Assembly (NCBI RefSeq): GCF_000746085.1
Contig: NZ_JQKO01000008.1
Coordinates: 1-64,000 of the forward strand
DNA from: Methylocapsa aurea
GTDB taxonomy: Bacteria; Pseudomonadota; Alphaproteobacteria; Rhizobiales; Beijerinckiaceae
Length of the DNA: 64,000 nt
Direction of reading: 5' to 3'
Shown here: one piece after another, positions 1 through 64,000 of the stretch
Numbering within the stretch: the stretch's first letter is position 1
How the letters are laid out: each line of letters begins with the position of its first letter
The notes under the pieces: model-generated
Told to the model about the DNA's origin: nothing
Database searches by the model: none
What the model saw: the letters and a program-made list of their open reading frames with translations, nothing else
Made by a program: the position numbers and the translations under genes

Positions 1-427
1 CTCGGTTCAATCCGTCTGCCTTCAATTACCGGAAAGTCCGGCCCGTCATAATCGCCGGCGAACACACCGCGTTTTTACACGACCTCGGTCGAAAGCAGAA
101 ATTCGCGCTGAAACACTGCCGTTCCTTGACCCGCGCGCCAAACTCCTCTAACCACAACCGTTCTTGGCGCGTCTTCGGGCGTCCCAAGTCCATGCGGCGG
201 GCCTTTGTCCCGCCAAAGACGCACCCGTGGCGCTTCCTTCAATCAAGACCCGTTCTTTTGAAGCGACGAGCCTGTCGGCCTGACCTCGTTCGAGGCCGGG
301 CAGAGGAGGGCGCGTTCCTCCCCCCTAGTTGGCGGGAGGACGCGAGTTTGAGCGCCGCGCTTTTCGGAGCGCCGGGCGTTTGCGCGCGCGTCCTCATTGC
401 CAGCGCAATGATCGAAGAGGACACGCG
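1..427. other. Upstream region of rpsD, no gene supported
   Basis: I see no convincing gene before rpsD. Reading frames here have no ribosome binding site and no recognisable product. The stretch holds two inverted repeats: GGCGGG/CCCGCC at 196-201 and 209-214, and a longer one at 311-344 described separately. The rpsD promoter presumably lies here, but I cannot place it. Confidence 0.6.
311..344 (+). promoter_or_regulatory. Hairpin in the rpsD leader
   Basis: CGCGTTCCTCCC at 311-322 pairs with GGGAGGACGCG at 334-344, giving an 11-bp stem with one bulged T and an 11-base loop. It ends 83 bases before the rpsD start codon and has no T-run, so it does not look like a terminator. Ribosomal protein S4 represses its own operon through a leader structure in E. 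coli. A comparable role here is only an inference. Confidence 0.4.
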
Positions 428-1045
428 ATGACGAAGCGCGCGGAAGCAAAGTATAAAATCGACCGCCGGATGGGCGAGAACATCTGGGGCCGTCCGAAAA
501 GCCCGGTCAATCGGCGCGAATATGGGCCGGGCCAGCACGGCCAGCGCCGCAAGGGCAAGCCGACCCCATTCGGCACCCAGCTCAAGGCCAAGCAGAAGCT
601 GAAGGGCTATTACGGCAATATTTCGGAAAAGCAATTCCGCAAATATTACGCCGAGGCGATCCGCATGAAGGGCGATTCCGGCAATAACCTGATCGGCCTC
701 CTGGAGAGCCGGCTCGACACCGTGGTCTATCGGGCGAAATTCGTCCCGACGGTTTTTGCCGCGCGCCAGTTCGTCAACCATGGCCATATCAAGGTCAATG
801 GACGGCGGGTCAATATCGCGTCCTATCTGGTCAAGGTCGGCGACGTGATCGAGATCAAGGAAACCTCGCGCCAGATTATCCTCGTCCTCGAGGCCAAGCA
901 ACTCGCCGAACGCGACGTGCCGGATTATTACGAGGTCGATCACACCAAGATGAGCGCAAAGGTCATGCGGGTTCCTTTGCCGGCGGAAGTGCCCTATCCG
1001 GTCATCATGGAGCCCAATCTCGTGATCGAGTTCTACTCGCGTTAA
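428..1045 (+). CDS. rpsD: 30S ribosomal protein S4
   Basis: S4 binds 16S rRNA early in assembly of the small subunit and nucleates the 30S body. The 205-residue product has the normal length for the family. Its N-terminal half is basic ([20 protein letters not shown], then [13 protein letters not shown]). The RNA-binding S4 domain follows at about residues 94-155, with the typical [11 protein letters not shown] and [18 protein letters not shown] segments, and the product ends EFYSR. I start at ATG 428 because the in-frame extension from 329 lacks family similarity. The gene stands alone, as is usual for rpsD in Rhizobiales. Confidence 0.97.
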
Positions 1046-1054
1046 GCAAATCGC

Positions 1055-1087
1055 TTTGGGCCGAACCGGCGTCTGGTTTGGCCCAAA
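1055..1087 (+). terminator. Terminator-like hairpin after rpsD
   Basis: TTTGGGCCGAACC at 1055-1067 pairs with GGTTTGGCCCAAA at 1075-1087: a 13-bp stem with one mismatch and a 7-base loop, ten bases after the rpsD stop. There is no strong T-run after it, so its efficiency is uncertain. Confidence 0.55.
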
Positions 1088-1175
1088 GGACCCGCCGCAA
1101 GTGGGGTCGGCCTATTTCAACGCATGATCCGATCCGAGAAGTCCGCGCCTTCTCAGGACCGTGCTTTAGCTCAGA

Positions 1176-3062
1176 TCATCCAGCTTGCGCCGTTTCGGCA
1201 TCGCTGGTCAGCGCCAGCCATTCCTCTTCGGCCGCCATCAGCGCCGTTTCGAGATCGCCGCGCTGGGCGGCAAGCTGCGCAGCCTTCGCGGGGTCCTTGG
1301 CAAAGGCTTTGGGCGTCGCCAGCGCCATGTCGATCCGCTGGATCAGATCCTGGAATTTCCGCATCTTTTCCTCGATCGCCCAAATCTGCTTTTTGGTTGG
1401 CGCGCCATCCTTGCGGTTCTGTGCGCCCTCTTTGCGCTGGGGCGCCGAACGCTCGGCCTCGTTGCGGTTTTTCTTCGACGATTTGCCATTGCCGCCGCCG
1501 GCGCGGTCGAGGACGTATTTCTTGTAATCGTCCATGTCGCCGTCGAAGGCCTCTACCGTGCCCTCCTCGACGAGCCACAGCCGGTCGGCGCAGGCGTCCA
1601 AGAGATGCCGGTCATGCGAGACGAGGATGATGGCGCCCTCGTAATCGTTGATCGCCTCGATCAAGGCCGCCCTGCTGTCGATGTCGAGATGGTTGGTCGG
1701 TTCGTCGAGGATCATCAGATGCGGGCCATTGAAGCTCGCAAGTCCCATCAGAAGCCGCGCTTTCTCGCCGCCGGAGAGTTGCGCGACCTTGGTGTCGGCT
1801 TTGACGTTAGGAAAGCCGAACTGGGCGCATTTGCCCCTGATTTTCGCTTCCGTTCCCTCGCGCATGAGTTCGGCGACGCATTGATAGGGCGTCGCCTTTT
1901 CGTCGAGATCGTCGACCTGATGCTGGGCGAAAAATCCAACTTCGAGCTTCGATGAGCGCCTGACCGTTCCCGCCTGCGCCGAAAGCCGTCCGGCGACCAG
2001 CTTGGCGAAAGTCGATTTGCCGTTGCCGTTCGAGCCGAGCAGGCCGATCCGGTCGTCGTCCGAAATATTGAGCGAGAGCCGCTTCAAGACCGGCGTTTCG
2101 CCATAGCCGACGCTGGCGTCGTCCATCGCGACGATCGGCGGGCTTAACGGCTTTTGCGGCGAAGGAAGATGAAACGGCAGGATATGCCCGTCGACGATGG
2201 CCGAGATGGGCTCCATCTTGGCGAGCATCTTGAGGCGCGATTGCGCCTGCGCCGCCTTGGTCGCCTTGGCGCGGAAGCGATCGACGAAAGATTGTAAATG
2301 CTTGCGCTGATCGTCCTGCTTCTTCTTGTGCTTGAGCAAAATCGCCTGTTGTTCGCGCCGCTGCCGCTCGAAGCTCGAATAATTGCCGCGCCAGAGGGTG
2401 AGCTTGGCCTGATCGAGATGCAGGATGTGGTCGGAGACGGCGTCGAGCAAATCGCGATCATGGCTGATGACGAGGATCGTCGCCGGATAGCGCTGCAGAT
2501 AGTCGATCAGCCAAAGCGTGCCTTCGAGATCGAGATAATTGGTCGGCTCGTCGAGCAGCAGAAGATCCGGGTTCGAGAACAGCACCGCTGCGAGCGCTAC
2601 GCGCATGCGCCAGCCGCCGGAGAATTCCGATAGGGATCGGTTTTGCGCCGCTTCATCGAAACCAAGTCCGGCAAGAATTCCGGCGGCGCGCGAGGGCGCC
2701 GCATGGGCGTCGATGTCGACAAGGCGCAAATGGATATCGGAGATGCGGGCCGGGTCGGTGGCGGTCTCGGCCTCCTCCATGAGGCTGTGGCGCTCGAGAT
2801 CGGCGGCGAGGACGAAATCGATCAGGGTTCCGGGGCCGCCCGGCGCCTCCTGCTCGACGCGGCCAAGGCGCATCTGTTTGGGGTAGGAAATCGAGCCGGT
2901 CTCAGGCGCCAGCTCCCCGGAGATCATCTTGAACAAGGTCGTCTTCCCGGCGCCATTGCGGCCGACGAATCCGACCCGCGCGTGGTCGGGCAGGGCGGCG
3001 GTCGCCTTGTCGAAAAGAATCCGAGGCCCTAGCCTTAGAGTAATGTCGTTGATATGGAGCAT
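1176..3062 (-). CDS. ABC-F family ATP-binding protein (Uup/YheS type)
   Basis: ABC-F proteins are soluble twin ATPases that act on the ribosome rather than in transport. This 628-residue protein has two nucleotide-binding domains. The first has Walker A GRNGAGKTT near residues 34-42, signature LSEFSGGW near 143, and Walker B LLLLDEPTNYLD. The second has Walker A GSNGNGKST, signature QLSGGEKARL, and Walker B LMILDEPTNHLD. A charged linker rich in Arg, Lys and Gln joins them, and a basic, coiled-coil-like tail follows. There are no membrane segments and no neighbouring permease. It is oriented opposite to rpsD. The exact subfamily (Uup, YheS, EttA) is not settled by eye. Confidence 0.92.
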   Translation of the reverse strand: MLHINDITLRLGPRILFDKATAALPDHARVGFVGRNGAGKTTLFKMISGELAPETGSISYPKQMRLGRVEQEAPGGPGTLIDFVLAADLERHSLMEEAETATDPARISDIHLRLVDIDAHAAPSRAAGILAGLGFDEAAQNRSLSEFSGGWRMRVALAAVLFSNPDLLLLDEPTNYLDLEGTLWLIDYLQRYPATILVISHDRDLLDAVSDHILHLDQAKLTLWRGNYSSFERQRREQQAILLKHKKKQDDQRKHLQSFVDRFRAKATKAAQAQSRLKMLAKMEPISAIVDGHILPFHLPSPQKPLSPPIVAMDDASVGYGETPVLKRLSLNISDDDRIGLLGSNGNGKSTFAKLVAGRLSAQAGTVRRSSKLEVGFFAQHQVDDLDEKATPYQCVAELMREGTEAKIRGKCAQFGFPNVKADTKVAQLSGGEKARLLMGLASFNGPHLMILDEPTNHLDIDSRAALIEAINDYEGAIILVSHDRHLLDACADRLWLVEEGTVEAFDGDMDDYKKYVLDRAGGGNGKSSKKNRNEAERSAPQRKEGAQNRKDGAPTKKQIWAIEEKMRKFQDLIQRIDMALATPKAFAKDPAKAAQLAAQRGDLETALMAAEEEWLALTSDAETAQAG

Positions 3063-3404
3063 GCGGGCTTGTCGCCCGCCTTGTGCTGCATTGCAAGAGA
3101 AAGGATCGCGAGAAGCTACGCATCATTCTCCGCGACGCAGGGACGAACCCGCCAATTTTTCGGCCGCCGGCTGGATTTATCGCCGGATTTTATTCCTCCT
3201 CCTCCGCCGTGCGACCCTATGCCGCTCGGCGCAATGGCCAACGGGATCAACCCACGGAGCGGAGCAAGGGCTCGAAAGTGGTAAAGGTCCAAAGCGCCTC
3301 TTGCTCGAATGCGGGACTATGGTTAGAATGATTCTAAGCCATCGCCCCTCGCATTACGCGGGAGCACTGGCTTTTGTCCTGTTTGGTTTGAAGGGAGTGT
3401 GGAT
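3063..3404. other. Promoter region of the rubrerythrin operon
   Basis: This gap separates the divergent ABC-F and rubrerythrin genes. The one clear signal is the Irr-type palindrome at 3323-3337. Short reading frames in the gap look like noise. AAGGGAG at 3391-3397 is the ribosome binding site for the rubrerythrin gene. Confidence 0.6.
3323..3337 (+). promoter_or_regulatory. Candidate Irr box (ICE) upstream of rubrerythrin
   Basis: TTAGAA (3323-3328) and TTCTAA (3332-3337) form a perfect inverted repeat spaced by TGA, about 68 bases before the rubrerythrin start. This matches the iron control element bound by Irr, the haem/iron-responsive Fur-family regulator of Rhizobiales. It implies iron-dependent control of the whole downstream operon. 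No irr gene lies in the window. Confidence 0.7.
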
Positions 3405-3827
3405 ATGGCAGCGCTTGGTGGCAGCAAGACCGAAGGCAATCTGAAGGACGCCTTCGCCGGTGAATCGCAAGCGAACCGACGGTATCTTTATTTCGCACAA
3501 AAGGCGGATGTGGAAGGCTATAACGACGTCGCCGCGGTGTTCCGTTCGACGGCTGAAGGCGAAACCGGCCATGCCCATGGCCATCTCGAGTTCCTCGAGG
3601 CGGTCGGCGATCCCGCCACCGGCCTGCCGATCGGCGAAACCTCGCTGAACCTCACCGCCGCCGTCGCCGGCGAAACGCATGAATATACCGACATGTATCC
3701 GAGCATGGCGCGCACCGCCCGCGAGGAAGGTTTTGGCGAGATCGCCGATTGGTTCGAGACGCTCGCCAAGGCCGAGCGTTCGCACGCCGGCCGTTTCCAG
3801 AAGGCTCTCGACGAGCTGCCGAAGTAA
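3405..3827 (+). CDS. Rubrerythrin (ferritin-like di-iron protein, no rubredoxin domain)
   Basis: Rubrerythrins are four-helix di-iron proteins that reduce hydrogen peroxide using electrons from a redox partner. The 140-residue product carries the expected carboxylate and histidine ligand motifs: ESQANRRY near 18-25, [10 protein letters not shown] in the middle, and a final [11 protein letters not shown]. There is no C-terminal rubredoxin, so electrons must come from another protein; the Fe-S protein encoded next is an obvious candidate. I chose ATG 3405 over GTG 3399 because AAGGGAG sits eight bases before it. An Irr-type box lies upstream and a hairpin follows at 3853-3882. Confidence 0.93.
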
Positions 3828-3852
3828 TCGGCCGAACACTTAAAGTCATCCG

Positions 3853-3888
3853 ACGGCCCGGCTCATCCGCGAGCCGGGCCGTTCTTTC
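3853..3888 (+). terminator. Rho-independent terminator or attenuator after rubrerythrin
   Basis: ACGGCCCGGCTC (3853-3864) pairs perfectly with GAGCCGGGCCGT (3871-3882), followed by TTCTTT. It sits between the rubrerythrin gene and the Fe-S protein gene, so it probably gives excess rubrerythrin transcript with some read-through. Confidence 0.8.
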
Positions 3889-3920
3889 CCAGCGTTTCAT
3901 CCAGCTTAGAAGAAGGCGAC

Positions 3921-5279
3921 ATGAGCGAAGGCGGTCTGGCAGCTCCCTCCCGGCATCCATTGGATTGGCAAAATCCCGATTTTTATGACGAGGCCAAACT
4001 CGACGCCGAATTGCGGCGGGTGTTTGACATTTGCCATGGCTGCCGCCGGTGCTTCAATCTATGCGATTCCTTCCCGCGCCTTTTCGACCTCGTCGACGCT
4101 TCGAAAAGTGGCGAATTGGACACGGTCGACAGCAAGGATTTCAAGCCTATCGTGGATGCCTGCACGCTCTGCGACATGTGCTACATGACGAAATGCCCCT
4201 ATGTCCCGCCGCATGAATTCAATCTCGATTTTCCGCATCTGATGCTGCGCTATCGCGCCGTCGAAGCGAAGAAGGGCGAGATCGCGCGCCCCGAACGCGA
4301 GCTGGCTCAAACCGACCGCAATGGCAAACTCGCCTCTTACGTCGCGCCGCTCGCCAATTTCGTGACCAATAGCGCGAACAAGATGATGCGCGGCCTGCTT
4401 CAGAAAATCGCCGACCTCGACAAGGAGGCCTGGCTGCCGAAATATGCATCGAAGAGCTTCGAGGAGCGCGCCAAGGAAAAACCGCCGCTCGTCAACGCCC
4501 ATGCTCCGGCCGCGGGCCGGAAGGCGGTCATCTACGCGACCTGCTTTGCCAATTACAACGAGCCCGACATCGGCCTCGCCGCCCGTGCGGTGCTCGCCAA
4601 GAACGGGGTCGAGACGCAAGTGCTGCATCCGCATTGCTGCGGAATGCCGATGTTGGAGCAAGGAAATATCGCGGAAGTCGCGAAGGCCGCCAAGATTGTC
4701 GCCTCTGAGCTGCGTCCCTGGATCAGAAAAGGCTATGACATCGTGGCGCTGGTGCCCTCTTGCGCCTTGATGCTGAAGACCGAATGGCCGCTGATCCTGC
4801 CCGATGACGCCGACGTCAAGATGTTGTCGAAGGCGACCTATGATCTCAGCGAATATGTCGTCGGCATCGCCCGCAAGGAAGGCCTCGCGCCGGGACTGGC
4901 GCCGGTCGCCCCGGGCGGCATAGCCCTGCATATCTCCTGTCATTCGCGGGCGCAGAACATGGGCCAGAAGGCGCGGGAGCTGTTGAAGCTTTTGCCGGAG
5001 GCCAATTTGCAGGTGATCGAGCGCTGCTCCGGCCATGGCGGGTCTTGGGGGTACAGATCCGAGAATTTCGAAACCGCCCTGAAGGTCGGCGCGCCGGTGG
5101 CCCGACAGGTCGTTGAGGGCGGCAAAGCCATCGTGACCTCGGAATGTCCGCTGGCTGGCCTTCATATCGCGCAAGGCGTCGAACGGCTCGGCGGCGGCGA
5201 AGGCAAGCCGCAGCTCTACAACCATCCGATCCAGCTCGTGGCGAAGGCCTATGGCCTCGACCAGGAGTCTGGCGCGTGA
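3921..5279 (+). CDS. CCG-domain Fe-S protein, heterodisulfide reductase/GlpC-like
   Basis: This 452-residue protein resembles the Fe-S subunits of heterodisulfide reductase and GlpC. Two ferredoxin-like cysteine clusters lie at residues 38-48 (C38, C41, C44, C48, in CHGCRRCFNLC) and 81-92 (C81, C84, C87, C92). Two CCG-type cysteine-rich domains follow, marked by HPHCCGMPM and by CSGHGGSWG. It is soluble, with no membrane anchor. AGAAGG precedes the ATG. It lies between rubrerythrin and DUF3501 on the same strand. That arrangement, as I recall it, recurs in many proteobacteria, and suggests an electron-transfer role to the di-iron protein. The substrate is unknown. Confidence 0.85.
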   Translation: MSEGGLAAPSRHPLDWQNPDFYDEAKLDAELRRVFDICHGCRRCFNLCDSFPRLFDLVDASKSGELDTVDSKDFKPIVDACTLCDMCYMTKCPYVPPHEFNLDFPHLMLRYRAVEAKKGEIARPERELAQTDRNGKLASYVAPLANFVTNSANKMMRGLLQKIADLDKEAWLPKYASKSFEERAKEKPPLVNAHAPAAGRKAVIYATCFANYNEPDIGLAARAVLAKNGVETQVLHPHCCGMPMLEQGNIAEVAKAAKIVASELRPWIRKGYDIVALVPSCALMLKTEWPLILPDDADVKMLSKATYDLSEYVVGIARKEGLAPGLAPVAPGGIALHISCHSRAQNMGQKARELLKLLPEANLQVIERCSGHGGSWGYRSENFETALKVGAPVARQVVEGGKAIVTSECPLAGLHIAQGVERLGGGEGKPQLYNHPIQLVAKAYGLDQESGA

Positions 5280-5369
5280 TCGATGTGAATTAAAGCTATC
5301 TTGCTTGAACCATCGCGCCGGAAGAGTCTTGCCGGCGCCGCGTCCGGTCATCGACCTCGGAGCTGAAAC

Positions 5370-5960
5370 ATGGCGCAAAAACACAATCTGACGGCGGCCG
5401 ACATCCTGCCGCTCGCGGAATATGGAAAGATACGCGCGGAAAGCCGCCGCAAGATCTCCGAGCGCAAACAGAATCGGCGCGTCGAGGTGGGGCCTTACAT
5501 CACCTTCTATTTCGAGAATTACGACACGATGTGGATGCAGGTCCATGAGATGGTCTTCATCGAAAAAGGCGGAGACGCGCAGATTCGAGACGAAATCGCC
5601 GCCTATAATCCGCTGATCCCCAAAGGCCAGGAACTCGTCGCCACTTTCATGATCGAGATCGAGGATCCTGAGCGGCGCAAACGCATACTCGGCGCCGTGG
5701 GCGGCATCGAGAATGCCGCCTTCATCGCGATCGGCGCGGAGCGCATTCCCGGCTTGGCGGAGGAAGATCTGGAGCGCACGCGCGCCGATGGAAAGGCCTC
5801 CTCGGTCCAATTCGTGCATTTCGCCTTTACGCCGGCGCAGATCGCCGCGTTCCGCAGCCCCGGCGCGCAAATTTCGCTTGGGTTTTCGCATCCGTCCTAC
5901 GGTCATATGGCTGTGTTGCCGGACGCCGTGCGCGCTGAACTGGCCGGCGATTTCGATTGA
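5370..5960 (+). CDS. DUF3501 family protein
   Basis: The 196-residue product matches my recollection of DUF3501 (segments ILPLAEYGKIRAESRRKI and GPYITFYFENYDTMWMQVHE). It has no signal peptide, membrane segment, or cysteine cluster. Its function is not established. It follows the Fe-S protein on the same strand after a 90-base gap that contains a small hairpin (GCGCCGG 5315-5321 / CCGGCGC 5332-5338). CTCGGAG before the ATG serves as ribosome binding site. Its constant partnership with rubrerythrin and the CCG-domain protein points to one pathway in peroxide or iron handling. Confidence 0.8.
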   Translation: MAQKHNLTAADILPLAEYGKIRAESRRKISERKQNRRVEVGPYITFYFENYDTMWMQVHEMVFIEKGGDAQIRDEIAAYNPLIPKGQELVATFMIEIEDPERRKRILGAVGGIENAAFIAIGAERIPGLAEEDLERTRADGKASSVQFVHFAFTPAQIAAFRSPGAQISLGFSHPSYGHMAVLPDAVRAELAGDFD

Positions 5961-6023
5961 ACGCGAGCGGCTTTGCGCGGGGCGCGGGCGCTGCGGGCCC
6001 ATGCGCCATATAATCGAAATTAA

Positions 6024-6047
6024 CGATGGTAATGATCTAAACCATCG
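6024..6047 (+). promoter_or_regulatory. Inverted repeat upstream of ahpC, candidate OxyR site
   Basis: CGATGGT (6024-6030) and ACCATCG (6041-6047) form a perfect 7-bp inverted repeat with a 10-base spacer, about 86 bases before ahpC. OxyR is encoded just beyond ahpD and normally activates ahpC, so this is the best operator candidate. The assignment is by position, not by consensus match. Confidence 0.45.
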
Positions 6048-6132
6048 ATTGGACCGATGTTAATTCCGCCATTATAGCTCCCTTCACGGTCGATGCAGCG
6101 GCATCGACCGGGCCTTAAGAAGGAATTGGCAG

Positions 6133-6687
6133 ATGGTCAGAATTGGATCCAAGGTTCCGAGCTTTTCCGTCATCGGCGTCAAGCCGGGTTTCGAGACGCA
6201 CGAAGAAAACGGCGTCAGCGCCTTCGAGACGCTCACCGAAGCGAGCTTTCCCGGCAAGTGGAAGATTATTTTCTTCTATCCGAAGGATTTCACCTTCGTC
6301 TGCCCGACCGAGATCGCCGAATTCGCGCGGCTCAACGCGGAATTCGCGGATCGCGGCGCGGTCGTGCTCGGCGGTTCGACCGACAATGAATTCGTCAAGC
6401 TCGCCTGGCGGCGCTCGCATAAGGACCTCGCCAAGCTGCCGATCTGGCAATTCGCCGATACGAATGGATCCTTAACCGATGGTCTCGGCGTCCGCTCGCC
6501 CGATGGCGTCGCCTATCGCTATACGTTCATCGTCGATCCCGACAACGCGATCCAGCATATCTACGCCAATAACCTCAACGTCGGCCGCGCGCCCAAAGAC
6601 ACGCTGCGCGTGCTCGACGCCTTGCAGACGGACGAGCTTTGCCCCTGCAACCGCGAGGTCGGCGGCGATATTCTCCTGGTCGCGTGA
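6133..6687 (+). CDS. ahpC: Alkyl hydroperoxide reductase C, peroxiredoxin (AhpC)
   Basis: AhpC reduces hydrogen peroxide and organic peroxides in the cytoplasm. The 184-residue protein has the peroxidatic cysteine C57 in FTFVCPTE. Further cysteines C170 and C172 lie in [11 protein letters not shown], the CPC-type resolving site of the AhpC/AhpD branch. That fits the adjacent ahpD, seven bases downstream, which replaces the AhpF flavoprotein as reductant. AAGGA lies before the ATG, and a candidate OxyR operator lies upstream. Confidence 0.95.
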
Positions 6688-6694
6688 GGCGCAA

Positions 6695-7234
6695 ATGTCG
6701 ATTGAAAGCCTGAAAGACAGGATTCCCGACTTCGCCCGCGATGTCCGTCTGAACCTTTCCGCAATCGTCAATGACGATGCGCTGGGCGAGGAGGCCAAAT
6801 ACGGGCTCCTGCTCGCCTGCGCCATCGCCACCCGCAACGCGGATGTGGCGCAGGCTTTCGATCGGGAGGCGGCCTCGCGTCTCTCGCCGGCGGCGCGGGA
6901 TGCGGCGCGTTCGGCCGCCGCGATCATGGCGATGAACAATGTCTATTATCGATTTGTTCATCTGGCCTCGAACAAGGCCTATCGGACGATGCCGGCGAAG
7001 CTGCGGATGTCGGTGATCGGCGCTCCTGGCGTCGCCAAGGCGGATTTCGAGATCTGGTGCCTCGCGGTCTCGGCGATCAATGGCTGCGGCGCTTGCATCG
7101 ACGCGCATGAAAAGGTCCTGGCGGCGGCGGGCGTGAGTCAGGAAGCGATCCAGTTCGCGGTGCGATGCGCCTCGATCGTTCAATCCGTCGCCGTCGCCAT
7201 TGAGGCCGCCAGCCTCTCGGTCGAACACGCATGA
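6695..7234 (+). CDS. ahpD: Alkyl hydroperoxidase D (AhpD)
   Basis: AhpD reduces oxidised AhpC, passing electrons from lipoylated or dithiol donors. The 179-residue product has the catalytic CxxC with nearby histidine: C131, C134 and H138 in [11 protein letters not shown]. It is all-helical in composition, as expected for the carboxymuconolactone decarboxylase-like fold. I start at ATG 6695, which places it immediately after ahpC; the upstream in-frame extension only reads ahpC in another frame. It is probably co-transcribed with ahpC. Confidence 0.94.
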
Positions 7235-7255
7235 TCCATGGGGTCGCCCAACGTC

Positions 7256-8200
7256 CTATCTAAACGCATTTTCAAGCGAACCGAGGACGGCCTCGCTTGA
7301 AAACGCCGTCGGGATGGCGTTTCGGATCAATTCGGCGAGCGCCGCGATTGCGGGCCGGCGCGGATTGGTCGCCCGGCAAATGAGGCGAACGCCGCGCGAG
7401 GCATGCGGCCCCTCGATCCGTCGCGCGGTCAGATTGCCGGGAAGGCCGCGCGCGTCAAGAAGAGCGAGGCCCGGCGCCAGAGTCATGCCGTAGCCCGCCG
7501 CGGCCATATGCAGCAAGGTTTGCAGGCTTGTCGCCCGCATGTCGGCCATGGCGTCGTCGCCCAGATTGGGATGCTGGCAGAGGTCCAGCGCCTGATCGCG
7601 CAGGCAATGCCCGTCCGCGAGCAGCAAAAGGCGATGCGGATCGATGTCCTCCGCCTCGACGCTGGCGCGGCGCGCGAGCGGATCGTCATCCGGCAGAACC
7701 AGAAAAAAGGGCTCATCGAACAAGGGCAGGGCCTCGAGCGCGGCATTTTCCGGATCCGAGGCGATGATGGCGGCGTCGAGTCGGCCAGAGGCCACAGGCT
7801 CGATCAGCCGCTCCGTCAAATCCTCGACGAGGAGCAGGGGCGTCGCCGGCATGGCGTGGCGCGCGCGCGGCAGAATGAAAGGCATCAGATAGGGGCCAAG
7901 CGTTGGAATGACGCCGAGACGCAAGGGGCCGACCATCGGATCGCGGCAGGCTTTGGCGCAGGCGAGAAGGTCATCGGCGGCGGCGATGGCGCGCCGCGCT
8001 TGAGCGAGTATCTGCTCCCCGGCGGCCGTCGTCGCGATCGATTTGCCGACCCGCTCGAAAATGCAAACCCCGAGCTCTTCCTCTAATTTCAGGATCTGGC
8101 CGCTCAAGGTCGGCTGGCTGACATGGCAGGTGGCGGCGGCGCGGCCGAAATGGCCAAGATCGGCGACGGCGATAATGTAACGGAGGTCGCGCAAATTCAT
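7256..8200 (-). CDS. oxyR: Hydrogen-peroxide-sensing LysR-type regulator OxyR
   Basis: This 314-residue LysR-family protein has an N-terminal winged helix-turn-helix (MNLRDLRYIIAVADLGHFGR, then CHVSQPTLSGQI) and a periplasmic-binding-protein-like sensor domain. Two cysteines in GHCLRDQALDLC fall at residues 199 and 208, the same positions as the redox pair of E. coli OxyR, which supports peroxide sensing rather than a generic LysR. It is convergent with ahpC-ahpD and ends 22 bases from ahpD. AhpC-AhpD is the expected target. Confidence 0.93.
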   Translation of the reverse strand: MNLRDLRYIIAVADLGHFGRAAATCHVSQPTLSGQILKLEEELGVCIFERVGKSIATTAAGEQILAQARRAIAAADDLLACAKACRDPMVGPLRLGVIPTLGPYLMPFILPRARHAMPATPLLLVEDLTERLIEPVASGRLDAAIIASDPENAALEALPLFDEPFFLVLPDDDPLARRASVEAEDIDPHRLLLLADGHCLRDQALDLCQHPNLGDDAMADMRATSLQTLLHMAAAGYGMTLAPGLALLDARGLPGNLTARRIEGPHASRGVRLICRATNPRRPAIAALAELIRNAIPTAFSSEAVLGSLENAFR

Positions 8201-8347
8201 GCGATCGTAGTATCAAATCATAATTCTCGAAACAATCGGCCTTCTCTATGGAGCATGGACAGGCGCAAGCGCCGCGGCGCCTTGCAATGTCGGAGCGCGC
8301 CTCTATAAGCGGCGGTGCTTTTCCGCTTCTTCCGACGCAGGGACAAA

Positions 8348-8770
8348 ATGGCCATCGAACGCACTTTCTCCATCCTCAAGCCCGACGCGACCCGGCGCAA
8401 TCTGACCGGGGCGATCAACGCCCTGATCGAAAAGGCCGGCCTGCGCATCGTCGCGCAAAAGCGCGTTCAATTCACCCGCGCCCAGGCGGAAACTTTTTAC
8501 GCGGTTCACAAGGCGCGGCCCTTCTTCGGCGAACTCGTCGAATCGATGATCGGCGGTCCGGTGGTCGTGCAAGTGCTCGAGGGCGAGGACGCGATCAAGA
8601 AATACCGCGACGTGCTCGGCGCGACCGATCCGTCCAAGGCCGATCCAGGCACGATCCGCAAGGAATTCGCGCTTTCGCTTGGAGAAAATTCGGCGCATGG
8701 CTCGGATGCGCCCGAGACCGCCGCGGTCGAAATCGCGCAATGGTTCTCCGGCAACGAGATCGTTGGGTAA
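8348..8770 (+). CDS. ndk: Nucleoside diphosphate kinase
   Basis: Ndk transfers the gamma-phosphate between nucleoside di- and triphosphates through a phosphohistidine. The 140-residue protein opens with [19 protein letters not shown] and carries the active-site histidine H117 in [12 protein letters not shown]. Length and sequence are normal. I chose ATG 8348 ([13 protein letters not shown]); the longer in-frame start adds residues foreign to the family. Upstream it is divergent from oxyR. Confidence 0.97.
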
Positions 8771-8778
8771 ATATTGCC

Positions 8779-8802
8779 GCAAGGTCGCGCAAGCGGCCTT
8801 GC
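8779..8802 (+). terminator. Hairpin after ndk
   Basis: GCAAGGTCGC (8779-8788) pairs with GCGGCCTTGC (8793-8802), ten pairs including one T-G wobble, with a GCAA tetraloop, eight bases after the ndk stop. It lacks a clear T-run. Confidence 0.5.
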
Positions 8803-8875
8803 CCCCTAATCTTGACTGCATCAGACTGAGGTTTCGCGACGGACCGCCGTGAGACAGAGACGTGGAGGGCCGCGG

Positions 8876-10018
8876 ATGCTGGCTTTGTCGAGGCGCATCG
8901 GCGTTTTTGCAACGCTAGTGGCCTTCGCGCTGTTGGGCGTTCTCGCGTCGCCGCGTCCGGCTCATGCCGGCCTGGGCGAGTGGCTGCAGCGCAATATTAG
9001 TTTCTTGCGCGGCGGCAAGCCTGAAGCCCTCCGCAAGAGTCTGGACGACCCTGCCGCCAAGCTTTTCGCTTTCTTCCAACCGCTCGGCCTGCTGCCGGTC
9101 TTGGCTCCCGCTGGAGAAATGCCCGGCGACGTCTATCGGTCGACGCTTGGCGGGTTCAGGACGCGGCAGCCGACCTGTTTTCCGAAATTGGCGGAAGTTG
9201 CGGGCAGCGCCAACCTGCCCTCCATGAACGAGGCGACCCAGGCGGAGCTGAATGCAACGCTGAAGGCCGCGATCGAGGAGGCAAGTCTTGGCGAGGGCGG
9301 CGTCAAGCTGCGCTTCGAACGGACCGGAACGCTCAGTTTCGACAATGTTTCCGTTCGCAGCACGGGCGAAGCGGAAGTCTTGAAAAGCTTTCAAGCGACG
9401 AAAAACAGGCCGGAATGCGCGCCATTGGCGCCAATCCTGGATCCAAAGGCCAATCCCCGCGGCGCCGAGGGGCTCATCCTGGGCAATGTGTACACGGCGG
9501 CGGCCAACGCTCATTGGAGCGTGTCGGCGGAAGGCGGCGGCCAGGCGAAGCTGGGCTTGGACGAACTGGCCAAGCTCATCAAACGGGTCGCGGAGCGCCT
9601 TGTTGGACGCGACATCCCCGTCAAAATCGATCTTGGCCTAGAGGTTCAGGGAAGCCTGGGCCGGACCCGGGAAATCTCCCTGGTCTCCACCAAGGCGCTG
9701 CCGGTCGCCTATGCCCCCTTGTTCATTTCGCTATCCCATCTCGCGCAAATTTCGGAAGGGATCAAATCGAACCGCATCGCGATCCTCGAGAATGTCTTTC
9801 TCGCGGAGCGGCGCAGCCATCCAACTTCCTCCAGGCGCGAGATCCGCCGGGTCATGACCAAGGAGGCGAGCATGGATCTGCCCTCCCCGGAGGCCATTTC
9901 CGCAGCGATGCAGACCGGCCCCTTTGCGCCCTTCGATCCGGAGAAGCCCGAACATGCGTCCTATATCGCGGCCGTCGACACGCTGCTGGCGTTGAGCCTG
10001 GAGCTCACTGAAGGGTAG
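8876..10018 (+). CDS. Exported protein of unknown function
   Basis: I do not recognise this 380-residue protein. It has a clear Sec signal peptide: basic start MLALSRRIG, a hydrophobic stretch FATLVAFALLGVLA, and a likely signal peptidase I site after PAHA near residue 31. The mature part is soluble, with one cysteine near residue 98 and another near 179, which could pair. No catalytic motif is visible. ATG 8876 has GGAGGG at a good distance, better than GTG 8849. It stands alone between ndk and the molybdopterin oxidoreductase. Confidence 0.75.
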   Translation: MLALSRRIGVFATLVAFALLGVLASPRPAHAGLGEWLQRNISFLRGGKPEALRKSLDDPAAKLFAFFQPLGLLPVLAPAGEMPGDVYRSTLGGFRTRQPTCFPKLAEVAGSANLPSMNEATQAELNATLKAAIEEASLGEGGVKLRFERTGTLSFDNVSVRSTGEAEVLKSFQATKNRPECAPLAPILDPKANPRGAEGLILGNVYTAAANAHWSVSAEGGGQAKLGLDELAKLIKRVAERLVGRDIPVKIDLGLEVQGSLGRTREISLVSTKALPVAYAPLFISLSHLAQISEGIKSNRIAILENVFLAERRSHPTSSRREIRRVMTKEASMDLPSPEAISAAMQTGPFAPFDPEKPEHASYIAAVDTLLALSLELTEG

Positions 10019-10094
10019 GGCGCGAATCGCGTTGGCGCGAGCGCGCCCATCCTCCGGTTGCGAAAAGGCGATCGTCGCGCCATCATGGCCGGCC

Positions 10095-12206
10095 ATGAAC
10101 GCCGCGCCAAAAATCCTCCGCCACCCTTCCGCCTGTCCGCATGATTGCCCCTCGGTCTGCGCCCTCGATGTCGAGGTGATCGACGGAAAAACCATCGGGC
10201 GCATTCATGGCGCGAAGGATCAGACCTATACCGCCGGCGTCGTCTGCGCCAAAGTCGCGCGCTATGCCGAGCGGATCCATCATCCGGACCGCTTGCTCTA
10301 TCCGCTGAAGCGCACAGGCCCCAAGGGATCGGGCTCCTTCGCGCGGATCTCCTGGGACGAAGCGCTCGACGCAATCGCGGCAGAATTCCTGAAAGCCGAA
10401 CATGAGTTCGGCGCGGAGAGCATCTGGCCCTATTACTACGGCGGCACGATGGGCCGCGTCATGCGCGATGGGATCAACCGCCTCACCCATGCCAAGCGCT
10501 ATTCGCGTTTCTATGGCTCGATCTGCGTCAATATCGCCTGGCCGGGCTTTATCGCCGGGACCGGAAAAATGGCCGGACCAGATCCGCGCGAAATCGCCAA
10601 ATCCGATTGCGTCGTGATCTGGGGCACGAATGCGGTGGCGACGCAGGTCAATCTGATGACCCATGCGGCGCGGGCGCGAAAAGAGCGCGGCGCGAAGATC
10701 GTCGTCATCGATATTTATCGCAACGCGACAACGGCGCAGGCCGATCTCGCGCTCTGCCTTAGGCCGGGAACCGATGGCGCGCTCGCCTGCGCGGTGATGC
10801 ATGTGCTCTTTCGCGATGGTCTCGCCGATTGGGATTATCTGGAAAAATATACCGATGCGCCGCATGAGTTCGAGGCGCATCTTACAAGCCGCACGCCGCG
10901 CTGGGCCGCCGCGATCACTGGCCTCAGCGTCGAGGAGATCGAGGCCTTCGCCCAGCTTATAGGGCGGACAAAGAAGACCTTTTTCCGGCTTGGCTATGGC
11001 TTCTCGCGCCAGCGCAATGGCGCGGTCAATATGCACGCGGCCTCCTGCATCGCCGCAGTGACCGGGGCGTGGAAAGAGGAGGGCGGCGGCGCCTTCCACA
11101 ATAATGGCGCGATCTTTCATCTGCGCCAGGACCTGATCGAAGGCCTCGACGTCCGCGATTCCACGACCCGCATCCTCGATCAATCGCGAATCGGCGCGAT
11201 CCTGACCGGCGATTCGGACGCCCTTCGCGGCGGCGGGCCGGTGAGAGCCATGCTCATTCAAAACACCAATCCGATGTCGGTCGCCCCTGACCAGACCAAG
11301 GTGCGGCAAGGGTTTTCTCGCGCCGATCTCTTCGTCGCCGTGCATGAGCAATTCTTGACCGAGACGGCGGCCATGGCCGACATCGTCCTACCCGCCACGA
11401 TGTTTCTTGAACATGATGATTTCTATGCGGGGGGAGGGCATCAGCATCTTGAATTCGGCGGCAAGCTGATCGAGCCTCCGGGGGAATGCCACAGCAATCA
11501 TGAGGTCGTTTGCGCGCTTGCGGGCAGGCTTGGGGCCGAGCATCCGGGCTTTGCGATGAGCCCGCGCGAATTGATCGACGCGACCTTGCGCGAATCCGGC
11601 TGGGGCGGGCTCAAAGAGCTTGAGGACAAGCGCTGGCTCGACGCTCAGCCCGATTTCGCCGCGGCGCATTATCTCGACGGCTTCGCCTGGCCGGACAAGA
11701 AATTCCGCTTCAAGCCGGATTGGGCGAATGTGCCTTTTGGCAATATTGGCCTGCAAGGCCCGTGGCGCGAGATGCCTAGCCTGCCCGATCATTGGGACGC
11801 GATCGAGAGCGCCAACGACGCCTATCCCTTCCGCCTGGCGACGAGCCCGGCGCGCAATTTCCTGAACTCCAGTTTCACGCAGACGCGGACGTCCCGCGCC
11901 GCGGAGGGCGGGCCAACGGTCAAGATCCATCCGTTTGATGCCGCGCGCCTTGGCGTCGAGGCCGGTGATAAGGTCGTCCTCGGCAATGATCGGGGCGAGG
12001 TGCGGCTCAGGGTGGCGCTTTTCGATGGATTGCAGCAGGGCGTGCTGATCGCGGAAGGGATCATGCCCAATGCCTCGTTCGAAGACGGCAAGGGGATCAA
12101 CACGCTGACCGGCGCCGACAGCGTCGCGCCCTACGGCGGGGCGGCGTTTCATGACACGCGGGTTTGGGTGAAGAAGGCCGACGGCGTCGCGGATGGAGGC
12201 GGTTGA
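10095..12206 (+). CDS. Molybdopterin-dependent oxidoreductase with one Fe-S cluster
   Basis: This is a DMSO reductase/formate dehydrogenase-family catalytic subunit of about 703 residues. An N-terminal cluster-binding motif (CPHDCPSVC near 14-22, with a later cysteine in GVVCAKVARY) precedes the bis-MGD-binding domains. Typical segments are ARISWDEALDAIA, IWGTNAVATQVN, TNPMSVAPDQTKV, ADIVLPATMFLEHDD and the C-terminal molydopterin dinucleotide-binding domain (FLNSSFTQT). No Tat signal is evident, so it is probably cytoplasmic. There are no partner subunits nearby. The substrate cannot be deduced. The start is uncertain: GTG/TTG-type starts up to 10032 are possible, but ATG 10095 begins just before the cluster motif. 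Confidence 0.88.
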   Translation: MNAAPKILRHPSACPHDCPSVCALDVEVIDGKTIGRIHGAKDQTYTAGVVCAKVARYAERIHHPDRLLYPLKRTGPKGSGSFARISWDEALDAIAAEFLKAEHEFGAESIWPYYYGGTMGRVMRDGINRLTHAKRYSRFYGSICVNIAWPGFIAGTGKMAGPDPREIAKSDCVVIWGTNAVATQVNLMTHAARARKERGAKIVVIDIYRNATTAQADLALCLRPGTDGALACAVMHVLFRDGLADWDYLEKYTDAPHEFEAHLTSRTPRWAAAITGLSVEEIEAFAQLIGRTKKTFFRLGYGFSRQRNGAVNMHAASCIAAVTGAWKEEGGGAFHNNGAIFHLRQDLIEGLDVRDSTTRILDQSRIGAILTGDSDALRGGGPVRAMLIQNTNPMSVAPDQTKVRQGFSRADLFVAVHEQFLTETAAMADIVLPATMFLEHDDFYAGGGHQHLEFGGKLIEPPGECHSNHEVVCALAGRLGAEHPGFAMSPRELIDATLRESGWGGLKELEDKRWLDAQPDFAAAHYLDGFAWPDKKFRFKPDWANVPFGNIGLQGPWREMPSLPDHWDAIESANDAYPFRLATSPARNFLNSSFTQTRTSRAAEGGPTVKIHPFDAARLGVEAGDKVVLGNDRGEVRLRVALFDGLQQGVLIAEGIMPNASFEDGKGINTLTGADSVAPYGGAAFHDTRVWVKKADGVADGGG

Positions 12207-12209
12207 GGG

Positions 12210-12872
12210 TTACGAGGCCGCAGGAACGCGCAGGGGCGCGGGCAGGGCGCCGCTGCCATCCTCGCAAAACACTCGATTGCCTTGGACCTGGAGGCGCCCG
12301 GCGGCGAGGCGCTCCAGCGCGGCCGGGTAGATGACATGCTCTTGCGCCAGCACGCGGGCCGCGAGCGTTTCGGGCGTGTCGGAATCGAGCACCGCAACCG
12401 CCGCCTGAGCGATGATCGGGCCCTCATCCATGGCCGGGACCACGAAATGCGCCGTGCAGCCGTGGATTTTGACGCCATCATCCAAGGCGCGTCGATGCGT
12501 GTCGAGCCCTCGATAGGCCGGCAAGAGGGCTGGGTGGATGTTGATCAGCGCGCCTTGCCATTGGCCGATGAACCAGGGCGTCAGCATCCGCATGAAGCCG
12601 GCGAGGCAAATGATTTCAATGCGGTGCAGATCGAGCAGGACCTGCATCGAGCGTTCGAACTCCTCCCGCCCAGCGTAAATCTTATGATCGACAGCGGCGC
12701 AAGCGATGCCGTTCTCCTTGGCGAAAGCCAATCCTGCCGCGTCCGGCCGGTTCGACAGGACAAGGGCGATTTCGGCGGGAAAGGCAGGGACGCGCGCGGC
12801 TTCGATCAGAGCCCGCATATTGGAGCCGCGCCCGGAGATCAGGATCGCCGTGCGTTTGCGCTGGGAGGTCAC
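12210..12872 (-). CDS. purN: Phosphoribosylglycinamide formyltransferase 1
   Basis: PurN makes formylglycinamide ribotide from glycinamide ribotide and 10-formyl-THF, step three of purine synthesis. The 220-residue product starts with the expected [15 protein letters not shown] loop. It contains the folate-site segment [14 protein letters not shown], the catalytic region [17 protein letters not shown], and GCTAHFV. It begins at GTG 12872, overlapping the purM stop in a GTGA junction (12869-12872), so the two are translationally coupled. It is convergent with the oxidoreductase, with only three bases between stops. Confidence 0.96.
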
Positions 12873-13936
12873 AGCGGCAGGCGCCCGGAATAGGCGACCC
12901 TCTCCGCGTCGCCCGTTTCGATGACCTGCCCAAGGAGCACCGGGGGGTCTTCGCCCGCGCCGCTCAGGCTGGCTTCAACCTCCTCGGCGCGCTCTGGGCT
13001 GACGACCAGAACCATGCCGACGCCGCAATTGAACGTGCGCAACATCTCGGCTTCGCTGACCTCGCCCGCCTCGGCGAGCCAGCAAAAAACCGGCGGCGCG
13101 GGAATCGCGGAAAGATCGAGCCGCGCCCCCAGGCCATGCGGCAGGACGCGCGGCAGATTGTCAGGAAATCCGCCTCCGGTGATATGGGCCAGGGCCTTGA
13201 CGCCCTGCGTCGCCTCGAGCAGCCGCAGGACTTGCCTGACGTAAATGCGGGTCGGCGTCAGCAAGGCTTGGCCAAGCGTTTTGGCGGCGTCATAGGGGGC
13301 CGCGTCGGTCCAGGCGAGTCCGGTTTTCGCGACGATCTTGCGCACCAGCGAAAAGCCGTTCGAATGCAGGCCGGAGGAGCGCAGTCCGATGAGGCGGTCG
13401 CCCGAAGCGATCCCGGCTTTCGGCAAGAGCTTGCCGCGCTCGACGGCGCCGACGGCGAAGCCGGCGAGATCGTAGTCGGCGCCGCCATAAAGACCCGGCA
13501 TTTCAGCGGTTTCGCCGCCGATCAAGGCCGCCCCGGCCTCGATGCAGCCTTGCGCGATGCCCTTGACGACGGCGGCCCCGGCGGCGGGATCGAGTTTGCC
13601 GGTGGCGTAATAGTCTAGGAAGAACAGCGGCTCGGCGCCCTGAACGATGAGATCGTTGACGCACATGGCGACGAGATCGATCCCGATCGTGTCGTGAATG
13701 CCGGTCTCGATCGCGATTTTGACTTTCGTGCCGACCCCATCATTGGCGGCGACGAGGATCGGATCGGAAAAGCCCGCCGCCTTGAGATCGAACAATCCGC
13801 CAAAGCCGCCGATTTCCGCGTCGGCGCCGCGCCGGCGGGTGGCGCGCACCAGCGGCTTGATCGTTTCGACCATGGCGTTGCCGGCGTCGATATCGACGCC
13901 GGCATCGGCATAGGTCAGGCCATGTTTTTTCGTCAT
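12869..13936 (-). CDS. purM: Phosphoribosylformylglycinamidine cyclo-ligase (AIR synthetase)
   Basis: PurM closes the imidazole ring to form AIR with ATP, step five of purine synthesis. The 355-residue protein has the family start [19 protein letters not shown]. It also has [15 protein letters not shown], the ATP/Mg motif region [27 protein letters not shown], and [16 protein letters not shown]. It has normal length. It is first in the purM-purN pair. In many Rhizobiales purMN is divergent from a CDP-alcohol phosphatidyltransferase/AI-2E/hdaA group; here about 4.5 kb with copper and propeller genes lies between them. Confidence 0.97.
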
Positions 13937-14115
13937 GAGGGTCCCGGCAAGAGCCCGCCAGGGCTAGCGCCTTGTGGGGAGCAAAGCAAGGTTGGCAAAT
14001 CCAGTCGGCGCAGTCTTTGGAGCGAAACGCGCGGGGGGCGGGGCGCGTCCGGGATTGGCGTTCCAATGATGGGAGGGGTAGCATCAGCGTCGACAAGGAC
14101 GAAGGAGCCAATCCA

Positions 14116-16491
14116 ATGCCTGTCCAGCATGACCATCCGCATCATCATGACCACGGCGCGGAGCGCCATCGCGACAGCCCGGATCATGCGCCGGATCTGG
14201 TCAAGGATCCTGTCTGCGGAATGAGCATCGATCCCGCCAAGACGAAGCGCGCCGCTGAATATGAGGAAAGGACTTATTACTTCTGCTCGGCCCATTGCCG
14301 CGACAAATTCACCGTAGATCCAGAACGCTACGTCAGGCGGGCCGCCGCCGCGGCGCCAAAGACGCCGCCGGCGCCGGCCGGAACGATCTACACCTGCCCC
14401 ATGCACCCGCAGATCCGCCAGCCCGGTCCCGGCAATTGCCCGATCTGCGGCATGACGCTTGAACCCGAAACGCCATCAGCCGAGACAGGTCCCAGCGCTG
14501 AGCTCCTCGACATGACGCGGCGATTCTGGATCGGTCTTGTTCTTTCGATCCCAGTGCTGGCGCTGGAGATGGGCGGCCACGTCCTGAACTTGCACTGGCT
14601 TTCACGGCAGAGCTCGAACTGGGCTCAATTCGCGCTGGCGACTCCGGTTGTGCTCTGGGCTGGCTGGCCCTTCTTCGCGCGCGCATGGCGATCGCTCCTG
14701 ACCCGCAACCTCAACATGTTCACGCTGATCGCCATGGGCACGGGCGTTGCCTGGTTCTATAGCGTTGCAGCGACCGTTGCGCCGCAGATCTTTCCGCCCG
14801 CCTTCCGCAATGCTGACGGCTCCGTCGCGATCTATTTCGAGGCGGCGGCGGTCATCACTGTCCTCGTGCTTCTCGGTCAGGTGTTGGAGCTCCGCGCGCG
14901 CGAGCAGACAGGAGGCGCCATCCGCGCGCTGCTGGACCTCGCCCCGAAGACGGCGCGCCGGATCGAGTCGGACGGCGGCGAGCGCGACATTGCCCTCGAA
15001 TCCGTCGCGGTTGGCGACATGCTGCGCGTGCGTCCAGGCGAGAAGACGCCGGTCGACGGCGAACTCGTTGAAGGCCGCAGCGCCGTTGACGAGTCCTTGG
15101 TCACCGGAGAATCGATGCCGGTGACCAAGATTGTCGGCTCGAAGTTGATCGGCGGCACGATGAATCAGACCGGCAGTTTCGTGATGCGCGCCGAGAAGAT
15201 CGGCCGCGACACGATGCTCGCGCAGACCGTGCAAATGGTCGCGAATGCGCAGCGCAGCCGAGCTCCGATCCAGCGCCTTGCGGATCGGGTCTCCGGCTGG
15301 TTCGTGCCGCTCGTCATTGGCATAGCCGCGCTCGCCTTTGTCGCGTGGTCGATCTGGGGACCGGAGCCGCGATTGAGCTTTGGTCTGATCGCCGCCGTCT
15401 CGGTGCTGATTATCGCTTGTCCGTGCGCGCTTGGGCTGGCGACGCCGATGTCGATCATGGTCGGCGTCGGGCGCGGCGCGCAATCCGGCGTTTTGATCAA
15501 GAACGCCGAGGCGCTGGAGCGCTTCGAGAAAATTGACACGCTTGTCGTCGACAAGACCGGCACGCTCACCGAAGGCAGGCCGCGCGTTGCGGCGATCATC
15601 CCCGCATCGGGATTCGAAGGCGACGACGTGCTGCGTCTTGCCGCAAGTCTGGAGCGCGGCAGCGAACATCCGCTTGCGGCGGCCATCGTCGCAGCCGCGC
15701 AGGAGAAAGCCCTGACTCTGTCTGAAGCGCAGGACTTCGATTCGCCAGTCGGCAAGGGCGTTGCCGGCGAGGTCGAAGGGCGGCGGCTCGCCATCGGCAA
15801 TCGCCGTTTCCTCGGAGAGCTCGGCATCGATGCGCACGCCCTGGAGCAACAGGCGGAGGCGCTTCGGCTCGATGGCGCCACGGCGGTCTTTTTGGCGATC
15901 GATGGCCGCGCAGCGGGGCTCATCGGGATCGCCGATCCGATCAAGCAGACGACGCCGGAGGCCGTCCGCGCGCTGCTCGCCGACGGCATTCGCGTCGTCA
16001 TGCTGACCGGCGACAATCGCACGACCGCCGAGGCCGTCGCGAAGCGGCTCGGCATCACGGAGATCGAGGCGGAAATCCTGCCGGAGGACAAGAGCAAGGT
16101 GGTCGAGCGCCTGCGCCGCGATGGCCGCGTCGTCGCCATGGCGGGCGACGGGGTCAATGATGCGCCGGCGCTCGCAGCGGCCGACATTGGCGTCGCGATG
16201 GGGACCGGGACGGATGTCGCCATCGAGAGCGCCGGCGTCACTCTGCTCAAAGGCGATCTTCAGGGCGTCATGCGGGCGAGGCGCCTCTCAGCGGCGACGA
16301 TGCGCAACATCCGCCAGAACCTCTTCTTCGCCTTCGTCTACAATGCGGCGGGCGTGCCGATCGCGGCGGGCGCACTCTATCCCGTCTTCGGCGTTTTGCT
16401 TTCGCCGATCATTGCGGCGGCGGCGATGGCGCTGTCATCTGTCAGCGTGATCGCCAACGCGCTGCGGCTGCGCGTCACGCGGCTTGATTGA
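14116..16491 (+). CDS. Copper-type P1B ATPase with YHS and heavy-metal-binding domains
   Basis: This 791-residue pump probably exports Cu(I) or Ag(I). A His-rich tail ([10 protein letters not shown]) leads into a YHS-type domain (DPVCGMSID, later YYFCSAHC) and a small metal-binding domain ([15 protein letters not shown]), in place of the usual HMA domains. Eight membrane segments follow. Core motifs are the CPC metal site in [13 protein letters not shown], phosphorylation site [10 protein letters not shown], the SEHPLA motif, and the hinge [10 protein letters not shown]. The metal call rests on CPC plus the N-terminal domains. GAAGGAG sits before ATG 14116. A 39-codon Met/Gly-rich gene follows 19 bases later, suggesting a copper operon. 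Confidence 0.93.
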
Positions 16492-16510
16492 AGAAATAGG
16501 CAGACGAGCC

Positions 16511-16630
16511 ATGATGAACGGCTATGGAATGATGGACGGTGGGATGTGGGGCATGGGCCTGATCGGGTTGCTGCTCCTTGTCGTCCTGATCCTCTTAATC
16601 GCGGCCTTGATCAAGTATCTGAGCAGCTAG
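16511..16630 (+). CDS. Small Met/Gly-rich single-pass membrane peptide
   Basis: This 39-residue frame starts ATGATG and encodes MMNGYGMMDGGMWGMG, then a hydrophobic helix of about 20 residues (LIGLLLLVVLILLIAALI), ending KYLSS. Seven methionines in the first 15 residues suggest a soft-metal site such as Cu(I) at the membrane surface. It lies 19 bases after the copper ATPase on the same strand, so it is likely co-transcribed. Its TAG stop is also the first three bases of an interspersed repeat element. The role is an inference; I know of no named family for it, though similar short peptides occur beside copper genes. Confidence 0.7.
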   Translation: MMNGYGMMDGGMWGMGLIGLLLLVVLILLIAALIKYLSS

Positions 16631-16826
16631 AGCGCTTTCCGATCGAATGGAGTCATTCGATCGATCAGAAATCGCTCCAGTGTTAGAGCGTCTGAGCATA
16701 TTCTCGTCGAACAGATGAACCAATCTGTTCGGATTATGCTCTAGAGCATGTTCTTTAAAAAGTTGATCGACTTTTTCGATATTGAGACATCGGATATATC
16801 CGATGTCTCATAAGAACATGCTCCAA
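16628..16826. repeat. Composite of three palindromic interspersed elements
   Basis: Three units lie head to tail. Unit one (about 16628-16680) has GATCGA-rich arms flanked by TAGAGCG and CGCTCCA. Unit two (about 16684-16743) has arms around GAACAGAT/AATCTGTTC. Unit three (16742-16826) has AGAGCATGTTCTT and AAGAACATGCTCC ends around a perfect 26-base palindrome at 16784-16809 (GAGACATCGGATA and its complement). Related units recur at 21186, 29001, 33292 and elsewhere in the window. They probably form cruciforms or RNA hairpins, and lie between convergent genes. Confidence 0.8.
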
Positions 16827-16862
16827 CCCTACGCGGCGGCCCTGACCGCCGCCGCGCCGCAA

Positions 16863-18287
16863 TCAAAAATCCAATCCGACATAAGCCTGATGCTCTCGTT
16901 CAAAATGGGCCTTCACCGAGGTGGCGCCGCTATCGTCGCCAATGCTGAGCATCAGAGGGACAGGGTTTTGTGGCGCATTCAGAGTGACGCCTTCCGCCGC
17001 TGCGAGGAAGGCGTATCGCAGCGCGCCGGTGGGCCTGATCAGAGCTTTCAGCTTAACGCCGTCGACAATCCCGGCATAGGTGAAAAGCCCGTCCGCGCGC
17101 TTCTTGAAGGAGCCGGCCGGAATGGTGGCGGCAAAGCCGCCGACTTGGAGCAAGGTCGGCTCGGCGCCGGGATTTATTCCATTGCTCTTGGCGCTGCTCA
17201 AAGTGAAGCTTGACTGGAGCGCGAATGCCTTATCGCGGCCCGTCTCGATTTGAAGTCTGGCGTTAAAGCTGAGAAAGGAAGCGCCCGGAGGGGCTGGCAT
17301 GATGCCCACTCCATGCGGCATATTGCCCGCGCTTACCTCAGCCGCCACAGTATTGGTTGCGGCGTCGATCACCCAGACGCTGGAGGATGTGAAGCTGATC
17401 GAGACGTAGACCTCCTTCCCGTCTGGCGTGATGGCGATTCCCGAAGGATAGCGCAGGGCCGGAACTTTCGCCGCCACCTGTTTGTTCGCGGTATCAATGA
17501 CCGAAACGCCGGCCGGGTCGTCCACGGTGACATAGGCGCGTTTCCCGTTTGGAGTAATGGCGACGCCAAAGGATTGGCCACCCACCGGGATCGCATTGGA
17601 CACGCTTTTCGTTGCGGCATCGATGACCGAGACGACATTCTCGCCCCGATGCGTTACATAGATCTCCTTGCCATCTGGCGTGACGGCGACGCCATAGGGG
17701 TAGCGCTTCGTGGGGATCGTGGCCGTGACCTTCCGGGTCATCGTATCGATCACCGAAACGCTGTTGGAGATAAGATTGGCGACATAGGCCTGCTTTCCGT
17801 CACGCGCGATCGCGAGTTCAACCGGGGTGTTTCCTACCGGGATTGTGGCCGCCACCGTGTTGCTGGCTGCATCGATCACTGCAACTGCGTTGTCTCCGGA
17901 AATCGCGACATAGACATTTTTTCCATCTGGAGTGACCGCGAGACCGGAGGGGCTATGTCCAACCAAAATCGTCGCCGCCACAGCGTTCTTGGTTGCGTCG
18001 ATCACCGAAACGCTGTTGTCGCCTGTATTCTCGACGTAAACTTTTTGCCCGCCTGGCGCTACAGCGACCGCGAAGGGAGAGCGCCCGACCGGGATAGTGG
18101 CCACTACCGTCTTGGTCGCGGTATCGATGACCGAGACGTCAAAAGAGGCCGCGTTGGCGACATAGGCGAAGGGCGCCGCCTGCGCTGGCCACGCGATCGA
18201 GCCTGACCCTATTGCCAACATCGTCCAAAGGACGGCGGCATTACATGTTCTTGTAGCGTGGTCCCGCTCGCGGCCTAAGCAATCCAT
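16863..18287 (-). CDS. Exported seven-bladed YVTN beta-propeller protein
   Basis: The 474-residue product has a signal peptide ending near PAQA, then seven tandem repeats of about 42 residues. Each repeat has the pattern YVxNxxxNxVSVIDxATxxVxATIPVGxxPxGVAVTPDGKxV, enough for one closed propeller. A C-terminal domain of about 130 residues follows, beta-rich and of a type I cannot name (segments LQVGGFAATIPAGSF and DGVKLKALIRPTGALRY). Propellers of this type bind ligands or surface partners; no enzyme motif is present. The ATG at 18287 has AAGGAG eight bases upstream, so the TTG at 18293 is not needed. It is convergent with the copper operon. Confidence 0.85.
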   Translation of the reverse strand: MDCLGRERDHATRTCNAAVLWTMLAIGSGSIAWPAQAAPFAYVANAASFDVSVIDTATKTVVATIPVGRSPFAVAVAPGGQKVYVENTGDNSVSVIDATKNAVAATILVGHSPSGLAVTPDGKNVYVAISGDNAVAVIDAASNTVAATIPVGNTPVELAIARDGKQAYVANLISNSVSVIDTMTRKVTATIPTKRYPYGVAVTPDGKEIYVTHRGENVVSVIDAATKSVSNAIPVGGQSFGVAITPNGKRAYVTVDDPAGVSVIDTANKQVAAKVPALRYPSGIAITPDGKEVYVSISFTSSSVWVIDAATNTVAAEVSAGNMPHGVGIMPAPPGASFLSFNARLQIETGRDKAFALQSSFTLSSAKSNGINPGAEPTLLQVGGFAATIPAGSFKKRADGLFTYAGIVDGVKLKALIRPTGALRYAFLAAAEGVTLNAPQNPVPLMLSIGDDSGATSVKAHFEREHQAYVGLDF

Positions 18288-18543
18288 GATCAATCTCCTT
18301 AATTTTAAGGATCAAGTTTTTTGATGATTTGTATTGGCGCCAATTGACTACATGAGCGCTGTGAGCTATTATTATTCAATAAGGCTCAATTGAATCGGGT
18401 GAGCTAATCTTAAACAGCGCATGCTAAACCACGAGAGCAACAACCGGTTCCATTCTACCACGATCCTTGGCTAGGGGTTGGCCTGCGCCTATGTTAGATT
18501 AAACAACAAAAAGCGAGGGGCCGCCTTTCAGCGCTGAGATGGC

Positions 18544-19092
18544 ATGAGTTTTCCCCTTTACCGCAGTCTGCCCAATCTAATCACGCTCGGCCGCCTCGTG
18601 CTGGTTCCGGCTATTATGGCGATGATCGCCGCGCAACGCTGGCAGGCCGCTTGCGTGGTTTTCATCGTCGCCGGCCTCTCCGATGCGCTGGATGGCTGGA
18701 TCGCCAAGAGCTTCAATCTGCGCAGCGAACTCGGGGCCTATCTCGATCCCTTGGCGGACAAGGCGCTGATCGTCTCGATCTATGTTGCGCTCGCGATCGT
18801 CGGGGTTTTGCCGGCGACGATCGCGATCATCGTCGTCGCCCGCGACGTGATGATCGTCGGGGCCTTCATGATTTCCTGGTTCCTGGACAAGCCGATGGCG
18901 GTCAAGCCGCTGCTCATCTCGAAGCTGAACACTTTGGTCCAGCTCGGCTGCGCGGCGATGATTCTCGCCGTCAAGGCGTTCGATTTTCCGGCTGGAATCT
19001 GGTTCGATGTTTCGCTCTACGCCGTCGCGGCCCTCAGCCTTGCCTCGCTTGCGGCCTATTTCAACCAATGGATCCGGCACATGAGCGTATGA
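18544..19092 (+). CDS. CDP-alcohol phosphatidyltransferase family protein
   Basis: The 182-residue integral membrane protein belongs to the family that makes phospholipids such as phosphatidylglycerol phosphate or cardiolipin from CDP-diacylglycerol. The family motif is present as SDALDGWIAK, then GAYLDPLADK, giving the aspartates for two metal ions. The usual arginine after the DGxxA part is lysine here. About five membrane segments are visible. It precedes the AI-2E permease and hdaA on the same strand. The alcohol acceptor is not determined; a PgsA-like or cardiolipin synthase-like role is possible. Confidence 0.85.
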   Translation: MSFPLYRSLPNLITLGRLVLVPAIMAMIAAQRWQAACVVFIVAGLSDALDGWIAKSFNLRSELGAYLDPLADKALIVSIYVALAIVGVLPATIAIIVVARDVMIVGAFMISWFLDKPMAVKPLLISKLNTLVQLGCAAMILAVKAFDFPAGIWFDVSLYAVAALSLASLAAYFNQWIRHMSV

Positions 19093-19238
19093 CGCAAGCA
19101 ACGGTTTGTGCACGCCTCTGATGCTATGTCATCAACGCTTATGCTATGGAAGAGACTGGCGCCCGGACAAATCAACGTCCGGCGCCGCACGTTGGGACAA
19201 GTCCGCCGGAGCGTCGCGGCCGCAGGCGGAGAGGGGCG

Positions 19239-20393
19239 ATGGCGATGCGGATCGAATGGCAGATCGGCTTCTGGGTCGGCGCGTTATTTCTCTTCATCCT
19301 GCTGCTCTGGCTGTTCAGCGGCGTGCTCTTGCCTTTCGCCGCAGCGGTGGCGCTCGGCTATCTCTTGAATCCTGTCGCCGACCGGCTCGAGCGGCTGGGT
19401 CTCAGCAGGCTCGGGGCGACCCTTCTCATTATGGCGGGTTTCGCCATCGTGCTTGTCTCGTGTTTCGTTCTGATCGCGCCCATTCTCGGGAAGCAACTGG
19501 CGAGTTTCATCAGCGCGGCGCCCGAATATGGGGCCAGATTGACGCAATTGATTTCAGATCAGAGCGCGCGCCTCGCGCATCAATATGGCGGCGTTCTCTT
19601 TGAAAAGCTCGGCCTTGGAAACGAGGCGGCGGCCGATATTCGAAGCACCACGAGCGATCTCGTTTCCCAGGCGGCGCAATGGGCGGCCTCCTTCGTGAAA
19701 TCGCTTTGGACCAGCGGGGCGGCTCTGATCAGCCTCGTTTCGCTGATTATCGTGACGCCGGTTGTCGCCTTTTACATGCTGCTCGACTGGCGCCAGATGA
19801 TCGCGACGATCGATGGCCTCGTGCCGCTCCGTCATCGCGATACTGTGCGCCAACTCGCGCATGAGATCGACGCCGCCATGGCGGGCTTTCTGCGCGGCCA
19901 ATCCCTTGTCTGTCTCTTCCTGGGCTCGTGGTACGGTATCGGGCTTTCGCTGATCGGGCTTAATTTCGGCCTATTGATCGGCATTTCGGCCGGAATCTTG
20001 AGTTTCATCCCCTATGTCGGCTCCTTGACCGCGCTTGTCTTGGCCTCGGCCGTGGCGATCGTGCAGGATTGGCCGCAATGGAAGCTGCTTCTCATGGCGC
20101 TCGCGGTCATTGGGACTGGCCAATTTCTCGAAGGCAATATCCTGTCGCCCAAGCTCGTCGGCGAATCGGTCGGGCTGCATCCGGTCTGGTTGATTTTCGC
20201 GCTGCTCGCGTTCGGCAGCCTGTTTGGCTTCACCGGCCTGATTACCGCGGTTCCGCTCGCCGCCGCCGCCGGCGTGATCTTGCGCTTTGCGGTCAAGCGC
20301 TATCGTGAAAGCAATATTTACACGGGATTGCCGCCGCCAAGGCCGAAACTCTTTCTCGAAGCCACTGTGGCGCCGCCCCCAAAGGATCATTGA
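19239..20393 (+). CDS. AI-2E family transporter (PerM/YdiK type permease)
   Basis: This 384-residue membrane protein has the family layout. A helical hairpin at the start (ALFLFILLLWLFSGVLLPFAAAVALGYLLNPVADRL) is followed by a soluble central part, then a cluster of membrane helices with SLIGLNFGLLIGISAGILSFIPYVGS and NILSPKLVGESVGLHPVW split across the C-terminal half. The family includes quorum-signal exporters and ion antiporters; the substrate here is unknown. ATG 19239 follows GGAGAGGGG; the longer frame from 19146 is less likely. The stop is three bases before the hdaA start, so the pair is coupled. Confidence 0.9.
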   Translation: MAMRIEWQIGFWVGALFLFILLLWLFSGVLLPFAAAVALGYLLNPVADRLERLGLSRLGATLLIMAGFAIVLVSCFVLIAPILGKQLASFISAAPEYGARLTQLISDQSARLAHQYGGVLFEKLGLGNEAAADIRSTTSDLVSQAAQWAASFVKSLWTSGAALISLVSLIIVTPVVAFYMLLDWRQMIATIDGLVPLRHRDTVRQLAHEIDAAMAGFLRGQSLVCLFLGSWYGIGLSLIGLNFGLLIGISAGILSFIPYVGSLTALVLASAVAIVQDWPQWKLLLMALAVIGTGQFLEGNILSPKLVGESVGLHPVWLIFALLAFGSLFGFTGLITAVPLAAAAGVILRFAVKRYRESNIYTGLPPPRPKLFLEATVAPPPKDH

Positions 20394-20395
20394 AA

Positions 20396-21145
20396 ATGGT
20401 TCGTCTCGTCCTCGGCGGCGCGCATAAAACGCTGGCGCCGAGCCGGCAATTGACACTGGAGATCGCTCCGGCGCCCCGCTTCGGTCGAGAGGATTTCTTC
20501 GTTTCCGATTCGAATGAAAAAGCCTATGCGATGATAGAGCTCTGGCCCGATTGGCCGGACAAGGCGCTGGTGATTTTGGGGCCTGCGGGCGCCGGCAAGA
20601 GCCATCTTGGCGCGATCTGGGCGGCGAAGGCGAAGGCCCGCGCCCTTTACGCCGCCGAGTTGGCGCGCGCCGACATAGACGCTTTGGCCGCCGCCGGGCC
20701 ATTGCTTGTCGAGGACTTGGAAGCGATCGGCGCGGCGGAAACGCATCTCTTCCATCTCGTCAATCTCCTGCGCGAACGCGGAGTGGCGCTGGCGCTGACC
20801 GCGCGAAAGCCGCCGGATGCCTGGGGCTTGCAAATCCCCGATCTCCTGTCGCGCCTGCGTCTTGCGCCCTGCGTCGAAATTGGGACGCCGGACGACGCTT
20901 TGATGCGGGCGGTTCTCGTCAAGCACTTCGTCGACAGGCAACTGGTCGTCGACCCCGGCGCCGTCGAATATGCCGCGCTGCGGCTCGACCGCTCGCTCAA
21001 CGCCGCCCGCTCCTTTGTCGATGCGCTCGACCGGGAGGCGCTGTCGCGCCAAAGACCGATCACGCGGGCCATGGTGGCGGATGTGCTCCGGGATCTGTCG
21101 AGCGCCGAAGACGCCCCGCGCCTCGTCGGGGAGGAAGATCGCTAA
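20396..21145 (+). CDS. hdaA: DnaA-related replication regulator HdaA
   Basis: HdaA is the alphaproteobacterial counterpart of Hda. It helps inactivate DnaA-ATP after replication starts, working with the sliding clamp. The 249-residue protein is a AAA+ domain related to DnaA. It has an N-terminal clamp-binding-like stretch (RQLTLEIAP), a Walker A motif GPAGAGKSHLGAIW, a Walker B-like LLVEDLEAIG, and a sensor/arginine region (RSLNAARSFVDALDREAL). AAAGGA precedes ATG 20396. The position after an AI-2E permease matches many Rhizobiales. The ppk gene that often follows is absent; a repeat element comes next. Confidence 0.87.
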   Translation: MVRLVLGGAHKTLAPSRQLTLEIAPAPRFGREDFFVSDSNEKAYAMIELWPDWPDKALVILGPAGAGKSHLGAIWAAKAKARALYAAELARADIDALAAAGPLLVEDLEAIGAAETHLFHLVNLLRERGVALALTARKPPDAWGLQIPDLLSRLRLAPCVEIGTPDDALMRAVLVKHFVDRQLVVDPGAVEYAALRLDRSLNAARSFVDALDREALSRQRPITRAMVADVLRDLSSAEDAPRLVGEEDR

Positions 21146-21185
21146 ATTGGCGCCTTCAGAACATGTCTTCAAAAGCAATCTTGCT

Positions 21186-21321
21186 TAGAGCGCGTCCCGA
21201 TCACATGGAATCATGTGATCGACAAGGACTCGCTCGAAATCGAAGAGTTGGAGCATGTCCCGATTAGACATCGAATATATCCGATGTCTAAAAATCGATC
21301 AACTTTTTCGGGACATGCTTA
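21186..21321. repeat. Interspersed palindromic element pair between hdaA and the next gene
   Basis: The first unit (TAGAGCGCGTCCCGATCACA onward, about 21185-21233) has ATCACATG/CATGTGAT arms. The second (GAGCATGTCCCGA to TCGGGACATGCTTA, about 21251-21321) encloses AGACATCGAATATATCCGATGTCT, almost the same core as at 16784-16809. The final TTA, read on the minus strand, is the TAA stop of the gene at 21319-21942. Confidence 0.75.
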
Positions 21322-21942
21322 GGGTCCGACATAGCGGATCTGACGGCCCTTCGCGTCCGTGATCATCGTGCCAGCGGCGACGTGAGGCTCCGCCGCCGAT
21401 CGGCCGGTGACGACTTCATGCTGGCGCTCGATGCGCTTGCCGGCGTCGGACCGATTTGCGTCAATTGCGGCAAGGGCGGTGCGGGTGCGGCCGGAAAGGC
21501 CCTTGATCTCCGACAGACGGGCGAAATCCTCGGGCTTATGATGCCGCCCGGAATCGCCGGTAAAAATGCGGATGCCGCGTTGCGTCATCACCGCGTCGCC
21601 GTCCTTCAAACTGTCGTCATCCATGAGGCCGGCGGGAGAAGCATGGGGCAGGCCCTTACGGGGCTTGCCCGCCTTTTCCAGCATGGTCACATTTTTTGGG
21701 TGGTGAAGCAGGACAGCCTTGTTCTTGCGTTGACGGAAATGGTCGCCGCGCAAACGGGGCGCAATGGCGCCGGGGTAGCCGGGAGCCGGGCTTTGAGCGA
21801 CAGGCGGCGGACCAAACAGGAAGTCGAAAAATCCAGCATGGGCCGCATTCAAAGGCATGGCCAATGCGCCAGCGGCGATGGCTGGAATGCGCGCATGGCG
21901 GAAAAGCGTCAATAATAACTTTCGCGAAAATCCCACCTGCAC
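21319..21942 (-). CDS. Small exported protein of unknown function
   Basis: I do not recognise this 207-residue product. It has a Sec signal peptide (MQVGFSRKLLLTLFRHARIPAIAAG, cleavage near NAAHA). A short segment rich in Pro, Phe and Gly (FFDFLFGPPP) follows, then a basic mature part. The C-terminal third (AAGTMITDAKGRQIRYVGP) is the best-ordered-looking region. The start is GTG 21942, with GGAG a few bases before it. The stop codon is shared with the end of a repeat element. Confidence 0.65.
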   Translation of the reverse strand: MQVGFSRKLLLTLFRHARIPAIAAGALAMPLNAAHAGFFDFLFGPPPVAQSPAPGYPGAIAPRLRGDHFRQRKNKAVLLHHPKNVTMLEKAGKPRKGLPHASPAGLMDDDSLKDGDAVMTQRGIRIFTGDSGRHHKPEDFARLSEIKGLSGRTRTALAAIDANRSDAGKRIERQHEVVTGRSAAEPHVAAGTMITDAKGRQIRYVGP

Positions 21943-22030
21943 TGTCTCCGTCGCAAAAATGGCGTCAAGAACATTCCAATAGCTAACGCCACCGGAACGC
22001 GAGGGCGGTGCGCAAAGTTCCCCTAAAGTT

Positions 22031-22918
22031 TCAGGTTCGCTTCAAAAGCTGTTCATATTCCGCTCGCACCGCGGCCGCCCCATATAGGCGTTCAAGCCGC
22101 AAAATTGTGAAATGGCCGCGCGCGAGCGTCTGGAAATGATCGACGAAGGCGTAATTAATCGCCGCGCCGCAGGCGGCGCCGATCACCGGGACGCTCTGGG
22201 CGGCGAGCTTTTGCGAAACGACGACGCCAAATCGGGCGCCGATCTGCGTCACGAAGCGCACCAGCAGGGGAGCGGCTTCGTCGCCAAGGCCGCGCTCCAG
22301 GAGATAGCGGCCGGCCTCGGTCACCGATTTCGCCAAAATGCCGCGAACCGCGAAATAGCCGGTCTCCACGCTGGGGTCGCCCGCAAGATGGGCGTATTGA
22401 AGCAGATTCTCCTTCGCATCGCAGCGCCCCCCTAGAGCGAAGACCTCGAGGCAGGCGAAGGCGGCCGTGGGCTGGGACAGATCTTCGCCTTCGCTGCGCG
22501 CGATATCGGCGATTGAACGCAGCATGAGCGTGGTCGTGAAGGGCAATTCGACCGGGAGGCCCGAAAAGCCGAAGGCGCCGCCGGCGGCGCCAGCGAGAAC
22601 CGCGACGGTCTTGTGAAGACGGCGGGTGTCCCGGACGGGCCTTCCCTCAAGGCTCCTCACGGCCAGGACAAGCGCGCGCTTGATTGCGATTTCGGCCGCC
22701 TGGTTCACGACGTCTAAAATTTGCGCCGGAAAGACCGATCCGATGAAGCCGACCTGCCGGCCGAGAAGGGATGAGAGGCGCATCGCCAGACTGGAGCGTT
22801 CGAGTTGCGCGATCGCGCGCTCCAGCGACGCTTGGTCCTCCGCCGAGAACCCCGATGTCTCGCTTCGAATGACCCACGCGCCCGATGTGGACGGGGTGGC
22901 GTTAATCAGGGAATTCAC
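22031..22918 (-). CDS. EcsC family protein
   Basis: The 295-residue product matches the EcsC family. Recognisable segments are a variable N-terminus, helices SLLGRQVGFIGSVFPAQILD, the glycine-rich AVLAGAAGGAFGFSGLPVELP, then FACLEVFALGG, and a C-terminal helical bundle ending FTILRLERLYGAAAVRAEYEQL. Members are helical and mostly of unknown function; B. subtilis EcsC sits with an ABC exporter, but none is adjacent here. It uses GTG 22918 with GAGGA upstream. It is oriented with the 21319 gene but separated by about 90 bases. Confidence 0.85.
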   Translation of the reverse strand: MNSLINATPSTSGAWVIRSETSGFSAEDQASLERAIAQLERSSLAMRLSSLLGRQVGFIGSVFPAQILDVVNQAAEIAIKRALVLAVRSLEGRPVRDTRRLHKTVAVLAGAAGGAFGFSGLPVELPFTTTLMLRSIADIARSEGEDLSQPTAAFACLEVFALGGRCDAKENLLQYAHLAGDPSVETGYFAVRGILAKSVTEAGRYLLERGLGDEAAPLLVRFVTQIGARFGVVVSQKLAAQSVPVIGAACGAAINYAFVDHFQTLARGHFTILRLERLYGAAAVRAEYEQLLKRT

Positions 22919-23294
22919 AAGCTGTCCTCGCCAAAATAGCCTTGCCCAATAGCCTGGCGGCGCTTATCCGCGCGTTTTATCATGTGGCCCTATCCACACA
23001 TCGCAAAGCCTATTTGGACGCCCGGTCCTTTTGCAACGGCAAAAATGCGGCTAGCGCATCGCGCCGCGGCTGTCGCGGCATTTAATGCAATTGGCCACTT
23101 TCCATCCGCCATTCAAGTCCGATCAAAAAAAGTCGCCAAATACAATCGATTTGGCTTTGACGTGCGTTAAGCAAATGCCGCTTGGGTCGAGCCTAAAGGC
23201 CATTTGGCTAAAAACCGACCCAGGTCATTCAGCGCGCGCCAAATCGGACCTGCGAAAAATCCGCGTCATGGGCCGTCTCGGAGGCGAGGATATA
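22919..23294. other. Gene-free gap between EcsC and BTLCP genes
   Basis: This divergent intergenic region must hold the promoters of both neighbours. It is locally AT-richer (for example around 23100-23160). I see no clear gene, RNA or strong inverted repeat in it. Confidence 0.5.
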
Positions 23295-23930
23295 ATGGGG
23301 TGGGCTACGAGATCCATTCGGGCGCTAAGCCGGGCGTCGTGTTGTCTGATGGCGTTCGGCCTCGACGCGCTTCCGACGGCGCAGGCGGCGGGTCCGCCGC
23401 GCGCCGCCTTTGCTTTGGTCGGCGAGCCGGCGACAGCACCCTTCGGATGGGTCGATTTTTGCCGCCGCCATGACGGCGAGTGTGACGGCGGCAAGCTTGC
23501 GCCGCTGGACATCAATCTGACGGCTGGAGCGATTAAGGAACTCGAACGCCTCAACCAATGGGTCAATGGGCATATTGAGCCGGTGGCGGACCTCGATCAC
23601 TGGGGGGTCGTCGACCAATGGGACTACCCGACCGACCGCAAAGGCGATTGCGAGGATTACGCAATCTTAAAGCGGCGGCTCCTTCTCGAAGAAGGTTTTC
23701 CGCGTCAAGCTTTACTGATGACCGTGGTCAAGGACGCGCGCAATGAGGGCCACGCGCTGCTGACCATAAAGACGAACCTCGGCGAGTTCGTGCTCGACAA
23801 TCTGAATAATGAAATGAAACGCTGGGACCAGACTGGCTATCGTTTCGTCAAACGGCAATCACAGAGCGATCAGAATCTTTGGGTGCAAATCGGCGAGCCG
23901 ACCCCGGCTCCAGAATATGTGTCCCGCTGA
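23295..23930 (+). CDS. Bacterial transglutaminase-like cysteine proteinase (BTLCP)
   Basis: The 211-residue exported protein has a signal peptide (IRALSRASCCLMAFGLDALPTAQA) and a papain/transglutaminase-like core. The expected catalytic triad is visible as cysteine in KGDCEDYAILKR, histidine in NEGHALLT, and aspartate in EFVLDNLNNE. In other bacteria BTLCP proteins resemble LapG, which clips surface adhesins, but no lapD partner is in the window. Starts at 23268 and 23295 are both possible; GAGGCGAGGA lies closer to ATG 23295. It is convergent with the AcpS-like gene. Confidence 0.88.
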   Translation: MGWATRSIRALSRASCCLMAFGLDALPTAQAAGPPRAAFALVGEPATAPFGWVDFCRRHDGECDGGKLAPLDINLTAGAIKELERLNQWVNGHIEPVADLDHWGVVDQWDYPTDRKGDCEDYAILKRRLLLEEGFPRQALLMTVVKDARNEGHALLTIKTNLGEFVLDNLNNEMKRWDQTGYRFVKRQSQSDQNLWVQIGEPTPAPEYVSR

Positions 23931-24014
23931 AGCCGGCCTTTGTCATTGAGGCCGCGGCGCGGCGGTCCGTGGTGGTCCCGCGCATCCCGGAAACGGAGCG
24001 GCGCGGTCCGCCGA

Positions 24015-24686
24015 TCAGCGCATCGACGCGAATTGCAATATCTTCCAAAGCCCGAAGGCGAAGAGGAAGACGAGCGACAGCAGCACCGCAATGACGAAAA
24101 TTTGCGTTCCACGGTTCAGCGGATTGGCCGGGCCGCCGTTTGGTCCACGGTCGCTCCCGGCGGCGCCAACGGGGAAAGGGCTCTGGCCGCTTGAATAGAG
24201 GCTGACGGCCGCGGCGGCTGCATCGGTATCGCTGATCGACACAAGAGCGCCAGGGTAGGTCGGCCTGCCGTCTGCGTCGTGGACGATTTCAATCCGCCGC
24301 AGGGTTTCGAGCGGACCTTTCGCGGCGCCAGATTTGAGAATCGCCTTTTTTGCCGCTAGAAGACCGCAGAACGATGCCTTGATGGCGGGCTGTCGAAGGC
24401 AATAGGCGATCTCGGACGGAGCGAAAGCATCGAGATAAAAGTCATGCTCGCCAAAGTTTGCGGCGTCCGGCAGGCTCGCCAGGGTCACTATTTCAATGCC
24501 GATGCCGCCCGGCGCGCCATTCAGTCCGGAACCGGCCGATTGCGACGATGCGGCGTTGGTCGCCGGGGGCGGGGTTTCTTCCAAAGCGATGTCGCCCTTC
24601 AACAGGCTGTTGATCGTGAATGCGGCTCGATTGTCGCCGGCCTTAGCGACAGAAAGCGAAGCCACAGATGGTCGACAAGACACCAA
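24015..24686 (-). CDS. AcpS-like domain with C-terminal membrane anchor, altered active site
   Basis: Residues 61-160 follow the holo-ACP synthase pattern: GIGIEIV (for GIDIV), FAPSEIAYC, FCGLLAAKKAILKS (for FAxKEAxxKA), IEIVHDADGRPTY and SIS. The two Mg-binding acids of AcpS are changed: the aspartate of GIDIV is glutamate, and the glutamate of the KEA motif is lysine (AAKKA). A low-complexity linker and one hydrophobic helix (IFVIAVLLSLVFLFAFGLW, about 196-214) end the protein. This suggests a membrane-tethered protein that binds acyl-carrier or CoA-like partners without normal catalysis. The start is TTG 24686 or nearby and is uncertain. The homology is my reading of the motifs only. Confidence 0.6.
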   Translation of the reverse strand: MVSCRPSVASLSVAKAGDNRAAFTINSLLKGDIALEETPPPATNAASSQSAGSGLNGAPGGIGIEIVTLASLPDAANFGEHDFYLDAFAPSEIAYCLRQPAIKASFCGLLAAKKAILKSGAAKGPLETLRRIEIVHDADGRPTYPGALVSISDTDAAAAAVSLYSSGQSPFPVGAAGSDRGPNGGPANPLNRGTQIFVIAVLLSLVFLFAFGLWKILQFASMR

Positions 24687-24785
24687 AAATCTGCCGCGCG
24701 CAAGCCGGGACCTCTCGCGGGCCTTGTCGACAGCCTTGAATCTGCGAGGCTCTCCCTCGGATTTAGCCCGCGGATTTAGGGCAGC

Positions 24786-27227
24786 CTAAAACGTGACTTT
24801 CATCCCGCCATAGAAGGAAATCGGCTGCAGGGGCGTAATCGTCCGCGGGTCGCTTGTGAAATTCGTCGCGACCGCGCGTTGCGCATCGGTGTCCGTATCG
24901 AAGAAAGCGCCATAGGTCGGGTTTCGATTATTGAACAGATTGTTGATGAGCCCAAAGACCTGAATATTGTCGGTGATCTGATAGGACGCATGTAGGTTCG
25001 CCACCCAATAGGCGGGCAATTTCGGGTTAAGGTTGGAATTGTCGCCAATATAATATTGCGTTCCCACTACGCGGACGTCGCCGCCAAGTTTGAATTTCGG
25101 CGTGAAGGCGTAATCGGCGCCGAACTTGACCTGCTGACGGGGAATGCCCGGAATATGGTCGCCTGGGGTCACGAAAACATTGCCTTCCTCGTCGGCAAAG
25201 GGATTGTTGGGCGAAGCCAGGGATCCAGAAAATCGGTAGGTCGCGTCGACGAAACTATAATTGACATAGGCCAGCCAATCGCCGCTGCGGAACTCCGCGC
25301 CGGCCTCGACCCCTTGCCGCAGCGTCGCCGGCACATTCGCGTAATAGCCGTGCCCGGTGATCGTGCTCGCCAGCGCGATAATGTCATTCGTGCTCTCGGT
25401 GCGGAACAGGCCCGCCTTCCAATCGATGCGCCCACCGCCAACAAGCTGCGTCCCGCGCAGGCCAGCCTCCACCGTATGGGACACGACCTGGTTCAGCGGC
25501 GGGTCGGCGACGAGCGAATTTTCAAGCAGGCAGGGGCGATTCTTATCGGCGCAATCGAGTTCGAGGGGCGTTGGGGCTCGGTTCGCCTCCGAATAGCCAG
25601 CGTAGGCGTTGAGGCTGGGCATGATTTGATAGGTCAGCCCGACAACCGGATTGATGCGCGAGAAGGCGCTGTTGATATTGAGTTCGGGGGCCGTTCCGCT
25701 GGCGTCCTCGGTAAGGATGCTGGCGATATTGAGCCGCGCCCCGGCTGTCAGGGCGAGTTCGGGCGTGATGTTGAAGGTGTCGAGGGCATAGAGCCCGTAA
25801 TAGGTGGTTGTCCCGGTCAGATAGGTCGGGACATAGCCGATGCCGCCCAGAGTTCGAATGATAGATCCCGAACCCTGAAACAGACCATCGCCAATGACCA
25901 GATCGGGATAGATATTGCCGAGCGTGCTGGTGGCGCTGAAGCTGAAAAAGCTTCGGTCGACGCTGCCGCCAAAGGTCAAGTAATTGTCGTGGCCGAAGAC
26001 CTTATCGCGATTGGTGGCCTGGAGCGCGGTCCCTGCGGTGGTCGAATGGGTGAAGGTGCGGTCCACGGTTCCATAGACGGCGCTGCTCGAGGTTAAGAGC
26101 GGCTTCCCATTCTGGCCCAGGATGACGAAGCGGTCGCCATCGGCGGTAGTGGGGGAGGTTATGCCGGGGAAGTTGCTGTTGTCGAGGCAGAGGAAGCCGC
26201 TGAAATTGGTCGGCAAGGTATTTTCAGAACAATCCTGGAGATCAGAATCGTTCCCGTCGACGTGTTTCTGATTGAAGTTCCGCAAATAGAAATTGCTCGA
26301 AATGGACCATTGCGGATTGATCTCGAATTTGCCCGTAAAGGCCAGCGAACCGGCCTCGTTGAGCGTGGTCTGCGGCGAGGTGAAAACATTTGCGTAGTCT
26401 TGAGAGAGGAGGCCGACGGGCGTTGGCCCGACGACGCCCAGCGTCGTTCTGGCGCCGCTGGCGATGAGGTGCAATTCCGCGTCCTGCGTCCGATATCCGA
26501 CATCGCCATAAAGACGGACGAGCGAGGACGGCGAGAAACGCCGCCAACCATCGTCGCGCGCGGCGTCGACGGTGATATAGAGGCTATAATTGTCAATTTG
26601 CTTGCCATATTCGATGAGGCCGCTGGCTCTCCCATAGGAGCCGCCCATCGCCTGCGCCTGGAAACCTTGCCAGGTGAAGCCGTTTTTCATCTGGATGCTG
26701 ATCGCGCCGCCAAGCGCGTTGAGGCCGAAGATCGGGTTGGCGGTGAAGACGTCGGTGCGGGCGATCGCTTGCGGCGGAATGAGGTCCCAATTGACCGTAT
26801 CGCCGAATGCCTCGTTGACGCGGATGCCGTTTTGATAGACGGCGAGCCCCTGCGGCGACCCCTGCAGCGGCGAGGCGACGAAGCCGCGATAATATAATTC
26901 CTGGGAAAAAGGGTTCCCATTGATGTCGTCGACGAAAATCCCTGGCACGCGCTGCTGCAACGCGTCGGTGATATTCGGGGAATAGGTGCGTTCGAAATCC
27001 GGCCCGAATAGACTTTGCACGAGACTGGGGAATTTTTCAGGATCCTCGCCGCTTCCGGGCAAGGGCGACGTCGCGACGACGTCGACCTCCGGCAAGGCCA
27101 CCGTGGCGGCGGGCTCGGCGGTCTGCGCGGCGACTTGCGTCATAGGCAAAAGCGCCAAGGCCGCTGGCAAAAGCGCGAAAGCCGCGCCAAGGCTCTGAGT
27201 TTTCGCCAACCTGAATTTCCGCCGCAT
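24786..27227 (-). CDS. TonB-dependent outer membrane receptor
   Basis: The 813-residue receptor has a signal peptide (ALLPAALALLPMTQVAAQ) and an N-terminal plug (NITDALQQRVPGIFVDDING, then GVNEA-like and NALGGAISIQMKNGF segments). A 22-strand barrel ends in the usual terminal phenylalanine (FYGGMKVTF). Such receptors import siderophores, cobalamin, metals or sugars with TonB-ExbBD energy; nothing in the sequence fixes the ligand. No periplasmic binding protein or ABC importer is adjacent; an FTR1 iron permease lies 3.7 kb away. GGGGGAC precedes the ATG. Confidence 0.9.
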   Translation of the reverse strand: MRRKFRLAKTQSLGAAFALLPAALALLPMTQVAAQTAEPAATVALPEVDVVATSPLPGSGEDPEKFPSLVQSLFGPDFERTYSPNITDALQQRVPGIFVDDINGNPFSQELYYRGFVASPLQGSPQGLAVYQNGIRVNEAFGDTVNWDLIPPQAIARTDVFTANPIFGLNALGGAISIQMKNGFTWQGFQAQAMGGSYGRASGLIEYGKQIDNYSLYITVDAARDDGWRRFSPSSLVRLYGDVGYRTQDAELHLIASGARTTLGVVGPTPVGLLSQDYANVFTSPQTTLNEAGSLAFTGKFEINPQWSISSNFYLRNFNQKHVDGNDSDLQDCSENTLPTNFSGFLCLDNSNFPGITSPTTADGDRFVILGQNGKPLLTSSSAVYGTVDRTFTHSTTAGTALQATNRDKVFGHDNYLTFGGSVDRSFFSFSATSTLGNIYPDLVIGDGLFQGSGSIIRTLGGIGYVPTYLTGTTTYYGLYALDTFNITPELALTAGARLNIASILTEDASGTAPELNINSAFSRINPVVGLTYQIMPSLNAYAGYSEANRAPTPLELDCADKNRPCLLENSLVADPPLNQVVSHTVEAGLRGTQLVGGGRIDWKAGLFRTESTNDIIALASTITGHGYYANVPATLRQGVEAGAEFRSGDWLAYVNYSFVDATYRFSGSLASPNNPFADEEGNVFVTPGDHIPGIPRQQVKFGADYAFTPKFKLGGDVRVVGTQYYIGDNSNLNPKLPAYWVANLHASYQITDNIQVFGLINNLFNNRNPTYGAFFDTDTDAQRAVATNFTSDPRTITPLQPISFYGGMKVTF

Positions 27228-27705
27228 GTCCCCCGCCTATTGACCAGGATTTCCATTCTCGTCGCAAGAGACTAGATTTCAAGGACCAGGGTCACAATGG
27301 GTTTGTCGGCTTTACTTGCGAATAACGCGAAGCTGTTGCCATGATGCATCTAAGTTCAAGCTTCTATAGAAGACTTCATCTTCAATCATGGAAAAGTTCA
27401 CCGATGAAATACCTGAAAGCTGCTTTGGCTCCTTGATTGGGCTGCGGCGCTAGAGCGCTTTCAGTTTCCGCGGAACCTGAAAGCAGCTCTAGAGCATGAT
27501 GCCGAAAAGTGGAAACCGGTTTTCGGACGACATCATGCTCTAACTCTTTGATGAGAGGCGGATTCAGACTTTGGACGAGATCGCGTTGCGATTCCGTCCA
27601 AAGTCATCCGGCTCTAGGTTTTTGTTTTATCGCATTTTCTTAACGCGAACCGGTATCCACTTCGCTCGAAAATGCTCTAAGAATTCCGGCGTGGCGGATA
27701 TCCGT
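27228..27705. other. Intergenic region with repeat elements upstream of the TonB receptor
   Basis: The receptor promoter side holds a 12-base palindrome CTTCTATAGAAG at 27361-27372. From about 27451 to 27680 the region is filled by repeat elements listed separately. I find no Fur- or Irr-type box and no cobalamin riboswitch core here. Confidence 0.55.
27451..27680. repeat. Composite interspersed repeat with two hairpins
   Basis: A short unit, TAGAGCGCTTTCAG to GCAGCTCTAG (about 27451-27492), leads into a 129-base unit (27490-27618) that is nearly identical to 53127-53256. That unit has two stems: GAGCATGATG...CATCATGCTC and GACTTTGGACG...CGTCCAAAGTC. A tail, TTTTTATCGCATTTTC to GAAAATGCTCTAA, runs to 27680; the same tail occurs near 61200-61258. 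No transposase is present, so these look like non-autonomous or RNA-structural repeats. Confidence 0.85.
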
Positions 27706-28914
27706 TTATTTCGCGCGGAGCTTGCGGCGGAGGACCAAGAGGCCAGCCAGGGCGATGAACGCGAATCCCGCGCCAGCTAGAAAGGCGCCCTGCGGGCCGC
27801 TCGCATCCCAAAGCGCTCCGGCGATGACGCTGGCGGCGAGCATCGCCAATCCGCCAAACAGATTGATGTAGCCATAGGCGACGCCGCGCAGCTCCGGCGG
27901 CGAGGCGTCGGCCACGAGGGTCGCCAGCAGCCCTTGCGTCAGGCCCATGTGGAGGCCCCACAGAACGACGCCAAGGGCGATTCCCGCAAGGCTGGTCGCG
28001 AGCGCCAGCGTCATATCGGCGGCGATCAGCAAGAGGAGGCCGATGACCAGGATGCTCAGTCGATCCATTCGATCGGACAGCGCGCCGGCGGGATAGGCGG
28101 TGAGCGCATAGACGATATTCATCACCACAAGGACGGCTGGCGCCAGCATGATGGGCAGGCCGGCATTCTGGGCGCGGAGCACCAAGAAGGCTTCGCTGAA
28201 TCGCGCGAGGGTGAAGACTGTCGCGACGCCAACAACCCACCAATAGAGTGCCCCGAGACGCTGCATTTCCGTAAGGCTTAAGGGGTTGCGCACCTTGCGC
28301 AGGCCATCTGGCCGTTTCGGCTCATGCACGGCGAAGCAAATGAGCGCAAGCGCCAGAAAGGCGGGGACCGCCGCGACCCAGAATGCCGCCCTGAAATTGT
28401 CGGCGGTCAGCCACATAAGCAAGATGCCCAGGAGCGGGCCGAGAAACGCCCCGACGGTGTCGAGGGATTGTCTGAGGCCGAAGCTCGCGCCGCGCAAATG
28501 GGCCGGTGAAATATCGGCGACCAGCGCGTCGCGCGGCGCCCCGCGGATCCCTTTGCCGATCCTGTCGACAAAGCGCGCCGCGATCAGCCATCCAATGTTC
28601 GAGGCCAGTGGAAAGACGGGCTTGGTGAAGGCGGCCAGACCATAGCCGAAGGCGGCGAGCAGCTTGCGCTTGCCGAGGCGATCGGAGAGCGCCCCGGAGA
28701 AGATCTTGGTGATGGAGGCCGTCGCTTCGGCGATTCCTTCGATCAGCCCCACTGCGGCCATCGAGGCTCCAAGCCCGGTCACCAGATAGACGGGCAGCAG
28801 GCCATGGATCATCTCGGATGAGACATCCATGAGCATTGAGACGAAGCCCAGCGCCCAGATCCCGGAGGGAATGTCCCGCAGGAAATATTTTGGCTTGGGA
28901 GCGGCTTTCGACAT
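27706..28914 (-). CDS. MFS transporter
   Basis: A 402-residue major facilitator with twelve membrane helices. It contains MDVSSEMIHGLLPVYLV in helix one, the cytoplasmic loop motif GALSDRLGKRK between helices two and three, and the conserved DRIGKGIRGAPRDALVAD after helix four. That last motif marks a subgroup common in proteobacteria with no known substrate. ATG 28914 (MSKAAPKPKYFLRD) follows GGCAAGGC; the longer frame from 29031 runs through a repeat element and is rejected. It is downstream of, and on the same strand as, the helicase, separated by a repeat. Confidence 0.88.
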   Translation of the reverse strand: MSKAAPKPKYFLRDIPSGIWALGFVSMLMDVSSEMIHGLLPVYLVTGLGASMAAVGLIEGIAEATASITKIFSGALSDRLGKRKLLAAFGYGLAAFTKPVFPLASNIGWLIAARFVDRIGKGIRGAPRDALVADISPAHLRGASFGLRQSLDTVGAFLGPLLGILLMWLTADNFRAAFWVAAVPAFLALALICFAVHEPKRPDGLRKVRNPLSLTEMQRLGALYWWVVGVATVFTLARFSEAFLVLRAQNAGLPIMLAPAVLVVMNIVYALTAYPAGALSDRMDRLSILVIGLLLLIAADMTLALATSLAGIALGVVLWGLHMGLTQGLLATLVADASPPELRGVAYGYINLFGGLAMLAASVIAGALWDASGPQGAFLAGAGFAFIALAGLLVLRRKLRAK

Positions 28915-29000
28915 GAGGCCTTGCCCTTCATTCGATGCGCGGCGAGGCAAAGAAATGCCCGCCAATGGCGGGCGCCGAACATGCTCAACTCGTCGAATTT

Positions 29001-29050
29001 GAGCGATTCCTTTTCGATCAGATGATTCCATCCGATCGGGAAGCGCTCTA
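29001..29050. repeat. Short interspersed palindromic element
   Basis: GAGCGATTCC to GGAAGCGCTCTA encloses GATCAGATG/CATCCGATC arms, the same GATC-arm family as at 16628 and 33350. It lies between the helicase and the MFS gene. Confidence 0.65.
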
Positions 29051-29147
29051 GGAAACCGCCGGACGGATGCGAGAGCGGCTTGACTATTAGGGATCGGAAG
29101 CGGGTGCGGCCATCTCCCGCGCTCCGCGTCACGTCTCGCGATTGGCT

Positions 29148-30623
29148 TTATTCTTCGGCCGATTTGGAGGATTTGAGCTTTACCGGGCGCAGCATGAACA
29201 TCGGAACATGGTCCCCCATGCCGATGACCGGCGCGTCGTCCTCTTCCTGTCGCCGCCTTGGCCGGCGCGAAGGCGCGGCATGCGCTCCGGCCTCAACTAC
29301 CAAAACGGGTGCGGGGGCGGCGGGACTCTCCTCGACGCGCCGCCGTGAGCGGGTGGGCTTCGTCGCTGCTGCTTGCAGAGCGCGACCGGCGCTCTCCGCA
29401 TGGTCGGTTTCCGCACGGTGGGGCGCAGGCCGGCGGGATGGCGAGCCGCGCTCGCGGCGCGGCGGATGCTCCGCGGCTTCGTCATCGGGCAAATTCGCCA
29501 GCGTCTCGTCGCCGAGCCAATCGATCTTTCGCTCGATCAGGCGTTCGATCTCACCGACATGCTTTTGGTCCGCGCGGGTGATGATCGAAATCGCGACGCC
29601 GCTTTTGCCGGCTCGCCCGGTCCTGCCGATGCGATGAACATAATCTTCCGCGTGGGTCGGGATATCGAAATTGAACACATGGCTGACATCGGGAATGTCG
29701 AGGCCGCGCGCGGCGACGTCCGAGCAGACGAGGAGGTCGACATCGCCCGATTTGAAAGCATCGAGGGAAGTCATGCGCGCGCGCTGGTCCATGTCGCCGT
29801 GCAGCGCGCCGGCGTTGAAGCCGTGCTTTTGCAGCGACTTATGCAGCACCGCCACATCGCGCTTGCGATTGCAGAAAATAATCGCGTTCTTGAAATCCGC
29901 CGCGCCGCGAATGAGGCGGCGCAAGGTTTCGCGTTTGGCCGGGCCGGTCGCGGAGGCGACGAGGCCTTGGGTGATGGTGACGGCGGTGGAGGCGGCGCGG
30001 GCGACCTCGATCCGCACCGGATTGTGCAAAAAAGTCTCCGTCAACCGGGTGATTTCCGGCGGCATGGTGGCGGAGAAGAACAAGGTCTGCCGGGTGAACG
30101 GAACCAGCTTGCAGATGCGCTCGATGTCGGGGATGAAACCCATGTCGAGCATGCGGTCCGCTTCGTCGATCACAAGAATCTCGATGCCGGTGAGAAGCAG
30201 CTTGCCGCGTTCCGAAAAATCGAGGAGGCGGCCAGGCGTTGCGATGAGGACATCGGCGCCGCGCATGATCTTGGTTTCCTGATCTCCGAAGGAGACGCCG
30301 CCGATCAGGAGAGCGACATTGAGTTTGTGATTGACGCCGTAGCGGGCGAAGCTTTCCTCGACTTGCGCGGCGAGTTCGCGGGTCGGCTCGAGAATGAGGG
30401 TGCGGGGCATCCGCGCCCGGGCCCGGCCTTGTTCGAGACGCGACAACATTGGAAGGGTGAAGGCGGCAGTCTTGCCGGTGCCGGTTTGGGCGATGCCCAG
30501 CACGTCGCGTCCGGCGAGCGCGACAGGAATCGCCTGCGCTTGAATAGGCGTCGGAATCGTATAGCCGGAAGCCTCCACGGCTTGGAGAACCTTCTCGCTG
30601 AGTCCGAGTTCGTTAAATGTCAT
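29148..30623 (-). CDS. DEAD-box RNA helicase, RhlE type
   Basis: DEAD-box helicases unwind short RNA duplexes, for example in ribosome assembly, mRNA decay or cold response. All motifs are present in the 491-residue protein: Q motif (PTPIQAQAIP), AQTGTGKTAAF, PTRELAAQ, VIDEADRMLDMGF, FSATMP, then ARGLDIPDVSHVFN and HRIGRTGR in the second domain. A C-terminal tail of about 110 residues is rich in Arg, Pro and Ala, likely for RNA binding. Its composition and the LDMGF motif fit RhlE better than DeaD or SrmB. Confidence 0.92.
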   Translation of the reverse strand: MTFNELGLSEKVLQAVEASGYTIPTPIQAQAIPVALAGRDVLGIAQTGTGKTAAFTLPMLSRLEQGRARARMPRTLILEPTRELAAQVEESFARYGVNHKLNVALLIGGVSFGDQETKIMRGADVLIATPGRLLDFSERGKLLLTGIEILVIDEADRMLDMGFIPDIERICKLVPFTRQTLFFSATMPPEITRLTETFLHNPVRIEVARAASTAVTITQGLVASATGPAKRETLRRLIRGAADFKNAIIFCNRKRDVAVLHKSLQKHGFNAGALHGDMDQRARMTSLDAFKSGDVDLLVCSDVAARGLDIPDVSHVFNFDIPTHAEDYVHRIGRTGRAGKSGVAISIITRADQKHVGEIERLIERKIDWLGDETLANLPDDEAAEHPPRRERGSPSRRPAPHRAETDHAESAGRALQAAATKPTRSRRRVEESPAAPAPVLVVEAGAHAAPSRRPRRRQEEDDAPVIGMGDHVPMFMLRPVKLKSSKSAEE

Positions 30624-30976
30624 TATGATCCTGAAATGGGCTGTTTAGCCGGAAGCTTGGATTGGTGAGGTCCGGGCGCGCAGGCAGGCGAGCCTTGGCC
30701 TCGAGACGCAAAAATCCGTCCAGGTTTTTGCAAGATTAATTGGTGAAGCAAGAACTGTGCGTTGCCTGAACGGCAGGGGTTCAAACCGACGCGCCCTCGC
30801 GGCCAGACGGAGGCATACACGCGATTTCTTGTCGCATTCGTATACTATTATCGTCTTAAGACAATGGAATTACAAGCGCCGCATTGATCGGCAAAGCTAA
30901 ATCGGCAAGCGCGCCTGCGCTGAATTGCCGCGGCCAGAGGCAAGGCCGGGACAAAAAGCCGCTCATTACAAAGCCT
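30624..30976. other. Gap upstream of the helicase gene
   Basis: This region between the FTR1 gene end and the helicase start should hold the helicase promoter. A perfect 10-base palindrome GTCTTAAGAC lies at 30853-30862 in a locally AT-rich patch. I see no gene or RNA. Confidence 0.5.
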
Positions 30977-31810
30977 TCAACGGGTTGCGAGCCGTTGGTT
31001 TTGTTTTGTTGGAGGCGATAAAAGCCTCATGAGGCCGAACATGCCGGCGAGGGTTCCGACATAGGCGAGGAGCTGCAGCTCCGTCGGCTTGTCGGAATAA
31101 CCAAGGAGGGTGTGGAGGACGCGGCCGATCATGCCGCTGTCTGGCAGGATCGATGACGTATTCCAGACGATCCGACCCAAGACCGTTGCGAGATCCGCCT
31201 GTTCGAGAAAGGCGACGCTTTGCGCCGCCATGCCGGCCGCCATGAATGCGATCAGAAGACTGGTCACTCGGAAAAGATAACGCATGGGGATGGTGACGAG
31301 ACCCGCATAAGTGAGCCCGCTGATCGCAGTTCCAAGCAAGAGCCCGAGCAATCCGCCGAGAAACAGGCCGAAGCCGGAGGCGCCGCTTGAAATCACCACT
31401 CCATAGAGGAACAGCACGACTTCGGAGCCCTCCCGCAGGACAGCCAGTCCGACGACAACGGCAAGGGCGAGAAGCGATCGCGATCCGGCGGCGACTTCGC
31501 TTCCAGTGCGGCGCAATTGTTCGCTTATCTCGCGGCCGTGGCGCGCCATCCAGACATTATGCCATGTGAGCATGATCACGGCGGTCGCAAGAATGGACGC
31601 GTTGAAAATTTCCTGGCCGACGCCCTCGAAGGCATTGGAGAGGGCGCCTGCGAAAATCGCGACGACGCCGGCGCCAAGGAGTCCGGCGCCAAGGCCGCCG
31701 GCGATATAGGCCATCCGCCCCGGCATGGATTTGGTCACGGCGAGAACGATGCCGACAATCAGTCCCGCTTCAATGACCTCGCGCAGGACGATAATGAGAG
31801 CGCCGATCAC
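30977..31810 (-). CDS. FTR1 family iron permease
   Basis: FTR1/EfeU permeases move iron across the inner membrane using REXXE motifs. The 277-residue protein has seven hydrophobic helices with LREVIEAGLIVGIV in the first and LREGSEVVLFLYG in the fourth, both carrying the required acids. The start is GTG 31810, with AAAGGAG nine bases before. The EfeO and EfeB partners are absent, so electron or iron donors must come from elsewhere. An inverted repeat at 31962-31977 is the only regulatory candidate upstream. Confidence 0.9.
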   Translation of the reverse strand: MIGALIIVLREVIEAGLIVGIVLAVTKSMPGRMAYIAGGLGAGLLGAGVVAIFAGALSNAFEGVGQEIFNASILATAVIMLTWHNVWMARHGREISEQLRRTGSEVAAGSRSLLALAVVVGLAVLREGSEVVLFLYGVVISSGASGFGLFLGGLLGLLLGTAISGLTYAGLVTIPMRYLFRVTSLLIAFMAAGMAAQSVAFLEQADLATVLGRIVWNTSSILPDSGMIGRVLHTLLGYSDKPTELQLLAYVGTLAGMFGLMRLLSPPTKQNQRLATR

Positions 31811-32146
31811 GCTGAATGCTCCTTTGGCGCCGAACGGTCCGAATTTTCCCCGCGGTTTCGTCCGCCGGGCTGAACCGGCGATGGCCCGACAGGGCCGGCT
31901 CTTACGGAGCGAAACCCGAAACGCTTTGGCGCTTTACACCAAGATATGCAGCCAATCAATGTAAAGATCCATCTTTAGAATTGATATAAAAAGGAAAAGC
32001 GGCTCGCTTGACGCCGACCAGCAGTCATTGCTTGAAGGTGTCAAGTAAAGCCGATCCGATCTCTCGCGGCGGGCAGAAGTAGGCGCGTGGCCGGTCACGC
32101 CGCAAAGGATGCGTTGGAGCGCTTCCCGATGAGGCAGACTCGTGCT
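31811..32146. other. Gap upstream of the FTR1 gene
   Basis: AT-rich from about 31940 to 32000, with an inverted repeat at 31962-31977 and a truncated repeat element from 32116. It contains no gene I can support. Confidence 0.5.
31962..31977 (-). promoter_or_regulatory. Inverted repeat upstream of the FTR1 permease
   Basis: TAAAGA (31962-31967) and TCTTTA (31972-31977) form a perfect inverted repeat with a TCCA spacer, about 150 bases upstream of the iron permease start. It is a candidate operator, but it does not match the Irr box seen at 3323, and the regulator is unknown. Confidence 0.35.
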
Positions 32147-32149
32147 CTA
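32116..32149. repeat. Short interspersed element ending in the protease stop codon
   Basis: GGAGCGCTTCCCGA to CGTGCTCTA has the family's terminal GAGC/GCTCTA ends. Its last three bases, CTA, are the TAG stop of the protease gene on the minus strand. Confidence 0.55.
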
Positions 32150-33160
32150 GCGTTCCCGTTCGCGAAGGGCGGCCCAGAAGCGGCGCCGATCTGAGCGCCG
32201 AAGAACGTCGAGCGGAATCGTCCGATTGATTTTTTCGGCGTCGAGGAAGCGCAGAAGATCATCGGCGCCAGTGACCGCCGCGCCATCGATCGCGAGCAGA
32301 ATATCGCCGGTGAGGAGGCCGGCGTGATCGGCCGGGCTCTCCGCCTCCACCATGCTGACCACGGCGCCCGTCGTCTGAGCGAGGCCAAGCCGAAGCGCGA
32401 TTCTCCGCGGCAGGAGGATCGTGCCGGCGCCGATCCCGAGATAGGCGCGCCGAACGCGCCCATGCGACACGAGTTCGCCGAGCACGAAGCTCGCCGTGTT
32501 CGAGGCGACGGCGAAGCATATGCCCTGAGCGCCCGTGATAATGGCGGTGTTGACGCCGATCACCTCGCCTTTCGACGAGACGAGCGGGCCGCCGGAATTG
32601 CCGGGATTGAGGGCCGCGTCGGTTTGGATCACATCTTCGATCAGGCGGCCGTTCTTCGAACGCAGAGACCGGCCAAGAGCCGAAATGACGCCCGCCGTGA
32701 CGCTGGCGTCGAAGCCGAGCGGATTGCCGATCGCGATGGCGATTTCGCCGGGCTTCAGCGTCTTGGAATCGCCGAGCCGCGCCGCCGGAAGCGTCGCGCT
32801 CTCATCGATCCGGACCAGTGCGAGATCGGTGTCGGGATCGTCGCCGAGGACGCGGCCGGAGAAGCTCCGCCCATCGAGCGTCGTCACCTCGGCGCGTCTG
32901 GCCCCTTGCACGACATGGCTATTGGTGAGGACGAGCCCGTCCGGCGAGACGATGACGCCGGAGCCCGATCCCGCCCGTTTGCCATCGCCGCGGCGAATGT
33001 CGAGGCGCACGACGCTCGGCCCGACCTGCTCGACGACCCGGGTCACGCTCCTGGAGTAGGCGTCCAGAAGGGAAGAGTCATCGACCCGGTTATCGGCGGA
33101 GGCTGGCGCCCGAACGCCGTCGTCTTCATCAAGGATGAATGAGGGAAAGACCTCAAGCAT
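32147..33160 (-). CDS. Trypsin-like serine protease with PDZ domain (HtrA/Deg family)
   Basis: The 337-residue protein has a chymotrypsin-fold domain with the full catalytic triad: H82 in LTNSHVV, D112 in DTDLALVRI and S189 in NPGNSGGPLV. A single PDZ domain follows at about 240-330 (YLGIGAGTI, GLLTGDILLAIDG). Unusually for the family, the N-terminus (MLEVFPSFILDEDDG) shows no signal peptide or membrane helix, so it may be cytoplasmic. ATG 33160 has AAAGGA upstream. It is a protein quality-control or stress protease by family. Confidence 0.9.
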   Translation of the reverse strand: MLEVFPSFILDEDDGVRAPASADNRVDDSSLLDAYSRSVTRVVEQVGPSVVRLDIRRGDGKRAGSGSGVIVSPDGLVLTNSHVVQGARRAEVTTLDGRSFSGRVLGDDPDTDLALVRIDESATLPAARLGDSKTLKPGEIAIAIGNPLGFDASVTAGVISALGRSLRSKNGRLIEDVIQTDAALNPGNSGGPLVSSKGEVIGVNTAIITGAQGICFAVASNTASFVLGELVSHGRVRRAYLGIGAGTILLPRRIALRLGLAQTTGAVVSMVEAESPADHAGLLTGDILLAIDGAAVTGADDLLRFLDAEKINRTIPLDVLRRSDRRRFWAALRERER

Positions 33161-33530
33161 TTCACGTCAATCCTTTTGTGGCCCCATTGATATGGGGCCG
33201 GATTTCCGTGCGTTAAGAGGGTGGGCCGCGAAGTCTTGAATGAGCGCCCGGCGGCAGGCATTGCGGCGCACCGACCAAACTTGCGCGGATCTAGAGCATA
33301 TTCCGAACAGATTGGTTCGAACTGTTCGACCAGAACATGCTTAGACTCTTTTGACACTGGAGCGCTTTCTGATCGATCGAATGACTCCATTCGATCGATC
33401 AGAAAGCGCTCAAAGGGCCGGGCGAAGGCCTGTCGCGCGGCTTGGCGGCTCATGTTGTGCGGTTCATGAAGCGGCGTCAGCGCGTGCAACTTGCATGACC
33501 GCCGCTTTTCAGGAATTCGCGCGGAAAAAC
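33161..33530. other. Gap holding repeat elements between protease and glycosyltransferase
   Basis: The first 130 bases hold the protease promoter region. About 33292-33412 is occupied by two interspersed palindromic elements. No gene is supported. Confidence 0.55.
33292..33412. repeat. Two adjacent interspersed palindromic elements
   Basis: The first unit (TAGAGCATATTCCGAACAGA to about 33344) shares the CCGAACAGATTGGTTC core with 16684-16743. The second (GGAGCGCTTTCTGATCGATC to AGAAAGCGCTCAA, 33358-33412) is an almost perfect palindrome around ACTCCA, of the same type as 16628-16680. Confidence 0.75.
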
Positions 33531-34574
33531 TTAGCCGGTAAGGCCGGGGCTTGCGATCATCTGGCAGGGTCCGGCGGTTTTGGCGAGGAGAATATTGTCG
33601 AGGAACTGCCGGGCGCTGTTCGCCCAGGTAAAGGTTAGCGCATGCTCCCGCGCCTTTTCGCGCGGGATTTCGAGCGCGGCGAGACAGGCGGCGCGCAGAT
33701 CCGCGTCGAGAACGCCGGCGCCGCTAGCGCCAATGACGTCGAGCGGCCCCGGCACCGGCAAGGCCGCCACCGGCAGGCCGCAGGCGAGGGCTTCGAGCAG
33801 CACCATGCCGAATGTGTCGGTGCGGCTTGGGAACACGAAAACATCCGCCGAAGCATAGGAAACGGCGAGAGCGTCGCCGGTTTGCGAGCCGAGAAAATGG
33901 GCCTCGGGGTAATTGGCCTGCAACGCCCGGCGGGAGGGGCCGTCGCCGACGATGACTTTGGAGCCGGGCAGATCCAGGGCCAGGAAAGTCTCAACATTCT
34001 TTTCGGGCGCGAGGCGTCCGGCATAGAGAAAGATCGGCCGGGGCAGGTTCATGACCGAGGCTTTGGCCGGAGTGAACTGGCTGTGATCGACGCCGCGCGA
34101 CCAGTGCATCAAGCGTTGAAAGCCGCGGTTTTCGAGATCATTGGCAATTGAAGCGGTCGAGACCATGACGCCCGAGCCTGCATTGTGAAAACGGCGCAAA
34201 AGCGCATAGGTGAAGGATTCCGGCACGCGTGCGCGGGCCGAAATATATTCGGGAAAGCGGGTGTGATAGCTCGTCGTGAAAGGGCGGTTCGAGCGCAGGC
34301 AATAGCGCCGGGCGGCAAAGCCGACGGGGCCTTCGGTCGCAATGTGGATATGGTCGATCGAGGGCCCATCGAGGCGTCTTGCGACCGCCCTCGGCGTCGC
34401 CAAGGCGAGCCTAATTTCGCCATAGGTCGGTAGGGGAATCGAAGCAAAACCCTGCGGCGTCAAAAATTCAATGTCGGCGCCGAATTCACCTAACGCCTTG
34501 GCCACGGATTCAAGCGATCGGACAACTCCATTGACTTGCGGCTTCCAGGCGTCCGTCGCAATGAGGATGCGCAT
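33531..34574 (-). CDS. Glycosyltransferase family 4 protein
   Basis: The 347-residue GT-B enzyme begins MRILIATDAWKPQVNGVVRSL, the glycine-rich start typical of GT4. It has YAGRLAPEKNVETFL and the donor-site motif SRTDTFGMVLLEALACGLP. This subgroup includes lipid glucosyl-, glucuronosyl- and mannosyltransferases; in Agrobacterium relatives make glycosyl-diacylglycerols. ATG 34574 overlaps the phosphoesterase stop by one base (TGATG), so the two are translationally coupled. The sugar and acceptor are not determined, but a membrane lipid acceptor is plausible. Confidence 0.87.
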   Translation of the reverse strand: MRILIATDAWKPQVNGVVRSLESVAKALGEFGADIEFLTPQGFASIPLPTYGEIRLALATPRAVARRLDGPSIDHIHIATEGPVGFAARRYCLRSNRPFTTSYHTRFPEYISARARVPESFTYALLRRFHNAGSGVMVSTASIANDLENRGFQRLMHWSRGVDHSQFTPAKASVMNLPRPIFLYAGRLAPEKNVETFLALDLPGSKVIVGDGPSRRALQANYPEAHFLGSQTGDALAVSYASADVFVFPSRTDTFGMVLLEALACGLPVAALPVPGPLDVIGASGAGVLDADLRAACLAALEIPREKAREHALTFTWANSARQFLDNILLAKTAGPCQMIASPGLTG

Positions 34575-35389
34575 CAGGCGGCTGCCTTCGTCACCGCCCG
34601 GACCTGCGCCGCCGCGGCGGCGGCCTTTTGCTGCACGGCGGTGAGCTGCCAGTGCACAATCTCGAGCCGGCCGTCGGCATGCTCGGCGATGGCGGTGCAG
34701 GATTCGACGAAATCGCCGCTGTTCACATAGACGACGCCGCCCATGTCGCGGATCGCAGCGTGATGGATGTGACCACATACCACGCCGTCGGCCTCGTCGC
34801 GTCGCGCGGCTTCGGCCAATGCTTCCTCGAAAGCGCTAATGAAGTTCACAGCATTCTTTACCTTGAGCTTGGCCCATGCGGAGAGGGACCAATAAGGGAA
34901 ACCCAATGAGCGCCGGATCTTGTTGAACCCGATGTTCGACCAAAGCGCGAAAGTATAGGCCCAATCGCCCAGCGCGGCAAGCCAGCGCGCATGTTTCACG
35001 ACCATGTCGAACTGGTCGCCATGGACGACAAGCAGACGCTTTCCATCGGCGGTGACATGATAGGCGCGGTCGACGACTTCAACGCCGCCGAACACCGTGC
35101 CGATAAAGTCGCGGGCGAATTCATCATGGTTGCCCGGCACATAGAGCATCCGCGAGCCCTTGCGCACCTGGCGCAAAAACTTCTGCACGACGTCATTATG
35201 CGCCTGCGGCCAGTACCAGCCGCTTTTCAGCCGCCACCCGTCGATGATGTCGCCGACGAGATAGATTGTGTCGGCTTCATTATGTCGCAAGAAATCGAGC
35301 AGGAGTTCGGCCTGGCAACCGCGCGTTCCGAGATGGATGTCGGAGAGAAAGAGCGTGCGATAATGGGTCGGCTCTCGTTCGTGGCTCAC
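34574..35389 (-). CDS. LpxH-like metallophosphoesterase
   Basis: The 271-residue protein is a calcineurin-like phosphoesterase. The metal ligands are visible in order: FLSDIHLGTRG, YLVGDIIDGW, VPGNHDEF, VVHGDQFD and CGHIHHA. It resembles UDP-2,3-diacylglucosamine diphosphatase (LpxH) and related proteins of uncertain substrate. Alphaproteobacteria usually use LpxI in lipid A synthesis, so this one may act on another lipid or nucleotide phosphate. It starts at GTG 35389 with GAGG upstream, and leads the two-gene unit with the glycosyltransferase. Confidence 0.88.
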   Translation of the reverse strand: MSHEREPTHYRTLFLSDIHLGTRGCQAELLLDFLRHNEADTIYLVGDIIDGWRLKSGWYWPQAHNDVVQKFLRQVRKGSRMLYVPGNHDEFARDFIGTVFGGVEVVDRAYHVTADGKRLLVVHGDQFDMVVKHARWLAALGDWAYTFALWSNIGFNKIRRSLGFPYWSLSAWAKLKVKNAVNFISAFEEALAEAARRDEADGVVCGHIHHAAIRDMGGVVYVNSGDFVESCTAIAEHADGRLEIVHWQLTAVQQKAAAAAAQVRAVTKAAA

Positions 35390-35716
35390 CGGCGTGACCT
35401 CGGATTTGAATGTCGTATCCGAGCATGCAAGAGCAGATTCTTATGGCGGTTGGATGACAGCAGTCAGGCGAGGGGCGAGAACGCGCTTGTTGGCGTGACG
35501 GTTTCTCCGGTAGAGAAACTAAGCAAATCAAGGGAATAGCAGGAAAGCTGTGGCCGGCTTCCGGTCGGAATCCGGGCGCCATGAGAACGCCCGTCGCAGG
35601 AATTCCGCGGCGGCGACGCTATGCTCTGAAGTTCACGTTTCGCTCAAATGATCGTTCGATATTTCAAACGAAACCAGCTATTTTCTCAAACGCAAGGGCA
35701 ACAACGAGCCGGATCC
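35390..35716. other. Divergent promoter region, LpxH-like gene and XRE-cupin gene
   Basis: This gap separates two divergent genes. It is AT-rich near 35640-35700 (CATTT/AAATGATCG stretches). An in-frame ATG at 35648 could extend the regulator. I see no RNA or repeat element. Confidence 0.5.
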
Positions 35717-36334
35717 ATGGGCATCGAAGGACGTGAGAAGGTCAAGGTTTTGGAGGCGGGCGCGCTTGCCTTGTCGAGCCAGCTCGGCAAAACCGTGCAG
35801 CGGCTGCGCAAGGCCTATAATCTTTCGCTCTCCGAACTTTCCGAACAATCGGGCGTCGCCAAGTCGATCATCAGCCAGATCGAGCGCAACGAGACCAATC
35901 CGACGCTCGCGACGATCTGGCGCCTCGCGCAGGCGCTCGATGTCTCGATCGACCGGGTTCTGCAGGCCGCCGACGACGAGCCCTTCTTGGAGAAATCATC
36001 GCGCGGCGATACGCCGATCCTGGTTTCGGATGATGGCAAATGCAAGCTCGCCATCATCGGCTGGATCAAGACGGTCGAATGGCTGCAATGGTATGATTTT
36101 TATGCCGATCCCGGCGGCGTGCTTGAGTCGGAGGCGCATCAGCGCGGTTCGGTCGAGAGCTTGTCGGTCAGCGAGGGGGAGCTCGAGGTCGAGGTCGGCG
36201 GCGCGATCGACCGGGCCAAGGCCGGCGAAACGCTGCGCTACCGCTGCGACCGTCCGCATACAATCCGCAATGTTTCACAAAAGCCGGCGGCGGCCATGAT
36301 GGTCTGCATTCTCAAAGCCGCGGCGATGGAATAG
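35717..36334 (+). CDS. XRE family regulator with C-terminal cupin domain
   Basis: The 205-residue protein has an N-terminal helix-turn-helix at about 22-78 (LGKTVQRLRKAYNLSLSELS, then GVAKSIISQIERNETNPTLATI). A C-terminal cupin follows (GSVESLSVSEGELEVEVGG, ETLRYRCDRPHTIRN). This architecture is common in regulators of amino acid, polyamine or antibiotic-efflux genes, where the cupin senses a small ligand. The start is ATG 35717; ATG 35648 is possible. The next gene, an MFS transporter on the same strand, is the likely target. Confidence 0.88.
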   Translation: MGIEGREKVKVLEAGALALSSQLGKTVQRLRKAYNLSLSELSEQSGVAKSIISQIERNETNPTLATIWRLAQALDVSIDRVLQAADDEPFLEKSSRGDTPILVSDDGKCKLAIIGWIKTVEWLQWYDFYADPGGVLESEAHQRGSVESLSVSEGELEVEVGGAIDRAKAGETLRYRCDRPHTIRNVSQKPAAAMMVCILKAAAME

Positions 36335-36375
36335 GGCTGATTTCGCCCCGCCCATTTCTCTTGTTCTCAGCCAAG

Positions 36376-37608
36376 ATGATTTCCAAAAATAATGTGGACA
36401 AGAGCTTGAATCCGTCTGGCGCGAAACCGGCGGACAGCGATCGGACCGCATTGCATCTCTCGATCCTGGCGGCTGTTTTGTTTCTGCCCGTCGGATTGCA
36501 TTTGCCTTATTTTCCGGTGTGGTTGGCCGCTCGGGGACTTTCCGATGGCGAGATCGCGACCGTCATCGCCGCCCCGATGGTCATGCGCGTCCTGGCCACG
36601 CCGATTATCGCGGCGCTCGCCGACAGGCTTGGCATCGCGCTGGTTCTTTCCGCATGCGCGATGACGATGCTGGCCGGTTATTGCGGCCTCGACATTGTCG
36701 AGGGCTTTGCGGCGATCTTCCTTGGCGCGCTGGTCGTGGCGCTGGCGATGGGCGCGATGCTCCCGCTCGCCGACGCCTTGACGCTCAATGAGATTCGGCG
36801 CGTCGACGCCTTGGGTCAGCGCTCGATTGCTTATGGCCATATCCGGGTCTGGACCTCGGTGGGCGTGCTGACGATGATGCTGCTCTCTGGCAGGATCGTC
36901 GGGATATTCCCGGGCGAGCGGATTATTTTCGCGCTGACATTGGTTGCCTTGGCGCCTGTTTGCGTCGCCGTGCTGGCCGCCCTGAAGCTGAAAAAGGCCG
37001 GACCTTGGCGCGCGTCGGAAGGCGGCCGCATGACCGCAGACGCCGCGCGACTGCGGCTCGCAATCGTTTGCATCGCCGCCGCCGCCCTGATCCAGGCGAG
37101 CCATGCCGAGGTCTATTCCTTTGGCACCATCCACTGGCGGCAGGCGGGGCTTTCGTCTGATTTCATCGGCGCCGCATGGGCGATCGGCGTCGCCTCCGAG
37201 AGCCTGCTTTTTCTGCTCATGGCGCGTTTCTTCGGCGCGGAGAAAAACGCCATCGGCCTTCTCATGATCGGGGGCTTAGGCGCCGCCTTGCGCTGGTGGG
37301 CGATGAGCGCCGATCCCGAGCCTTGGCGTCTCATCGCCCTGCAGGCCATGCATGGTTTGAGTTTTGGCGCCACAACATGCGGCAGCGTCCTGCTCCTTGG
37401 CGGCCTCGCGCTCCCCACCCATCGGGCGCGGATGCAGGGCTGGCTCTCGGCGGCTTCCGCTCTCAGCTTGGCGGCGGCGACTTTCGCTTCCGGCAGGCTG
37501 ACTAGCCTCTTTGGGCAAAAGGCCTATCTCGCCATGGCGGCGCTGGCTTGCGCGGGTCTCGCGCTAGCGCTGGCCGCCGGCTCGCTCAAACGGCGGCTTC
37601 CCGCCTGA
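36376..37608 (+). CDS. MFS transporter, LacY/HcaT-like subgroup
   Basis: A 410-residue twelve-helix transporter. FLPVGLHLPYFPVWLAARGLSD split across helix one and its loop is the hallmark of the PPP/HcaT-like branch, close to LacY-type symporters. AALADRLG stands for the loop 2-3 motif, and TLNEIRR and YGHIRVWTSVG are also typical. The substrate is unknown. It starts 42 bases after the XRE-cupin stop, so the pair probably forms a regulator-transporter unit. ATG 36376 is chosen over TTG 36361. Confidence 0.86.
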   Translation: MISKNNVDKSLNPSGAKPADSDRTALHLSILAAVLFLPVGLHLPYFPVWLAARGLSDGEIATVIAAPMVMRVLATPIIAALADRLGIALVLSACAMTMLAGYCGLDIVEGFAAIFLGALVVALAMGAMLPLADALTLNEIRRVDALGQRSIAYGHIRVWTSVGVLTMMLLSGRIVGIFPGERIIFALTLVALAPVCVAVLAALKLKKAGPWRASEGGRMTADAARLRLAIVCIAAAALIQASHAEVYSFGTIHWRQAGLSSDFIGAAWAIGVASESLLFLLMARFFGAEKNAIGLLMIGGLGAALRWWAMSADPEPWRLIALQAMHGLSFGATTCGSVLLLGGLALPTHRARMQGWLSAASALSLAAATFASGRLTSLFGQKAYLAMAALACAGLALALAAGSLKRRLPA

Positions 37609-37673
37609 TTTGAAACGCAAGCGCATGGATGTCCAAAAGGCCGTAACCTCTTTGGGCATCGCGCCCGCGCTCG

Positions 37674-40600
37674 TCATTCGGCGGCGGACCGATCCTGTTC
37701 AAGGGCCTGCGGCGGGAATAGGAGTTTTTGCAGACGGTCTTCTTCTTTGCGCTTGTTGTGGTCCCGCGCGATCAGCGTGTACATCGCCGGCGTCACGAAC
37801 AGCGTGAAAATCGTGCCGATGCTCATTCCCGAGGCGATCACGATGCCGATCGCAAAGCGGCTGCGCGCGCCGGCGCCTTCGGCGATGATCAGGGGAATCA
37901 TGCCAACCACCATGGCCGCCGTCGTCATGAGAATGGGGCGCAGCCGCACTGCCGCCGCATGTTCGATCGCCGCGCGGCGGCTCATGCCTTCCTCTTCCTG
38001 GAGCCGGTTGGCGAATTCCACCATGAGGATCCCATGTTTGGAAATCAGGCCGATCAGGGTGACGAGGCCGATCTGCGAATAAATGTTCATGCTCGCCGCG
38101 CCGACGACGCCAAGAATGTTCAAAGGCAAGAGCGCGCCGAACATCGATGTCGGCAACGCGATGAGAATGATGAAAGGATCGCGAAAACTTTCAAATTGCG
38201 CCGCGAGCACGAGGAAGATCACGATGAGCGCGAAGGCGAATGTGACCAGAAGCGCATTGCCTTCCTGAATATATTGCCGGCTCTCGCCCTGATAATCGAC
38301 CGTGTATCCGGCGGGCAGGAGGTTCGCCGCCGTCTTTTGCAGAAAATCAATCGTCTCGCCAAGCGTATGGCCGGGGAAGGGCACGCCTTGCAAGGTCGCT
38401 GAATTCAATTGTTGGAAAGTCGGCAATCCATTCGGCTGCACGCTTGTCGACACGCTCGCCACCGTCGCCAGCGAGACAAGATCTCCCGAACGCGTGCGCA
38501 CCTGATAGCGCGTCAGCCAATCGGGCGTTTGCCTGAACTCCCGCGGCGCCTGCGCGATAACCTGGTAACTGCGGCCATTGAGGCTGAAGCGGTTGACGTA
38601 ATTGCCGCCAAGCAGGGTCGCCAGTGAGGTGCCAATCTCCTGCATGGTGATCCCGAGGCGGTTCGCCTTGTCGGCGTCGATCTTGAATTCGATCTGCGGC
38701 AAATCGAACTTGAGATCGCTGTCGGTGAAAATGAAGAGCCCGCTCTCGCGCGCGGCCTTCTCCACCTGCGCCATCACCTCGACGAGTTGGCGATAGTCGC
38801 CAATCGTGCGGATCACGAATTGAACCGGCGGGCCGCCAGTCGAGCCGGGCAGCGGCGGCGGCGAGAAGGCGATGATCTGGGCTCCGGTGACGCCCGAAAG
38901 CTTCGGCTGCAGCGCCTGAATGACCTCTTTCTGATTATGTGCGCGCTGGTCCCAGGCTTTCAGGATGAGGCCGCCGAAACCCTGATGCACGCCGCCTGAG
39001 CCGTTGATCAGAAACACATGGTCCTTTTCGGGGATTTGGTCCGCCGAGGCCTGAACCTGCTCGGTCGCCTTTTCCATGTAATTGAGGTTTGCGTATTGCG
39101 GCGTCTTGATCAGGGCGAAGACCACGCCTTGGTCCTCCTCCGGCGCAAGCTCCTTCGGCGTCGACATATACATCACGCCGGTCAGGCCGAGGACGCCGAT
39201 GAGGATCAGCACGGTCAAGGCGCGAAAGTTCAGCGTCTTGTGGAGGCGGCGCTGATAGGCTTTGCGCAACCAATCGAAGAGGCGATCCAGCAAGGCCGGA
39301 AAGCCGCGCGGATTGGCCTCCGGCGGCTTCAGGAGAAGCGAGCACATCATCGGCGACAAAGTGAGCGCGATGACGCCGGAGACAACGACCGCTCCGGCAA
39401 GCGTGAAAGCGAATTCGCGAAACAATGCGCCGGTGAGCCCGGAGACGAAGCCGATCGGCGCGTAGACGGCGGCGAGCGTGATCGTCATCGAAATGACTGG
39501 GCCAGTGATTTCACGCGCGCCCTGGGTCGCCGCCTCGACCGGCGGCATTCCTTCTTCCATGTGGCGATAGATGTTCTCAACGACGACGATGGCGTCGTCG
39601 ACGACGAGGCCGATCGCCAGCACGAGCGCGAGCAGGGTCAAAAGGTTCAGCGAATAGCCGAGCGCCAGCAGAATGATCATCACGCCGACCAGCGACAGCG
39701 GGATGGTCACGATCGGGATGATCGTCGAGCGAAAATTGCCGAGGAAGAGAAAAATGACGATGACGACGATGACGACGGCTTCCCCGAGCGTTTTCTCGAC
39801 CTCGTTGATCGAGGCGCGGATGAATTCGGTTGCGTCATAGGCGATCGCGGCTTCGAGGCCGACGGGCAATTGCGCCTTGATCTCGGGAAAGGCCTGCCTG
39901 ACGGCGTTGATCACATCCAGCGGGTTCGCGGTCGGGGTCGAATAGACGCCGATGAAAACAGCTTTCAGGCCGTCGAAAACGGAGGAGGAATCGACTGCTT
40001 CCGGTCCGAGTTCGATCGTCGATATATCGCCAAGCCGGATCAGCGCATCGCCATGCGCCGCGACGACCAACTGGCCGAAAGCCTTGGCCGAATTGAGCGA
40101 AGTCTGGGCGTTGATCGAGGTTTGGGTGAAATCGCCTTTGATCTGGCCCGCGGCGGCGGTGAAATTATTCGCCGCCAGCGCGATCCTGACATCGTTCGGG
40201 GTCACGCCGCGCGCGGCCATGCGGTTCGGATCCAGCCAAATCCGCATCGCGAAGGTCTGGCCCCCAAGAATTTGCGCATTGGCGACGCCGTCGATTGTTT
40301 GCAGCTTCGGTTGAATGACGCGCGTCATGTAATCGGTGATCTGCGAGGGCGTGAGAACCTTCGAGCTGAACGACATATAAAGAAGCGCGGTCGAATCGCC
40401 GGTCTGCTTTACGACGACCGGGTCGAAGGCCTCTCGCGGGAGAACATATTTGACTTGGTTCACCTTCGACAGCACGTCGGCGACGGCGCGGTCTGGATCG
40501 GCGTTGAGAAGCAGGTTGAGGGTGATCGTCGAGACATTCTGCTGAGAGCTGGAAATCAGCGTGTCGACGCCCTCGGCGCTCGCTACCGCCTGGGCGATCG

Positions 40601-40796
40601 GCGTCGTGATGAAGCCCTTGATCACGTCCGCATTGGCGCCCGGATATGTGGTCGTGATCGTGATCGTGGTGGAGGAAAGCGCGGGAAATTGCCGAACCTG
40701 CAGCTTGGAGGCGCATTCCAGGCCGATGAGCAGGATCAAGAGGCTGACGACGCTCGCCAGCACCGGTCGGCGAATGAAAATATCGGTAAATGACAT
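37674..40796 (-). CDS. RND efflux transporter, inner membrane permease
   Basis: The 1040-residue pump subunit belongs to the hydrophobe/amphiphile efflux group (AcrB, MexB, MdtB type). It begins MSFTDIFIRRPVLASVVSLL, with the first helix followed by the porter domain (TTTYPGANADVIKGFITTPI). Helix four carries the proton-relay aspartates in GLVVDDAIVVVENIYRHMEE. Its gene starts three bases after the adaptor stop, with AGGA inside the adaptor end. It exports drugs, detergents or metabolites using the proton gradient. No outer membrane channel gene is adjacent. Confidence 0.95.
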   Translation of the reverse strand: MSFTDIFIRRPVLASVVSLLILLIGLECASKLQVRQFPALSSTTITITTTYPGANADVIKGFITTPIAQAVASAEGVDTLISSSQQNVSTITLNLLLNADPDRAVADVLSKVNQVKYVLPREAFDPVVVKQTGDSTALLYMSFSSKVLTPSQITDYMTRVIQPKLQTIDGVANAQILGGQTFAMRIWLDPNRMAARGVTPNDVRIALAANNFTAAAGQIKGDFTQTSINAQTSLNSAKAFGQLVVAAHGDALIRLGDISTIELGPEAVDSSSVFDGLKAVFIGVYSTPTANPLDVINAVRQAFPEIKAQLPVGLEAAIAYDATEFIRASINEVEKTLGEAVVIVVIVIFLFLGNFRSTIIPIVTIPLSLVGVMIILLALGYSLNLLTLLALVLAIGLVVDDAIVVVENIYRHMEEGMPPVEAATQGAREITGPVISMTITLAAVYAPIGFVSGLTGALFREFAFTLAGAVVVSGVIALTLSPMMCSLLLKPPEANPRGFPALLDRLFDWLRKAYQRRLHKTLNFRALTVLILIGVLGLTGVMYMSTPKELAPEEDQGVVFALIKTPQYANLNYMEKATEQVQASADQIPEKDHVFLINGSGGVHQGFGGLILKAWDQRAHNQKEVIQALQPKLSGVTGAQIIAFSPPPLPGSTGGPPVQFVIRTIGDYRQLVEVMAQVEKAARESGLFIFTDSDLKFDLPQIEFKIDADKANRLGITMQEIGTSLATLLGGNYVNRFSLNGRSYQVIAQAPREFRQTPDWLTRYQVRTRSGDLVSLATVASVSTSVQPNGLPTFQQLNSATLQGVPFPGHTLGETIDFLQKTAANLLPAGYTVDYQGESRQYIQEGNALLVTFAFALIVIFLVLAAQFESFRDPFIILIALPTSMFGALLPLNILGVVGAASMNIYSQIGLVTLIGLISKHGILMVEFANRLQEEEGMSRRAAIEHAAAVRLRPILMTTAAMVVGMIPLIIAEGAGARSRFAIGIVIASGMSIGTIFTLFVTPAMYTLIARDHNKRKEEDRLQKLLFPPQALEQDRSAAE

Positions 40797-40799
40797 TCT

Positions 40800-42053
40800 C
40801 TATTCCTTCGGCAGGACTGCTGGCGGGTCGAGGCGCGCATCGGGGTCGATTCGCACGCGGGCGTCGGGCTGCAGCTTCAGCTGGCCTTCCGTCACGACTC
40901 GTTCTCCAGGGCGCAGGCCGTCGAGGATCGCGACGCGACTCTCTCGCGCGTCGCCGACGCGCACGAAGCGGCGCTCAATTTTCAACGGCTGATCAGCTGC
41001 GAAGGATTCGCCGCCTGCCGGCGCCGCTTGCGCCTCGCCGGCCCTCGGGCCGACGGGAGCGACTACGAAAACGCTATCGCCATAAAGGGAATAATTGATT
41101 GCCGTCTGCGGCAAGGTCACGACATTGACCGGCGCGCCGGCGATGACGTTCACATTGGCGAACATGCCCGGAAGCAACTGCTTCTTTTTGTTGTCGAGCT
41201 GGCCCCGCACCAAAACATTGCGGCTTTCCTGCGCGACGCGGGCGTCGATCGTCGCGATCGAGCCGCGAAAGATCTTGCCGGGATAGGCGTCGACCTCGAC
41301 CTCGATGACCTGACCGGGCTTCAAGATGTCCAACGATTTTTCAGGCACGGGAAAATCAACGAAAATCGGATCGAGTTGCTGCAAGGTAATGAGGCTCATT
41401 CCTGGCGACACATACTGGCCAAGATCATTTTTGCGAATGCCAAGCCGGCCCGAAAAAGGCGCGGCGATCGTTTTTTGGGCGATTATCGCGCGAACCCGCT
41501 CGACGGCGGCGGCGGCGGAATCGCGGGCGGCTTCCGCCGCGTCGAAATTGGCCTTGGCCGTATTGCCGCCGACGACCAACTGCCGCTGCCGCTCGAGGGC
41601 GAGATCGGCATTCTTCAGAGTCGCGAGATTGCTCTTGAGATCGGCCTGTTCGACTGAATTATCGATCTCAAAAAGAACCGCGCCTTTCTCGACGTCTTGG
41701 CCCGATTGGACGCGGACCGACACGATCACGCCGCCGATCTGCGGCGCGACTTCGATGCCTTGCACGGCGCGGAAGCTGCCGATGGCCGGCAATCGCGGCG
41801 TCCAGCTCTCGCTCTGCGCCGCGCTGACCGCAACGGTCGCGGGCGGCGGCGCCGCTTGCGCGATGATGGTCTTGATCATCTCCGGTTTGACGACGAATTG
41901 GAAATAGCCGACGCCGCCGCCCAGCGCGGCCAAGAGTATGAACACAAGGACAAAAATGATGATGCGTTTCACGTGATCGACCACAACGACTCGGGATGGA
42001 GAAAAGAAGAATGCATCGCGGGGTTTGGGCTCCTGCCAGATCGTCTTGGCCAT
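40800..42053 (-). CDS. RND efflux periplasmic adaptor (membrane fusion protein)
   Basis: The 417-residue adaptor has one N-terminal membrane helix (IIIFVLVFILLAALGGGVGYF). A biotinyl-lipoyl-like hairpin (VQSGQDVEKGAVLFEIDNS), a coiled coil (about 160-230, LERQRQLVVGGNTAKANFDA) and beta-barrel domains follow (SGRLGIRKNDLGQYVSPG). It links the RND pump to an outer membrane channel. I start at ATG 42053; a GTG shortly before MKRIIIF-like residues is also possible. It is first in the two-gene pump operon. Confidence 0.92.
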   Translation of the reverse strand: MAKTIWQEPKPRDAFFFSPSRVVVVDHVKRIIIFVLVFILLAALGGGVGYFQFVVKPEMIKTIIAQAAPPPATVAVSAAQSESWTPRLPAIGSFRAVQGIEVAPQIGGVIVSVRVQSGQDVEKGAVLFEIDNSVEQADLKSNLATLKNADLALERQRQLVVGGNTAKANFDAAEAARDSAAAAVERVRAIIAQKTIAAPFSGRLGIRKNDLGQYVSPGMSLITLQQLDPIFVDFPVPEKSLDILKPGQVIEVEVDAYPGKIFRGSIATIDARVAQESRNVLVRGQLDNKKKQLLPGMFANVNVIAGAPVNVVTLPQTAINYSLYGDSVFVVAPVGPRAGEAQAAPAGGESFAADQPLKIERRFVRVGDARESRVAILDGLRPGERVVTEGQLKLQPDARVRIDPDARLDPPAVLPKE

Positions 42054-42125
42054 GGTTGCAATGGGGCCGGTAAGGCCAAAGCGCGTCCGACTAGGCCGAA
42101 AATTATGGCCGCGGCCATCCGCCAT

Positions 42126-42880
<755 letters not shown>

Positions 42881-44383
42881 TCACCGCACGGAGCGCGCGT
42901 CGCTCGCGAGGGCGCGGCGGATCGCGTCGCGCCAACCGTCGATCAAGCGCGCTCTTTGCGGCGCGTCCATGGAAGGATCGAAGCGGCGGCCCTTCGCCCA
43001 TGCCTTGGCGATGGCGGCGAAGTCGGCATAGACGCCGCTCGACAGGCCGGCCAGATAGGCCGCCCCCAGCGCCGTGCTCTCGAGCATGATTGGGCGTTCG
43101 ACCGGCGCATCGAGAATATCCGCGAGGAATTGGCAGAACCAGTCATTCGCCGCCATTCCGCCATCCACCCGCAGCGCTTGTGGTCCGCGGACGGAAGCGT
43201 CACCGGTCAGAGCCGCCATCAGATCGAGAGTCTGGTAGGCGACGCTTTCCAAAGCCGCGCGGGCGATATGGGCGGCGCTGGCGTCCAGCGTCAGGCCGCA
43301 AATCAGGCCGCGCGCGTTCGGGTCCCAGTAAGGCGCGCCAAGGCCGACGAAGGCCGGAACCATATAGACCCCATGGTTGCTCGCAAGGCCGGAGGCCATC
43401 TCCTGCGTTTGAGCTGGATCCTTGATGAGGCCAAGGCCGTCGCGCAGCCATTTGACCGCGGCGCCGGCGGAAAAAATCGCGCCCTCGGCCGCATAGGTGG
43501 GGACGCCGTCGATCCGGTAGGCCACCGTCGTCAGCGCGCCGGGGTCCGTCGGCTTGGGGCGGGCCCCGATGTTGAGCAAGGCGAAGCAGCCGGTGCCATA
43601 GGTCGCCTTGGCCATGCCCGGTTCAAAGCAGGCCTGCCCAATCAGCGCCGCCTGCTGATCGCCCGCCATGCCGGCGATGGGTATCTTCACGCCGAACCAG
43701 TTTGGGGCCGTGGCGCCGAAGACGCAACTATTGTCGCGAACCGTTGGAAGCAGAGCTGCGGGAATCCGGAACAGCCTGAGAAGCTCGTCGCTCCAGCATT
43801 GGCGATGAATGTCGAACAGCAATGTGCGCGACGCATTGGCCGCATCGGTCGCATGGACCTGCCCGCCGGTCAGGCGCCAAAGAAGAAAACTGTCGATCGT
43901 GCCGAAGGCCAGCTTTCCCCGCTCGGCCTCGGTCCGCGCGTCCGCCACATGATCGAGAATCCAAGCGAGCTTGGTCGCCGAGAAATAGGGATCGAGAAGG
44001 AGGCCGGTCTGCGCTCGCGCCATAGCCTCCACCCCGTCCCGCCGCAAAAGCGCGCATTGATCGGCGGTGCGCCGGTCCTGCCAGACGATGGCGCGATGAA
44101 TTGGCGCGCCGGTGGCGCGGTCCCACACTGCAACAGTTTCGCGCTGGTTGGCGATTCCAAGCGCCGCGATCGGCGCATCGGCCTTTTCGATGACTTCGCG
44201 CGCCGTTTCGAGGACGTCGCGCCAGATATCCTCAAGATCGTGCTCGACCCAGCCCGAGCGCGGATAATGCTGCGGGAACTCGCGCTGGGCGGTGGCCTTG
44301 AGCCGCCCCGAGCCGTCGAAGAGGAGGCTTCGCGTCGAGGTTGTGCCCTGGTCAATCGCCAGGAGAAGGCTGCGGCTTGTCAT
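42881..44383 (-). CDS. glpK: Glycerol kinase
   Basis: GlpK phosphorylates glycerol to glycerol-3-phosphate. The 500-residue FGGY-family protein starts LLAIDQGTTSTRSLLFD and has QREFPQHYPRSGWVEHD. It also has NQRETVAVWDRATG, the substrate site VWQDRRTAD, GDQQAALIGQACFEPGMAKATYGTG and the C-terminal GPQALRVDGGMAANDW. It is normal in length. Its ATG overlaps the glpD stop (44380-44383), so it is translated after glpD. A GA/CT run follows the gene. Confidence 0.96.
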   Translation of the reverse strand: MTSRSLLLAIDQGTTSTRSLLFDGSGRLKATAQREFPQHYPRSGWVEHDLEDIWRDVLETAREVIEKADAPIAALGIANQRETVAVWDRATGAPIHRAIVWQDRRTADQCALLRRDGVEAMARAQTGLLLDPYFSATKLAWILDHVADARTEAERGKLAFGTIDSFLLWRLTGGQVHATDAANASRTLLFDIHRQCWSDELLRLFRIPAALLPTVRDNSCVFGATAPNWFGVKIPIAGMAGDQQAALIGQACFEPGMAKATYGTGCFALLNIGARPKPTDPGALTTVAYRIDGVPTYAAEGAIFSAGAAVKWLRDGLGLIKDPAQTQEMASGLASNHGVYMVPAFVGLGAPYWDPNARGLICGLTLDASAAHIARAALESVAYQTLDLMAALTGDASVRGPQALRVDGGMAANDWFCQFLADILDAPVERPIMLESTALGAAYLAGLSSGVYADFAAIAKAWAKGRRFDPSMDAPQRARLIDGWRDAIRRALASDARSVR

Positions 44384-45924
44384 GTCTGCGCTCCCCGATC
44401 ATGGCTTCGCGCGCTGACATAGGCGCAAACGCGGGCGCTTTCGCTTGGCGATAGGCGCAGCCCGAGCTTCGATCTCCGCCACAGAACGTCCTCTCCAGTC
44501 AGCGCCCATTCCTGGTCCATGAGGTAGTCGATCTCGGCCTGATACAGACCGGCGCCGAAATCGAGTCCCAAATCCTCCGGGGCGCGGGCCTTGCCAAGGA
44601 TCCGCTCGGCCCGGGTTCCGTAGGCGCGCGCGAGGCGTCTTGCCTGCGCGAGGGGCAACCAGGCGTGTTTGGTGTGGAATTGCCGCAGAAACAAATCGAA
44701 ATCGGCGCCCTCCATATCGCCGCCAGGCAGCGGCGCGGTTCGGGTCCATGGCTTTGGCCGCGCCGGTTCGAGATGCGCCGCCAGCATTCCGACCGCCCGC
44801 TCCGCCATGCGCCGATAGGTCGTGATCTTGCCGCCGAGGACCGATAAAAGGGGCGCGGCGCCCTCCGGCGCATCGAGATCTAGAACATAATCGCGGGTGA
44901 CGGCCGACGCGTTTGCGGCCTTGTCGTCGTAGAGCGGGCGGACGCCCGAAAAGCTGCCGATGACATCCTTTGGCCTTAGCGGGCTTTGAAAAAAATGCGA
45001 GACGGCGTCGCAAAGATAGGCGATCTCGTCCGGGCTGATCGCGACGCTGGACGGGTCGCCCGCGAATGGCTGCTCGGTCGTTCCGATGAGCGAGAATTCC
45101 TCGCCATGCGGCATGACGAAGACCACCCGCCGGTCTGCGTTCTGCAAGATATAGGCGTGGTCTCCCGCATAGAGCCGCGGCGCGATGATATGGCTGCCCT
45201 TGACGAGGCGCAGCTCCTTGCCGGTCTTGAGCCGACAGACGCGGTTCAGCACGTCTTGCGCCCAGGGACCGGCCGCATTGACCAGCGCGCGCGCCGTCAG
45301 GGTCGTTTCGGTCCCCTCCCGCGCATCCTGGAGCGCCACCCGCCAAAGCCCAAGCTCGCGCCGGGCGGAAAGGCAGCGCGTCCGCGTGCGAATCTCGGCG
45401 CCCCGCTCGCGGGCGTCAAGCGCGTTCAGCGCGACCAGCCGGGAATCGTCGACGGAGCAATCGAAATAGGAAAACCCGGTGGTTAGGTTCTTGTTGAGCG
45501 GCGCGCCCTCAAGGCTTCCGCTCAGTTTGATCCGCTTTGATCCCGGCAATCGCTTGCGCGGGCCGAGCCAATCATAAAGCAGCAATCCCAACCGAATCAT
45601 CCAGGCCGGGCGCACGCCCTTCTCATAAGGGAGGATGAAGCGCGTCGGCCAGATGATATGGGGGGCGGCGGCAAGCAGCGCCTCTCGCTCCGCCAGAGCC
45701 TCATGCACGAGGCGGAAATCGTAATATTCGAGGTAGCGGAGCCCACCGTGGATCAGTTTGCTTGACGCCGAGGATGTCGCGCCGGCAAGATCGCCTTGCT
45801 CGCACAGGGCCACGGAAAAGCCCCGGCCCGCTGCGTCGCGGGCGATGCCGGCTCCATTGACGCCGCCGCCGATGACGAGAATATCGACGTCCGCTGGTTG
45901 CGCCACGTCTCTGGCTCCGCTCAC
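44380..45924 (-). CDS. glpD: Glycerol-3-phosphate dehydrogenase (aerobic, FAD-dependent)
   Basis: GlpD oxidises glycerol-3-phosphate to dihydroxyacetone phosphate at the inner membrane, feeding electrons to quinone. The 514-residue product has the FAD-binding start DILVIGGGVNGAGIARDAAG. Other conserved regions are SSASSKLIHGGLRYLEYYDF, LVNAAGPWAQDVL and SVLGGKITTYRRMAE. It uses GTG 45924. It forms an operon with glpK; a glycerol facilitator and glpR are not in the window. Confidence 0.95.
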   Translation of the reverse strand: MSGARDVAQPADVDILVIGGGVNGAGIARDAAGRGFSVALCEQGDLAGATSSASSKLIHGGLRYLEYYDFRLVHEALAEREALLAAAPHIIWPTRFILPYEKGVRPAWMIRLGLLLYDWLGPRKRLPGSKRIKLSGSLEGAPLNKNLTTGFSYFDCSVDDSRLVALNALDARERGAEIRTRTRCLSARRELGLWRVALQDAREGTETTLTARALVNAAGPWAQDVLNRVCRLKTGKELRLVKGSHIIAPRLYAGDHAYILQNADRRVVFVMPHGEEFSLIGTTEQPFAGDPSSVAISPDEIAYLCDAVSHFFQSPLRPKDVIGSFSGVRPLYDDKAANASAVTRDYVLDLDAPEGAAPLLSVLGGKITTYRRMAERAVGMLAAHLEPARPKPWTRTAPLPGGDMEGADFDLFLRQFHTKHAWLPLAQARRLARAYGTRAERILGKARAPEDLGLDFGAGLYQAEIDYLMDQEWALTGEDVLWRRSKLGLRLSPSESARVCAYVSARSHDRGAQT

Positions 45925-46135
45925 GTTGAATCGTTAGGGGATTGTTTTCCGGCTGACGATAAAACGCCGGGAGCCGCTTCGTCCACGCTCAAGCGCGGTC
46001 AACGTCGCATCGACCACAGGGTTCCGCGCCGCGCCTTGGACGGAGCCGGCGCGGGCCTCCGTTGACGGAACCGGCTCAAACTGGTCTACATCCGCCGACT
46101 TCGCCAAGCTTTCGCATTTTGGACCGACGCCACGA

Positions 46136-46939
46136 ATGACCCCTCTGACCCCTTTTGAGAACGCCTGGCATTATCGCGAGTTGATACGAGCGGTGGTGCG
46201 GCGGGAATTGGCGGTGCGGTTTCGCGGCTCGATCCTTGGCTGGCTCTGGGCCATCTTCGGCCCACTCGTGATGCTGTCCGCCTATACCGTGATCTTCTCC
46301 AATGCGGTCGGGGTCCCCGCCTCGGCGAAGCAGGGCGGGGTCGGCAGCTACGCCTTGTCGATCTTCACTGGCCTCATCGTCTTCAACCTGTTTAGCGAAC
46401 TCGCTTACCGCTCTCCCGGTCTGCTGCACGAACATGCGGCGGTCATCAAGAAGTCGATTTTTCCGAGCGAGACGCTGGCCTGGACGGCGGCGATCCGCGC
46501 CTCCGTTTATGCTTTGATCAGCTTGGCGGTGCTTTTCGTCTTTGAGTTGGCGCTGACGTTCTGGCTGCCGCCGACGTGCCTGTTGCTGCCTTTCGTCGTC
46601 GTTCCCTTCTTCTTGTTTCTCCTCGGCATATCCTGGTTTCTGATGGCGCTCGGGTCGTTCACCCGCGATGTCGCCTATCTGATGATCTCGATCGTGCCGG
46701 TGTTCATGTTCGCGACGCCGATTTTTTATTCGATCGAGGATGTGCCGCCGCACCTGCGCTTCTACGTCCACTTCAATCCGATCGGAAATTATGTCGAGAT
46801 GATTCGCGATGTCGTCTTGTTCAACCGATTCCCAGATGCGCTGCTTTATCTCGGGACGGTCGGCGGTTCGCTCCTCGTCTTTTTCTTCTCCTATCGATTC
46901 TTCATGCAATACAAGGCCGTGTTCGTCGATGTCATCTGA
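46136..46939 (+). CDS. ABC-2 type polysaccharide export permease (Wzm-like)
   Basis: The 267-residue membrane protein has six hydrophobic helices and the family N-terminus NAWHYRELIRAVVRRELAVRFRGSILGWLW, split by the first helix. Later come the re-entrant regions AVIKKSIFPSETLAWTA and VYFHFNPIGNYVEMIRDV-like segment near the end. Such permeases export O-antigen, capsule or teichoic-type polymers in ABC-dependent pathways. The ATPase gene overlaps by 11 bases. Nearby glycosyltransferases support a surface-glycan role. Confidence 0.9.
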   Translation: MTPLTPFENAWHYRELIRAVVRRELAVRFRGSILGWLWAIFGPLVMLSAYTVIFSNAVGVPASAKQGGVGSYALSIFTGLIVFNLFSELAYRSPGLLHEHAAVIKKSIFPSETLAWTAAIRASVYALISLAVLFVFELALTFWLPPTCLLLPFVVVPFFLFLLGISWFLMALGSFTRDVAYLMISIVPVFMFATPIFYSIEDVPPHLRFYVHFNPIGNYVEMIRDVVLFNRFPDALLYLGTVGGSLLVFFFSYRFFMQYKAVFVDVI

Positions 46940-47711
46940 TCTCGTCATCAGCTGCGATGGTGTGGGTAAGGCGTTCCAGCTTTACATGCGGCGAAACGAC
47001 CAGCTGAAACAGGCGATCTTCGGCCATTGGAAGCAATTCTACCGTCAGCATTGGGTGCTGCGCGATGTCAGCTTCAAGGTTCATCGCGGCGAAAAGGTCG
47101 GCATTATCGGCCGCAACGGCGCTGGCAAGACGACGCTTTTGCAGATCATCTGCGGCATTACCCGCCCGACTCAGGGGAATGTGAACGTCGTCGGCAGGGT
47201 GGCACCAATTCTCGCGCTCGGCGCCGGATTCGACCTTGAGCTGACGGGCCGGGAAAACGCCTTGATCGGGGGGGCGATTCTCGGCATGCGCCGCGCGGCG
47301 GTCGAGGCGCGGCTCGACGCGATCGCGGCCTTCGCCGAGATCGGCGATTTCTTTTATCAACCCTTGAAAATGTATTCGACCGGGATGGCGGCGCGGCTCG
47401 CCTTCGCCGTCTGCGCCCATGCCGACGCCGACATTCTAATCATCGATGAAGCGCTTTCGGTGGGCGACGCCGCCTTCGCCGCAAAATGCGACGCCTTCAT
47501 CAAGGAGTTCGCGACGCAAGGAACGATTCTCGTCGTCTCGCATGATCTCGAGCTTCTGGCGACGGTCTGCGATCGCGTCATCTGGATCGAGGACGGAGCG
47601 GTGCGCAAACTTGGGACCGCCGAACATGTCATCGCCGATTATCGCAAATCGGTCGAGGGTCGCGCGGCAGCCAAGGCGCTGCTGCTGAAGAGAGCGGCTG
47701 CGTCAAGCTGA
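46929..47711 (+). CDS. ABC polysaccharide exporter ATPase (Wzt-like)
   Basis: The 260-residue ATPase has Walker A GRNGAGKTTLLQ, the variant signature MYSTGMAARLAFA typical of Wzt/TagH-type exporters, Walker B ILIIDEALSVGD and the switch histidine in VVSHD. It lacks the extra C-terminal carbohydrate-binding domain found in some Wzt proteins, so the exported chain probably needs no end-cap recognition. ATG 46929 overlaps the permease end by 11 bases, hence tight coupling. The longer frame from 46809 only overlaps the permease. Confidence 0.93.
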   Translation: MSSDLVISCDGVGKAFQLYMRRNDQLKQAIFGHWKQFYRQHWVLRDVSFKVHRGEKVGIIGRNGAGKTTLLQIICGITRPTQGNVNVVGRVAPILALGAGFDLELTGRENALIGGAILGMRRAAVEARLDAIAAFAEIGDFFYQPLKMYSTGMAARLAFAVCAHADADILIIDEALSVGDAAFAAKCDAFIKEFATQGTILVVSHDLELLATVCDRVIWIEDGAVRKLGTAEHVIADYRKSVEGRAAAKALLLKRAAASS

Positions 47712-47745
47712 GCCGCCAAGAGCTTCACGCGTTTTGGCATAGCTT

Positions 47746-48882
47746 TCAGCGCGCCGGCTGCAAGCTCAATGGCCGTCGCGCCGGAAAATCCGCGTTCTGA
47801 CGTTGGATCAAGACAATCGCGGCGACGAATTCGGCGAGGATTGCGAGGCCGATCAACCAGACGAGGCGCGGATCCTGACGCACCAGCGTTTCGGCGCAAA
47901 CGAGGATCGCGACATGGACAGCCGGAATCGCGCCCACCATTGCGCTCGCCGCCGCGGCGCCGCGGCCGGTCGGAGTAGCCACGCTCAAGACCAGCCCGAT
48001 CGCCAACAGCGCATGGGTCAGGGCGAGCAGGGGAATGGCGAAACGCTTGGTCGCCTCGCTCATCCATTCGGCGTAGCCGCGGGGATCCCAAGCGGGGTTC
48101 GGCAAAGCGTGAAGAAATGCGCCGGAGGATAATTCAAAAAGGCCGCGCCAGCCGCGCTTGGGCAGGCCGCCGGCGCCCTGCATGTCGATCGGAATCACAT
48201 ATTCGTCGAAATTCGCCGTGCGCATGGTCGCCCCGCCTTCAGAGCGGGATTGAATCGAGCCTTTGCTCATGATCATCACGACGCCTTGCTCGTTGCGGCG
48301 GAATTCCGTTTCGGCGGCGGTGATGATTTGCTCCTCGTTCTTTTCGGTGGAGAATTGATGGATGAACATGCCTGACACGACATCGGCGGAGCGCCAGCGC
48401 TGGAAATACAAAGTGCGGGAGCCGTCGTCGAACGTATAGAACTGGCCCGGCTGCAACATGCGGTGATTGAGCGAATTTCGGATGACGTGGATCACGTCAT
48501 GCATCTTGCCGACATTGGCCGGCGCGAAAACCGACGAGATCCAATAGCCGGCGCCGACCGCGATCGCCGCGACGCAAATGTATGGAACGCAAATAGACCA
48601 TACCGAAAGCCGCACGGAATAGAGCACTGCGATCATGCCATCGGCCGACATGCGCGCGAATTCGAGCGCGACCGCAATGCCGACGGCCATCGGCAAAGCG
48701 ATATAGAGAACCGTCGGCATCGTGCCCAGAAGCGCTGGCGTGAGAAGGCCGCCCCGGATCGCGGCGGCTGGAAGATGCTGGAACAGCGTCGTCATGACGA
48801 CCGGAAGGCAAAGGCCCGTCTCGATCAGCAGGGCGGATAAAGCGATCCGCTTGGCAAGATAAAGGTAGAGGAGCCGAGGCAT
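47746..48882 (-). CDS. LptF/LptG family permease, single copy
   Basis: LptF and LptG are paired inner membrane subunits of the LPS export machine. This 378-residue protein has the family plan: an N-terminal helix group (YLYLAKRIALSALLIETGLC), a periplasmic beta-jellyroll (about 130-260), and three C-terminal helices (RFAIPLLALTHALLAIGL onward). Normally the two genes are adjacent; here there is only one, next to a Wzm/Wzt exporter and glycosyltransferases. It may be a paralogue for a different envelope glycan, while the canonical pair lies elsewhere. It is convergent with the exporter ATPase. Confidence 0.8.
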   Translation of the reverse strand: MPRLLYLYLAKRIALSALLIETGLCLPVVMTTLFQHLPAAAIRGGLLTPALLGTMPTVLYIALPMAVGIAVALEFARMSADGMIAVLYSVRLSVWSICVPYICVAAIAVGAGYWISSVFAPANVGKMHDVIHVIRNSLNHRMLQPGQFYTFDDGSRTLYFQRWRSADVVSGMFIHQFSTEKNEEQIITAAETEFRRNEQGVVMIMSKGSIQSRSEGGATMRTANFDEYVIPIDMQGAGGLPKRGWRGLFELSSGAFLHALPNPAWDPRGYAEWMSEATKRFAIPLLALTHALLAIGLVLSVATPTGRGAAAASAMVGAIPAVHVAILVCAETLVRQDPRLVWLIGLAILAEFVAAIVLIQRQNADFPARRPLSLQPAR

Positions 48883-48942
48883 TGCAATCCTTGCATGAGG
48901 CGGCGGGCCAAGGCCGCCGCCGCGCGGGTCATGGGCTCGAGA

Positions 48943-49872
48943 TCATATTTTCATGCGCGCCGAAGCCTGGCGCGCATAATCATGCCAGGCTTTGTCGAAA
49001 ACGCGGCGGCTGGGCAGCGAAACCGCGCCGGCCCAATGGGCGAAGAAAATCCGATTGCCGGCCCAATCGAGTGGTCCGCCATCCGCGTCGAAGCGGACAT
49101 TTGTCGCCTTGTAGAAACTTTCGTCGGAGGCTCCGGCCACGCATTCGGTAAGGGAGGCGATCTGCAAGCCGCGCCGATGCGTCACGAAATTGGTGAGCGG
49201 CTGAGCGAACAGCATGCCATGCTTGCGCACGGCGTGGAAGATTTTCTCATCCTCCTCGATCACGTCGTAGAAATGCTGCAGCGACAGGATCTTATTGGAG
49301 GTGAGGAAGAAACCATCGTTGAACAGCCTGACGTCGCGCAGGAAATCATATTTGTCGCGCTTTTTGTTGTAGACATATTCGTCGCTGGTCGACGCCATGA
49401 TGAAATCGACCTTGCCGGGCTCAAGCTTGCCGAAGACTTCCCTCATGTCGCGAAACAGAATCGTATCGACATCGACATAAAGGACTTCGTCGAGTGGCAG
49501 GGCGAGGGAGAGGAATTTGCGCAGGCGGCGGCGATGCCCGGGAAACAAGGGATAGAGCCGGCTCGCCAGGGCGTCCAGTTCGCGCGAGTCTTCGGTGGCG
49601 AGGTGAACGCCATAGACGTCCGCCGCGCGCCGCGTCAGATCGAGATTGTCGTCGTAGGGGATGAGATAGAGCGGCGTCGCCGCATTCGTGGCGCGGTAGC
49701 TTTCCAAGAAAGGCAGCAGCCAATCGGATATTCGGTCATTCGCGACGATGGCGATGCCATAAGTCCTGGCCGCCGGAGCGGGATTTGGCGAAGAGTTGGG
49801 CGAGGAGCTTGGCAGGGGATTTGGCAAGAGATGATCCGGCGAGAGTTGATCGGGCATGGAAGTTTGGGGCAT
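48943..49872 (-). CDS. Glycosyltransferase of GT-A type (DxD motif)
   Basis: The 309-residue product has a Rossmann-like start (YGIAIVANDRISDWLLPFL), then FLSLALPLDEVLYVDVDTIL with the metal-binding DVD. Later segments are KVDFIMASTSDEY, FNDGFFLTSNKI and a C-terminal NRIFFAHWAG. This resembles GT8 or other nucleotide-sugar-dependent GT-A enzymes. The N-terminal 35 residues are a Pro/Ser/Asn-rich low-complexity tail. ATG 49872 and ATG 49857 are both possible starts; upstream reading crosses a 22-base tandem duplication and is doubtful. It shares its strand with the LptF/G gene and is divergent from a GT4 gene. Confidence 0.78.
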   Translation of the reverse strand: MPQTSMPDQLSPDHLLPNPLPSSSPNSSPNPAPAARTYGIAIVANDRISDWLLPFLESYRATNAATPLYLIPYDDNLDLTRRAADVYGVHLATEDSRELDALASRLYPLFPGHRRRLRKFLSLALPLDEVLYVDVDTILFRDMREVFGKLEPGKVDFIMASTSDEYVYNKKRDKYDFLRDVRLFNDGFFLTSNKILSLQHFYDVIEEDEKIFHAVRKHGMLFAQPLTNFVTHRRGLQIASLTECVAGASDESFYKATNVRFDADGGPLDWAGNRIFFAHWAGAVSLPSRRVFDKAWHDYARQASARMKI

Positions 49873-49905
49873 TGGCTGGGCGGGAGGATCGAATTTGGCG
49901 ACGAA

Positions 49906-49949
49906 TCTGGCGTCAACGGGGATCGGCTCTGGCGTCAACGGGGATCGGC
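49906..49949. repeat. Perfect 22-base tandem duplication
   Basis: TCTGGCGTCAACGGGGATCG plus GC occurs twice in a row (49906-49927 and 49928-49949). It lies just upstream of the chosen start of the GT-A gene. Because 22 is not a multiple of three, the copies are read in different frames, which argues against a longer N-terminus. Confidence 0.9.
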
Positions 49950-50173
49950 GCCGGGCAGGGCTCTTCAGACGCGGCTGGAGCCAAGCCGGGGCTTGGCGGG
50001 TCGAAGAAGCCGGTTGAATCTTGCGTCGGCAATGCGATGGCCGGTTCCTGGTTCGCCGCGATTTCTGGCATCGCCGCAATAGGGTTGGTTGAAATCTTGC
50101 CCGATCTTAGGCTGGCGGGGACGGCGGTCCTCGCAAGATTGCGGAAGCCTTGCGTTCGCCTTGATGTACATTG

Positions 50174-51460
50174 ATGGAAAACATGGATCAAGACCAAGGA
50201 GAAGGCGCGCCGCCGCCAGCGAACCCGGAAGGGCCGCTAAGCGGCAAGACCGTCTTGCTTGTGCATCCCGCATGGCATTCCTGCGGCAGCCATCAGGTCT
50301 TCGTCTCTCAGGCGCAGGCCTATCGCGGCCTTGGGGCCAAGGTCTTGAGCCTGGCGGTGGCCGACGCTCCGGGCGCGACCGAGGGCTCTCGCGTCCACAA
50401 GGCCTATGTCGGCGCGACGGCCGATCTTGCAGCCGACGCGCGCTATTACGCCGGCATGCCTTTGCTCTCGGTCTTGAAGCCGGATTTTCTCCGGGCGGCG
50501 AAGCTCTGGCTGCATGGAAATTTCGCGAAGATTCTGGTCGAGACCACAAAGCTCGCCGCGATCCCGCAAGCGCTCGCCGCGACGCGCCGCATCGATCTCA
50601 TCCATTGCAATCACTTTTTTTGCATGCCTGCAGCGACGCGCCTTCGCGCGCCTCACGCCTGTCCGGTCCTGCTCGACACCCATGATTTGCAGGCGCGTCA
50701 ATATGCCTTGCGCAATGAGGCCGGCTGGACCTTGGCCCCGGCGGCGGGTTTTGAGGAGATGCTGGAGATCGAACTTGCCGCCATGCGCGAGGCCGATGTT
50801 CTCGTCCATTTGAACGACGAAGAAGCGGCGGCCTTCCGCAAGCTGCTGCCTTTGCAGCGCCACGCCCTGCTTTATCCCGCCGTCTCCCCGGCGCCGGGCG
50901 GGCAGGGGGGGCAGGATCTCATCATGGTCGCCAGCGCCAATCGCGCCAATGTCCTTGGCGTCATCTGGTTCCTGAGCGAGGTTTTGCCTCTGGCGCCTGG
51001 GGTTCCGGTCAAGATCTTCGGCAATATCGATCAGGCGGTTCGCGCCCACGCGCCGGCCCTCTTTAGAAAGCATTCCGCGCTGTTTTACGGCCGGGTGGCG
51101 GATCTTGGCGCCGTTTACCGCAAGGCCGCGGCGATTCTTTTGCCGACCACGCAGGGACATGGCGTTTCGATCAAGACCATCGAGGCGATGTCGAGCGGCG
51201 CTCCTCTCATTGCAACAATGCATGCGTTCCGCGGCCTTGGCCTCGATCCAGCTGGGCTCGCAAATGTCATAGTCGCGCCGGACGCCGAGAGCTTCGCGGC
51301 GGCGCTGCGACGCGCCAACGCCGCAGCATCTGGGCGCGGGGCGGGGGGCGATCGGCCGCGCGCCGACACAAGCGCCGCTTATGAAAGGCTGTTTTCCTTC
51401 GAGGCCTATCGCGGGGCGCTGCGCGCGCTTGTCGAACCGCTTTTCACGTCGGCTCGTTGA
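50174..51460 (+). CDS. Glycosyltransferase, GT4-like
   Basis: The 428-residue GT-B protein has KTVLLVHPAWHSCGSHQVF at the start of the first domain and IHCNHFFCMPAATRL in the middle. The donor domain has ASANRANVLGVIWFLSEVLP and PTTQGHGVSIKTIEAMSSGAPLIAT, with a GVSIKTIEAMS helix in place of the usual ExxxxxxxE motif. No signal peptide or membrane helix is visible. ATG 50174 is chosen over TTG 50171. It is divergent from the GT-A gene and ends 85 bases before ahcY. It probably takes part in the surface-glycan group; sugar and acceptor are unknown. Confidence 0.82.
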   Translation: MENMDQDQGEGAPPPANPEGPLSGKTVLLVHPAWHSCGSHQVFVSQAQAYRGLGAKVLSLAVADAPGATEGSRVHKAYVGATADLAADARYYAGMPLLSVLKPDFLRAAKLWLHGNFAKILVETTKLAAIPQALAATRRIDLIHCNHFFCMPAATRLRAPHACPVLLDTHDLQARQYALRNEAGWTLAPAAGFEEMLEIELAAMREADVLVHLNDEEAAAFRKLLPLQRHALLYPAVSPAPGGQGGQDLIMVASANRANVLGVIWFLSEVLPLAPGVPVKIFGNIDQAVRAHAPALFRKHSALFYGRVADLGAVYRKAAAILLPTTQGHGVSIKTIEAMSSGAPLIATMHAFRGLGLDPAGLANVIVAPDAESFAAALRRANAAASGRGAGGDRPRADTSAAYERLFSFEAYRGALRALVEPLFTSAR

Positions 51461-51461
51461 T

Positions 51462-51485
51462 ATAAAGACTTGTGCATATCTTTAT
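51462..51485 (+). promoter_or_regulatory. Inverted repeat upstream of ahcY, candidate operator
   Basis: ATAAAGA (51462-51468) and TCTTTAT (51479-51485) form a perfect 7-bp inverted repeat with a 10-base AT-rich spacer, about 60 bases before the ahcY start. ArsR-type SahR repressors, predicted to control SAH recycling in many Proteobacteria, bind AT-rich palindromes before ahcY. Assigning this site to such a regulator is an inference. Confidence 0.45.
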
Positions 51486-51545
51486 TGCGCCATTCCCGCT
51501 GGCCTGATATGAACCCGGCGTCCCATTTTCGGAGCCTCGACCGTC

Positions 51546-52952
51546 ATGACCCATTCGTTCAATGATTACGCCATCACCGACATCGGGCTCGCCGCCTGGG
51601 GCCGCAAGGAACTCGCGATCGCCGAAACCGAAATGCCTGGCTTGATGGCGACGCGGGCCGAATTTGGGCCAAGCCAGCCGCTCAAGGGCGCGCGGATCGC
51701 CGGATCGCTGCATATGACGATCCAGACCGCCGTGCTGATCGAGACGCTGAAGGCGCTCGGCGCCGATATCCGCTGGGCCTCTTGCAATATCTATTCGACC
51801 CAGGATCACGCCGCCGCGGCGATCGCCGCCGCCGGCATCCCGGTCTTTGCGCGCAAGGGCGAGAGCCTCTACGACTATTGGGAATACACCCACAAGATCT
51901 TCGAATGGGGCGATGGCGGCGCGCCCAATCTCATCCTAGACGATGGCGGCGACGCGACCATGCTGGTCCATCTCGGCATGCGCGCCGAGGCGGGCGACAC
52001 CGCGTTTCTCGAGACGCCCGGCAATGAGGAGGAAGAGGTTTTCTTCGCCGCGATCAAGAAGCGGCTCGTCTCGCATCCCGGCGTCTACACGAAATATGGC
52101 CAGGCGATCAAAGGCGTCAGCGAGGAGACCACCACCGGCGTCCACCGCCTCTATCTGATGGAGCGCGACGGCAAGCTGCTTTGGCCGGCGATCAACGTCA
52201 ATGATTCGGTCACCAAGTCGAAGTTCGACAATCTTTACGGCTGCCGCGAGTCGCTCGTCGACGGCATTCGCCGCGGCACCGATGTGATGATGGCCGGCAA
52301 GGTCGCGATGGTCGCGGGCTTTGGCGATGTCGGCAAGGGCTCAGCGGCCTCGCTGCGCAATGCGGGCGCCCGCGTCCTGGTCTCGGAAATCGATCCGATC
52401 TGCGCCTTGCAGGCGGCGATGGAAGGCTATGAAGTCACGACCATGGAAGACGCGGCGCCCCGCGCCGACATTTTCGTGACCTGCACCGGTAATGTCGACG
52501 TCATCACCACAGAGCATATGCGCGCGATGAAGGATCGCGCCATTGTCTGCAACATCGGCCATTTCGATTCGGAAATTCAGGTCGCCGGCCTGCGCAATTT
52601 CAAGTGGCACAATGTGAAGCCGCAGGTCGACGAGATCGAATTTCCCGATGGCAAGCGGATCATTCTTTTGTCCGAGGGGCGGCTCGTCAATCTCGGCAAC
52701 GCGACGGGACATCCGTCCTTCGTGATGTCGGCCTCGTTCACCAATCAGACCCTCGCGCAAATCGAGCTTTGGACCAAGCAAGGCCACTACGAGCGCAAGG
52801 TCTATACCCTGCCCAAGCACCTCGACGAAAAGGTCGCGCTTCTTCATCTCGCCAAGATCGGGGTGAAGCTGACCCAGCTTTCCCCGGCGCAGGCAGTTTA
52901 TCTCGGCCTGCCCGCGAGCGGGCCATTCAAGCCGGATCACTATCGGTATTGA
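51546..52952 (+). CDS. ahcY: Adenosylhomocysteinase (S-adenosylhomocysteine hydrolase)
   Basis: AhcY splits S-adenosylhomocysteine into homocysteine and adenosine with tightly bound NAD, keeping methylation reactions running. The 468-residue protein has [22 protein letters not shown], the active-site [12 protein letters not shown] and [12 protein letters not shown]. It also has [11 protein letters not shown], the NAD motif [19 protein letters not shown] and a C-terminus ending PDHYRY that reaches the neighbouring subunit. Length includes the roughly 40-residue insert typical of proteobacterial forms. A TTCG terminator follows. Confidence 0.97.
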
Positions 52953-52997
52953 TTTTTCTGCGCTGGCTGATGAGCAGCGGGGAATGAGTGCGAACAA

Positions 52998-53026
52998 GGG
53001 CCGCCTTCGGGCGGCCCTTCCTATTT
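52998..53026 (+). terminator. Rho-independent terminator after ahcY
   Basis: GGGCCGCC (52998-53005) and GGCGGCCC (53010-53017) form an 8-bp perfect stem with a TTCG tetraloop, followed by TTCCTATTT. It lies 46 bases after the ahcY stop. Confidence 0.85.
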
Positions 53027-53458
53027 GACGCCAAGGGCATAGCCCAACTGAAACCTACGCTATGATTTTCCAGAAAATTAGCGCCGAGCAAGATCGCAAC
53101 GGGCCGACTCAGCCCATTTGGGTGACTAGAGCATGATGCCGAAAAGTGGAAACCGGTTTTCGGACGACATCATGCTCTAACTTTTTGATGAGAGGCGGAT
53201 TTAAGACTTTGGACGAGATCGCGTCGCGATTCCGTCCAAAGTCATCCGGCTCTAGGCCAATAGGCGAGTGGCGCGGTGGTCTCAACGCACAAGGGAAGGA
53301 AGTATTCCGCTCAGGCTTGATAGATGCATTGTATGTGCGAAATTCAAAACTCATGCGCGTGGCGAACGCCTCTCAAGAGCAAGGGTTCTTGAGAATGGCG
53401 CGAGAGGCGCCGCCTGATTTGAAGGCAGGTGCCGGTGCGCGTTGAGAGGGAGTGGACA
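53018..53458. other. Gap between ahcY terminator and the 53.5 kb gene
   Basis: Apart from the repeat at 53127-53256, I see no gene. A promoter for the next gene should lie at about 53260-53440. GAGGGAG at 53445-53451 is its ribosome binding site. Confidence 0.5.
53127..53256. repeat. 130-base two-hairpin interspersed repeat
   Basis: Starts TAGAGCATGATGCCGAAAAG and ends CATCCGGCTCTAGG. It differs from 27490-27618 at only a few positions over its length. It contains stems GAGCATGATG/CATCATGCTC and GACTTTGGACG/CGTCCAAAGTC, so the two copies are members of one family rather than chance. Confidence 0.9.
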
Positions 53459-54100
53459 ATGAGCACGTACGGAAACGCGGCGTCCATCTTCCAACTGGCT
53501 TTTGGATTGAACGCGGCTCTGCCGACCGTATATTTTGCATATCGACGAGCGCATGATTCCTTGGCTAGGCACTTGGCGGAGGAAATGAGCAGGATCGATC
53601 CATCTCTTGAGTTTGGCGAACGTGAGTTGATCGTCGTGCGGCATTACGTGCGATACGGATTCCCCGCAATGCGCAACACCCGTCCGTTAGGTCTTATTAT
53701 CGCCGGACTATTTGGCGTCGCGGTATCACTATCTCTTATCGGATTGGTTCTGTCCGCCGTCGATCCAACCGCGCCGCTGGATAATTGGACGGTAGTCTTG
53801 TTCTCGGTGTTCGCGTTGGTCTTTTGCCCAGTCGCTGGAATACTATACAATTTGCTGATGTCATACAGCGAGAAACAAATATTGATACGACTAGATAAAT
53901 CTTCTATTTTAGGCTTTATTGATCCGATAAAAAAGTCGCTGACCATGGAGGAGTTGCGCAGAGAAATGAAAAATATGAGACGGGAGATACAAGATTATGC
54001 GTTTAGAATGCAGCAAGATGAATTCAGCATGGCGTGGCGGGATTTCAAAATAGATTTGCGCAAACGATTCGAGAACGTACGCAGGGTGTTCAGACGATAA
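53459..54100 (+). CDS. Two-helix membrane protein of unknown function
   Basis: I do not recognise this 213-residue protein. Two hydrophobic helices lie near 71-95 (LGLIIAGLFGVAVSLSLIGLV) and 104-130 (WTVVLFSVFALVFCPVAGIL). A cytoplasmic-looking tail of about 80 charged residues follows, rich in Arg, Met and Glu, likely helical or coiled coil. GAGGGAG precedes ATG 53459. Its second half is clearly more AT-rich than neighbouring genes (ATAAAAAAGTCGC-type stretches), and it sits beside a 130-base repeat, so recent acquisition is plausible. Confidence 0.65.
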   Translation: MSTYGNAASIFQLAFGLNAALPTVYFAYRRAHDSLARHLAEEMSRIDPSLEFGERELIVVRHYVRYGFPAMRNTRPLGLIIAGLFGVAVSLSLIGLVLSAVDPTAPLDNWTVVLFSVFALVFCPVAGILYNLLMSYSEKQILIRLDKSSILGFIDPIKKSLTMEELRREMKNMRREIQDYAFRMQQDEFSMAWRDFKIDLRKRFENVRRVFRR

Positions 54101-54304
54101 TTTGTACAACGCCATCATAATATCGAAATGGTTCAGCTGTCGATCGCCCGTAGCGCCGCCGAACAGCCACGACCCACCCGAAGCGGCCTATCCCGTGCGG
54201 GGAAAAAGAATGTTGCACGAAAGTCAGCTGCTTGATTTTTAAGGGCTTTTTTGGTGCATAATTCTGCTGCGAAGCGCAGCTGCGCATAGGGCTTCTCCGC
54301 GCCC

Positions 54305-54718
54305 CTACACCCCGCCTTCCTCGCAAACGATCTTCCATTCCTCGTCCGTGACCGGCTGCACCGAAAGCCTGGAGTTCTTGACCAGCATCATGTCCTTCAG
54401 CCGAGGGTCGGCCTTGATCGCCTCCAGCGTCACCGGCCGCTTCAACGGCTTGACCGCGCGGACATCGACCATGCCGAATTTGCCGCTGGGGTCGCTCGGA
54501 TCGGGATAAAAGAGCTTGATGACCTCGACGATGCCGACGATCTCCTTGCCTTCATTCGAGTGATAGAAAAAGACCTGATCGCCAAGCTGCATCGCCATCA
54601 AATATTGCTTGGCGGTATGATTGCGCACGCCGTTCCAGAACGTGCCTTTCTCGCCCGCCTCGACCTGGTCCCGCCAGGACCATTTGTTCGGTTCGCTCTT
54701 GATCAGCCAATGCGCCAT
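54305..54718 (-). CDS. EVE domain protein
   Basis: The 137-residue product is a complete EVE/PUA-like domain: AHWLIKSEPNKWSWRDQVEAG at the start, GTFWNGVRNHTAKQYL, GDQVFFYHSNEGKEIVGIVEV, and a C-terminal SVQPVTDEEWKIV. EVE domains bind modified bases in DNA or RNA; in proteobacteria the stand-alone form is of uncertain role. It is 71 bases from gpsA on the same strand. Confidence 0.9.
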   Translation of the reverse strand: MAHWLIKSEPNKWSWRDQVEAGEKGTFWNGVRNHTAKQYLMAMQLGDQVFFYHSNEGKEIVGIVEVIKLFYPDPSDPSGKFGMVDVRAVKPLKRPVTLEAIKADPRLKDMMLVKNSRLSVQPVTDEEWKIVCEEGGV

Positions 54719-54789
54719 CGGTGTCCGTCTCCATTCCCGGCGGAGGCTAGACCATTTTCACCGCCTCCGGAAAGAGCGCCGCGGGTTGC

Positions 54790-55809
54790 TTAGTCAAGTA
54801 TCGTGAGTTCGGCTTTCGAGGGGCGGGCGAGCAAGGTCGCGATGGCCTCGTCAATGCCGATCCGCTCCGCCAGCACGGCGTCGACGGCGGCCGCGATCGG
54901 CATTTCCACGCCTTTGGCGCTGGCGAGATCGACAAGCACGCCACAGGTATGCGCGCCTTCGACAAGGCCGCCGCGTTGCGCGGTTTCGGCAATGGAGCGC
55001 CCGCGCCCAAGGGCGACGCCAAAGGCGTAATTGCGCGATATTGGCGAGGTGCAGGTGAGCACCAGATCGCCCAGTCCGGAAAGGCCCATGAGCGTGCCGG
55101 GCTCCGCGCCGAATGCGTGGCCGAAACGGATGAGTTCGGCGAAGCCGCGCGCGACGAGGGCGGCGCCGGCGCTGGCGCCAAGGCCGCGTCCGGCGGCGAT
55201 CCCATTGGCGATGGCGAGAACGTTTTTGGCCGCGCCGCCGATCTCGACGCCCCTTATGTCGGTGGAGGAGTAGAGGCGAAACCAGGGCGCCGCGAGCATG
55301 GCCGCGAGCCTGGCGGCGAGATCGCCATCTTGCGCGGCGAGGGTGACCGCGGTCGGCAGGCCCTGCGCGACATCCATGGCGAAGCTCGGCCCCGACAGGA
55401 CCGCAGGCGGATTGTCCGGCAGGACCTGCGCGACGACGTCGCTCATGAACAGGCCGGTCGCGTGCTCGATGCCCTTGGCGCAGACGATGATCGGCGCGCC
55501 GGCGGGCAGATGCGGCGCGAAGGCTTCCAGCGCGCCGCGCAGCGCCTGCGCCGGGACAACGGCGAGGACCGCGTCCGCGCCCGACGCCTGCGCGAGATCG
55601 ACGGTTGGATGCACATTCGAGAGCAAAGGGACGCCGGGCAGACGGCGCGCGTTGACGCCGGTCGCCGCCATCTCGGCGACATGGGCGGCGTCGCGCGCCC
55701 ATAGCGCAACCTCGACGCCCGCTCCCGGACGGGCGGCGAGATTGGCGAGAGCGGTCCCCCAAGCGCCAGCCCCCAGAACCGCGATCCGGCGATTGCGCTC
55801 CATGGCCAT
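54790..55809 (-). CDS. gpsA: Glycerol-3-phosphate dehydrogenase [NAD(P)+]
   Basis: GpsA makes sn-glycerol-3-phosphate from dihydroxyacetone phosphate for phospholipid synthesis, the opposite direction to GlpD. The 339-residue protein has the Rossmann motif [13 protein letters not shown]. It also has the substrate site segments [55 protein letters not shown] with the catalytic lysine, and [17 protein letters not shown] 55809 has GGGGAAGGAA upstream, so the longer frame to 55950 is not used. Confidence 0.95.
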
Positions 55810-56031
55810 GAATTCCTTCCCCGCTTTTTCGCCTTCCTCGCGGGCGCGCGCCTTATGCCTTGCGACAGGAGGGAAAGCTTGCTCTACCTTAACGGTATTT
55901 TTTTGTCTTTCGCGCCTATTGTGCGGGGTCGGCGATGCGTGCCGGCTCAACCTAATGGCAATTTATCCATACCCTTGAATTGGCGATTTCGCGACGAGGT
56001 TTTCGTACGCGTAGAGGATGGAGGCAATCGA

Positions 56032-56454
56032 ATGGGCGGCGCTCTTGTTGCAAATTCTTTCGCGCGTTCGCCCGCCATGATCGGCGGTCTCGCGAGCGTC
56101 GCGACAATCCCGGCGCATTTTTTTCTCTCAAAGCTGCAGTCGGAGCAATTCGCCTGCGTGCTCCTTGCCGCCATTGGCGCGATTTACGTCGGTTTCGCCC
56201 TGCAGCGCGGCAGCCTGTCGCAAATCGCGACGGAAATCGCCGCAGCCTTTGGATTCCTGGCGGCGGCCCTGGCCGGCTTGTGGCTCAACGTCTGGATTGT
56301 TCCGATCGCCTATGTCCTGCATGGAGCTTGGGACTACGCGCATCATCAAGGATCAAAGCTTGTAACGATACCGGTCTGGTATCCGCCTTTTTGCGCGATT
56401 TATGATTTCGTGGCTGCCCTGGGTTTGGCGGCGATGTGGACTCTGCGTGGCTAA
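56032..56454 (+). CDS. Small integral membrane protein, possibly DUF6010-like
   Basis: The 140-residue protein has four hydrophobic helices (ACVLLAAIGAIYVGFAL, EIAAAFGFLAAALAGLWLNV, WIVPIAYVLHGAWDYAHH, CAIYDFVAALGLAAMW). The HGAWDYAHHQGS motif with several histidines resembles a family I recall as DUF6010, of unknown function. GGATGGAGGC precedes ATG 56032; the longer frame from 55855 lacks support. It stands alone between gpsA and ybgC, divergent from gpsA. Confidence 0.65.
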   Translation: MGGALVANSFARSPAMIGGLASVATIPAHFFLSKLQSEQFACVLLAAIGAIYVGFALQRGSLSQIATEIAAAFGFLAAALAGLWLNVWIVPIAYVLHGAWDYAHHQGSKLVTIPVWYPPFCAIYDFVAALGLAAMWTLRG

Positions 56455-56599
56455 AGCATGATTTGGAAAAGTCAGAGTCTTTGGTGGGGCCCCGTGCTTG
56501 AGGCGAACCGGGGAAAAAGGCTAGGGTTCCCGCTCAACGCCCCCGCAAAGGGCTCAAGCGCCAACAGGTCATATGCCCCTTACTTCCGGCGAAGCGACG

Positions 56600-57040
56600 A
56601 TGAGCGAGGCGATCGCCTTGCCCGGCCCGCACCGCTTCGGCGTCCAGGTCTATTACGAGGACACGGATTTTTCCGGCGTCGTCTATCATGCGTCCTATCT
56701 GCGTTTTCTGGAGCGCGGCCGCACTGAATTTCTACGCGCGCTCGGCATTCACCATAAGGCGATCTTCGCCGGCGGCGGCGCCGAAGGCTTCCATTTCGTC
56801 GTTCGCGCCATGACGCTCGATTTTCTCAAGCCGGCGCTGATGGACGATGCGCTTTTGGTCGAGACCAGGACCCAAGCCATTGGCGGCGCCTCGATCGAAA
56901 TGGCGCAGGCGATCTTGCGCGGCGGCGAATCGCTTGTGACCGCTAAGGTCAGAATAGCCGTGGTCTCAGGCGGAAGAGCGCGCCGCATCCCGGCGGAGAT
57001 ACTGGCCAAGCTCAAGATGACGTCGCCAAGAGAACTGTAA
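56600..57040 (+). CDS. ybgC: Tol-Pal-associated acyl-CoA thioesterase YbgC
   Basis: YbgC is a hotdog-fold thioesterase that starts most tol-pal loci. The 146-residue product has the active-site aspartate in VYYEDTDFSGVVYHASYL and the hotdog helix segment FLERGRTEFLRALG. Length is normal. ATG 56600 is chosen because residues after it match the family; ATG 56573 is also possible. It leads the tol genes, with about 185 bases before tolQ, where a separate promoter may lie. Confidence 0.92.
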   Translation: MSEAIALPGPHRFGVQVYYEDTDFSGVVYHASYLRFLERGRTEFLRALGIHHKAIFAGGGAEGFHFVVRAMTLDFLKPALMDDALLVETRTQAIGGASIEMAQAILRGGESLVTAKVRIAVVSGGRARRIPAEILAKLKMTSPREL

Positions 57041-57225
57041 CTGTGGCGGGCGGACGCCGAGGGTAACCGGATATTAACCTCGATCGAGGCTAAAGTCTGC
57101 GCTCATAGGCGCCGGCGAATTGGCGCAAAGCCCCAGAAATGACCGATTTCCGGCCCAAGATTGGCTTTATGACAATGCGGCGCCAATGCGCCGCGATCGG
57201 CCGGCATCGAGAGGACTATTAGAAG

Positions 57226-57969
57226 ATGAATCCTACCGACATCGCTGCTACGGGACTGGCCGCATCCGGATTGGCTTCGGGCGCCGAAGTCTCGCTTTTG
57301 AGCATGTTCTGGTCCGCCCATCTCGTGGTCAAGCTCGTCATGATGGGCTTGCTTGGGGCGTCGGTCTGGTGCTGGGCGATCATTATCAACAAAGTTCTTC
57401 TTCTGCGGCGGACGCAGCGCGCCATGGCCCAGTTCGAGGAAGTGTTCTGGTCGGGCGCCTCTCTTGATGAACTTTATGGCACCTTGTCGTCGCGCCCGAC
57501 GACGGGAATGGCCACCCTGTTCGTCGCCGCGATGCGCGAATGGCGGCGCACCGTGCAAGGCGCGGGCTCCTCTTTCATGGGGCTGCAGGCGCGGATCGAA
57601 AAAGTGCTGGATGTTTCGATCGCGCGGGAAGTCGAGAAGCTTGAGTCCAATCTCCTGGTGCTGGCGACGGTCGCCTCGGCCAGTCCCTTCATCGGACTGT
57701 TTGGGACGGTCTGGGGCATCATGTCTTCGTTTCGCTCGATCGCCGCCTCGCGCAACACCTCGCTCGCGGTCGTCGCGCCTGGCATAGCGGAAGCGCTGTT
57801 CGCCACCGCGATCGGGCTTTTCGCGGCGATTCCGGCGCTGATCGCCTATAATAAATTGCAAGGCGACGTCGCCAAGAAACAGGCGCAGCTCGAAGCCTTC
57901 GCCGATGAATTCTCCTCGATCTTGTCGCGTCAAATCGATCAGCGCGCCAGTCACGATCAGGCGGCCTAG
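57226..57969 (+). CDS. tolQ: TolQ, Tol-Pal proton channel subunit
   Basis: TolQ forms, with TolR, the proton-driven motor that constricts the outer membrane at division through TolA. The 247-residue protein has three membrane helices: HLVVKLVMMGLLGASVWCW near the start, then SPFIGLFGTVWGIMSSF and AEALFATAIGLFAAIPALIAYN, which line the channel. This MotA/TolQ/ExbB signature plus the position before tolR and tolA give the call. Its TAG stop is the first three bases of a repeat element that fills the gap to tolR. Confidence 0.96.
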   Translation: MNPTDIAATGLAASGLASGAEVSLLSMFWSAHLVVKLVMMGLLGASVWCWAIIINKVLLLRRTQRAMAQFEEVFWSGASLDELYGTLSSRPTTGMATLFVAAMREWRRTVQGAGSSFMGLQARIEKVLDVSIAREVEKLESNLLVLATVASASPFIGLFGTVWGIMSSFRSIAASRNTSLAVVAPGIAEALFATAIGLFAAIPALIAYNKLQGDVAKKQAQLEAFADEFSSILSRQIDQRASHDQAA

Positions 57970-58130
57970 AGCATGGTCCCCGAGGCGTTGCGGACTTCTC
58001 GGGTGAAGTCGTGCGCCCGACAAAATTGATAGTGAACAGACCGTTTCGCCTTGAAGCCATCCTGTTCCAACCGACGGCGGCGCATTTTCGATCGATGAGT
58101 TGGCGTCTATTTCGCCGGAAAATGCTTTGA
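57967..58130. repeat. Interspersed repeat between tolQ and tolR
   Basis: TAGAGCATGGTCCCCGAGG to GGAAAATGCTTTGA, with internal arms including CGCATTTTCGATCGATGAG. It shares the TAGAGCATG start and GAAAATGCT end with the units near 27490, 27619 and 61202. It stretches the usually short tolQ-tolR gap to 185 bases. Confidence 0.6.
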
Positions 58131-58154
58131 GGCAGCGCGCGGGAGATTTTGAAA

Positions 58155-58601
58155 ATGGCCTTATCTGGAGTTGCAGCGCGCAGAGTCGGGCGCCGGCGGC
58201 GCGGCGTGCCGCGCTATGGCGCCATGGCCGAGATCAATATGACGCCTTTCATCGACGTCATGCTGGTCCTCTTGATCATCTTCATGGTGGCGGCGCCGCT
58301 GCTCGCGAGCGGCGTGCCGATCGACCTGCCGCAGACCAAGGCCTCGGCGCTGAACATCGAGCAGAAGCCGCTCTCCGTCGCGGTGGACGACAAAGGCCTC
58401 GTCTATGTCATGGATCAGCCGGTGCCCGTCACGCAGCTCGCCGATAAATTGAAGGAAGTCGCCAAGGCGGGCTTTGACGAGCGCATCTATGTGCGCGGCG
58501 CCAATGCCGTGAATTACGGCAAGATCGCCGAAGTGATGTCGATCATCACCGCGGCCGGATATAAGAAGGTCGCGCTGGTCACCGATCCGAGCAAGAACTA
58601 A
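58155..58601 (+). CDS. tolR: TolR, Tol-Pal motor subunit (ExbD/TolR family)
   Basis: TolR anchors the Tol motor to peptidoglycan and gates the TolQ channel. The 148-residue protein has one N-terminal membrane helix, INMTPFIDVMLVLLIIFMVA, with the key aspartate of the proton path. A periplasmic domain follows (VDLPQTKASALNIEQKPLSV onward, ending KVALVTDPSKN). ATG 58155 follows GGGAGA eight bases upstream; TTG 58149 is not needed. tolA starts six bases after its stop. Confidence 0.95.
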   Translation: MALSGVAARRVGRRRRGVPRYGAMAEINMTPFIDVMLVLLIIFMVAAPLLASGVPIDLPQTKASALNIEQKPLSVAVDDKGLVYVMDQPVPVTQLADKLKEVAKAGFDERIYVRGANAVNYGKIAEVMSIITAAGYKKVALVTDPSKN

Positions 58602-58607
58602 ACGGCA

Positions 58608-59768
58608 ATGTCGCTGCGCGGAAATCCAGGCTTAGCGATCTCGAGCGGCATCCATCTCCTTTTGCTCGCCGCGCTGCTGCTTTCCTTTTCGCATGCCCCG
58701 CAATTCGAGGATGCGCAGGAGAGCATTCCTGTCGAAATGGTCAGCGATAGCGAATTCAATCAGATCATGAGAGGCGAAAAGACCGCGCCCAAGCAGGCAA
58801 AGCCGCTGCAAAGGGTCGAAAAGCGCGCTGAAATCGCCGAATTGAAGCCCCATCCGGCGCTTGCCGAAGCCAAGATGGATGCGCCTGCGCCGCCTTCGCC
58901 GCTGAAGCGCGAGCCGGATCCCGGCCATGACGTGCCGAAAACTCCGCCAACGCCCCCCGAACGCAGCGCGGCGCTGCCGCCGCCGCGTCCGGCCGAGGAG
59001 CCTGTGAAGCCCGCCGCCAAACCCGAGCCCGCTAAGACGGCCGCGCCGCCATCGCCGCCAAAGCCGCCGCCGCCCGAGTCAGCCGAAGCGATCGAGCCAA
59101 AGCCGGTTCCCAGGCCCAAGCCTGATCCTAAGGTCGAGCCGAAGCAGGAGCCTGTGGCGGAACAGAAGCCAAAGCCGATCGAGAGGCCGCAAAAGGCCGA
59201 GCCAAAATTCAAACCGGATCAATTGGCGAAACTGCTCGAGCAGGAAAAGCAAAAGGATCCGATCCAGAAGCCCGTCGAAAAGCCTGCGCCGAAGCCGAAA
59301 TCTGGAGACGAGGCCAATGAATCGAACCAGAAATTCGATCCGGGCGACATCAGCAGGTTCTTGACCAAGGACGCGCCGCAACGGAAAGCCTCGACCGGAC
59401 GCGAGTTGCAGCAAGTGGCCTCGCTGGGCTCGCCGACCGCGAACGCGGCCAAAATGTCGCCCTCGCTCTGGGGCCGGCTTGATGGTTTGCTGCAGGAGCA
59501 GTACAAGCGGTGTTGGAATTTTATCGGGCTTGGCGCGCAGAAAAAATACGTCCCCGAGATTCATGTTCAATATGCGCAAGATGGCGCGCTGATTGGCCAG
59601 CCCGAGTTGCTCAATCCGCCATCCGATCCCAATTTGCGCAATCTCGCTGAAAGTGCGATCCGGGCGGTGCGGCGGTGCGATCCGTTGCAAATCCCGGCTC
59701 AGTATCAGCCCTACTACAATGAATGGAAAGGCCGGATCGTTCGCTTCGATCCGGAGGAAATGCTGTGA
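58608..59768 (+). CDS. tolA: TolA-type protein with Pro/Lys/Glu-rich linker
   Basis: TolA spans the periplasm and passes motor force to Pal and TolB. The 386-residue product has an N-terminal membrane helix ([20 protein letters not shown]). A long periplasmic stretch rich in Pro, Lys, Ala and Glu follows (about 60-240, many KPEPK-type repeats), then a compact C-terminal domain with [19 protein letters not shown] and a TonB/TolA-like fold. The linker is proline-rich instead of the alanine-rich helix of E. coli TolA, as is usual in Alphaproteobacteria. Its TGA overlaps the GTG start of tolB. Confidence 0.9.
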
Positions 59769-61147
59769 AAACTTTTCATTTTGCGCCGCGCGGCGAAGCC
59801 AATCGCAATTCCAGCGGGATTTTGGATCTTACGCGCAGGTCCGCCATGGCCTTGTCCGCCGGAGCCCTTTCCGCCGCTTGCCTTGGCGCTGGGCTCGGCC
59901 CCGCCTTGGGCCAGGACCGCTATCTCGATGTGCGGCGATCGGCCGAGTTCAAGCCGATTCCGGTGGCGGTGACGGCTTTTGCCGGCGACGCAGCGGCGGC
60001 GGCTCAGTTGACCGGCATTGTCACCAATAATTTCAAGCGCTCCGTCTTTCTGACGCCGCTCGATCCCAAGACTTTCGTCGAGACCATCGCCAACCCCGAC
60101 CAGGCGCCGCAGATGGATTCCTGGCGCATGATCAATGCGCAATTTGTCGTGACCGGGCGCACCAGCCGCGGCTCGGATGGGCGGCTGCAGAGCGAATTCC
60201 GGCTCTGGGACGTCGCCACCGGCGCGCAGGTCGCCGGCCAGCAATATGTTACCGACCCCAATAATGCGCGCCGGGTCGCGCATATTATCTCGGATGCGAT
60301 CTTCTCGCGCATCACCGGGGAGCAGGGCTTTTTCGATACCCGCGTCGTTTTCGTCGACGAGACCGGGACGAAAGAGAACCGCCGCAAACGCCTTGCGATC
60401 ATGGACCAGGACGGCGCCAATGTGCGCTATTTGACGCGCGGCGACGATCTCGTGGTCACGCCCCGCTTTTCGCCATCCTCGCAGGACGTGACCTATATGT
60501 CCTTTGGCGCATCTGACCCGAAGGTGCTCTTGCTGAACATCGAGACCGGCCAGCGCGAGGTGGTCGGCAATTTCCCGGGCATGACCTTCGCGCCGCGGTT
60601 TTCGCCCGATGGGCAGAAGATCGTTATGTCGCTGGCGCAAGGGTCCGCATCGAACCTCTTCACTATGGATCTGCGCTCGCGGACGACGACGCGCTTGTCC
60701 GATTCCAGGGCGATCGACACCTCGCCCTCCTATTCCCCGGACGGGACGCAAATCGCCTTTGAATCGGACCGCGGCGGAACGCAGCAAGTCTATGTGATGT
60801 CGGCGAGCGGCGGGGCGCCGAAGCGGATCACCTTTGGCGAGGGACGCTATTCAACGCCGGTCTGGTCGCCGAAAGGCGATTTCATCGCCTTCACCAAGCA
60901 GAAGGGCGGCACTTTCGCCATTGGCGTCATACGGCCGGATGGATCAGGCGAGCGGATCCTGACCGATGGCTATCACAATGAAGGCCCGACCTGGGCGCCC
61001 AATGGCCTCTACCTGATGTTCTTCCGCGATCCAGGCGGGCAAAGCGGCTCGAAAATCTACATGGTAGATGTGTTCGGCCGCGGCGAGTTCCTCGTGCCGA
61101 CGCCAAGTTTCGGCTCCGATCCCGCCTGGAGTCCGCTGCTCAACTGA
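59765..61147 (+). CDS. tolB: TolB, Tol-Pal periplasmic propeller protein
   Basis: TolB is a periplasmic beta-propeller that switches Pal between free and bound states. The 460-residue protein has a signal sequence with a twin-arginine-like [14 protein letters not shown] stretch and cleavage near LGQ. An N-terminal alpha/beta domain ([28 protein letters not shown]) comes next. The six-bladed propeller repeats follow ([46 protein letters not shown] and so on). It starts at GTG 59765, overlapping the tolA stop by four bases. Confidence 0.95.
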
Positions 61148-61566
61148 ATCCGCGGTAGAGCGCTTTCGGTTTCGGCGGACTCAGAAGGCAGCTCTAGGTC
61201 TTTTTTTGTCGCATTTTCTTAACGCGAACCGGCATCCACTTCGCTCGAAAATGCCCTATGGCGCCTGATCGGAACGCGCTCCGTCGGTCCGCTCCCCGGA
61301 TGGATTGACCAGCGCGGCGACAGGTCGCGCGGTTAGAACGCTTGCCGGGAGACGCGCGAGGTCCGGATGGGGGGCTCCGCCAGGCAGGATCGGCGACAAG
61401 ATGGCCAAGCGGCCCTAATGCCGCCGTCAACAGAGGGTTAACCATCAGGCGTGATTGCTCAAATGCAACGCTTTGAGGCAAGCTTCGATCAAGGTTGACG
61501 GAACCTTCCATTAACCACCGGGGGATAGGACAGGTCATGTCCTGCGATCACACAAGGAGAAAAGGG
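61148..61566. other. Gap between tolB and pal
   Basis: This 419-base gap begins with a repeat element (61156-61259). The pal promoter probably lies at its right end, near TTGACG at 61495-61500, and AAGGAGAAAAGGG precedes the pal start. No gene is supported. Confidence 0.55.
61156..61259. repeat. Interspersed repeat downstream of tolB
   Basis: TAGAGCGCTTTCGG to GCAGCTCTAGG resembles 27451-27492, and the following TTTTTTGTCGCATTTTCTTA to GAAAATGCCC tail matches 27619-27680. It may double as a terminator because of the T-run at 61200-61207. Confidence 0.75.
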
Positions 61567-62088
61567 ATGAGCTTTCTCAAACGGTTGGGCGAATTGAAAT
61601 TCGCCGCCGTGCTGGGCGCCGCCCTCGCGATTGCCGGTTGCGCCAAGACGCCGACCGAAGATCCGGCGGCGCTTGCCGGCGGCGCCGGCTTTGGCGCAGG
61701 CGGTTCGCGCGCGGCCGCTCCTGGCAGTCCGCAAGATTTCGCCGTCAATGCCGGCGACCGGGTTTTCTTCGACAGCGATTCCAGCGAACTGAGCCCAACC
61801 GCGCAGGCGACTTTGGATAAGCAGTCGCGGTGGCTGCAGCAGTATAGCCGCTACACATTCACCGTCGAAGGTCATGCCGACGAGCGCGGCACGCGCGAAT
61901 ATAACTTCGCCCTCGGCGCGCGCCGGGCCGAAGCCACTAAGGAATATCTGGTCGCCCGAGGCATTCCGGCGGCCCGGATTCGCACCACCAGCTATGGCAA
62001 GGAGCGCCCCGTCGCGGTCTGCAACGATATTTCCTGCTGGTCGCAAAACCGCCGCGCGGTCACGGTGCTCGGCGGCGGCCAGTCCTGA
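61567..62088 (+). CDS. pal: Pal, peptidoglycan-associated lipoprotein
   Basis: Pal tethers the outer membrane to peptidoglycan and is the target of TolA/TolB. The 173-residue protein has a lipoprotein signal ending in the lipobox AIAGC. A Gly/Ala linker comes next, then an OmpA-like domain with VFFDSDSSELSPTAQATLD and the diaminopimelate-binding VEGHADERGTREYNFALGARR. ATG 61567 follows AAGGAG; the earlier in-frame start adds unrelated residues. The cpoB gene that usually follows pal is missing here. Confidence 0.96.
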   Translation: MSFLKRLGELKFAAVLGAALAIAGCAKTPTEDPAALAGGAGFGAGGSRAAAPGSPQDFAVNAGDRVFFDSDSSELSPTAQATLDKQSRWLQQYSRYTFTVEGHADERGTREYNFALGARRAEATKEYLVARGIPAARIRTTSYGKERPVAVCNDISCWSQNRRAVTVLGGGQS

Positions 62089-62153
62089 TCTTATCGGGCG
62101 AGGGAACTTGCGCCCCTTGGCGTTTCCTCCCTTGTTCCCAGCCCGCAACTCGA

Positions 62154-62187
62154 ACCGGCGCCCCTCCATTCAGGCGCCGGTTTTTTT
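62154..62187 (+). terminator. Rho-independent terminator after pal
   Basis: ACCGGCGCC (62154-62162) pairs perfectly with GGCGCCGGT (62173-62181), followed by TTTTTT. It ends the tol-pal unit before the ArsC/Spx-family gene. Confidence 0.9.
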
Positions 62188-62226
62188 CGTGGCGGGTCGC
62201 CTGATCCCGGCCTAAAATCCGATTTC

Positions 62227-62643
62227 ATGAGCTTAACCATTTATCATAATCCCTCCTGCGCCACCTCGCGCAAGGTCCTGGGCCTCATCCGCCAAGCCGG
62301 GATCGAGCCCTTAATCGTTCCCTACCTGAAGGAGCCGCCTTCAAAGGCGGTTCTGTTGGATCTTCTGGCGCGGATGAAGCTGAAGCCGAGAGCGATTTTG
62401 CGCCGACGCGGCACGCCCTATGACGACCTCGGTCTTGCCGATGAGGGACTCTCGGACGCGGTTTTGATCGATGCGATGCTGAAATACCCGATCCTGATCG
62501 AGCGGCCGATCGTTTCGACGGAGTCCTTGGCGATGCTCTGCCGTCCGCCCGAACGCGTCTATGAACTGCTCCCCGCAGGCCCGCAAAAGGAACAAGTCAA
62601 GGCGGGACAAGCCAAGCCGGTCAAAAGCGATAGGAAAGGGTAG
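62227..62643 (+). CDS. Arsenate reductase/Spx family protein (ArsC-like)
   Basis: The 138-residue thioredoxin-fold protein begins LTIYHNPSCATSRKVLGLIR, with the ArsC catalytic cysteine near residue 10. It has RRRGTPYDDLGL (R of the arsenate site region) and MLKYPILIERPIV, where the final arginine and proline match ArsC. This supports glutaredoxin-linked arsenate reduction. No ars operon is adjacent, so another thiol role is possible. It follows the pal terminator by about 40 bases. Confidence 0.85.
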   Translation: MSLTIYHNPSCATSRKVLGLIRQAGIEPLIVPYLKEPPSKAVLLDLLARMKLKPRAILRRRGTPYDDLGLADEGLSDAVLIDAMLKYPILIERPIVSTESLAMLCRPPERVYELLPAGPQKEQVKAGQAKPVKSDRKG

Positions 62644-62774
62644 GCCGCTTTGGCTGGCCGCGCCGCGGCACGGGAGCTATGCCCCTACGCCTGAGGAGGC
62701 GTCAAGCGGACGGTGCAGGATTCGCGCGGGAGCCGTCTTCAATTGACCGCGCTTTTTGGGCTCAAAACAGCATT

Positions 62775-62817
62775 GTGGCCGCCCCTCGCTCCGATTGCGG
62801 GAGCGAAGGGCGGCCAC
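62775..62817 (-). terminator. Rho-independent terminator for ftsH
   Basis: GTGGCCGCCCCTCGCTCC (62775-62792) pairs with the complementary arm at 62800-62817, 18 pairs with one mismatch and a short loop. On the minus strand it is followed by AATGCTGTTTTGAG, a T-rich tail, 45 bases beyond the ftsH stop. Confidence 0.85.
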
Positions 62818-62861
62818 GAGTCTTAAATCACATGCGGACCTTAATCGAACCTGGCTTTGCT

Positions 62862-64000
<1,139 letters not shown>

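Follow-up and report, generated by a model that had tools for sequence, protein, structure and literature searches.

Sequence conservation points to Irr control of the aerobic-type rubrerythrin operon in Alphaproteobacteria

Introduction

The aerobic-type rubrerythrin system consists of three co-localised genes, encoding a rubrerythrin (RBR), an Fe-S protein (RFO) and a DUF3501 protein. Cardenas 2016 (PMC5114695) counted all three genes in 185 genomes and reports the system in Alphaproteobacteria, among others. A predicted mitochondrial three-component system is made up of the same trio (PMC7050145). The main text of Cardenas 2016 (PMC5114695), searched by word, says nothing of Irr, Fur, a regulator, a promoter or transcription. 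Ferriperoxin, the single-domain rubrerythrin of Hydrogenobacter thermophilus, is described as a peroxidase needed for aerobic growth, which in vitro reduces peroxide with NADPH and ferredoxin:NADPH oxidoreductase (FNR), without RFO (PMC3317640). In this host, RFO is encoded away from the rbr and DUF3501 genes (Cardenas 2016, PMC5114695). The closest known systems to RFO itself are EtfD, LutA, HdrB and GlpC.

A second point of comparison is the Irr (ICE) regulon of Bradyrhizobium, Rhodobacter and Brucella, which is known to control iron-rich and peroxide-defence proteins, among others. Irr is a leading example of a heme-sensing Fur-family protein, and its place of origin is unsettled. One 'rubrerythrin-like' target in this regulon, blr7895, has been likened to the membrane-bound ferritin MbfA, a different protein from the rubrerythrin considered here. 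Whether Irr activates or represses is said to depend on where its box lies (PMC7762939), and at Rhodobacter mbfA a box at the transcript start goes with repression (PMC3413700).

Results

A known gene trio behind an Irr-type box

In the window (the whole stretch of DNA analysed, 64,000 nucleotides from Methylocapsa aurea), one locus carries the following features:

3301..3306, + strand: possible −35 element TTGCTC, weak (3 of 6 positions), 17 nt before TAGAAT
3323..3337, no strand: ICE/Irr-type box TTAGAAT-G-ATTCTAA, a perfect 7-1-7 palindrome (TTAGAATGATTCTAA; exact match)
3324-3329: −10-like TAGAAT in the left half of the Irr-type box
3405..3827, + strand: rbr, single-domain (rubredoxin-less) rubrerythrin, 140 aa (PF02915, E 7e-30)
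3852..3883, + strand: G+C-rich hairpin in the rbr-rfo gap, 13-bp stem and 6-nt loop (z −3.64)
3921..5279, + strand: RFO, a COG0247-type Fe-S protein, 452 aa (PF02754)
5370..5960, + strand: DUF3501 protein, 196 aa (PF12007, E 5.4e-60)

The palindrome, the three genes and the hairpin were all present where a sequence-only reading of this DNA had placed them. The window shares the co-localised genes of the aerobic-type system: its rubrerythrin lacks a rubredoxin domain and retains the conserved E/H residues, and the adjacent genes encode a COG0247-type RFO and a DUF3501 protein (PF02754, PF12007). The same reading had called the three-part system undescribed; that holds for how it is regulated and for what RFO and DUF3501 do, but not for the gene set, which had already been named as aerobic-type rubrerythrin, RFO and DUF3501 (Cardenas 2016, PMC5114695). 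The trio is thus a known set, and what is added here is the Irr box, the linkage to irr and a promoter flip. We regard the last two as the notable results; the portions of the literature surveyed, which did not include Rodionov 2006, held no mention of either.

Genomes with DUF3501 numbered 22 of 149 in the window's family, 25 of 398 in its phylum and 186 of 385 in its class, and three sets of loci were compared. Set A comprises 40 loci taken from the DUF3501 matches in the family and the phylum. Set B is the best 80 named loci by DUF3501 similarity from a longer list, of which 71 were used in counts. Set C holds 59 loci from the class search, mostly one per family among the matches listed and chosen regardless of similarity to the window; 57 were usable, from ~55 alphaproteobacterial families. 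The sets share some genomes and so are not independent (for example, the B/C pairs L177/L119 and L236/L120). Box counts in sets A and B cover 111 loci, the window among them, in which at least 200 nt precede rbr.

As the sequence-only reading had expected, the neighbourhood is kept in relatives, with the order rbr-rfo-duf in all 39 set-A loci that hold rbr. At L173:4079-5079, rbr is followed directly by the DUF3501 gene, with RFO absent between them and irr upstream. Downstream of the window's operon (6133-8200) lie an ahpC-like gene, ahpD and, beyond these, a divergent oxyR-like gene, a neighbourhood not seen in the 40 other set-A stretches. In five loci from the window's family or order (L060, L063, L069, L074 and L078), RFO is 43-46% and DUF3501 36-43% identical to the window's, and both resemble those of other classes. 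Given this low identity within the same family or order, the two genes were probably gained there by horizontal transfer.

RFO as a candidate electron donor

By sequence, the PDB relatives of the window's rubrerythrin include 9onm, 4di0 and sulerythrin (1j30). The DUF3501 protein was modelled with high confidence (AF2, pLDDT 94.8), has a solved relative (3fjv) and contains no conserved Cys. The RFO model (AF2, pLDDT 91.1) has a fold resembling LutA, EtfD and HdrB. Its motifs comprise two 4-Cys cubane-type sites, one 4-Cys CCG domain and one degenerate CCG domain, so the 'two CCG domains' claimed earlier exist in the predicted fold, with the second lacking its usual cysteines. On the pairing suggested by motif order, the first CCG domain has C208, C239, C240 and C281 without the final Cys, and the second only C340, C369 and C409, with S370 and H372. 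The motif reads CCG in the first domain and CSGH in the second, so an HdrB-type CC pair is not found in both. Across 55 sequences, C369, G371 and H372 are invariant and S370 is nearly so.

Two further annotations of RFO were rejected. As GlpC it scores below the curated cut-offs (198.1 versus 278 and 123.6 versus 279.9 bits). As EtfD it lacks the membrane part with the heme and quinone site, and aligns only to EtfD residues 252-747. Compared with mycobacterial EtfD (9ojn, PMC13083937), RFO is the protein without its membrane part and heme, the alignment starting at residue 252. EtfD carries a linear [3Fe-4S] and a noncubane [4Fe-4S] cluster; because the first CCG domain of RFO has no final Cys and the second is reduced to C340, C369 and C409, the predicted clusters of RFO cannot match these.

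Ferriperoxin, single-domain like the window's rubrerythrin, differs in being reduced by NADPH and FNR in vitro (PMC3317640). Since it works with this pair, a donor role for RFO is not proven; we infer that role, as we do the function of DUF3501. RFO might instead not be the donor at all, with FNR or another reductase serving rubrerythrin while RFO and DUF3501 help to assemble or mend the di-iron site, or work with a different acceptor. We find this a doubtful but serious contender: the reduction of ferriperoxin (PMC3317640), the 25 organisms reported to have rbr and DUF3501 without RFO (Cardenas 2016, PMC5114695) and the adjoining rbr and DUF3501 genes of L173 would fit it, but in almost every locus seen the RFO gene comes after rbr, and RFO has the fold and the cluster motifs of an electron carrier.

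Similar G+C-rich hairpins occur between rbr and rfo in 76 of 111 loci (sets A and B), against 6.3% of shuffles, and 24 loci have a T-run behind the hairpin. In our reading, it would either stabilise mRNA or partly terminate transcription, to the advantage of rubrerythrin; that the genes of the operon would be expressed at different levels, as first suggested from the hairpin, is plausible only.

The box is conserved, and irr commonly precedes rbr

The box, initially given as TTAGAA-TGA-TTCTAA, is better read as the 7-1-7 palindrome TTAGAAT-G-ATTCTAA; such a palindrome is the form of PerR and Fur boxes. The pattern TTAGAANNNTTCTAA has a single match in the 64-kb window, the box before rbr, and two in the genome. 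A box with at most one mismatch precedes rbr in 59/111 loci of sets A and B (shuffles ~0.05), comprising 18/40 in set A and 41/71 in set B (shuffles 0.01 and 0.04); with at most two mismatches, the count is 73/111 (shuffles ~1.0). Seven control palindromic patterns of the same length gave no match at up to one mismatch in sets A and B. In set C, the box was found in 32/57 loci at up to one mismatch and 45/57 at up to two. The proposed Irr-type box before the first gene is therefore conserved in relatives, in all three sets, and as in the Irr (ICE) regulon it lies near the promoter.

Boxes were also seen elsewhere. The second perfect box of the genome (G000:C1:160479-160493; L002:1501-1515) is flanked by TonB-receptor-like and PepSY-like genes, as judged by eye from translations, and a one-mismatch box lies 84 nt further on. 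Another one-mismatch box (G000:C10; L008:1501-1515) lies ~76 nt before one of the genome's three irr paralogues, making autoregulation of this gene possible. In a SAR11 locus (L174:2030-2065), a one-mismatch box is also found directly before the irr start codon. The exact box TTAGATTGATTCTAA is common to L060, L069 and L093, the last from another class.

In 58 of the 111 loci, rbr has irr upstream of it in the same orientation, with gaps of 97-285 nt. This arrangement occurs in 5/40 loci of set A, all outside the window's order, and 53/71 of set B. It also occurs in 50/57 loci of set C, from ~55 families; here the gap was 108-334 nt in 47 loci and 397, 526 and 679 nt in three, where a gene in between is not excluded. 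The 37 rbr-linked regulators scanned and the three window-genome paralogues all matched the NCBIfam IrrA and Irr models (40/40; ranking against PerR and Fur models covers the first member of the 40 only). The two His of an HxH pattern are among the invariant columns of the alignment of these proteins.

Promoter order differs between the window's family and other groups

We compared promoters in the 73 loci with a box at up to two mismatches, 52 outside the window's family and 21 inside. Outside it, TTGAC begins at +15 to +25 from the box start in 49/52 loci, usually at +19 to +21, and a −10-like hexamer follows after another 16-18 nt; inside, this was seen in 0/21. The three exceptions are L078, from the same order, and L093 and L094, from other classes. 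Conversely, TTGRC or TTGGA at −25 to −3 from the box was found in 14/21 loci inside the family and 1/52 outside. The window is not among the 14, its −35 TTGCTC being weak: TTGCTC-17-TAGAAT matches 8 of 12 positions, below the threshold of a generic promoter scan, which does not list it. Relatives have stronger promoters, such as TTGACA-18-TTGAAT (L057) and TTGACT-18-TAGAAT (L071), and L059 is likewise stronger. Of the 50 set-C loci with irr ahead of rbr, 39 have TTGAC no more than 15 nt beyond the box.

In the window's family, the −10 thus appears to fall within the box. By the computed spacing, the box centre would be near −47 outside the family, and the box would overlap the −10 inside it. 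A box next to the −35 suits activation by Irr, and a box over the −10 is a repressor position. For Candidatus Pelagibacter ubique, a small (1.57-fold) rise of the rbr transcript (SAR11_0399) under iron limitation is reported (PMC2864753). In SAR11 loci L174 and L176, irr adjoins rbr and the box precedes TTGACA; the rise is as expected for such an upstream site, with SAR11_0399 taken as the putative rbr of this operon.

Irr control could also have the same sign everywhere, namely repression at low iron, with the box before the −35 serving as an operator too. Repressors are able to act just upstream of a −35, Irr may repress or activate by box position (PMC7762939), and Rhodobacter mbfA, whose start lies inside the box, is repressed (PMC3413700); however, box position splits cleanly between the two groups and the SAR11 transcript goes up, not down, under iron limitation (PMC2864753), leaving a uniform sign unlikely.

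The box is found with Irr

The Fur-family proteins found in the window genome are three Irr-type proteins, all above the NCBIfam IrrA cut-off and one also above the Irr cut-off, and one Zur-like protein. Irr is thus encoded in the genome, as in members of the Irr (ICE) regulon. Across sets A and B, the box (up to two mismatches) was present in 71/87 genomes with an Irr homologue and 0/22 without (P = 3.6e-13, Fisher exact test, uncorrected for kinship), a pooled comparison that leaves out two genomes with weak Irr matches, in which related genomes are non-independent and draft genomes may hide irr. In set A, a strong Irr match (E 7e-32 or better) was found in 28/40 genomes, 22 of them with the box; 6/28 lack it at up to two mismatches, which counts against Irr control of the operon. 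Irr was not found in 10/40, none with the box. The two weak matches (35% and 32% identity), G358 and G449, are from other classes and carry boxes with one and two mismatches, respectively. In set B, the box was present in 44 of the 53 loci with irr adjoining rbr; in the other 18 genomes, Irr was encoded elsewhere in 6 (box in 5/6) and not found in 12 (box in 0/12).

The motif ATAG-N7-CTAT, which we take to be that of OxyR, occurred at up to one mismatch in 13/22 loci without Irr versus 16/87 with Irr, some of the latter matches overlapping the Irr-type box itself; shuffles gave ~6/111 (sets A and B). Within the window's family, genus g29 and relatives contribute four loci (L062, L072, L097 and L098) in which rbr is preceded on its own strand by an oxyR-like gene; the box is absent at up to two mismatches from the first three, and L098 has a two-mismatch box.

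It is improbable that another regulator, such as a PerR-like Fur-family peroxide sensor, binds the box and makes the operon answer peroxide rather than iron: its 7-1-7 form, its presence with only a 35% or 32% identical Fur-family protein in the non-alphaproteobacterial G358 and G449, and the frequent OxyR-like motif where Irr was not found would suit this, but the window genome's Fur-family proteins are Irr types and one Zur-like protein, all 37 rbr-linked regulators match Irr models, and genomes lacking Irr also lack the box, although in a variant of this alternative the Irr-type proteins themselves could be the peroxide sensor here.

Discussion

Box conservation, co-occurrence with Irr and physical linkage to irr bear out the earlier suggestion of iron-linked regulation, and at the level of sequence Irr control of the rbr operon is strongly supported. 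In the reading we consider probable, a peroxide-reducing aerobic-type rubrerythrin operon, rbr-rfo-duf3501, would have been placed under the heme/iron sensor Irr. Without heme, in an iron-poor cell, Irr would bind the box. In most Alphaproteobacteria, where the box lies 4-6 nt before the TTGAC −35, Irr would help polymerase and activate the operon under iron shortage. In the window's family, irr would have moved away and the box would lie over the −10, such that Irr would shut off transcription under iron shortage and free the operon once iron and heme are plentiful. Rubrerythrin would reduce peroxide at its di-iron site, most likely with electrons from RFO, a soluble relative of EtfD, GlpC and HdrB; DUF3501 would probably be an adaptor or maturation partner of rubrerythrin, and the hairpin behind rbr would keep its mRNA in excess over rfo and duf3501.

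We also put forward, tentatively and with slightly less than even confidence, that irr began in Alphaproteobacteria as a PerR-like local regulator dedicated to an irr-rbr-rfo-duf3501 cluster and took on global iron regulation in rhizobia only afterwards. The window's family would then have lost the linkage, the box shifting, specifically in this family, from a place ahead of the −35 to one covering the −10 and changing from an activator to a repressor site; an OxyR-type box would have replaced Irr where it was lost.

The linkage of irr to rbr over ~50 sampled loci would point to peroxide defence as an early job of Irr, and with the promoter flip the same operon would be expected to respond to iron in opposite ways in two bacterial groups. 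RFO and DUF3501 gain a regulatory context and a testable partner. With an Irr box on the operon and irr directly ahead of it in most alphaproteobacterial loci examined, its control by iron is directly testable.
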